Both the position numbers and the translations under genes were made by a program. Positions 1 to 33,967 of a stretch of 33,967 nt of DNA are shown here, piece by piece. How positions within the stretch are numbered: position 1 is the first letter of the stretch; every line of letters starts with the position of its first letter. The notes under the pieces were generated by a model, which was not told the origin of the DNA, searched no databases, and worked only from the letters and a program-made list of their open reading frames with translations. Source of the stretch: an uncultured Gammaproteobacteria bacterium (GTDB taxonomy: Bacteria > Pseudomonadota > Gammaproteobacteria > CAKMZV01); NCBI GenBank assembly GCA_929200535.1, contig CAKMZV010000023.1:1-33967 (forward strand), in the 5' to 3' direction.

Positions 1-414
1 ACGGTAACGGATAATAACACAGGCTTAATGTGGAAAGTGTGTAGTGAGGGGCAAAGCTGGAGCAAACAAAGTGATAATACCGCTTCTTGTTCTGGCTCGG
101 CGAGAGGCACTAATTGGAAAGCGTCTTTAGAGTTGGTCAATAACTATACCTTTCCAGCAAGCGATGGCTACAGCGATTGGCGCCTACCGAACCTTAAAGA
201 ATTGGTATCTTTGTTAGCATTAGACCGTTCTAAACCAAGCATTAATAGCACTATTTTCCCCAATACGCCTAAGAGTCGATATAACACCTCTTCGCCTTTT
301 GTGTCTGATTCCTTCGATGGACAAATTTTTGTGTTACCTTTCGATTTAAGCTATAGTGAGGATTTAAATCGCACAGGTAGGCGTAGTATTCGCTTGGTGC
401 GCTTAGGTCGGTAA
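1..414 (+). CDS. DUF1566 (Lcl C-terminal domain) protein, 3' part
   Basis: The reading frame is open from the first base of the window, so the gene starts upstream and at least 137 residues are present. The visible part opens with TVTDNNTGLMWKVC, continues with a central DWRLPNLKELVSL and ends in IRLVRLGR. This pattern (DNxTGLMW, then WRLPxxxEL, then a final RLVR) is typical of the DUF1566/Lcl C-terminal domain. That domain is found in secreted or surface proteins of many proteobacteria and its biochemical role is not settled. Two cysteines, in KVCSEG and ASCSG, could form a disulfide if the protein is exported. No signal peptide can be judged because the N-terminus is outside the window. The family call is firm, the function unknown. 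Confidence 0.75.
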   Translation, partial: TVTDNNTGLMWKVCSEGQSWSKQSDNTASCSGSARGTNWKASLELVNNYTFPASDGYSDWRLPNLKELVSLLALDRSKPSINSTIFPNTPKSRYNTSSPFVSDSFDGQIFVLPFDLSYSEDLNRTGRRSIRLVRLGR

Positions 415-460
415 TTTTTAGGGCATTAGCTCTGCACTTGTTCCCATGCTCCCTTTTTTC

Positions 461-501
461 TGTCATTGCGAGAGAGCGTTTTTCAGCGACCGTGGTAATC
501 T
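461..501. repeat. REP-like intergenic repeat (TGTCATTGCGAG type)
   Basis: The segment begins TGTCATTGCGAG and ends GACCGTGGTAATCT, with the outer ATTGC and GGTAAT arms loosely complementary. It resembles the short palindromic repeats starting TCATTGCGAG and ending GGCAATCT that recur between genes in many bacterial genomes. Only one copy lies in this window and the pairing is degenerate, so the call rests on remembered family resemblance. Confidence 0.4.
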
Positions 502-562
502 GTTGGGGAAATTCTGTCAGCGAATTAGCTAATCTTTACAAAAGGTCTCTTTCTGAATATTG

Positions 563-592
563 AAGTGACTATTGTCTTTTGCGTACAAGGAA
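563..592. repeat. Orphan end resembling the terminal repeat of the IS at 32654-33910
   Basis: Seventeen bases at 576-592 (CTTTTGCGTACAAGGAA) are identical to 32667-32683, inside the left terminal repeat of the intact IS3-family element. Just outside them, TGAAGTGAC corresponds to TGGAGTGTC at the outer tip of that repeat, with a 2-base length difference between the blocks. Similarity stops on the inner side, so no transposase sequence is left. It is best read as a solo IS end or a scar of a sister element. Confidence 0.45.
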
Positions 593-615
593 ATGGCTTG
601 AACAGGCTTAGATAC

Positions 616-652
616 AAAAAAGCCCGCAAATCAATGAATTGCGGGCTTTTTT
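616..652. terminator. Bidirectional intrinsic terminator after groEL
   Basis: GCCCGCAA (622-629) pairs with TTGCGGGC (639-646) across a 9-base loop. A run of A precedes the stem and a run of T follows it, so it can end transcription from either side. It lies 41 bases beyond the groEL stop codon on the minus strand and would also stop plus-strand transcription from the DUF1566 gene. Confidence 0.85.
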
Positions 653-693
653 TATGAACGAGATGGAATCTCGTGAATAAGACTCTCTGATGA

Positions 694-2343
694 TTACATC
701 ATACCGCCCATTCCACCCATTCCGCCCATTCCTCCGTCCATACCGGCTGGCATAGCAGGAGCTTCGTTTTTAGGAATGTCTGCAATGGCAGCTTCTGTAG
801 TGATAAGTAATCCAGAGATTGAAGCTGCATTTTGGATCGCGTTGCGAGTTACTTTTGCAGGATCAATGATGCCTGATTTTAGCATATCAACATAGGTTTC
901 ACTATTTGCGTCAAAACCTTGGCTTTCTTTGCTATTTTTTACTTTATCAGTAACAACTGCTCCATCAAGCCCAGCATTAGAAGCGATTTGGCGAAGAGGT
1001 TCTTCCATCGCTCTTTTGGCAATTTGAATACCGCGAGTTTGATCGTCGTTATCACCTTTAAGATCACCGATAGCTGCTGCAGCACGAATAAGTGCAACAC
1101 CACCACCAGCTACAACGCCTTCTTCAACTGCTGCACGTGTGGCGTGTAGAGCATCATCAACACGATCTTTTTTCTCTTTCATTTCAACTTCTGTCGCAGC
1201 ACCTACTTTGATTACTGCCACACCACCAGAGAGTTTTGCCAATCTTTCTTGAAGTTTTTCTTTGTCATAGTCAGAAGAGGTTTCTTCAATTTGTTGACGA
1301 ATGCTTTTGCAACGTGCTTCAATTTCAGTTTTAGCCCCACTACCGTTGATGATGGTGGTACTTTCTTTGCCAATGATAATACGCTTAGCTGTTCCTAATT
1401 CTTCAAGTGTGGTTTTTTCTAAAGAAAGACCAATCTCTTCAGAAATTAAGGTGCCAGAAGTTAGAATAGCAAGGTCTTCCATAATCGCTTTTCTGCGATC
1501 ACCAAAACCAGGGGCTTTAACAGCCGTTACTTTAAGAATCCCACGCATATTGTTAATGACTAAAGTAGCTAAGGCTTCACCTTCAATATCTTCAGCAATA
1601 ATTAGCAATGGCTTATTACTTTTAGAGACTTGTTCTAACACGGGAAGAATATCACGGATGCTGCTAATTTTCTTGTCGAATAAAAGAATAAATGGGTCTT
1701 CTAATTCAGAAATCATTTTTTCTTGATTATTAACAAAGTATGGAGAGAGGTAACCACGATCAAAGTCCATTCCTTCAACAACGTCCAATTCATCACTTAA
1801 GCTGGTTCCTTCTTCCACAGTAATCACACCTTCAGAGCCGACTTTTTGCATAGCATCGGCAATTAATCCACCGATAGTTTCATCATTATTAGCAGAGATA
1901 GTGCCTACTTGTTTGATGGAGTTATTATCAGTACAAGGCTTGGCAGATTTGCGAATTTGTTCAACAGCAACAACTGTTGCTTTATCAATGCCACGTTTTA
2001 AGTCCATTGGGTTTAGACCAGCAGCAACCGCTTTCATTCCTTCATTAGCAATAGCTTGTGCTAATACGGTTGCAGTGGTTGTGCCATCACCAGCTTTATC
2101 AGAAGTTTGTGAAGAAACTTCTTTAACCATTTGAGCTCCGATGTTTTGGAATTTATTTTCCAAGCTAATTTCTTTGGCAACACTAACGCCATCCTTAGTC
2201 ATACTTGGTGCACCAAAAGATTTTTCAATAATTACGTTGCGTCCTTTAGGTCCAAGAGTCACCTTGACTGCATCAGCAAGGATGTTTAAACCCACCATAA
2301 TATCATCGCGAGATGAATTTCCAATTCTTACTTCTTTTGACAT
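694..2343 (-). CDS. groEL: Chaperonin GroEL (60 kDa)
   Basis: This cytoplasmic ATP-driven folding chaperonin forms two stacked heptameric rings and encloses unfolded proteins under the GroES lid. The 549-residue length is normal. Visible hallmarks are the N-terminal nucleotide-binding stretch with TLGPKGRNV, the catalytic [11 protein letters not shown] loop, [15 protein letters not shown] in the second equatorial half, and the flexible [13 protein letters not shown] tail. It follows groES by 44 bases on the same strand, forming the usual bicistronic groESL unit that ends at the hairpin at 616-652. No truncation or unusual residue is seen. Confidence 0.98.
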
Positions 2344-2387
2344 ATTCTTATTTTTTGTTTAAGTTTGAATAAAATTTAATTGTTGAT

Positions 2388-2672
2388 TTAGACAATGGCG
2401 AGGATATCGTCTTCACGCATTACCAACACTTTTTCACCATCAACGGCAATTTCAGTACCAGCATATTGACCGAAAAGTACATTGTCGCCTACTTTAACTG
2501 TCATAGGTGAACGGCTCCCGTTATCATTTGATTTTCCTTCTCCAACAGCAACAATTTCACCTTTAGTTGGCTTTTCAGCACTGCTATCAGGGATTACAAT
2601 ACCGCCTTCAGAAAGGGTTTCTTCAGGGGCTCGTTTCACAACAACACGATCATTTAACGGACGAATTTTCAC
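2388..2672 (-). CDS. groES: Co-chaperonin GroES (10 kDa)
   Basis: This is the heptameric lid of the GroEL chamber. The 94-residue protein starts [14 protein letters not shown] and contains the mobile loop segment [15 protein letters not shown], which contacts GroEL, followed by a GEIVAVGEG core. The start codon is GTG at 2672-2670, fixed by the conserved N-terminus and by an AAGGAG ribosome site (forward 2682-2687) nine bases upstream. It is the first gene of the groESL operon, with a leader of about 165 bases if the promoter proposed at 2839-2867 is right. Confidence 0.97.
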
Positions 2673-2838
2673 AGTTTTTACTCCTTTTAAAATAGTTAGT
2701 TTTTTATGAAAGTTAACCTTTATCAGTTATAAAACTTATATCAATGAAAAAATACCATGATATGTTTTAGCAACCTTATGGGTTATGTCAAGGACTAATT
2801 GAGTTAATTATTTCCTCAATCCTACTTGTATGATAGCA

Positions 2839-2867
2839 TTTATAGTTACAGGCAATTAAATTTCAAG
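2839..2867 (-). promoter_or_regulatory. Candidate groESL promoter
   Basis: Read on the minus strand there is CTTGAAA (2867-2861) and, 16 bases after its TTGAAA, a TATAAA (2844-2839). This fits a sigma70-type promoter. The CTTGAAA box also matches the heat-shock sigma32 -35 element, but the CCCCAT-type -10 expected of sigma32 is not evident. No CIRCE operator was seen between here and groES. Confidence 0.35.
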
Positions 2868-2911
2868 AGTGGCGAGGAAAAAAATGGAAAAAACATGGGA
2901 ATAGAGAGAGA

Positions 2912-2987
2912 TGGTGCCGATGGAGAGACTCGAACTCCCAACCTACTGATTACAAATCAGTTGCACTACCAGTTGTGCTACATCGGC
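2912..2987 (-). tRNA. tRNA-Thr (anticodon TGT)
   Basis: The minus strand folds as a 76-base cloverleaf. The acceptor arms are GCCGATG and CATCGGC, the discriminator is A and the encoded CCA is at 2914-2912. The anticodon stem ACTGA/TCAGT encloses the loop TTTGTAA with anticodon TGT, which reads ACA (threonine). The T-arm carries the GTTCGAGTC motif. It lies upstream of groES on the same strand. Confidence 0.97.
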
Positions 2988-3226
2988 TTGCATATGTAGG
3001 CACTCAGCTTATAAATTTTAGTGAAGGTGCTTACTATAAAGTGTAGATTTTCTCTTTGCTATTTAAGTACAAACTTTTATCGAAATAAAGAATTAATCTT
3101 AAAGCAAGAAGTAATAAACCTATATAAATTCATTATACCTTATCATCTTCAAATGCCTGTGTGTTGGATACAAGATTTTTTAAAAATACTCTAAGGGTAC
3201 GGCTTGGGTATGGTGCTTTTTATTTT
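2988..3226. other. AT-rich intergenic stretch, no gene
   Basis: This segment lies between tRNA-Thr and the first MITE copy. I see no reading frame with a start, ribosome site and coding character, and no convincing hairpin or promoter. It should contain the minus-strand promoter of tRNA-Thr, but I cannot point to a clear pair of boxes. Confidence 0.5.
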
Positions 3227-3385
3227 GAGACCTTTGCACAAAGGATATGACAAGTAAAAAAGCAAAAAATTGCCCTGATTTTTGTTGTGAAACTTGCGAA
3301 GATGGACGTATTGGCTGCGTTTCACGTCTCAATCAGAATAATTTTTTATCTTTTTTCTTTTGCCATACTTTTATACCAAGGTCTC
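3227..3385. repeat. Palindromic MITE-like element, copy 1 (159 bp)
   Basis: The element begins GAGACCTTTGCAC and ends CCAAGGTCTC. Its two arms are imperfect inverted repeats along their whole length and meet near 3306, so either strand can fold into one long hairpin. It is 159 bp, exactly the length of copy 2 (12300-12458, opposite orientation), and matches copy 3 (17111-17338) apart from a 69-bp insertion there. The GAGACCTTTGCA tip resembles ends of some IS5-type elements, from memory. No transposase is encoded. A TTT duplication may flank it if one extra base is counted at each end. Confidence 0.85.
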
Positions 3386-3690
3386 ATTTTTTGATTTAAG
3401 GTTGATATTACAATGGCTAAGGTGGGTGCTCTGCTGTTATAATTAATTGCTTACCGAAGTTTTTTTCGGTCTATTTTATTTTTAGCCATTGAACTGCTGT
3501 TTTTTTATGGCTATGATAAGAGTAAATAACACATCTCAAAAACTGACACGGTTGGCTTCCTTAGTTAATCGAGCATTGAAAGATGATTTTGTCAGATGAG
3601 AGTTCAGGGTGATTGTCAGTTAAGTCTGATTTTTGAATTTTCTTGCTTTGAGATGGACGCTTTAACCCATTAATTATTTAAGGAAAAATT
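3386..3690 (+). promoter_or_regulatory. rpsB upstream region with extended -10 promoter and leader
   Basis: No gene is seen in these 305 bases. TGTTATAAT at 3435-3443 matches an extended -10 promoter exactly (TGnTATAAT), without a good -35 box. Start from it would give an rpsB leader of about 240 bases. Near its 5' end ACCGAA and TTCGGT (3454-3471) form a short T-rich-loop hairpin. In Enterobacteria the rpsB leader is the target of S2 autoregulation. Whether this leader folds the same way cannot be judged by eye. Confidence 0.4.
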
Positions 3691-4647
3691 ATGTCAAAAG
3701 TTACTATGCGAGAGCTACTCGCTGTAGGTGCTCATTTTGGGCATCAAAAACGTTATCTTAACCCACAGATGAAAGATTATATCTACGGGGTTCGCAATAA
3801 AATTCACATTGTTGATTTACAGCAAACATTACCTATGTTTGAAGAGGCTTTGAATTTTATTGGTAAAATTGTTGCCGGCGGAGGAAATATCCTTTTTGTT
3901 GGTACAAAAAAAGCAACTGGACAAATTATCAAAGAGCAGGCGATGCGTTGTGATATGCCATTTGTTTCTCATCGTTGGTTAGGTGGTATGTTAACTAATT
4001 TCAAAACGATTAAACAATCTATTAAAAGACTTAAAGAATTAGAAGTTGCTTCTCAAGACGGTTCTTTTAATCTTATTACTAAAAAAGAAGCACTAATGCG
4101 TACTCGTGAGCTTGAAAAATTAAATTTAAGTTTGGGTGGCATTAAAGACATGCAGGGTATGCCTGATGCTATTTTTGTGATTGATGTGAAGCATGAAAAA
4201 ATCGCTTTAAAAGAGGCAAAGCTATTAACTAAAAAAATTCCTGTGATTGCTGTGGTTGATACAAACTGTAGTACTGACGGGGTTGATTACATTGTTCCTG
4301 GGAATGATGATGCTTTTAGAGCGGTTCGCCTTTATGCCTCTGCTGTTGCCGATGCAGTTATTGAAAGCCGTACGTCTGGGCATAATGCTTTTTATGAGGA
4401 AGAGGCTGAGGTTACAGAAGTAGCTCCTCCTACAACTCAAGAAGAAGTTCAAGAGAATATACCAGCAGAAGAGGCTGTTACCGAAGAAGAGGCTAAGGTT
4501 ACAGAAGTAGCTCCTCCTACAACTCAAGAAGAAGTTCAAGAGAACATACCAGCGGAAGAGGCTGTTATCGAGGAAGAGAAAGCTGTTGAGGCAACGGACT
4601 CTACCGAGTCTGTCGAAGAAGCTGAGGGCGAAAACAAAAACACTTAG
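3691..4647 (+). CDS. rpsB: 30S ribosomal protein S2 with duplicated acidic tail
   Basis: S2 binds late to the small subunit at the head-body junction and recruits S1. The core, residues 1 to about 230, is canonical, with [32 protein letters not shown] and [16 protein letters not shown]. At 318 residues it is about 75 longer than the usual ~240. The extra C-terminus is very rich in Glu, Val, Ala and Pro. It contains a near-exact 87-bp tandem duplication (4396-4482 and 4483-4569), giving two copies of a 29-residue unit with [16 protein letters not shown]. It should be a disordered, negatively charged tail. The ribosome site AAGGAA sits 7 bases before the ATG. It is the first gene of the long cluster. 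Confidence 0.97.
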
Positions 4648-4684
4648 TCTTTTTTGGGGAGAGTCTCCCTAATTAAAGACTTTT
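4646..4684 (+). terminator. Attenuator-like hairpin between rpsB and tsf
   Basis: AGTCTTT (4646-4652) pairs with AAAGACT (4675-4681), enclosing an inner GGGAGA/TCTCCC stem (4657-4669). Only a short T tract follows. The hairpin overlaps the rpsB stop codon and precedes tsf. It probably lowers rather than abolishes read-through, or protects the rpsB 3' end. Confidence 0.5.
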
Positions 4685-4709
4685 ATCAACTTTTATTTGA
4701 GAGGTATTA

Positions 4710-5597
4710 ATGACTATTACAGCACAAATGGTGCGAGAGTTGCGTGAATTAACTGGTGCAGGAATGATGGAGTGTAAAAAAATCCTTACCGAAGCTAATG
4801 GTGATATGGATATTGCTGTTGATTTATTGCGTAAAAAAGGTATGGCTAGTGCAGACAAGAAGTCTGCGAGAATTGCTGCTGAGGGCGTTGTTGCTATCAG
4901 CGTGAGTAGTGATGCGACTAAAGCACTTTTATTAGAACTAAACTGCGAAACTGATTTCGTTGCTAAGGGTGATGAATTTAAGGATTTTGCCAATCTAATA
5001 GCGGAAAAATCCTTGCTAAGTGGCACAGATGATATTGAAAAAATTAATCAATTAGATATTGGCGGGCAGACTGTTGAAGAAGGACGTCGAGCTATTATAG
5101 CCAAGATTGGTGAGAATATTTCAGTTCGTCGTGTTCAATTAGTAAGTGCCGAGAGTGGGGTGGTTGGAGTTTACCAGCATGGTGATCGCATTGGGGTTTT
5201 AGCCGCTTTAAGCGATAGCAAAGATGCTGCAGGTCTTGGTAAAGATGTGGCTATGCATATTGCTGCCAGTAAGCCGTTATCAATCAGTGCCGATGACCTT
5301 TCTGAAAACGTTTTGCAAAGAGAGCGTGAAATCTATAAGGCTCAAGCCATCGAAAGTGGAAAACCTGCTGAAATAGCTGAAAAAATGGTTGATGGGAAAA
5401 TGAAAAAATATATTAAGGAAGTCACTTTGCTGGGGCAACCTTTTATCAAAGACCCGGATCAAACCATAGAGCAACTTTTAAAGAGTAATAATGCGACAGT
5501 ATCAACATTTTGTCGCTTTGAAGTTGGTGAAGGGATTGAGAAAAAGCAAGAAAATTTTGCCGATGAAGTGCAAGAAATGGCAAACTCATTGAAGTAA
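4710..5597 (+). CDS. tsf: Elongation factor Ts
   Basis: EF-Ts is the cytoplasmic nucleotide exchange factor that releases GDP from EF-Tu. The 295-residue protein has the N-terminal UBA-like domain (MVRELRELTGAGMMECKKIL), the LLELNCETDFVAKGDEF core signature at about residues 70-85, and the C-terminal VTLLGQPFIKDPDQTIEQLL segment. A GAGAGG ribosome site precedes the ATG. It lies 62 bases after rpsB and is separated from it by the hairpin at 4646-4684, the normal rpsB-tsf arrangement. Confidence 0.98.
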   Translation: MTITAQMVRELRELTGAGMMECKKILTEANGDMDIAVDLLRKKGMASADKKSARIAAEGVVAISVSSDATKALLLELNCETDFVAKGDEFKDFANLIAEKSLLSGTDDIEKINQLDIGGQTVEEGRRAIIAKIGENISVRRVQLVSAESGVVGVYQHGDRIGVLAALSDSKDAAGLGKDVAMHIAASKPLSISADDLSENVLQREREIYKAQAIESGKPAEIAEKMVDGKMKKYIKEVTLLGQPFIKDPDQTIEQLLKSNNATVSTFCRFEVGEGIEKKQENFADEVQEMANSLK

Positions 5598-5620
5598 TAC
5601 ACCATTGATATATTAATTTA

Positions 5621-6325
5621 ATGCCTCTTCCAACATATCCTCGGGTTTTATTAAAACTGAGTGGTGAAGCTCTTGGGAGTTCCGCTATTGAGTCCGATAA
5701 TCTTGAGATATTTGCCAAAAATTTATTGACAATTCAACAAGAAAATATTGAATTGGGGGTTGTGATTGGTGGAGGCAATTGGTTACGTGGGCGTGAGTCT
5801 GAATTTATGGATCGTGTGGTTGCTGATCAACTTGGAATGTACGCGACTATAATGAACGGCTTGGCAGTGAGTTCCAAAATTAGAGAGCTTGGTGGAAAGG
5901 TAGAGGTAATGAGTGCACAATTAGCTTTCCCAACCGCTGGATGTAGTGCTTTTGATTATGTCAAAGCAAGGGAGTTGTTGAGTGAAGGGGTGATGATAAT
6001 TTTTGTTGGAGGTACCGGCAATCCATTTTTTTCAACCGATAGTGCAGCCGCTTTACGAGGTGTGCAAATTAAAGCCGATATTTTGCTAAAAGCGACTAAG
6101 CATGATGGGGTTTATGACAAGGACCCTGCAAAGTACAGTGAAGCTAAACTGCATCATAAAATTAGTTATCCAGAGGTGATTGCAGAACGTCTTGAAGTAA
6201 TGGATTTAACGGCTTTTGATCTTTGCCATCAACATAAATTACCTATTCGGGTATTTAATATGAATAGCCAAAATGCTGTCATTAACATTGCCTACGGTGA
6301 AGAAATAGGTACTTTGATAAATTAG
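5621..6325 (+). CDS. pyrH: UMP kinase
   Basis: This hexameric bacterial-type UMP kinase (amino acid kinase fold) makes UDP from UMP and ATP in pyrimidine nucleotide synthesis. Its 234 residues are close to the family norm. It shows RVLLKLSGEALG at the N-terminus, VVIGGGNWLRG, the acceptor-site region FVGGTGNPFFSTDSAAALR and KATKHDGVYDKDP. The ATG at 5621 is the only start that gives the conserved N-terminus. There is no clear Shine-Dalgarno in front of it, so translation may be coupled to tsf 23 bases upstream. Confidence 0.97.
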   Translation: MPLPTYPRVLLKLSGEALGSSAIESDNLEIFAKNLLTIQQENIELGVVIGGGNWLRGRESEFMDRVVADQLGMYATIMNGLAVSSKIRELGGKVEVMSAQLAFPTAGCSAFDYVKARELLSEGVMIIFVGGTGNPFFSTDSAAALRGVQIKADILLKATKHDGVYDKDPAKYSEAKLHHKISYPEVIAERLEVMDLTAFDLCHQHKLPIRVFNMNSQNAVINIAYGEEIGTLIN

Positions 6326-6339
6326 AGGAGAAGACAATA

Positions 6340-6897
6340 ATGATAAGTGAATTTGCAAATAAAGCGGGTGATAAAATGCAAAAATCTTTAGACACTTTAA
6401 GTGCTAATATGTCTAAGTTGCGTACAGGTAGAGCACAACCTAATTTATTAGATCAAGTCATGGTTGATTATTATGGTAGTGCAACGCCGTTAAAGCAATT
6501 GGCAAATATAGTGGTTGAAGATGCACGCACTTTAGCCGTACAACCTTATGATCAAGGTTCATTGCAGACAATTGAGAAAGCTATTCAAGATAGCAATTTA
6601 GATTTAAATCCAGCAATAATGGGGAATTTAATTCGTGTGCCTTTGCCTACCTTGACTGAAGAGCGTAGATTAGAATATACCAAAATAGCTAAAAATGAAG
6701 CGGAAAATGGTAGAATTGCAATTCGCAATATACGCAGAGATTTAAACACTGAGATTAAGAATGCACAAAAGGATAAATTAGTTTCAGAAGATGATGCAAA
6801 ACGTGCAGAAGATAAAATCCAGCAGCTAACGAATGATTATATTGCTAAAGTCGATAGCGTTCTTGAGGCGAAAGAAAAGGACTTATTAACAGTATAA
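6340..6897 (+). CDS. frr: Ribosome recycling factor
   Basis: RRF splits post-termination ribosomes together with EF-G. The 185-residue protein has the standard length. It shows LRTGRAQPNLLDQVMVDYYG in the domain I/II junction and LTEERRLEYTKIAKNEAENG and IRNIRRDLN in the long three-helix bundle. The ribosome site AGGAGA sits about 10 bases before the ATG. In E. coli and many relatives dxr comes next. Here only 42 bases separate frr from uppS. Confidence 0.98.
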   Translation: MISEFANKAGDKMQKSLDTLSANMSKLRTGRAQPNLLDQVMVDYYGSATPLKQLANIVVEDARTLAVQPYDQGSLQTIEKAIQDSNLDLNPAIMGNLIRVPLPTLTEERRLEYTKIAKNEAENGRIAIRNIRRDLNTEIKNAQKDKLVSEDDAKRAEDKIQQLTNDYIAKVDSVLEAKEKDLLTV

Positions 6898-6939
6898 GGG
6901 CTTATTTTTACAAGCATACTTGAAAATCAAGGCTCCATT

Positions 6940-7695
6940 ATGAGTGACGAAAAAAAATCAAGTGTTGTTTTAGTAGAAGAACAATCTTTTGTACCCAATC
7001 ATATTGCAATTATTATGGATGGTAATGGGCGTTGGGCAAAGGAACATTCCTTGCCTCGTATGATGGGGCATCAGCGTGGTGTTAAGGTGGTACGAGAAGT
7101 AGTGAAGTGGTGTAATGAAAATAACATCTTATACTTATCCTTATTTGCCTTTAGTACTGAAAATTGGGGAAGACCTAAGTCGGAAGTTAGTCATTTAATG
7201 ACTCTTTTTTTACGTTCGCTCAAAAAAGAAGCCAAAGATTTGATTGAAAAAGGAGTCAAGTTAAGAGTTATTGGTAATAGGAGTCGATTGCCTAAAAATT
7301 TGGTAGAACATATTTGCATTGTTGAAGAGCAGACAAAAAATAATAATAAATTAACTTTAATTATTTGTGCCGATTATGGTGGACATTGGGATATTTACAA
7401 TGCAGCCAAACAATCTATAAAAGTTTTACAAGAAAAAAAACTTGCGGTTGAAGATTACAGTGAAGAGATGTTTGCTCAACACTTGCAAGCTTCTGATATT
7501 CCTCCACCAGATTTGTTAATTCGCACGGGTGGTGAGAAGCGTATTAGTAATTTTTATCTTTGGCAATTAGCCTATACGGAGTTATATTTTTGTGATACAT
7601 ATTGGCCTGTTTTTTCACAGAACGACTTTAATGAGATACTTGAGTCATATAAGAAGCGTGTGCGACGCTTTGGCAAACTTGATTCAAGCAAATAG
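6940..7695 (+). CDS. uppS: Undecaprenyl diphosphate synthase (cis-prenyltransferase)
   Basis: The enzyme condenses eight isopentenyl diphosphates onto farnesyl diphosphate to make the C55 lipid carrier precursor for peptidoglycan and O-antigen. Its 251 residues include HIAIIMDGNGRWAKE with the catalytic Asp, HQRGVKVVREVV, LFAFSTENWGRP, and the C-terminal LIRTGGEKRISNFYLWQ and ELYFCDTYWP that bind isopentenyl diphosphate. All family motifs are intact. It continues the cluster and is followed by cdsA, as in other gammaproteobacteria. Confidence 0.97.
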   Translation: MSDEKKSSVVLVEEQSFVPNHIAIIMDGNGRWAKEHSLPRMMGHQRGVKVVREVVKWCNENNILYLSLFAFSTENWGRPKSEVSHLMTLFLRSLKKEAKDLIEKGVKLRVIGNRSRLPKNLVEHICIVEEQTKNNNKLTLIICADYGGHWDIYNAAKQSIKVLQEKKLAVEDYSEEMFAQHLQASDIPPPDLLIRTGGEKRISNFYLWQLAYTELYFCDTYWPVFSQNDFNEILESYKKRVRRFGKLDSSK

Positions 7696-7729
7696 TTACT
7701 CTTTCATATTTTATAAATTTTATTTTCCT

Positions 7730-8512
7730 TTGGTTAAAAGAATAATTACAGCCTTAGTATTATTGCCCATTGTTTGTGGGATGCTATTCTTTGTTCCAAC
7801 TTTTCCCTATCTTGAAATTTTTATTGCTTTGTTTGTGGGCGTTTGTGCTTGGGAGTGGGCTGGATTTTGTTATAACTTAGTTTTATGGCGTCTCTCTTAT
7901 TGTTTTATTGTGGTAGGTCTATATTTTCTTATGCTTGCTCCTTTGTTAGGGCAAATATTAATCATTGCCTCTGGAGTTATGTGGTTATTTGCACTTTTTC
8001 GAGTGCTTAATTATAACCAAAACCCTCAATCAACTTTACGGTTGTTATTAACAGGGAGCTTTTTAATAAGTGCTTGTAGCATTTCAATTTTTGCATTAAA
8101 GTCAATTTCTGATTATGCATTATTATTGGTATTACTTTGGGTTTGGGTTGCTGATACATTGGGTTTAGCTGTGGGGCAAAAATTTGGTAAAAACAAATTG
8201 ATTCCGTTAGTTAGTCCAAGAAAAACTTGGGAAGGGCTTTATGGAGGCTTGGCTGGCTCGGTAGTGGTTTCAGGTTTCGCCTATTATTTTATGCAATTAT
8301 CTTTAATGAAATTAATTGGGATTGGGTTATTAGTGACGCTATGTTCTGTACTTGGCGATTTACTGGTTAGTTGTTACAAACGTCAAGCAGGCTTAGAGGA
8401 TACTGGGAGCATTTTGCCAGGACACGGGGGAGTTTTAGATAGAGTAGATGGCTTATTAGCAGCGGGTCCTTTGGGTTGGTTGTTAATTAGTTTTTCTGGA
8501 GTTTTTAGTTAA
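7730..8512 (+). CDS. cdsA: Phosphatidate cytidylyltransferase (CDP-DAG synthase)
   Basis: This integral inner-membrane enzyme makes CDP-diacylglycerol from phosphatidic acid and CTP, the entry to all phospholipids. The C-terminal signature GDLLVSCYKRQAGLEDTGSI followed by LPGHGGVLDRVDGL is unmistakable. Several hydrophobic helices fill the N-terminal two thirds. The frame is open far upstream into uppS, but homologues start just before KRIITALVLLP. The best start is therefore the TTG at 7730, giving 260 residues and a 34-base gap after uppS. No strong ribosome site is seen, so the exact start is uncertain. Confidence 0.93.
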   Translation: MVKRIITALVLLPIVCGMLFFVPTFPYLEIFIALFVGVCAWEWAGFCYNLVLWRLSYCFIVVGLYFLMLAPLLGQILIIASGVMWLFALFRVLNYNQNPQSTLRLLLTGSFLISACSISIFALKSISDYALLLVLLWVWVADTLGLAVGQKFGKNKLIPLVSPRKTWEGLYGGLAGSVVVSGFAYYFMQLSLMKLIGIGLLVTLCSVLGDLLVSCYKRQAGLEDTGSILPGHGGVLDRVDGLLAAGPLGWLLISFSGVFS

Positions 8513-8523
8513 ATTTTGATTGT

Positions 8524-9885
8524 ATGTTGAGTGGACTTTTAGGTTTTTTAGTCGCAATTTTGGTGTTAGTCTCAGTGCATGAGTACGGTCATTTTATTGT
8601 TGGGCGTTTTTTTGGAGTTAGAGTATTACGTTTTTCTGTAGGTTTTGGGCGTCCAATTTGGAGTATGACAAGCTCAAAGGGTACTGAGTTTTGTATTGCC
8701 TCTATTCCTCTTGGTGGCTATGTTAAATTTTTAGATACGCGTGAAATTGACTCTTTAGAACAGCAACAAAGTTTAACCGAGAAAGATAAAAAAGAGGCGT
8801 TTGATTTACAAGCGGTACACAAACGTATAGCGATTGTTTTTGCGGGTCCTCTTATCAACTTTTTACTTGCGATTTTGTTATTCACAATGGTGAGTTATGG
8901 CAAAGACTCCGTATTGTTACCCGTTATTAATGCGCCCCAGGAAAGCTCCGTTGTGCACCAAGCTGGCTTAAGAGAGGGAGATAAAATTACTCAGCTTGGT
9001 GAGCAAAAAATTGAGATATGGAATGATGTTTTTCTTGGTTTGATTGAGCGTTCACTGCATAAATCAGAAGTGCAAATAAGCTATACAGATATTGAGGGAC
9101 ATAGTAAAATCAGCACACTTTCTCTTGATAAAGCTATGTCAAGTGAGAAATTTTCTTGGAAAAATTATGGTTTGCTACCTTGGCAACCCAAGTTAGCACC
9201 CGTAATAGAAAAACTAAGGAAAGGAAATGGAGTTGACAATTCAACTTTAAGAGAGAATGATTTAATTCTTTCAATCGCAGACAAATCAGTTCAAAGTTGG
9301 CAAGATTTAGTATTTGAGGTGCAACGCTTACCCAACCAAAAAGTATCTATGCGAGTATTACGTGATGGTGCAGAACAGCTACTTGAAGTAGGCATAGGAA
9401 GTCGTATTATTAATAAGCAAGTTTTAGGTTTTCTTGGTGCCCAGGTTAAAGTTTCTAAAGGAGCTTGGTCTGATGTCGTGATGGAAGTGGATAGAGGGTT
9501 CATTGAAGCTTTTTATGAGGGTATTAACAAAACGGCTAAGGTGATGAATTTAATTACAGTTTCCGTATTCAATATGATTACGGGAGGTGTTGGTTTTGAA
9601 AACCTTGGTGGTCCGATTACGATTGCAAAACAAGCTGGGAACTCTGCCGAATTAGGGCTCTCATCTTTTTTAGTTTTTTTGGCATTTTTAAGCATTAGTC
9701 TTGGAGTATTAAATTTACTACCAATACCACTATTGGATGGTGGTCATATTGTGTTATATACGTGGGAATGGATAACTGGAAAAGTGCCTTCTGATAAAAC
9801 ACAAATGTTATTTCAGCGTGTTGGATTTAGTATTGTGATTGCACTCACTGTGATCGCTTTATTAAATGATCTTTTACGCCTTTAG
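8524..9885 (+). CDS. rseP: Site-2 membrane metalloprotease RseP
   Basis: RseP performs the second, intramembrane cut of the anti-sigma factor RseA during the envelope stress response and clears signal-peptide remnants. The zinc motif HEYGH lies at residues 19-23 in the first membrane helix. The second catalytic motif NLLPIPLLDGGH lies near residues 397-407. Two PDZ domains occupy the periplasmic region, with VVHQAGLREGDKITQLG and the weaker VDNSTLRENDLILSI. Its 453 residues match the E. coli protein closely. It starts 11 bases after cdsA without a strong Shine-Dalgarno and precedes bamA, as is usual. Confidence 0.97.
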   Translation: MLSGLLGFLVAILVLVSVHEYGHFIVGRFFGVRVLRFSVGFGRPIWSMTSSKGTEFCIASIPLGGYVKFLDTREIDSLEQQQSLTEKDKKEAFDLQAVHKRIAIVFAGPLINFLLAILLFTMVSYGKDSVLLPVINAPQESSVVHQAGLREGDKITQLGEQKIEIWNDVFLGLIERSLHKSEVQISYTDIEGHSKISTLSLDKAMSSEKFSWKNYGLLPWQPKLAPVIEKLRKGNGVDNSTLRENDLILSIADKSVQSWQDLVFEVQRLPNQKVSMRVLRDGAEQLLEVGIGSRIINKQVLGFLGAQVKVSKGAWSDVVMEVDRGFIEAFYEGINKTAKVMNLITVSVFNMITGGVGFENLGGPITIAKQAGNSAELGLSSFLVFLAFLSISLGVLNLLPIPLLDGGHIVLYTWEWITGKVPSDKTQMLFQRVGFSIVIALTVIALLNDLLRL

Positions 9886-9899
9886 GTTTTAATGTGCCA

Positions 9900-12203
9900 A
9901 TGTTGAAAAAAATTCTTTTATTTGTTGTAACCTTCATTTGCTTTTCTGCACATGCTCTCGACACTTCAAAAACAATTGATAAGATTACTATCAAAGGATT
10001 AGTTAAGAATGAACCACGCTTGGTGCGAAGTTATTTACCTGTGATAGAGGGGGATAAATTTAGCCAAGAAGCACTCAAAGATATTACAAAGAGTTTATTT
10101 GCGAGTGACTTTTTTCGGGATGTTAAGCTTTATCAAAATGGAGGTGAATTAATTATTGAATTGGTAGAGCGTCCTTGGATTTCAAAGGTTATTGTTAGCG
10201 GCAATAAATTAATTGAAGAAGAGCAATTAATGAGTGTATTAGAAACTCAAAATATTATTGAAAATCGAGCATTTAATCAAGAAAAATTTCAGCAAATTAT
10301 TTCTGAAATTGAAAATTTATATTATTTGCAAGGATACTATGGAGTCAAAATAGCGGTTGAAAATACACCTTTAGATAATCAACGTGTTAGTTTGAGAGTG
10401 CAAATTTTTGAGGGAGATATTACAAAAATTGCACGTATCAACTTAATTGGTAATAAGACTTACAAGCAAGAAGATTTACTGCGCACTTTTCGTGTGAGAG
10501 TAGATTCACCTAATCAGCTTTTTAATAACAACGATAGTTACGTAAAAGCCTCATTAGAGGGGGATTTACAGACCTTATCAAATTTTTATCTTGATAGGGG
10601 TTATGTGCGTTTTCGTATCTTAGATAGGCAAGTTTCATTACTACCCGATAAAGCCGCTGTGTTTATTAATGTGCATCTTGAAGAAGGGGAAATATATCAT
10701 TTTAGTGATATTAGTGTGAATGGTTATGAAAAGGTACTGACAGACCAACAAGTGATGCAGTTAATGAGTATTAAAAAGGGCAAAAAGTTTTCGCGCAAAA
10801 ATATGGTGAAAACAGTAGATGATTTGCGCAAAAAAATTCAAAGCTATGGCTATGCCTTTGCACAAGTTGAACCTATCGTACGTATTAAAGATGATACCAA
10901 AGAGGTATTTGTTAGTATTCAGATTAATATCCAGCAGAGAGTCTATGTGCGACGCATTGTCTTTAGTGGAAATAATATTACATTGGATAGAGTGGTGCGT
11001 TTAGAAATGCGACAATTTGAACAAGCATTGTATATCCCTTCTAAAGTGGACATATCACGCAGAAGAATCAATCGCTTGGGTTTTTTCAGCAAAGTGGATA
11101 TACGTAGCAATCAAGTGAGTGATAATCAAGTCGATTTATTGATTAAAGTGAGTGAGCAACGTACGGGCAGTCTTAACCTTAAATTAGGGTATTCTCCACA
11201 AAGTGGTGCTATATATGAATTTTCCATTGCAGAGAATAATTGGTTAGGACGAGGCTATCAAGCAAAAATTGATTTAAATATTCAAGAAAACTCTGAAGCA
11301 ATATCATTAAACTTTAATGATAAAAACTTTTTTGAAGATGATATAAGTTTATTGTGGAATATATCTTATCAAAGACGAGACGATGCGAATATTAGTGACA
11401 ATAGCTATAAACTTGATAGGTTTGCAACGAATTTAGGGGTTGGTATTCCAATCACAGAAAATGTACGTTTTAATTATGGTTTTGGTTTAGCACGAGAAGA
11501 TATTGAATGCGGTGGTTCTTTTATAACTTGTGGTAATTTTATTGATGAAAAAGGTAAAGCTCAGGAATCAGTTAGTTTAACTTTTTCAAGCAATTGGGAT
11601 TTGCGTAACCGAGGCTTTTTACCATCGAGTGGTAGTTTGCATAATTTTTCTTCTCGTATATCTTTACCAGAAGTTGGTTTATCTTATTATACGAGTAGAT
11701 TGACAAATCAATTTTTTGGTTCGTTGAGTCAAACGGATCGTAGTACGGTCAGATTTAAAACATCGATTGATTTTATCCAAGGTTATAATGGAGATAAGGT
11801 GCCTTTTTATAAAAAATTATTTGTTGGAGGAGCACAAACGGTTCGTGGTTATGGCTTTTCCAGCTTAGGACCAAAATATGTTAAAGAGATAGATGGAATT
11901 TCTGGCTTTAAAGGAGGGGATATTCGAGCTTACGCAAATTTAGATTTTTATATTGCAATTGACGAACGTGATGAATTTTCTAACACAGATGATAATTTTC
12001 GTCTAAATTTATTTTTCGATAGTGGTTATGCTTTTGAAAGTCACGATACTTTGAATATCAATGCTTTTCGTAGTTCTGTTGGAGTAGGTTGGGTATATTT
12101 TTCTCCTATTGGGATCATTATAATTTACTATGGTGTCCCAGTAAATCAAATTGATGATGATGAGATTGATCAATTTGGGTTTACAATTCGTAGCTCTTTA
12201 TAG
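9900..12203 (+). CDS. bamA: Outer-membrane protein assembly factor BamA
   Basis: BamA is the core of the BAM machine, which inserts beta-barrel proteins into the outer membrane. The protein of about 767 residues has a signal peptide (MLKKILLFVVTFICFSAHA), five POTRA domains (roughly residues 25-420) and a C-terminal 16-strand barrel. The L6 motif appears as VRGYGFSSLGP, and the chain ends in a phenylalanine-containing barrel signal (QFGFTIRSSL). I chose the ATG at 9900. A GTG six bases earlier, in frame, is a possible alternative. It lies 14 bases after rseP. MITE copy 2 separates it from skp. Confidence 0.97.
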   Translation: MLKKILLFVVTFICFSAHALDTSKTIDKITIKGLVKNEPRLVRSYLPVIEGDKFSQEALKDITKSLFASDFFRDVKLYQNGGELIIELVERPWISKVIVSGNKLIEEEQLMSVLETQNIIENRAFNQEKFQQIISEIENLYYLQGYYGVKIAVENTPLDNQRVSLRVQIFEGDITKIARINLIGNKTYKQEDLLRTFRVRVDSPNQLFNNNDSYVKASLEGDLQTLSNFYLDRGYVRFRILDRQVSLLPDKAAVFINVHLEEGEIYHFSDISVNGYEKVLTDQQVMQLMSIKKGKKFSRKNMVKTVDDLRKKIQSYGYAFAQVEPIVRIKDDTKEVFVSIQINIQQRVYVRRIVFSGNNITLDRVVRLEMRQFEQALYIPSKVDISRRRINRLGFFSKVDIRSNQVSDNQVDLLIKVSEQRTGSLNLKLGYSPQSGAIYEFSIAENNWLGRGYQAKIDLNIQENSEAISLNFNDKNFFEDDISLLWNISYQRRDDANISDNSYKLDRFATNLGVGIPITENVRFNYGFGLAREDIECGGSFITCGNFIDEKGKAQESVSLTFSSNWDLRNRGFLPSSGSLHNFSSRISLPEVGLSYYTSRLTNQFFGSLSQTDRSTVRFKTSIDFIQGYNGDKVPFYKKLFVGGAQTVRGYGFSSLGPKYVKEIDGISGFKGGDIRAYANLDFYIAIDERDEFSNTDDNFRLNLFFDSGYAFESHDTLNINAFRSSVGVGWVYFSPIGIIIIYYGVPVNQIDDDEIDQFGFTIRSSL

Positions 12204-12299
12204 GTTATTTTAAGTAAATGTGGAAAAATGAAAATGACTTCTAAGAATGAATTTGAGAAAGGTAATTTATTGGTGCTGGTGTTTACAAAAAAATTTAAT

Positions 12300-12458
12300 G
12301 AGATCTTTGCATAAAAGTATGGCAAAAGAAAAAAGATAAAAAATCGTTCTGATTGAGGCGTGAAATGAAGCTAATACGTCCGTCTTCGCAAATTTCACAA
12401 CGACAATCAGAGCGGTTTTTTGCTTTTTTACTTGTTATATCTTTTGTGCAAAGGTCTC
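12300..12458. repeat. Palindromic MITE-like element, copy 2 (159 bp, inverted relative to copies 1 and 3)
   Basis: It begins GAGATCTTTGCAT and ends GCAAAGGTCTC. The reverse complement aligns with copy 1 over the full 159 bp without a gap that I can see. It lies between bamA and skp, inside what is normally one operon, so the long hairpin would be present in the transcript. Assuming one extra base at each end, TAA flanks it on both sides. Compared with copies 1 and 3 it carries paired changes in opposite arms that keep the stem: the GTGAAAC/GTTTCAC arms became GTGAAAT/ATTTCAC. Confidence 0.85.
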
Positions 12459-12492
12459 CTAATTTTATAAAAAATAAAAGAGGTAAAAAATA

Positions 12493-12981
12493 ATGTTAAG
12501 ATTTTTAGTTGTATGTTGTTGTTTATTTTTCTCCACAAGTGTATTAGCCACTAAAGTGGCTGTTGTAGAGATACAAAAAATATTTGCACAATCGAAGCAA
12601 GCAAAGGCGTATCAACAAGAAATTGAGAATGAGTTTTCACCACGTCAAAAAATTCTTCAAGGAAAGCAAGGGGAGTTAGATTTGAAAGTGCGCTCGTATG
12701 AAAAAAATCGTTTAACGATGAGCGATAAAGAGGCTCGTACAGCGGAAAAGGAAATTATCACAATGAGGCAAGAATATCAGAGTTATAGGCAAACTTTACA
12801 ACAAGAACTTCAACAAAAACAACAAAAAAATGTTCGTAGTGTTGAAGCGAGAATTGAAAAGGTTGTTGCACAAATTGCAAAGAAAAAAGGTTATGACCTT
12901 GTGCTTTTTCAAGGTATTGCTTTTCATAATCCTTCACTGAATATTACTCAAGAGGTTATTGATATTATGAATAAAAAATAA
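12493..12981 (+). CDS. skp: Periplasmic chaperone Skp/OmpH
   Basis: Skp is a trimeric periplasmic holdase that carries unfolded outer-membrane proteins to BAM. The 162-residue protein has a signal peptide (MLRFLVVCCCLFFSTSVLA), the N-terminal strand KVAVVEIQKIFAQSKQ, two long charged helices forming the tentacle (about residues 45-120, rich in Gln, Lys and Glu), and the closing segment KGYDLVLFQGIAFHNPSLNIT. The AAGAGG site precedes the ATG. Its place directly after bamA and before lpxD is the conserved gammaproteobacterial order. Confidence 0.95.
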   Translation: MLRFLVVCCCLFFSTSVLATKVAVVEIQKIFAQSKQAKAYQQEIENEFSPRQKILQGKQGELDLKVRSYEKNRLTMSDKEARTAEKEIITMRQEYQSYRQTLQQELQQKQQKNVRSVEARIEKVVAQIAKKKGYDLVLFQGIAFHNPSLNITQEVIDIMNKK

Positions 12982-13008
12982 TCGTTTTCTATAATAAAGT
13001 TAACAGTA

Positions 13009-14031
13009 ATGATTTCTCTCTCGGATTTATGCAAGGTAATTGGTGCCAAACTTATTGGAGCAAACAACGCCCCAGTAGATAGTTCAATTACTATTACGGG
13101 ATTTGCCGAATTAGAAGATGCTACTGCCAATCAGATAGCTTTTTTAAGTAATAAAAAATATTTATCTCAATTAAAAAACACACAAGCTAATGCCGTTATT
13201 TTAGAGGAGGATTTTTTAGCAAACTGCCCTGTGACCGCTTTGGTTGTATCAGATGCTTATCTTGCCTTTGCGCAGGCAACGCATTTTTTTTCTTATCGTC
13301 CTTCTTCTGTTCAAGAGCAAAAGATTCATCCAAAAAGTTATATTGATGAGAGTGTTGTTTTACCGAAGAACGTACAAGTAGATGCTGGTGCAGTTATTGA
13401 AGAAGGGTGTTGCATTGGAGATGGAACTGTTATTCGTGCAAATGCTGTTTTGTCAAAAAATGTAATCCTTGGAGAGCATTGTTATATTGATATTAATGCC
13501 AGTATTTTGCACGATTGTGTTATTGGTAATCATTGTGTCATTGGTCCAGGAAGCGTTATTGGTTCTGAAGGCTTTGGAACCGCTTGGGATAAACAAAAAA
13601 ATACTTGGTGCTCAATTCATCATCAAGGTAAAGTAGTGATTGGCGATAATGTTGAGATTGGTGCAAATAATGCGATTGATAGAGGTACTATCAAGGATAC
13701 AATTATTGAAAGTGGCGTGCGAATGGATAATTTGATAATGATGGCACACAATAGTTTTATTGGACAAGATACGGCACTTGCTGGACAAGTTGGTATGGCA
13801 GGACAGACAACTATTGGTAAGCGCGTTAAAGTAGCGGGGCAAGTTGGGTTTGCTGGGCATATGGAAATTGCTGATGACAGTATTTTAATGGGGAAATCCA
13901 TGGTTACTGGCAGCATTAAGGAAAAAGGGGTTTATGCAGGGTATCCGCATCAAAAAATTGAATTATGGCGTAGGGAAGTCGCAATGCATCGCAGGCAATT
14001 AAAACAACTATATTTAGATAGAAAAAAATGA
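13009..14031 (+). CDS. lpxD: UDP-3-O-acyl-glucosamine N-acyltransferase LpxD
   Basis: LpxD adds the second 3-hydroxyacyl chain to UDP-GlcN-3-O-acyl in lipid A synthesis, using acyl-ACP. The 340-residue protein has an N-terminal uridine-binding domain (ITGFAELEDATANQIAFLSN), then a left-handed beta helix made of hexapeptide repeats (about residues 105-310), including the catalytic-histidine region MAHNSFIGQDTALAGQVGM and a terminal helix (LWRREVAMHRRQLKQLY). It overlaps fabZ by four bases (ATGA), which implies translational coupling. Confidence 0.97.
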   Translation: MISLSDLCKVIGAKLIGANNAPVDSSITITGFAELEDATANQIAFLSNKKYLSQLKNTQANAVILEEDFLANCPVTALVVSDAYLAFAQATHFFSYRPSSVQEQKIHPKSYIDESVVLPKNVQVDAGAVIEEGCCIGDGTVIRANAVLSKNVILGEHCYIDINASILHDCVIGNHCVIGPGSVIGSEGFGTAWDKQKNTWCSIHHQGKVVIGDNVEIGANNAIDRGTIKDTIIESGVRMDNLIMMAHNSFIGQDTALAGQVGMAGQTTIGKRVKVAGQVGFAGHMEIADDSILMGKSMVTGSIKEKGVYAGYPHQKIELWRREVAMHRRQLKQLYLDRKK

Positions 14032-14477
14032 GTGCAGATAATAAAGTTATTGAAATTGAGCAAATCAAAAAATTACTTGCACATCGATATCCGATGTTGT
14101 TAGTTGATAGGGTTTTAGATTATGAACCGATGAAACGGATTCATGCTATTAAAAATATTTCCTTTAATGAGCCACAATTTCAAGGGCATTTTCCTGAGAT
14201 GGCTATTTTCCCTGGTGTGATGATTATTGAAGCAATGGCACAAGCAACAGGTTTGTTAGCATCTTTGAGCTTTGATCATATGTCTGGCGGACAGTATTTA
14301 TTAGTTGCTGTAGATGATTGTCGGTTTAAGAAGATGGTTGTCCCAGGCGATGTATTACATTTACACATTGAACCAATTGGCGAACCACGCAGAAATATGT
14401 GGCGTTTTGATTGTGTTGCAAAAGTAGATGGTCAAATTACCACAAAAGTTCGCCTAATGTGTGCTCATCAAAAATAA
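14028..14477 (+). CDS. fabZ: 3-hydroxyacyl-ACP dehydratase FabZ
   Basis: FabZ dehydrates 3-hydroxyacyl-ACP in fatty acid elongation and competes with LpxA and LpxD for the same substrates, which explains its location between them. The 149-residue hot-dog protein has LLAHRYPMLLVDRVLDYEP, the catalytic stretch GHFPEMAIFPGVMIIEAMAQ with the His and Glu residues, and RFKKMVVPGD. It begins within the lpxD stop codon (ATGA overlap) and ends 15 bases before lpxA. Confidence 0.98.
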   Translation: MSADNKVIEIEQIKKLLAHRYPMLLVDRVLDYEPMKRIHAIKNISFNEPQFQGHFPEMAIFPGVMIIEAMAQATGLLASLSFDHMSGGQYLLVAVDDCRFKKMVVPGDVLHLHIEPIGEPRRNMWRFDCVAKVDGQITTKVRLMCAHQK

Positions 14478-14492
14478 CTAAAATATTAAAAA

Positions 14493-15281
14493 ATGATTCA
14501 CTCTTCAGCAATTATTGACCCATCTGCTACCATAGGCTCTGATGTATCAATTGGTGCTTATGCAATTGTTAAGCAGAATACAGTGATTGGTGATGGGTGT
14601 ATTATTGAAAATCATTCCATCGTTGGTGAAAATACCACTTTGGGCAAGAATAATCGTATTTTCCCTTTTGCGTCCATTGGCTTGGAAACTCAAGATAAGA
14701 AGAAAAAACCTGGAGATCAGACTCGCTTAATTATTGGTGACAATAATGTTTTTCGTGAGTATTGCACCGTTAATCGAGGTACAAAAGTGAGTGGTGGGCA
14801 AACTCTCATTGGATCGGATAATCTATTTCTTGCCTATACTCACGTTGCTCATGATTGTATTTTGGGTAATCATATTGTAATGTCGAACAATGCTACTCTT
14901 GGTGGGCATGTTGAGGTTGGTAACTGTGTGATTATTTCTGGTTTTGTTGCTGTTCATCAGTTTTGTCGCATTGGTGATTATGCCTTTGTTGGTTTAGGAG
15001 GGATGCTCACACGTGACGTCCCCCCTTATTTGATTACCTCAGATGTTTCTGCTCGAGTACGTGGAATTAATCGTATTGGGCTAAAACGAAATGACTTTAG
15101 TGATGCCAGTATTAAGTTGATTTATAGGGCTTATCAATTGTTATATCCCAAAGTAGGGGTAGGGAAGCGCGACAAGTTAGTAGATATTATTTCAAAAATC
15201 AAAAAATTAGAAGATAAAGATGGCATATTGCAGCCATTTATTGAATTTATCAAAACAACTGAAAGAGGGCTTTGTTTGTAG
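14493..15281 (+). CDS. lpxA: UDP-N-acetylglucosamine O-acyltransferase LpxA
   Basis: LpxA carries out the first step of lipid A synthesis, transferring a 3-hydroxyacyl group from ACP to UDP-GlcNAc. The 262 residues match the usual ~262. The N-terminal two thirds are hexapeptide repeats (IHSSAIIDPSATIGSDVSIG onwards). The catalytic-His segment is LAYTHVAHDCILGNH, followed by GGHVEVGNCVIISGFVAVHQ. The C-terminal helical domain begins near GINRIGLKRNDFS. It lies between fabZ and lpxB, as in most relatives. Confidence 0.98.
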   Translation: MIHSSAIIDPSATIGSDVSIGAYAIVKQNTVIGDGCIIENHSIVGENTTLGKNNRIFPFASIGLETQDKKKKPGDQTRLIIGDNNVFREYCTVNRGTKVSGGQTLIGSDNLFLAYTHVAHDCILGNHIVMSNNATLGGHVEVGNCVIISGFVAVHQFCRIGDYAFVGLGGMLTRDVPPYLITSDVSARVRGINRIGLKRNDFSDASIKLIYRAYQLLYPKVGVGKRDKLVDIISKIKKLEDKDGILQPFIEFIKTTERGLCL

Positions 15282-15304
15282 TCCTGACAAACTCTAACAA
15301 TTAA

Positions 15305-16492
15305 ATGCCGACCTCAGCACCTCCTCATAAAATCATTGTATTGCTTGCTGGTGAGGTTTCTGGGGATAATCTTGGTGCGACATTAATAAAAAAAGTACGC
15401 TTTAAATTTCCAAATACACGTTTTGTTGGCATTGGTGGTGAAAAAATGCTTGCCGAGGGCTTTGAATCTTGGGTGGATATGGAACATTTATCTATAATGG
15501 GAGTAGATGTTATACGTCATCTTCCTAAATTAATTCGCCTTCGTTCTCAATTTATTAAACGTCTCTGTGATTTAAAGCCTGATTTGCTGATTGGCATTGA
15601 TGCACCTGATTTTAATTTTGTGGTGGAGAAAAAATTAAAATCAATTGGCGTGCCAGTATGGCATTGGGTTAGTCCTTCAATATGGGCATGGCGTGGAGGA
15701 CGCATTAATAAAATAGGCAAGGCTTGTGATGAGATAATGTGTTTATTTCCACAAGAACCAGCATATTACCATCAACATCAAGTGAATGCGGATTTTTATG
15801 GGCATCCAATGGCAGATGAAATTCCTCTCGATACAACCGCTTTAACCCAGCAAGCATTAGAGCAAATGGGTGCTAAACATCCCATTATCAATGATTGGAA
15901 AGATAAAAAAATTATTGCTCTTTTACCGGGTAGTCGCTATGGTGAAGTGAAATATATGCTTCCTCTTTATTTGCAAGTGGCGAGTCAACTAATACAGGTA
16001 AATAAAACTCTTCGGTTTGTTGTCCCGATAGCTAAAAAATCATTATCTGATTTTTTTTATAAGCACTATCAAGCCCTTGCTCCAGAGCAACAAAATAAAA
16101 TTCTTCTTGTTGAAGGGCAGGCTCGTGAATGTATGAGCATTGCCCAAATGGTTTTGCTGGCATCCGGCACGGCTACTTTAGAAGCAATGTTGCTTAAAAA
16201 AACAATGTTGATTGCACATCAAGGTCCATTCATTAATTATTTAATTTATAAAACTATGTTTTATATTCCCTATGTTTCATTGCCCAATTTTATGGAGGGA
16301 GATTTTCTTGTTGATGAGCTATTATTTGGCGAGGCAAATCTTGAAAATATTCTAACCAAAGTGCAAGAAATGCTTAAAGATAGCGAAACAACAAAACAAC
16401 AAATTGACAAATTCAACTATTACCACAATCAACTCAAACAAAACGCCACCAAAAAAATTAGTGAAAAAATCATCGCTTTTTTACACGGGTAA
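15305..16492 (+). CDS. lpxB: Lipid-A-disaccharide synthase LpxB
   Basis: LpxB joins UDP-2,3-diacylglucosamine and lipid X to form the lipid A disaccharide at the inner face of the cytoplasmic membrane. The 395-residue GT-B glycosyltransferase shows LAGEVSGDNLGATLI near the N-terminus, GIGGEKMLAEGFESW, IGIDAPDFNF, WHWVSPSIWAWR and the UDP-binding part LLPGSRYGEVKYMLP and LLASGTATLEAMLL. It follows lpxA by 23 bases and is followed by rnhB, the conserved order. Confidence 0.97.
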   Translation: MPTSAPPHKIIVLLAGEVSGDNLGATLIKKVRFKFPNTRFVGIGGEKMLAEGFESWVDMEHLSIMGVDVIRHLPKLIRLRSQFIKRLCDLKPDLLIGIDAPDFNFVVEKKLKSIGVPVWHWVSPSIWAWRGGRINKIGKACDEIMCLFPQEPAYYHQHQVNADFYGHPMADEIPLDTTALTQQALEQMGAKHPIINDWKDKKIIALLPGSRYGEVKYMLPLYLQVASQLIQVNKTLRFVVPIAKKSLSDFFYKHYQALAPEQQNKILLVEGQARECMSIAQMVLLASGTATLEAMLLKKTMLIAHQGPFINYLIYKTMFYIPYVSLPNFMEGDFLVDELLFGEANLENILTKVQEMLKDSETTKQQIDKFNYYHNQLKQNATKKISEKIIAFLHG

Positions 16493-16514
16493 TATTTAAT
16501 AGAGGTAGCCAAGT

Positions 16515-17093
16515 ATGATAACTATCGGAGTTGATGAGGCTGGCAGAGGTCCACTAATAGGAAATGTTGTCGCCGCAGCCATTATTTTAAATAACACTTC
16601 AATTGAAGGGATTGATGATTCAAAAAAACTCAATGAAAACAAGCGTGAAAAAATATACGCTCAGCTTATTACTCACTGCCTTTATGCCGTTGGAGAAGCG
16701 ACAGCCCAAGAAATAGACAAAATAAATATTCATAACGCCACTCTCCTTGCTATGCAACGAGCAATAGAAGCACTACTCAACACGCACGCAATAACCCAAG
16801 CAGACATTATTGTTGATGGTAAATACCCCCCATCCCTCAACCTCTCATCCCAGCAAGAATCTTCCATAAACATTCAAGCTGTAATCAAAGCTGATAGTCT
16901 CTTCCCCTGTGTCAGTGCTGCCTCAATTATTGCCAAAGTAACACGTGATAGACAAATGATAGAACTGCACCGACATCATCCAGAATATGGTTTCAATCAA
17001 CACAAAGGCTATCCCACCAAAAAACATTACCAAGCTATTCAAGACTACGGAACTTTATCTGAACACAGAAAAAGTTATCGAGGAGTTAATTGA
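16515..17093 (+). CDS. rnhB: Ribonuclease HII
   Basis: RNase HII cleaves RNA in RNA-DNA hybrids and removes misincorporated ribonucleotides. The 192-residue protein has the VDEAGRGPLIGNVVAAA motif (Asp7, Glu8), IDDSKKLNENKRE, VDGKYPP and ADSLFPCVSAASIIAKVTRD, carrying the remaining acidic residues, and then PEYGFNQHKGYPTKKH. The GAGGTAG site precedes the ATG. In E. coli dnaE and accA follow. Here the cluster stops and MITE copy 3 follows after 17 bases. Confidence 0.97.
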   Translation: MITIGVDEAGRGPLIGNVVAAAIILNNTSIEGIDDSKKLNENKREKIYAQLITHCLYAVGEATAQEIDKINIHNATLLAMQRAIEALLNTHAITQADIIVDGKYPPSLNLSSQQESSINIQAVIKADSLFPCVSAASIIAKVTRDRQMIELHRHHPEYGFNQHKGYPTKKHYQAIQDYGTLSEHRKSYRGVN

Positions 17094-17110
17094 GTGGTAT
17101 TTAGCAAATT

Positions 17111-17338
17111 GAGACCTTTGCACAAAAGATATGCCAAGTAAAAAAGCAAAAAAATGCCCTGATTGTCGTTGTGAAACTTGCGAAGACGGACGTATTAGCA
17201 GCGTTTCACGCCTCAATCAGAACAATTTTTTATCTTTTTTCTTTTACCTGCAAGCAGTTCAAACACTGTTACTCTAAGGCTCGTAAACTCGCCAAGAGTA
17301 AAAACGTTTTTTGTGCCATACTTTTATGCAAAGGTCTC
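17111..17338. repeat. Palindromic MITE-like element, copy 3 with 69-bp insertion
   Basis: It begins GAGACCTTTGCACAAAAG and ends GCAAAGGTCTC, in the same orientation as copy 1. Removing 17246-17314 leaves exactly 159 bp aligned to the other copies. The insertion sits in the right arm between CTTTT and GCCATAC and contains its own short inverted repeat (TTACTCT and AGAGTAA). I could not identify its source. No convincing target duplication is visible. Reading frames through the element are by-products of its palindrome and are not called as genes. Confidence 0.85.
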
Positions 17339-17406
17339 AAGCTAACCCGTTTTTTTTGTTAAAATTATTAAGTAAGTCAATTTTATTAAACCAAGGAGAA
17401 AATCAA

Positions 17407-17991
17407 ATGAGTGAATTTACACTACCAGAATTAGAATATAGCTACGATGCCTTAGCACCTCACATTAGTGCTGAAACAATGGAATTACATCATAGTAAAC
17501 ATCATCAAACTTATATCACCAAACTCAATCCATTAATTGCTGATACTGAATACGCTAATATGTCATTAGAAGAAATTGTCGTTAAGGCACCTGCTGGTGG
17601 TATTTTTAACAATGCAGGTCAGCATTGGAATCATTGTCAATTCTGGCAAATGTTATCCCCGAATGGTGGGCAACTTAGTGCTGATTTAAAACAAGCCATT
17701 GAAGGAAAATTTGGCTCTTTTGAAGAATTTAAAACTCAATTTGAAACCACAGGTGCCAATACTTTTGGCTCTGGTTGGGCATGGTTAGTAAAAAACCAAG
17801 CGGGCGAATTAGAACTACTTAGCACTTCCAATGCTGATAACCCATTAAAGCATAACAAAACCGCATTATTAGGAGTTGATGTTTGGGAACATGCCTACTA
17901 CGTTGATTATCGCAACCGTCGCCCTGATTACCTCAAAGCTTTATGGAATGTTGTTAATTGGGAAAACGTCAGTGCTCGTTTTGCTGGGTAA
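17407..17991 (+). CDS. sodB: Superoxide dismutase, iron type
   Basis: This cytoplasmic enzyme converts superoxide to oxygen and peroxide. The 194-residue protein aligns along its length with bacterial Fe-SOD. It shows LAPHISAETMELHHSKHHQT with the first metal His, NNAGQHWNHCQFW with the second His and the Gln position typical of the iron form, FGSGWAWLVKN, and DVWEHAYYVDYRNRRPDYL with the Asp and last His. The ATG at 17407 has an AAGGAG site nine bases upstream. Frames reaching further upstream run into MITE copy 3 and are not part of the gene. A terminator follows. Confidence 0.96.
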   Translation: MSEFTLPELEYSYDALAPHISAETMELHHSKHHQTYITKLNPLIADTEYANMSLEEIVVKAPAGGIFNNAGQHWNHCQFWQMLSPNGGQLSADLKQAIEGKFGSFEEFKTQFETTGANTFGSGWAWLVKNQAGELELLSTSNADNPLKHNKTALLGVDVWEHAYYVDYRNRRPDYLKALWNVVNWENVSARFAG

Positions 17992-18044
17992 TTTTTGTGT
18001 ATTTTTAGTTAATGTGGTCTGACTTTTAAAACGTTAATTTTCGT

Positions 18045-18092
18045 ACCATGTCGTACTGAGTTTACCTTAGTATGACATGGTTTCAGTTTTTT
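18045..18092 (+). terminator. Intrinsic terminator after sodB
   Basis: ACCATGTCGTACT (18045-18057) pairs with AGTATGACATGGT (18069-18081), with one non-Watson-Crick position, and is closed by an 11-base loop. A T-rich tract follows (18087-18092). It lies 54 bases after the sodB stop codon. Confidence 0.75.
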
Positions 18093-18216
18093 GCAAAAAA
18101 AATCTAACAAATGGAAAAGTGTTGGGGTGAGTGGGCTATGCTAAGAACTGATGTTATATGGGGTGATTGATTGAGAGTGTGCGGTATGTGTATAAAAATG
18201 TCGTATAATGACTATT

Positions 18217-18681
18217 ATGAGCGATAAAGATATGAGCGATAAAGAAAATTATAAAGTAACCATTGACAATGAGAAAATCATTGATATTTTGTTGCACTCT
18301 GCAACGCAGGAGGATATATCTAAGTTAGATGGGAAAATCATTAAGTTAGATGACCGAATAACGAGATTAGATGAAAAATTCGATGATAAATTTACGAAAA
18401 TAGATGACCGAATAACGAGATTAGATGAAAAATTCGATAATCAGATTGCTAAGTTAGATGACAGAATTATAAGATTAGATGAAAAATTCGATGATAAATT
18501 TATGAAAATAGATGACAGAATTATAAGATTAGATGAAAAATTCGATGATAAATTTATGAAAATAGATGACCGAATTATAAAATTGACTGATAAGGTTGAT
18601 TCTAATTTGCGTTGGATGATTGCAACGATGGTTGCTTTATCTGTAGCGATTATAGGTGCTATGAGCCATTTTTCTGGGTAG
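18217..18681 (+). CDS. Coiled-coil protein with 18-residue repeats and C-terminal membrane anchor
   Basis: I do not recognise a named family. The protein has about 154 residues. After a short charged start it consists of four tandem 18-residue units (DDRITRLDEKFDDKFTKI type, DNA 18349-18564) plus a partial fifth. A hydrophobic helix (WMIATMVALSVAIIGAM) and a four-residue tail follow. It is probably a tail-anchored helical rod facing the cytoplasm. Starts at 18208, 18217 and 18232 are all in frame. The last two are preceded by the same repeated phrase ATGAGCGATAAAGA, and none has a good ribosome site. TATAAT at 18204-18209 overlaps the first ATG. If it is a promoter, the later starts are used. 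Confidence 0.7.
   Translation: MSDKDMSDKENYKVTIDNEKIIDILLHSATQEDISKLDGKIIKLDDRITRLDEKFDDKFTKIDDRITRLDEKFDNQIAKLDDRIIRLDEKFDDKFMKIDDRIIRLDEKFDDKFMKIDDRIIKLTDKVDSNLRWMIATMVALSVAIIGAMSHFSG
18349..18564 (+). repeat. Four 54-bp tandem repeats inside the coiled-coil gene
   Basis: The units start at 18349, 18403, 18457 and 18511, each beginning GATGACMGAAT. Units 3 and 4 are identical over all 54 bases as I read them, which suggests recent duplication. Unit 2 differs in its second half (AATCAGATTGCTAAG). A partial unit starts at 18565. Confidence 0.9.
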
Positions 18682-18732
18682 TTGGTTTTAGAAGACTGTT
18701 TTTTTTTAAATATTAAATTTTGGAGTGTTGTT

Positions 18733-19338
18733 ATGTTAAGTAATTCATTTTTGAGAATATTGTTTATTGGGAGTCTTATGGGCTTTCTATTTGCTTGTGG
18801 AGGCGGTAAAAAAGAAGATAACAAGGTAGCTCAGGCTGTAGCAGATTGCGTGTTCCCAAATACAAATACTCCAGCTCCAGGTTGGATTTGTGATGAGCCT
18901 ATTCCAGGTTTAGAGCTGCAAGCAGTTGGAGTTGCGGAATATTCTGCTGCTGGCTTAAGTTATATGAAAGATTTAGCGGCGGCTGATGCACGTGGAAAAA
19001 TTGTGGAGCAATTTAAAGTGCGCGTGGATAAGATGGTAAAAAGTTATGTTGGTACCACTGGTGTGGGTGATTCAGAAACCGTGGATCGTGCTGCTGAAAG
19101 TGTGCTGAAAACGGTATCTTCAGAAACTTTAGTTGGGAGTAAAATCTATAAATCACGTACTGGACCGGATAAGCGTTTATATGTTGTTGTTGGCGTAGAT
19201 CCAAAGAATTTTGAAAAGGCAGCTGAACAATCTGCACGTACCAGTATGAATAATGAGAATGCACTTTGGCAGCAATTTAAAGCCAAACAAGGTTTTGATG
19301 AAATGGCAAAGGAAATTGCTAAGCAGAAAGTGCAGTAA
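18733..19338 (+). CDS. LPP20-like lipoprotein
   Basis: The predicted 201-residue lipoprotein has a signal peptide ending in the lipobox L19-F20-A21-C22 (GFLFACGGGKK), so it should be lipidated at Cys22 and exported. The mature part matches the layout of the LPP20 family. GLELQAVGVAEYSAAGLSYM is followed by ADARGKIVEQFKVRV and SETLVGSKIYK, then RLYVVVGVDP. The role of that family in most bacteria is not known. I place the start at the ATG at 18733, which has a GGAG site 7 bases upstream. A longer frame from 18682 would bury the signal peptide. Asp/Lys after Cys22 is absent (Gly-Gly), so outer-membrane sorting is plausible but inferred. Confidence 0.75.
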   Translation: MLSNSFLRILFIGSLMGFLFACGGGKKEDNKVAQAVADCVFPNTNTPAPGWICDEPIPGLELQAVGVAEYSAAGLSYMKDLAAADARGKIVEQFKVRVDKMVKSYVGTTGVGDSETVDRAAESVLKTVSSETLVGSKIYKSRTGPDKRLYVVVGVDPKNFEKAAEQSARTSMNNENALWQQFKAKQGFDEMAKEIAKQKVQ

Positions 19339-19343
19339 TTTTT

Positions 19344-19838
19344 GTGCGTTTTATTGATGTTCAAATAAGCATTATTAAAAAGCCAGCAATTTTGCTGGCT
19401 TTTGTTTTTTTATGGGGTGTTATTTCTTCTTGCAGTAATAATCAACCACTAAAGCAAAGTATAAATTGTGTAGAAACCACTCAAGGGCATTCTACTAAAC
19501 CCCCTTGTTGGCTTTTGCATCATCCTTCTGAGTATATTAAGGTAGGAGGGAGTAAGCATTTGGGTTCAAATGGTTGGCTTAAGGCAAAACAACAATTACT
19601 TAAAGAGGCAATGTTAGAAATAGCGACCAGACGTTACGGCGAGGAAGTTGCTATTAAAACGTTGGTAGTTAAGGAAGTTAAGGATAATACCCAAGAAGGT
19701 GTTTCAGCAAAAACTCGCACTGTGCGTGAAGCTCAATTTAATACGGGGGATCAGGCAATTAAGGTGAAGGCATCGGTAAAAGATTATTATTACGATGTAA
19801 ATATTGATAAGGTTTGGATATTGGTTAAGGAAGAATGA
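19344..19838 (+). CDS. Small lipoprotein, possibly LPP20-related
   Basis: The 164-residue protein has a hydrophobic signal (PAILLAFVFLWGVISSC) ending in a lipobox with Cys30, then a mature domain with KPPCWLLHHPSEYIKVGGS, an Ala/Glu/Lys-rich helix and a C-terminal KVWILVKEE strand. The order (Pro-Pro-x-Trp, glycine-rich turn, helix, strand) resembles the upstream LPP20-like protein, but I cannot assign a family. The only workable start upstream of the signal peptide is GTG at 19344, without a ribosome site. A terminator-shaped hairpin (19377-19411) lies inside codons 12-23. It overlaps recC by 4 bases. Confidence 0.6.
   Translation: MRFIDVQISIIKKPAILLAFVFLWGVISSCSNNQPLKQSINCVETTQGHSTKPPCWLLHHPSEYIKVGGSKHLGSNGWLKAKQQLLKEAMLEIATRRYGEEVAIKTLVVKEVKDNTQEGVSAKTRTVREAQFNTGDQAIKVKASVKDYYYDVNIDKVWILVKEE
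19377..19411 (+). terminator. Terminator-shaped hairpin within the second lipoprotein gene
   Basis: AAAAAGCCAGCA pairs with TGCTGGCTTTT across a four-base loop, followed by GTTTTTTT. It has every feature of an intrinsic terminator and sits 39 bases after the stop codon of the LPP20-like gene, where a terminator would be expected. It also encodes the start of the next protein's signal peptide. It may attenuate transcription into the second lipoprotein gene and recC. Confidence 0.65.
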
Positions 19839-22800
19839 CTTTAAAAGTCATAGAATCTAATCGTATAGAAACTCTGTTTTCAGCTTTAACCTCAAGATTA
19901 AAGCAGAATAAACAAGGTATTTTACATCCTCATCAAATGGTGATTACTTGCTTTGGAGTAGAGCAATGGTTGCTTAAAACCTTGACTAATGAGTTCGGCG
20001 TATTCATCAATGGAAAATTTGATTTTCCAATCAACTTTGTTCATAAATTAGGGAAGATTCTAACTCTTGATAGTGATGATTTTTATCACAGCAAGGTGTT
20101 GAGCTTTCGCTTATTTTCATTGCTACATCACAGCGATATCCGGCAACAAATTGCTACTATTGCCCCGCAGTTTTTTACTTATTTATATTGTGATAATCCC
20201 TCACTAAGTGAACAAAGATTATTACAAACTTCTAACATACTTTCTAATATATTTGATGAATATCAATGGCAACGTCCTGAATGGTTGGAGTGTTGGCAAG
20301 ATAACAAAATAGTTAAGCTACCTCCATTCCTTAAATCCACACAGTCTATTCAAGCATTATTATGGCGTGCCTTATTGGCACAAGAGCATCCTAAGAATGA
20401 TTTTTTGCAACGTCATCAGCTTGTTAAAAAAATAATTAATGCTTTAGCACAAGAGGTAAAAGATATTAAGGGGGTACAACAGACGTTTCAGAATGGCATA
20501 AGCGTTTTTGCAGTACTACCTCTTATGCCTCCTATTTGGCAAATTTTTCAAGCCTTGGGGAAACGGGTTGAAGTTGATTTTTATTTTCTTAACCCCTCGA
20601 TGGAATTATGGGGAGAAAACTTGTATTTACCTTTGTGGGAAGAGAAAGCTAAGGAAATGCACACGCAACAAAGCATTGAAGATGATGGCTTATTTTATCA
20701 ACATCATCCATTATTAATGTCTTTAGGTCAGGTTGGGGCAGAGTGCCAAAAGCAGATTTTAGATGCAGTAGATATACAGATTGATAGTTGCTTTACTGAG
20801 ACAAATGAAAGAGATAATCTTAATTTGCTTGAAGCACTTCAACGTAATATTTTATATGATATTCCACAAGCCGAAACCTCCCCTTTGGTGATTGGTGGTG
20901 AAGATACTTCTTTGCAAGTACATTGCTTTCCAAATGGGCAGTCTGAACTCAAATTTTTGCATAATCAAATTTTGCTTTGGTTACAACAAGATGAGAGTAG
21001 AACACTGAGTGATATTTTAGTAGTCGCTCCAAATCTTGAGATTTATCAAGAGTGGATTCCGATTATTTTTTCAGATATTCCACATTCATCTTATGCAGTA
21101 AAAAGTAATGATTCCCTATATGAGGCATTTGATTTTTTATTGCAGTTATTTACTGATGAAAAACCGTTAGGAATGGATGAACTAAGGTATTTTTTTGCTT
21201 TTTCATGTGTGCAAGAAAAATTAAAAAATCAAGTTTCTTTAGAGCAAATTGAAGAGTTTTTGAATTCTTTGTATTGTCTTGGTTTTCGATGGGGGATAAA
21301 TGATTTACAGAGGGAAAAACAGGGTTTTGAAAGTGGCTTGTCTTTGCAAGGAGCATTGGACTTGATGTCGGTTGAGATGTGTTCTAAAGAAACGATAGCT
21401 TTAGTTGATTGGGCAAGTTGTATGAGCTTGCAAGAATATTTAAAGCAATTAATTAATGCATACCAAAAAATTCATCATCCTAATCAAAGCGTACCAAAAA
21501 ATATCGCTTCTTGGATTGAGTATTTAATTTCTTGGATAGATGTTTTTTTCATTAATGATGAAAGAAGTGCCACCTATCAACAGCAGAGCGAAGGGCTGAT
21601 TACACGGTTGCGGAAAATAGAGAATGATTCTGTTTTTGCAGATTCTCAAGAACTTTTTTCTATTTCATCAATGCGTTCTATTTGGCGTTCATATCAATCA
21701 CAAAATATTCATCAGAGTAACTATCTGTCGGGTAAGTTGATGTTTTCTCAACTACTTGATGTGCGTTGTGTGCCATGTAAATTTATTGCTATTATTGGTT
21801 TAGATGAGAATTATAATCGTCGTAATAGCGAGCATTCAATGGATTTAACTTGGCATCTTCCAAAACCGTATGATCGCTCTGCTGAGGCAAATAACAACTA
21901 TTATATTTTGGAATATATTCAATCCGCAAGAGAAAAACTATGGTTAAGCTATAGTGCGGATGCCAATCAGCATTTAAGCAACTCAGCAAACTCCTTAAAT
22001 GCGATTATTGAATATATTCAACGTAATAGGGCAGGGCATTCGGTTGGAGAATTTCTTTTTGAACATAGTGATAGTTATATTCTTAGCGAAGCTACTCCGC
22101 CGTTGGAAAACTCTTTACCGCTGCAAGAAGATATAGGAATATTACCAGATAAACACGTGAAGGATTTGTCTCAAAGTCATTTGCTATTATCTTGTTCGCA
22201 GCTTGCTGCTAAACTTATAGACCCTATTAAAACCTTTATAATCTCTTCAGGTGGGCAAGTAGTGAAACAATCACCTATCGATAATCGCTATGAGGATAGT
22301 AGGCTGGACCCATTAAATCGTGCAGATTGGCGAGTGAAAATATTATCATCACTACTCACTGAGAGCGAACAAGAATTTCAAAATACAAGGCAGATTTTAA
22401 TTGCTGAATTAGCACAAGATAATCGTTTTTTATCGGCTGAAATTATTGCTCAAGAATTAAATAAACAATGTAAAAAAATTCAAACAGATATTGAAAAAGG
22501 TGCTCTTATTAACTCTTCTTTACAAGCACCTAAAAAACCGTTTATTTATCGAACTAAATATGAAAATCAACAATATACTCTATCTTCGCAACCTCGTTTA
22601 GTAGGAGAAACAGAGGATGGGGTAATACAAGTGTTTATCTCTGGAGGCAAGCAAAATTTACAGAAATTATTGCAAGCGTGGCTTGGGCATACGCTATGTA
22701 ATACACAACAAAAAACTTCAACCTACTATTTATGCTTTAAACAATCTTCTGATAGCTTTACTATTATCGAACAATCGATGCCTACGATCGCCCCTCAACA

Positions 22801-23074
22801 AGCAAAGCAAAAAATAAACGCTCTAATTGAGCTTTATTTTGAAGTGCAGAAGAAGTGCGTTTGGGCACCACCCAATATGACTTTTTGTATGGCAAATGCC
22901 AGTGATTTGCAACAAGAAATCAAGGAAATAAAAAAAACTTTCTATGAATTGGATGAGAAATCAGAATGGTTATCCTTACTTAACGACTATCGTTTATACG
23001 ATCTCTCAGAGGGTGAAAAGACTTGGGAAGATAGCCGCACCTATGCCTCTAATCTGTGGGGGGGCAATAGGTGA
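19835..23074 (+). CDS. recC: Exodeoxyribonuclease V gamma subunit RecC
   Basis: RecC is the scaffold and Chi-recognition subunit of the RecBCD helicase-nuclease that processes double-strand ends for recombination. The protein has 1079 residues (E. coli RecC about 1120). It has a typical N-terminus (VIESNRIETLFSALTSRL, CFGVEQWLLKTL) and an inactive helicase-like core with VHCFPNGQSELKFLHNQIL and PCKFIAIIGLDENYNRR. Its C-terminal nuclease-like fold lacks an obvious catalytic set. It starts inside the stop codon of the preceding lipoprotein gene (ATGA overlap). recB and recD, usually adjacent, are not in this window. Confidence 0.9.
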   Translation: MTLKVIESNRIETLFSALTSRLKQNKQGILHPHQMVITCFGVEQWLLKTLTNEFGVFINGKFDFPINFVHKLGKILTLDSDDFYHSKVLSFRLFSLLHHSDIRQQIATIAPQFFTYLYCDNPSLSEQRLLQTSNILSNIFDEYQWQRPEWLECWQDNKIVKLPPFLKSTQSIQALLWRALLAQEHPKNDFLQRHQLVKKIINALAQEVKDIKGVQQTFQNGISVFAVLPLMPPIWQIFQALGKRVEVDFYFLNPSMELWGENLYLPLWEEKAKEMHTQQSIEDDGLFYQHHPLLMSLGQVGAECQKQILDAVDIQIDSCFTETNERDNLNLLEALQRNILYDIPQAETSPLVIGGEDTSLQVHCFPNGQSELKFLHNQILLWLQQDESRTLSDILVVAPNLEIYQEWIPIIFSDIPHSSYAVKSNDSLYEAFDFLLQLFTDEKPLGMDELRYFFAFSCVQEKLKNQVSLEQIEEFLNSLYCLGFRWGINDLQREKQGFESGLSLQGALDLMSVEMCSKETIALVDWASCMSLQEYLKQLINAYQKIHHPNQSVPKNIASWIEYLISWIDVFFINDERSATYQQQSEGLITRLRKIENDSVFADSQELFSISSMRSIWRSYQSQNIHQSNYLSGKLMFSQLLDVRCVPCKFIAIIGLDENYNRRNSEHSMDLTWHLPKPYDRSAEANNNYYILEYIQSAREKLWLSYSADANQHLSNSANSLNAIIEYIQRNRAGHSVGEFLFEHSDSYILSEATPPLENSLPLQEDIGILPDKHVKDLSQSHLLLSCSQLAAKLIDPIKTFIISSGGQVVKQSPIDNRYEDSRLDPLNRADWRVKILSSLLTESEQEFQNTRQILIAELAQDNRFLSAEIIAQELNKQCKKIQTDIEKGALINSSLQAPKKPFIYRTKYENQQYTLSSQPRLVGETEDGVIQVFISGGKQNLQKLLQAWLGHTLCNTQQKTSTYYLCFKQSSDSFTIIEQSMPTIAPQQAKQKINALIELYFEVQKKCVWAPPNMTFCMANASDLQQEIKEIKKTFYELDEKSEWLSLLNDYRLYDLSEGEKTWEDSRTYASNLWGGNR

Positions 23075-23107
23075 ATAAAGTATAATTACTGATAAATACT
23101 ACTGACT

Positions 23108-23710
23108 ATGAATAAACCACTTTCATTGGAAAATAATTCAAGCTCTACAGAGGGAGAGTGTGGCAGTGGCTATGCTAACGAGCATGAAGTTTGGAAAAAC
23201 TTTAATCAAAACCAAATCACTCACTCCATCGCCCATTATTTAATGGCAATTGACGAAGCATCTGAAGGGAGTGAATATGGATGTAAGGCTGTCAATGTTT
23301 CGCGTATTCTTGGAGTCAGTCGCAATGCAGTATCGTTACAGCTTAAAACTCTTCAACAGCATGAATTTATCCATCTTTCGGGCAATAAATTGATTGCCCT
23401 TACTGAAAGAGGCAAGACCGTTGTAAATAATGTTGTGGCAGCACGACGCTCAGTTAAGCGTTTTTTAGTTCAATTTTTAGGAGTTACAGAGGAACTTGCA
23501 GAACAAGACAGCTGTAAAGTTGAACACCTAATTTCGCAAGAAACACGTAATGGTTTAGCTAAATTGATACAATTTGTTGGTGATCAACCAGCATTAGCAA
23601 CACCTTTTATTGAAGCATTAAATAATTATCAAGTGCATTGTGAAGAAGACAGCCAGCATCATTGTCCTCTTTGCCAGCATGGTTGCTTATTGAAAGATAA
23701 TATTTCATAA
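23108..23710 (+). CDS. DtxR/MntR-like metal-dependent regulator
   Basis: This is a predicted 200-residue DNA-binding regulator. Residues 35-100 form a winged helix (VSRILGVSRNAVSLQLKTLQQ as recognition region, LIALTERGKTVV as wing), followed by a DtxR-type dimerisation segment (RFLVQFLGVTEELAEQDSCKVEHLISQET). CKVEH keeps the Cys-x-x-Glu-His pattern of the primary metal site of DtxR. The usual ancillary-site histidines appear replaced (ARRSVKR). There is no SH3-like domain. Instead the tail carries CEEDSQHHCPLCQHGC, a Cys/His cluster that could bind metal. It follows recC by 33 bases, probably on the same transcript. Its targets are unknown. Confidence 0.7.
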   Translation: MNKPLSLENNSSSTEGECGSGYANEHEVWKNFNQNQITHSIAHYLMAIDEASEGSEYGCKAVNVSRILGVSRNAVSLQLKTLQQHEFIHLSGNKLIALTERGKTVVNNVVAARRSVKRFLVQFLGVTEELAEQDSCKVEHLISQETRNGLAKLIQFVGDQPALATPFIEALNNYQVHCEEDSQHHCPLCQHGCLLKDNIS

Positions 23711-23733
23711 AAAAATAAATAATCTTAATTACT

Positions 23734-25479
23734 CTAAGCAGTATCGTTATCTAAGTTAAGATAGAGTTTAGCGTAATGCCCTTTGGCTTTGAGTAAACTT
23801 TTATGCGTGCCTTCCTCAACAATTCTCCCTTTATCCATTACGATGATGCGATCGGCATTCTGAACAGTGGAGAGTCGGTGGGCAATGATGATTGTTGTAC
23901 GCTCTGCGGCAAGCCGTTCGATGGCTTGTTGTATTTTTTTCTCTGTTTGATTATCAAGTGCGGAAGAGGCTTCATCAAGGATTAAAATAGAGGCATCTTT
24001 GAGAAATGCCCTTGCAAGAGCAATGCGCTGTCTTTGTCCGCCAGATAATTTTGAACCGCCATCACCGACGGGTTCAGCAAGTGTATGAGGAAGCTGTTGC
24101 ACAAACTCCCAAGCATTAGAGGATGAGAGTGCATTTATAATACCCTCTTCATTATCTTTTTCGGACTGTTTTTCTCCATAAGCAACATTCGCTTTTATAG
24201 TATCGTTAAATAATACAACTTGTTGGCTCACCAAAGCAATGTGTTTACGCAAATCATTTAATTTTATATCTTTAATATTTACTCCGTCGAGTAGAATTTC
24301 GCCCTTTTGTGGATTATAAAATCGAGCGATTAAATTAGTTAAAGTGGTTTTCCCACTACCAGATTCGCCAACAATAGCGATAGTTTCTCGTGCTTTAATA
24401 GTCAGATTAAAATCGGTAAAAAAAGGCTTATCAGGAGTAAATCCAAAATTAAGATTTTTAAATTCTATTTCTCCTTGAACTTCTTTAAGTGTTTGTGTCC
24501 CTATATCTTCTTCAGGAGGATGATCTATAAGATTAAAAATACTTTCAGCCGCTGCCAATCCTTTTTGAATTTCAGGGTTTACTTTAGTCAATTGTCGCAC
24601 AGGTTCAAAAATAAGTATCATTGCCGTAATATAAGTGACAAAGCCACCGACAGAAAGAGATTCTTGTGAATTTAGAGCAACCGCAAGGTAGAGAATTAAT
24701 ACTAAAGCAAGTGCTGCAAGAATTTGCACTAAAGGGACATTAAGAGCGGTGATACGACGAATTTTTATACTATTAGTAGCAACGCGTTGTGTTGTTTGTT
24801 CCATCCGCTGATTTTCAAATTTTTGAGCACCATAGATTTTCACTTCACGATTTCCCTCAATCCCTTCTTCTAAAACGTGGGTGAGCTCCCCCATATTATC
24901 TTGTAGTGCTGATGAACTATGACGCATTTTTTGTGAGGCTTTTTGAACGATGAAAAAAACCACCGGAGCTATTAATAAAATGGCGAGCGATAGTTCCCAA
25001 GAATACCAAAAAAGCAAGCACAATAACCCAAAAACAACAAGAGAGTCACGAATTAAAATTATCCACGCTTCACTGAGTGCATTAGCCACTTGGGCAACAT
25101 CATAGGAGATTTTTGAGATTAAATATCCAGGGGTTTGTTCATCAAATATACGTAATGGAAGCTGATGCAATTTAGCATACATTTGCTGGCGTATTGTTGC
25201 TATAGCACCTTGTGCAACGGTTTCTGTCATTACAGAAATAAGATAATCGGCAATTCCCCAGATAATAAAAACGGAGAGCAGAGCGATAGGAACCCAAATG
25301 ATATGAGTTTTATCCTTGGCAATAAAACTACCATCTAATAAAGGCTCCATCATTGCTGCCATCATTGGTTGAGTAGCTGCTGAAACAATCATTGCTAAAA
25401 TAGCAAAGGTTACTTTAGTTTTATATGGACGGATATATCCGAGTAAGCGACGATAGAGTATTTGATTATTTTTATTCAA
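23734..25479 (-). CDS. msbA: Lipid A export ABC transporter MsbA
   Basis: MsbA flips core-lipid A across the inner membrane. The 581-residue half-transporter has a six-helix membrane domain (about residues 1-310) and a C-terminal ATPase. The ATPase has Walker A GESGSGKTTL, Q-loop VSQQVVLFNDTI, signature LSGGQRQRIALARA, Walker B SILILDEASSALD and the switch IIAHRLSTVQ. The N-terminal order and length favour MsbA over other exporters. It stands alone on the minus strand, apart from the lpx cluster, and lpxK is not next to it in this window. It converges with the DtxR-like gene, with only 23 bases between the two stops. Confidence 0.9.
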   Translation of the reverse strand: MNKNNQILYRRLLGYIRPYKTKVTFAILAMIVSAATQPMMAAMMEPLLDGSFIAKDKTHIIWVPIALLSVFIIWGIADYLISVMTETVAQGAIATIRQQMYAKLHQLPLRIFDEQTPGYLISKISYDVAQVANALSEAWIILIRDSLVVFGLLCLLFWYSWELSLAILLIAPVVFFIVQKASQKMRHSSSALQDNMGELTHVLEEGIEGNREVKIYGAQKFENQRMEQTTQRVATNSIKIRRITALNVPLVQILAALALVLILYLAVALNSQESLSVGGFVTYITAMILIFEPVRQLTKVNPEIQKGLAAAESIFNLIDHPPEEDIGTQTLKEVQGEIEFKNLNFGFTPDKPFFTDFNLTIKARETIAIVGESGSGKTTLTNLIARFYNPQKGEILLDGVNIKDIKLNDLRKHIALVSQQVVLFNDTIKANVAYGEKQSEKDNEEGIINALSSSNAWEFVQQLPHTLAEPVGDGGSKLSGGQRQRIALARAFLKDASILILDEASSALDNQTEKKIQQAIERLAAERTTIIIAHRLSTVQNADRIIVMDKGRIVEEGTHKSLLKAKGHYAKLYLNLDNDTA

Positions 25480-25781
25480 AATTAATTTTGTAATTTTTAT
25501 TATATGAAAAATTTATGTTCATCTTTGTTTGAACAAATAAAAAAACTGTTATATCAAATGGTAACGTCTTTTTTAGATGCGTTTGGTAATGCACTGTTAT
25601 TGTTTTTCAATGCTATTTTTTTTTACAAATTCGTTTATAATTATCTATCTGATTGTATCAATTTTACAGTCAAGACCATCAAAATAATAAGAATCCTTTG
25701 AGTAAGAGCTTGCTGTAGGCTTGTTATTATTTTTTTGATTTTCTAAATTTTAAAAAAACATAAGATATGAGAGGGTAGGTA
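25480..25781. other. Divergent msbA-glnA intergenic region
   Basis: No gene is called in these 302 bases. A 65-codon frame at 25504-25701 lacks a ribosome site and recognisable similarity. The region should hold the msbA promoter (minus) and the glnA promoter (plus). I do not find a sigma54 site (GG-N10-GC) of the kind that controls enterobacterial glnA. GTTCA and TGAAC (25515-25532) form a spaced inverted repeat that could be an operator, on weak evidence. Confidence 0.4.
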
Positions 25782-27191
25782 ATGAGTTCTAAAGATGTAT
25801 TAGAAGCTATATCAAATAATGAAATAGAGTTTGTAGATTTAAGGTTTACAGATACTAAAGGTAAAGAGCAACACGTTACAGTTCCTGCAGAACAAGTTGA
25901 TGCTGATTTTTTAGAAAATGGTAAAACTTTTGATGGATCATCTATTGCTGGTTGGAAAGGAATAAATGACTCTGATATGATTCTAAAATTAGACTTCACA
26001 ACCGCAGTGGTAGATCCTTTTGCCCAAGCGAACCAATTGAATATTCGTTGCGATATTATTGATCCTAACGATATGGGAGGATACAACCGTGATCCTCGCT
26101 CTATAGCTAAAAGAGCCGAAAACTATCTTAAATCAACAGGAATTGCAGATAGCTGCTTTATTGGTCCTGAACCTGAATTTTTTGTGTTTGATGATGTGCG
26201 TTGGGATTCTAATGTGAATGGTTGTTTTGCTGAAGTTAATTCTGTCGAGGCAGCTTGGTCTTCTAAGAGCAAAATTAAAGAAGGCAATCTTGGGCATCGT
26301 CCAGGCGTTAAAGGCGGTTATTTTCCAGTGCCTCCAGTTGATTCTCTATCGGATTTTCGTGGTGAGATATGCCAACTTATCACAGAGATGGGTTTAATTC
26401 CAGAGGTTCACCATCACGAAGTTGCTACCGCTGGTCAGTGTGAAATTGGTGTTGCTGGAAATACCTTAGTCAAGAAAGCGGACGAAGTACAAATTTTCAA
26501 ATACGTTGTCCATAATGTAGCTAATCTATATGGCAAAACTGCCACCTTTATGCCAAAACCTTTAGTTGGCGATAATGGTTCTGGAATGCACATTAATATC
26601 TCTCTAAGTAATAAGGGAAAGAATATTTTTGATGGTAGCCAATATGCGAATCTTTCAGAAGAGGCATTATTTTTTATTGGTGGAATGCTAAAACATTCGC
26701 GGGTACTCAATGCTTTCACCAATCCAGGCACTAATTCGTATAAGCGTTTAGTCCCCGGCTTTGAGGCTCCTGTGATGTTAGCTTATTCTGCTCGTAATCG
26801 CTCTGCTTCAGTGCGTATTCCATTGGCAATGAGTCCAAAAGCTCGTCGTGTTGAATTGCGTTTTCCAGATCCTTCTGCAAACCCATATTTGGCTTTTTCA
26901 GCGGTATTAATGGCAGGTATTGATGGTATTAAAAATAAAATCCATCCTGGAGATCCTTCAGACAAAGATCTATATGATTTACCACCGGAAGAAGAGGCTA
27001 ATTTCCCGACGGTTTGTGCTTCTTTAGAGGAAGCATTAGAGAGTTTAAGAAGTGATTACGCATTTTTACTTGAAGGTGATGTATTTAGTAAAGATATGCT
27101 TGATGGTTATATTGAACTCAAGATGGAAGAAGTCCAAAGAATGCGTGCGACTACCCATCCGATTGAGTTTGATATGTATTATTCTGTGTAG
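25782..27191 (+). CDS. glnA: Glutamine synthetase type I
   Basis: This dodecameric enzyme makes glutamine from glutamate, ammonia and ATP. The 469-residue protein has the beta-grasp domain with [19 protein letters not shown], the metal-site stretch [37 protein letters not shown], the glutamate loop ([17 protein letters not shown]) and [21 protein letters not shown] near residue 400 contains the tyrosine adenylylated in the GlnE-regulated class. A GAGAGGGTAGG stretch precedes the ATG. It ends 13 bases before tRNA-Gln. No glnL or glnG follows. Confidence 0.97.
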
Positions 27192-27204
27192 TTTATAGTT
27201 ATTT

Positions 27205-27279
27205 TGGGCTGTAGCCAAGTGGTAAGGCATCGGGTTTTGATCCCGTGTACCGTAGGTTCGAATCCTACCAGCCCAGCCA
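27205..27279 (+). tRNA. tRNA-Gln (anticodon TTG)
   Basis: The 75-base cloverleaf includes an encoded CCA (27277-27279). The acceptor TGGGCTG pairs with CAGCCCA, the discriminator is G, the anticodon loop TTTTGAT carries TTG (reads CAA), and the T-arm carries GTTCGAATC. It begins with U and resembles enterobacterial tRNA-Gln throughout. Only 13 bases separate it from glnA. TATAGT at 27194-27199 could be a private -10 box, but no good -35 box was seen. Confidence 0.97.
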
Positions 27280-27323
27280 TTTATTTAAATAGATTGCTAT
27301 AAAAAACCATATTAAATTTTTTT

Positions 27324-27353
27324 CTTTTAAAGCCTTTTAAAGCCCTTTTAAAG
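27324..27353. repeat. Three CTTTTAAAG boxes upstream of prs
   Basis: The 9-mer CTTTTAAAG occurs at 27324-27332, 27334-27342 and 27345-27353, so the starts are 10 and 11 bases apart. Each is a CTTT/AAAG dyad around one T. The cluster lies 29 bases before the prs start codon. It could be an operator array, an upstream promoter element or a slippage product. Confidence 0.5.
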
Positions 27354-27381
27354 TATGTTTATTCAAAGCCAAGTAAAATAA

Positions 27382-28341
27382 ATGTCTGGCTATAATATTG
27401 CCCTGTATTCAGGGAATGCGAACCCTCAACTTAGCCAACTTGTTGCACAAAAGTTAGGTACAAAGATTTGTAAAGCTAAAGTTGGTCGTTTCAGCGATAA
27501 TGAAATTAATGTTGAGTTAGGGCAATCTGTTAGAGGGAATGATGTATTTATTATTCAGCCAAGCGCCCCTCCGAACCCATCTGAAAATTTGATGGAAATT
27601 CTTGTGATGATTGATGCAGTAAAGCGTTCTTCTGCTAAGCGAATTACGGCGGTTTTGCCCTATTTTGGCTTTGGCAGACAGGATCGTCGTCCATGGTCAT
27701 CAAGAGTCCCTATTACTGCCAGGTTAGTCGCCAATATGCTGACAACAGCTGGAGCAGATCGAATTTTAACGATTGATTTACATGCGGATCAAATTCAAGG
27801 TTTTTTCAATATTCCTGTTGATAATGTTTACGCCTCGCCTATTTTCACCAATAAAATTTCCAAAAAAATACAAAATCCAACGGTAGTATCACCAGATGTG
27901 GGTGGCGTAGTGAGAGCTCGGGCTTTAGCAAAACAATTGAATGCTGATTTGGCAATTGTTGATAAGCGTCGTCCTAAAGACAATGTTTCGGAAGTAATGA
28001 ATATTATTGGCGATGTGACTAATCGAAATTGTGTGATATTTGATGATATTGTCGATACCGCTGGCACGCTATGTAAAGCCGCAGGTGCACTAAAACAAAA
28101 TGGTGCTAAATCTGTATATGCGTGTTGTACGCATGGGGTACTATCTGGAGATGCTGTTACCAATATTGAGAACTCTCAATTAGACGGTGTATTAGTTTCA
28201 AACACCATTGATGTTCAAGAAAAAGCTCAAAAATCCACAAAAATTGATATTATCTGCATTGCTAAAATGCTCTCTGACTCAATTTCCAGAATACATAGGG
28301 AAAATTCAATTCGTTCTATGTACCCCTCATCAATGGGTTAA
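27382..28341 (+). CDS. prs: Ribose-phosphate pyrophosphokinase (PRPP synthetase)
   Basis: The enzyme makes PRPP from ribose 5-phosphate and ATP for purine, pyrimidine, histidine and NAD synthesis. The 319-residue protein shows KVGRFSDNEINVEL, the ATP loop YFGFGRQDRRPWSSRVPITA, the metal motif LTIDLHADQIQGFF, the flexible loop VDKRRPKDNVSEV, and the ribose-5-phosphate loop VIFDDIVDTAGTL. The position after tRNA-Gln matches the ispE-tRNA-Gln-prs order of gammaproteobacteria, although glnA stands in place of ispE. rplY and pth, common downstream partners, are absent here. Confidence 0.98.
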   Translation: MSGYNIALYSGNANPQLSQLVAQKLGTKICKAKVGRFSDNEINVELGQSVRGNDVFIIQPSAPPNPSENLMEILVMIDAVKRSSAKRITAVLPYFGFGRQDRRPWSSRVPITARLVANMLTTAGADRILTIDLHADQIQGFFNIPVDNVYASPIFTNKISKKIQNPTVVSPDVGGVVRARALAKQLNADLAIVDKRRPKDNVSEVMNIIGDVTNRNCVIFDDIVDTAGTLCKAAGALKQNGAKSVYACCTHGVLSGDAVTNIENSQLDGVLVSNTIDVQEKAQKSTKIDIICIAKMLSDSISRIHRENSIRSMYPSSMG

Positions 28342-28370
28342 GAGGACTACCTTTTTAAAAGCCCAATACA

Positions 28371-28550
28371 ATGCTTAGCTTAATGCGATTTTGGATTATC
28401 GTCTTTGTAATAAGTTTCTTGCTTTGGTATATCTTTCGGCGTTTATTTAACATACAAATTGCCTTTTACTGGATTTACATTATTAGTTTTTCAGTAGCAA
28501 CCCTATCAGTAACTATTTTATGGTTTATCAGTAAATTTGTCAGTGGTTAA
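28371..28550 (+). CDS. Small membrane protein, 59 residues
   Basis: An ATG at 28371 opens a 59-codon frame encoding an almost wholly hydrophobic protein. It has two predicted membrane helices (FWIIVFVISFLLWYIF and, after a short FRRLFNIQ turn, FYWIYIISFSVATLSVTIL) and a KFVSG tail. The positive FRR turn suggests that both ends face the periplasm. I do not recognise a family. It lies 29 bases after prs and ends 6 bases before the argS ATG, so it is probably co-transcribed and translationally linked to argS. An AGAGGA at 28340-28345 is too far upstream to be its ribosome site. Confidence 0.5.
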   Translation: MLSLMRFWIIVFVISFLLWYIFRRLFNIQIAFYWIYIISFSVATLSVTILWFISKFVSG

Positions 28551-28556
28551 TAATTG

Positions 28557-30329
28557 ATGAAAGAACGGATACGCCAAAAACTGCATACCTTAATCAATCA
28601 AATCGGCTGGGAGATTGATTTACCAATTGAAAAAATCGTTTTAAAGCAAAACACCTCCAATATTCACGGAGATTTTTCTACCAATATCGCCTTGCAACTT
28701 GCCAAGCCTCTATCTCAATCACCCCAATCCATTGCTCAACAGCTAATACCTCTGTTAGCGGACTCTTTCCAAGAAATTGAAAAAATTGAAATTGCTGGTG
28801 CTGGCTTTATTAATATTTTTTTACAAAAATCCTCACACTATGAAGTGGTAGAAAAAATTCTATCAAAACAAGGCGACTATGCTCAAGGTGAGGCAAAACA
28901 ACAGCGAGTTTTAGTGGAATTTGTTTCGGCTAATCCGACTGGTCCTTTGCATGTCGGGCATGGTCGAGGAGCAGTCTATGGTGATTCATTAGCACGGCTA
29001 TTGAGCAAGGCAGGCTTTCAAGTTGAGAGTGAATACTATATTAATGATGCCGGTCGTCAAATGGAAATTTTGACCCTATCTACATTATTAAGATACACGC
29101 AAAAACACACTCAAATATCAGCCGAAAAATTTGCACAGCTATATCCTGCAAATGCCTATCAAGGAGAGTACCTTATTCAAATTGCTAATGAATTTTCAGC
29201 GAAATTAACAAATTCACAAAAAGAGATATTAGAGCAAATTGACTACACTCCTTTTATGCTTGAAGAGAATGCAGAAAATCAGGAAAATCATATTGATAAA
29301 CTTATTGCTTTTGTGAAAAAAGAACTCGATAACAAAGATGCCTCCTTATATCCCCTATGTAAAAAATTCACCTTAAACGCTATCCTAACAGATATTCGTG
29401 AAGATTTACAAGAGATGGGGGTTAATTTTAATGTCTGGTTTTCTGAACAATCGTTGGTGGACGATGGCTCAGTAGATGATGTTCTAAAAACTTTGGCACA
29501 CAAAAAACAAAGCTACCATAAAGATGGAGCAATTTGGTTTAAATCAAGTGAGTTGGGGGATGACAAGGATAGGGTATTGGTACGTCAAGATGGCGTTAAT
29601 ACTTATTTGGCTCATGATATTTGTTATCATAAAAATAAATTTGAGCGTGGTTATAATCGCATTATCAATGTATGGGGTGCGGATCACCACGGTTATATTG
29701 CTCGTATGCAAGCGGCAATCAATGCTTTGGGCTACGATGAAAAAAAAATGGCAATATGCTTAGTGCAATTTGCTAACCTTTATCGTGGTGAAGAAAAAAT
29801 TTCGATGAGTACTCGTAGCGGTGATTTTGTTTCTTTAAGGGAATTACGTGAAGAAGTAGGCAATGATGCAACACGCTTTTTTTATAATCTCAATCGTGCG
29901 GATCAGCATTTAAATTTTGATTTGCAGTTGGCAATTGAAAAAACGAACGATAACCCGGTATTCTATGTGCAATATGCTTATGCTCGTATTCAAAGTATTT
30001 TTCGTCGCCTGCAAGAGCGAAACTATCGATGGGAACAGCAACAAGCTGATTTAAGCCTATTAAACGAAGAATTAGAACTCAACTTAATTAGAACGCTGAC
30101 TATATATCCACAAAAAATTCAAGATGCTGCCAGCAAAAATGCTCCACATATAATTACCTTATATCTGCGTGAGTTATCGGCACAAGTTCACCAATACTAC
30201 AATCAAAGCACCATTCTTGTTGAACAAAAGCCCTTACGCAACGCACGGTTAAATTTATTATTTGCACTAAGCATCGTACTGCAAGATGCCTTAAATATCC
30301 TTGGGGTAAATGCACCCTCAAAAATGTAG
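28557..30329 (+). CDS. argS: Arginyl-tRNA synthetase
   Basis: This class I synthetase charges tRNA-Arg with arginine. The 590-residue protein has the ArgRS N-terminal domain (about residues 1-85), the catalytic start FVSANPTGPLHVGHGRG with a HVGH version of HIGH, the WGADHHGYIARMQAA segment, KISMSTRSGDFVSL in the KMSKS position, and a C-terminal DALR anticodon domain starting near NDNPVFYVQYAYARIQSI. I start at the ATG at 28557, the second codon of a slightly longer TTG-initiated frame. Confidence 0.97.
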   Translation: MKERIRQKLHTLINQIGWEIDLPIEKIVLKQNTSNIHGDFSTNIALQLAKPLSQSPQSIAQQLIPLLADSFQEIEKIEIAGAGFINIFLQKSSHYEVVEKILSKQGDYAQGEAKQQRVLVEFVSANPTGPLHVGHGRGAVYGDSLARLLSKAGFQVESEYYINDAGRQMEILTLSTLLRYTQKHTQISAEKFAQLYPANAYQGEYLIQIANEFSAKLTNSQKEILEQIDYTPFMLEENAENQENHIDKLIAFVKKELDNKDASLYPLCKKFTLNAILTDIREDLQEMGVNFNVWFSEQSLVDDGSVDDVLKTLAHKKQSYHKDGAIWFKSSELGDDKDRVLVRQDGVNTYLAHDICYHKNKFERGYNRIINVWGADHHGYIARMQAAINALGYDEKKMAICLVQFANLYRGEEKISMSTRSGDFVSLRELREEVGNDATRFFYNLNRADQHLNFDLQLAIEKTNDNPVFYVQYAYARIQSIFRRLQERNYRWEQQQADLSLLNEELELNLIRTLTIYPQKIQDAASKNAPHIITLYLRELSAQVHQYYNQSTILVEQKPLRNARLNLLFALSIVLQDALNILGVNAPSKM

Positions 30330-30361
30330 ATTTTTATAACAACACATAACAAGCAAAAAAT

Positions 30362-31366
30362 ATGAAAAGGTGGAATTTTGAGCGAGATATGCTACTTACT
30401 CTTGGCGAAGCACCAAAACCAATAGCAGAGAAAGGAGAATCACTAATACGCATTATGGCAAGTGGTATTTGTGGCTCGGATATGCATGCTTGGCATGGGC
30501 ATGATGAACGTCGTCGTCCTCCGTTAATTCTTGGGCATGAAGTTGCAGGCATTGTTCAACAAGGCGATTTAGCTGGAAAGATGGTAACAATGAACCCGAT
30601 GATTTGTTGCCAAAAATGTACGTACTGTCAGCAAGGAAGAGAAAATATATGTGCCAATAGGACAATGATTGGAATGACTCGCCCCGGAGGTTTTGCCGAA
30701 TATTTAACTATTCCAGACCAATGCTTATTAGTTGTTGATGAAAATGTTACCGCAGTTACTGCCGTCTTGAGTGAGCCAGTAGCGGTGTGTGTACATGCTG
30801 TTAATTTACTTAATAGGCATAGCCACCATCCGCATCCGAAAAAACAAAATATCGTGGTTATTGGAGCAGGAGCGATAGGCTTAATTACCGCCTTAGTTCT
30901 ATTACAACGTGGTTATGAATCAGTGAGTATTTGTGATGCTAACGCTTTGCGTGTCGATACAGCGGAAAAAGCATTATCTGATTTTAATGCCAAAGTGATT
31001 AATAATATTGAAAATCCGCTTCAACAAAAATCATACGACTTGGTTTTTGATGCCGTTGGCAGTGCAAAAACACGAGAAATTTCTATGCAAGTAGTGGCAG
31101 ATGGCGGATGTATTATCCATCTTGGACTGCAACAAGCTGACGGAAATTTCGATGCTCGCCGAGCAACCATTGGAGAAATCGCCTTTGTGGGTGCTTTTAC
31201 CTACACTAAGCAAGATTTAAAAGAAGCGTTGCACCTACTAAGTAATCAAAGTTTGGGAAATCTTAATTGGGTGGAAGTGCGTCCCTTTGAAGCACTACAG
31301 CAATCTTTTGAAGATATACATAACGGTGCGACTCCAGCGGCAAAAATCATTATAGAAAACCCTTGA
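30362..31366 (+). CDS. Zinc-dependent medium-chain alcohol/polyol dehydrogenase
   Basis: The 334-residue oxidoreductase belongs to the zinc MDR family. The catalytic zinc ligands are Cys37 (GICGSDMHAW) and His59-Glu60 (GHEVAG). The structural zinc lobe is intact as Cys83-x2-Cys86-x2-Cys89-x7-Cys97. The Rossmann fold shows VVIGAGAIGLITALVLL and the cofactor-selecting Asp after the second strand (SICDANALR), pointing to NAD. The sequence looks closest to the threonine, sorbitol or galactitol-phosphate dehydrogenase group, but the substrate cannot be fixed. It starts 32 bases after argS and ends 3 bases before the convergent wecB. Confidence 0.85.
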   Translation: MKRWNFERDMLLTLGEAPKPIAEKGESLIRIMASGICGSDMHAWHGHDERRRPPLILGHEVAGIVQQGDLAGKMVTMNPMICCQKCTYCQQGRENICANRTMIGMTRPGGFAEYLTIPDQCLLVVDENVTAVTAVLSEPVAVCVHAVNLLNRHSHHPHPKKQNIVVIGAGAIGLITALVLLQRGYESVSICDANALRVDTAEKALSDFNAKVINNIENPLQQKSYDLVFDAVGSAKTREISMQVVADGGCIIHLGLQQADGNFDARRATIGEIAFVGAFTYTKQDLKEALHLLSNQSLGNLNWVEVRPFEALQQSFEDIHNGATPAAKIIIENP

Positions 31367-31369
31367 GAA

Positions 31370-32494
31370 TTACCCGTTCTCAGCTAATTTTGCAATAATA
31401 CGTTGGCAGGCTTTACCATCGCCATAAGGATTATGTGCCAAACTCATTTTTTGGTAATGTTTTTCATCGTGCAATAGCTGAATAACTGAACTTACTATTT
31501 CGTTATAATCCGTACCAACCAATTTTACCGTCCCAGCTTCAACTGCCTCTGGGCGTTCCGTAGTTTCACGCATTACCAAAACAGGCTTGCCCAATGAAGG
31601 AGCCTCCTCCTGAATACCACCAGAATCAGTCAGGATAATATGCGAATGCATCATTAAATAAACAAAAGGCAAATAATCCAAAGGCTCTATCAGATGAATA
31701 TTATCTATTCCCTTTAACCAACGATTAACCGGTTCTTGCACTTTAGGATTAGGATGCGTTGGATAAACCACCTCAACATCAGCTTGATTTTTTGCAATAT
31801 GCTTAATAGCTGCGCATATACTCTCAAACCCCTCACCAAAACTTTCTCTACGATGACCGGTAATAAGAACAAGTTTTTTATTCGGATTTAAATAGCTAAA
31901 ATCCTGTTTAAATTTTTCTGATAATTCGGGGCTACTATTGATTTTATTTTGCACCCAAAGCAAGGCATCGATCACCGTATTTCCAGTAACAATAATTTGC
32001 TCCTCGGCAACATTTTCTTTAATCAGATTATCTTTAGCGGTTTGTGTAGGAGCAAAATGATAATTAGATAAAGCGCCCGTCAGCTTTCTATTTGCCTCCT
32101 CTGGCCAAGGTGAGAGTAAATTTCCTGTGCGTAATCCAGCCTCAATATGACAAATAGGGACTTGCTGATAAAATGCGGCAAGAGAAGCGGCAAAAGTCGT
32201 AGTTGTATCGCCGTGTACCAAAACTAACTGTGGTTCAAAATCCTCAAGTACCTCTTTTAAGCTATTAAGCACAGATGAAGTAATATGATGCAGGCTTTGA
32301 GAGGCCTTCATAATATCTAAATCATAATCAGGAACAATGCTAAACAACTCCAATACTTGATCTAATATCTTTCTATGTTGAGCAGTAACGCATACCCTCG
32401 ACTCAAACTCAGGATGATTTTGTAAACTTTTTACTAACGGAGCCATTTTAATAGCCTCAGGGCGTGTGCCAAAAATAGTTAGGACTTTTTTCAT
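31370..32494 (-). CDS. wecB: UDP-N-acetylglucosamine 2-epimerase (non-hydrolysing)
   Basis: The enzyme interconverts UDP-GlcNAc and UDP-ManNAc, supplying ManNAc or ManNAcA units for surface polysaccharide. The 374-residue GT-B fold protein shows [19 protein letters not shown] at the start, [52 protein letters not shown] and [20 protein letters not shown]. All these match WecB. Usual partners such as wecC are not in the window. Upstream lie a REP-like palindrome and the IS. Confidence 0.95.
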
Positions 32495-32594
32495 AAATTG
32501 TTAATTATTCAATAATGTTTTGATGAATGGAGGATTAGTTTAGTAGATTTAATTTTACTCTGATCTCAATTATTTTCTTGAACATTAAATCTGC

Positions 32595-32629
32595 CCCCTC
32601 ACCCCAACCCTCTCCCTCAGGGAGAGGGA
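32595..32629. repeat. REP-like palindrome (CCCTCACCCC...GGGAGAGGG type)
   Basis: CCCTCACCCCAACCCTCTCCC is followed by TCA and GGGAGAGGG. The nine-base arms at 32608-32616 and 32620-32628 pair perfectly. This phrase is familiar as a dispersed intergenic repeat in many proteobacteria. Its G+C richness contrasts with the AT-rich flanks. It lies upstream of wecB on the minus strand. Confidence 0.65.
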
Positions 32630-32641
32630 GCCACAGTCCCA

Positions 32642-32653
32642 CATCTGTCATTC
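32642..32653. repeat. Left half of a REP-like repeat split by the IS
   Basis: CATCTGTCATTC ends at the IS border. Joined across the IS to 33914 onwards, minus one copy of TTC, it restores TGTCATTCTGAAACTTGTTT followed by CAGTATCT. That matches a dispersed intergenic palindrome type familiar from many genomes (core CTGAAAC-TT-GTTTCAG). Confidence 0.6.
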
Positions 32654-32660
32654 TGGAGTG

Positions 32661-33509
32661 TCAATACTTTTGCGTACAAGGAATCTGTTTAAATTGTTTC
32701 CAAAATTGGTCTTCAAATTGATTAGGTGAATAATAGTCATTATGACTGTGTAGTCGATATTGATTGTAATACCCAATATACTCAGATAAAGTGAATTGCA
32801 TTTGCTTTTTGCTCATCTGTTTAGGGAGCGAATAAATCGTCTCTCTTTTGAGCGTTTTAAAGAAGCTTTCAATGACTGCATTATCCCAGCAATTTCCCCG
32901 ACCACTCATGCTTGCTTGCATTCCCCAATCATGTAATAGTCGTTTATAGCTTTTACTAGTAAATTGAGTCCCTTGATCGGTATGAACCATGAGTCCTTTA
33001 GGGACTTTACGACTCCATATAGCGCGTTGTAACGCTTGCTCTACCAAATCACTTGTCATACTTGAATCAAACGACCATCCAACCACTTTACGTGAAAATA
33101 AATCCATATAAACAGCCAGATAACACCAGCCTTGCTCAGTAGGAATATAGGTGATGTCACCTACCCATTTATGATTTGGGCGACTTACCTCAAAACATCG
33201 CTTTAATTGATTGGGCGAAATATGTTGATTATCTCGTGCAGCTGAGGTGGGTACTCTATATTTTTTAGTCGTTTTCACTTCTAAGTTTTCTTCCCTCATC
33301 AATCTGGCAATACGACGACGGCTAATCGTTCGTTTAAAGTCTCTTTCAATAAGCTTCTTTAATGGTCGAGTGCCGACATGACGTTTCGATGAAATAAAGC
33401 TTTTTTTGACGATTTTTTTATCTTCTATATCATTCTGCTTATATGAAGATTCTGGACGGTCTAACCAGCTCCTATAGCCCGTATGACTGACTTGTATAAT
33501 ATCACACAT
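32661..33509 (-). CDS. IS3-family transposase OrfB (DDE integrase domain)
   Basis: OrfB supplies the catalytic domain of the OrfAB transposase. The HTH_21-like segment is followed by an rve integrase core. The three acidic residues lie in VGDITYIPTE, VHTDQGTQF and NCWDNAVIESFFKTLKRE. As listed, from an internal ATG, it has 282 residues. In the frameshifted product its frame is open from at least 33590 and adds the expected family residues AKYAWIKTNTPHYPVILM before MCDIIQVSHTGYRSW. The internal ATG is therefore probably not the functional start. The stop codon lies inside the left terminal repeat. Confidence 0.95.
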   Translation of the reverse strand: MCDIIQVSHTGYRSWLDRPESSYKQNDIEDKKIVKKSFISSKRHVGTRPLKKLIERDFKRTISRRRIARLMREENLEVKTTKKYRVPTSAARDNQHISPNQLKRCFEVSRPNHKWVGDITYIPTEQGWCYLAVYMDLFSRKVVGWSFDSSMTSDLVEQALQRAIWSRKVPKGLMVHTDQGTQFTSKSYKRLLHDWGMQASMSGRGNCWDNAVIESFFKTLKRETIYSLPKQMSKKQMQFTLSEYIGYYNQYRLHSHNDYYSPNQFEDQFWKQFKQIPCTQKY

Positions 33510-33541
33510 AAGAATAACAGGATAATGTGGAGTATTCGTTT

Positions 33542-33844
33542 TTATCCACGCGTACTTTGCGGCTCTAGAGCCGCAAAGTACGCCGTGGCCTTTTTTAGAA
33601 TATCTCGCTCCATTTTTGCCCGATGGAGCTCTTTTTTTAGTCGAGCAATTTCTTGCTCTGGCGTTTCTTCAGGTTTCTTTAAGCAGCTAATGTCTTGAGA
33701 GCGTTTATAACGCTCTACCCAAGGATAAACCGTATTACTGGGAATATCATAATCTCGTGCCACTTCAGCTACGCTACGCCCACTCTCAACAATCGTGTTA
33801 ATCACTTCTGTCTTTAATTCTTCATTGTATTTACGTTGTGTCAT
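33542..33844 (-). CDS. IS3-family OrfA (DNA-binding helix-turn-helix)
   Basis: The 100-residue protein has an N-terminal helix-turn-helix (VAEVARDYDIPSNTVYPWV) that recognises the IS ends. A leucine-zipper-like heptad region follows (EIARLKKELHRAKMERDILKK), typical of IS3 OrfA. Near its 3' end it contains the A-AAA-AAG slippery heptamer, after which the zero frame ends with TAYFAALEPQSTRG. Alone it acts as a regulator in related elements. Fused to OrfB it gives the transposase. Confidence 0.95.
   Translation of the reverse strand: MTQRKYNEELKTEVINTIVESGRSVAEVARDYDIPSNTVYPWVERYKRSQDISCLKKPEETPEQEIARLKKELHRAKMERDILKKATAYFAALEPQSTRG
33551..33596 (-). promoter_or_regulatory. Programmed -1 frameshift signal of the IS
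   Basis: On the minus strand, A-AAA-AAG (33596-33590) lies in the orfA frame exactly as X-XXY-YYZ. Seven bases later comes a perfect 32-base palindrome (33582-33551), which can fold as a 14-base-pair stem with a CTAG loop. This is the standard arrangement for -1 slippage in IS3-family elements and joins orfA to the orfB frame. Confidence 0.9.
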
Positions 33845-33913
33845 ATAATTTCCTCTCTATTAAAGGGTAATATAATAATTATCCCTGTACGCAATATTAT
33901 AGCCACTCCATTC

Positions 33914-33935
33914 TGAAACTTGTTTCAGTATCTCA
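33914..33935. repeat. Right half of the REP-like repeat split by the IS
   Basis: After the TTC duplicate the sequence continues TGAAACTTGTTTCAGTATCT. With the C at 33913, CTGAAAC (33913-33919) pairs with GTTTCAG (33922-33928). The rest to the window end (33936-33967) is AT-rich and shows no gene. Confidence 0.6.
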
Positions 33936-33967
33936 ACATCTCATACTCACCTCATACTCCATAAAAA

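Follow-up and report, generated by a model that had tools for sequence, protein, structure and literature searches.

A terminator-shaped hairpin that overlaps the predicted signal-peptide code of a lipoprotein gene upstream of recC

The window analyzed here, a stretch of 33,967 nucleotides from an uncultured Gammaproteobacteria bacterium (contig CAKMZV010000023.1), contains a hairpin with the shape of an intrinsic terminator that is located downstream of an LPP20-like lipoprotein gene and, at the same time, encodes part of the predicted signal peptide of the next gene, a second putative lipoprotein followed by recC. On balance, the hairpin probably serves as an intrinsic terminator for the LPP20-like gene and, through leakage, as an attenuator of the two genes that follow, those for the second lipoprotein and RecC.

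The hairpin and its coding context

The relevant features, all on the + strand, are as follows.

18733–19338, + strand: LPP20-family lipoprotein gene, 201 aa (Pfam LPP20, PF02169, 30.7 bits, cut-off 25.9)
19344–19838, + strand: second lipoprotein gene, 164 aa, divergent member of a family found beside LPP20-like genes
19344–19346, + strand: GTG start codon, the first ATG, GTG or TTG of the ORF, 5 nt past the upstream stop
19377–19430, + strand: signal-peptide core KKPAILLAFVFLWGVISS, from the translation
19378–19403, + strand: terminator-shaped hairpin with a perfect 11-bp stem and a 4-nt loop
19392–19394, + strand: TTG inside the hairpin; apart from the GTG, no further standard start is in frame ahead of the lipobox
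19404–19411, + strand: G at 19404, then seven Ts (19405–19411), approximately where transcripts are predicted to end
19431–19433, + strand: lipobox Cys codon, from the translation
19835–23074, + strand: recC-like gene, 1079 aa (Pfam Exonuc_V_gamma, 170 bits)

The arms of the hairpin, AAAAGCCAGCA and TGCTGGCTTTT, are separated by the loop ATTT and form 11 pairs, 5 of which are G-C, with the stem core GCCAGCA/TGCTGGC; the stem is located directly 5′ of GTTTTTTTAT. This combination of a G-C-rich stem, a short loop and an adjacent T-tract is the shape of an intrinsic (Rho-independent) terminator. The predicted RNA fold of the hairpin has an energy of -16.7 kcal/mol (z -4.2), which is not equaled by any of 200 shuffles. 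The G-C core remains paired at 0.99-1.0 in all 7 longer contexts that were folded, and the outer A-U pairs are weaker across these seven contexts, down to 0.08 at the lowest. The site is unique in the genome when up to 3 mismatches are allowed in a search of both strands. A computed terminator score was not relied upon, as it came to 35 when only the G-C core was considered and to -5 with the A-T-extended stem.

The last base of the LPP20-like stop codon is 19338, which leaves 39 nt ahead of the stem and puts the start of the hairpin at +40; the stem alone corresponds to codons 12–20, and the stem together with the T-tract to codons 12–23, of the ORF 19344–19838. Both the sequence and the fold bear out the placement of the hairpin in the first-pass annotation, 39 nt past the LPP20-like gene and within codons 12–23 of the next lipoprotein ORF. 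The LPP20-like protein has homologues in other Gammaproteobacteria, and its start codon is preceded by a Shine-Dalgarno match (GGAG).

The second lipoprotein ORF shows no Pfam or NCBIfam match at E values up to 1 and, when used as a single query, retrieves no match from the genome contigs, viral contigs or 93 other genomes. A profile built from 8 relatives, with the window protein left out, gives it a score of 57.2 bits and an E value of 2.1e-16 (Z=2000). The alignment with these eight family members shows 16–24% identity and places the lipobox Cys (codon 30) in register with theirs; the 164-codon frame is intact, and the Cys, a Pro-x-Trp motif and a late Asp are conserved. The profile match, the lipobox Cys and the gene position support the assignment of this predicted protein to the family encoded beside LPP20-like genes.

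The recC-like protein scores 265 bits against TIGR01450, under the cut-off of 583; the best recB-like match is encoded elsewhere in the genome (G000:C13) and is also under the family cut-off. The lipoprotein frame had been thought to continue into recC, but it stops at 19838, and recC starts with the ATG at 19835 in a different frame, with a 4-nt ATGA overlap and an upstream Shine-Dalgarno match, AGGA. A search of 140 loci, many with short flanks, for RecC beside the second lipoprotein yields matches in loci of the own genome only. An MntR/DtxR-like regulator gene (23108–23710) begins 33 nt past recC and is possibly part of the same transcript.

The start codon and the signal peptide

The GTG at 19344 is the sole standard start codon 5′ of the hairpin, 34 nt ahead of it, and the Shine-Dalgarno motif scan finds no match either at this codon or at the TTG at 19392. 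Translation from the GTG gives the predicted lipoprotein signal KKPAILLAFVFLWGVISSC, in which the A-rich arm and the T-tract encode Lys-Lys followed by a hydrophobic run that leads to a putative lipobox before the Cys at 19431–19433. A very unlikely alternative is that the lipoprotein is translated from the TTG, or from a non-standard codon, of a message whose 5′ end is inside the stem and on which the hairpin therefore never forms. TTG is the first start in 28 of the 214 long ORFs identified by a crude caller in the genome sample, and a transcript initiated inside the left arm would presumably escape termination; however, a TTG start would drop both lysines and leave no basic n-region, apart from the missing Shine-Dalgarno motif. 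Furthermore, a lipoprotein requires a hydrophobic region immediately ahead of the lipobox cysteine, which here is the part encoded by the T-tract and the right arm; the overlap therefore stands even if GTG 19344 is not the start. Thus, the hairpin encodes part of the predicted signal peptide whichever standard start is used.

Recoding test and genome scan

Synonymous resampling of the first 40 codons, with codon weights from a 434-kb sample of the same genome, produced only 6 of 20,000 sequences that combined a T-tract with a stem of ≥10 bp and ≥5 G-C pairs; any terminator shape was present in 135 of 20,000. A crude scan of both strands of this sample (433,967 bases, that is, the window and 20 stretches of the same genome), in which both the ORF caller and the terminator search are simple, identifies 24 terminator-like hairpins: 11 are intergenic or at gene edges, 6 are within ORFs of the opposite strand, and the rest are in same-strand ORFs, 2 in the middle, 2 near the end and 3 in the first 100 nt. 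One of these three early-ORF hairpins is that at 19378–19403; the two others have poorer T-tracts, and one of them is in a gene that, judging by eye, is presumably spoT-like.

These observations bear on the possibility that the hairpin is a coding accident that does not terminate transcription, which we regard as the least likely of the alternatives and extremely improbable. The occurrence of the two weaker early-ORF hairpins in the 434-kb sample shows that such structures do arise within genes, but the synonymous null (6 of 20,000), the longer T-run compared with both of them, and a position that matches the terminators of 34 of 78 relatives (see below) all speak against an accident.

A more general idea, that terminators are read as signal peptides, was also considered: 6 of the 24 hairpins passed a crude test compared with 134 of 2000 random windows. 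Two of the 6 represent the two strands of the present hairpin, and without them the count becomes 4 of 22, which is too weak for a claim.

Terminator shapes downstream of LPP20-like genes in relatives

The first set of loci consisted of the best 80 of 149 loci with an LPP20-like relative, 78 of which had a stop codon and enough 3′ sequence. A terminator shape is present within +1 to +120 past the LPP20-like stop in 34 of these 78 loci, not all of which are independent (L075, L076 and L081; L071 and L080). The first base of the hairpin ranges from +9 to +67, with a median of 21.5, and the other 44 loci lack a terminator by the criteria used. The same test is negative for all 78 windows taken from within the gene and positive for 2 of 390 shuffles. 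These findings fit a terminator of the LPP20-like gene that is kept by place and shape rather than by sequence. A second set, some members of which are genomes already included in the first, speaks against this: the same scan finds a terminator in 2 of 12 loci (G085 and G203) and none in the other 10.

In 28 of the 34 terminator-bearing loci, a forward gene that encodes ≥110 aa starts within 330 nt, and the N-terminus of most of these products is hydrophobic. Starts were chosen roughly in the relatives (with a later start, L033 would exceed 50 nt), and, by this choice, the distance from the hairpin to the start is <50 nt for 18 of the 28 genes and only 16 nt for three. A start this close leaves little or no room for a promoter that lies wholly between it and the hairpin. 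Thus, the next genes of many relatives are probably expressed by terminator read-through or from a promoter ahead of the terminator.

In 9 loci of relatives, a gene of the second lipoprotein family is located 3′ of the LPP20-like gene; eight of these supplied the profile described above, and a terminator separates the two genes in 3 of the 9 (L013, L015 and L022). For example, a Hydrogenovibrio locus (L015) encodes the same two families, with a terminator at +26 to +53 and the second gene starting 28 nt past it. An alignment search for the second family finds matches in 13 of 273 other genomes, some of which are LPP20-like or longer proteins; the true members, from 7 genomes, show no terminator shape from -150 to +130 of the first start. 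In the terminator-bearing relatives the terminator is intergenic, whereas the GTG of the second gene in the window precedes the hairpin by 34 nt. The idea that related genomes might keep both the hairpin and the frame found no counterpart: the overlap of the hairpin with the second lipoprotein code occurs in no other examined locus, and a single genome carries it.

In the three near-identical loci among the 34 (L075, L076 and L081), a long frame also crosses the hairpin, but an ATG with GAGG, 16 nt past the hairpin, is the likelier start. Another ATG directly follows the terminator T-tract in these loci (from ~5073), and the next gene encodes an exported-looking protein of ~500 aa with a motif, FQQW/YEQW, that is common to many other loci.

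With respect to the order of events, the terminator may have preceded the coding overlap, as suggested by comparison with relatives that are all distant; for close relatives, the taxonomic order is covered by the own genome only. The presence of a terminator in only 2 of the 12 loci of the second set weakens the case that the terminator came first, and its presence between the two families in 3 of 9 loci implies that a terminator at this exact gene pair may not be ancestral. The proposal that the same DNA is both a 3′ terminator and signal-peptide code thus gains from the place and shape of the terminators in 34 of 78 relatives and from the signal code that is retained with either start, and loses from the second set.

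Proposed termination, read-through and expression of recC

Under the preferred reading, most polymerases would stop at about 19405–19411 and yield the upstream, LPP20-like mRNA, whereas the fraction that passes the hairpin would produce the second lipoprotein and RecC at a low level. Any message for the second lipoprotein that includes GTG 19344 would have to cross the terminator. Terminated messages would lack a stop codon for this frame, and the weak start codon may limit the cost of such non-stop messages, which would fit the absence of a Shine-Dalgarno match.

Published measurements on tR2 in Escherichia coli provide a frame of reference. Termination is maximal when tR2 lies >27 nt past a stop codon, with an efficiency of 0.9 in the authors' model, and a terminator 30 bp past an AUG loses only ~10% of its efficiency when translated; upstream expression in the latter construct is about half, which the authors link to non-stop mRNA (PMC4824070). 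With a modelled maximum of 0.9, some leak is normal; given these distance data and the local distances of 39 and 34 nt, termination is expected as the default, with a small leak.

The same data bear on the suggestion that ribosomes on the nascent message aid read-through, which is not favored here. In its specific form, translation of the second ORF, coupled to the stop 5 nt upstream, opens the hairpin, so that brisk translation results in more read-through; this we consider highly improbable. The 5-nt stop-to-start distance is within the range, under 25 nt, reported as optimal for coupling (PMC7538156), and the lack of a Shine-Dalgarno match for independent initiation is compatible with it. 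However, the missing match at the GTG also counts against help from ribosomes, the nearest published construct lost only ~10% of termination when translated (PMC4824070), and the main route of coupling in E. coli has been argued to be something other than reinitiation (PMC7538156).

An unlikely alternative, although the least improbable of those considered, is that the terminator works but a separate promoter inside the lipoprotein gene drives recC, with the lipoprotein produced in very small amounts or in the process of being lost. The strong divergence of the lipoprotein from the eight family members (16–24%) and the contrast between its GTG without a Shine-Dalgarno match and the AGGA ahead of recC are compatible with this scenario. 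Conversely, the intact 164-codon frame, the conserved lipobox Cys, Pro-x-Trp and late Asp, and the ATGA overlap of the lipoprotein stop with recC speak against it. A promoter scan finds no + strand match of at least 9/12 in 18584–20159, and hence none within the gene, which also counts against a separate recC promoter, but the scan performs at chance level overall (14 matches compared with 15.0 expected), so that the absence of a match carries little weight. In the preferred reading, recC would depend on the leak past the terminator.

A more far-reaching version of the preferred reading is that, once the intergenic gap had collapsed, the terminator was recruited as protein code and that both functions are now under selection; the messages for RecC and the lipoprotein would all escape the terminator, and terminated messages that are translated would be subject to non-stop rescue. 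The A-rich arm would then supply the basic part, and the T-tract the hydrophobic part, of a working lipoprotein signal peptide. We consider this version tentative and somewhat doubtful.

Relation to known systems and implications

The type of control considered here, a terminator that acts as an attenuator, is already known, and the overlap with the downstream signal peptide makes the present case a variant of it. The frd/ampC hairpin reportedly lies in an untranslated leader. The hairpin in the window does not belong to this frd/ampC and nlpD1/penA type with respect to location: its stem is in codons 12–20 of an ORF with the Cys at codon 30. In the nlpD1 - TERM 264 - penA locus of Burkholderia pseudomallei, the terminator of an upstream lipoprotein gene likewise serves as an attenuator of a cotranscribed gene, but that hairpin is in the untranslated leader, 25–73 nt before the start codon, rather than within signal-peptide codons (PMC6045580). 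The E. coli frd terminator, as summarized in the same report, is the ampC attenuator, so that there, too, the terminator of an upstream operon attenuates a downstream gene; unlike recC in the preferred reading, ampC is served by a promoter of its own within the upstream gene (PMC6045580). The brfA gene of Bacillus subtilis, which has been likened to arfA of E. coli, carries a working intrinsic terminator inside the coding sequence that gives rise to non-stop mRNA; this terminator, located close to the 3′ end of the ORF, regulates the very protein that the ORF encodes via ribosome rescue (PMC6881298), whereas the hairpin described here is in the 5′-terminal part of the second gene. The closest arrangement is that in the tR2 construct W48, where an intrinsic terminator is located 30 bp past a start codon and, likewise, downstream of another gene; this is an engineered construct, in which the terminator keeps most of its efficiency (PMC4824070). 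Among the top-ranked results from the openly licensed literature, we found no account of a terminator that overlaps a downstream signal peptide.

If the preferred reading is correct, ~34 bases would carry two independent codes, one for a transcription stop and one for a secretion signal, and a 3′ regulatory element would have been turned into protein code as the genome tightened. RecC, a subunit of a major repair enzyme, would be dosed by the leak past the terminator of a neighboring gene. Many relatives have a terminator 16–50 nt ahead of the next gene, which suggests that dosing by leak-through may be widespread at this envelope locus, about which little is known.

Other features of the region

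Several additional features were noticed in the vicinity. The 9-mer TGCTGGCTT occurs both at 18948–18956, in a stretch of the LPP20-like gene that encodes a conserved Ser-Ala-Ala-Gly, and at 19393–19401, in the right arm of the hairpin. An antiterminator formed by pairing of the 18948 copy of TGCTGGCTT with the left arm was rejected as a switch because the core stays paired at 0.99-1.0 in the predicted folds of the seven contexts. A peptide-leader attenuator of the trp/phe kind was rejected as well: no rival fold appears in these contexts, and the ORF is a full gene. An Rfam scan at E values up to 1 gives seven matches, every one under the gathering score, and those to Trp_leader and Phe_leader are on the opposite strand.

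A small ORF (18208–18681) located 5′ of the LPP20-like gene encodes a coiled-coil-like protein with near-repeats, e.g., DDRIIRLDEKFDDKFMKI, and a C-terminal hydrophobic segment. Farther upstream, at 18045–18081, a 16-pair hairpin with a T-rich tail follows the superoxide dismutase gene and is probably the terminator of that gene.
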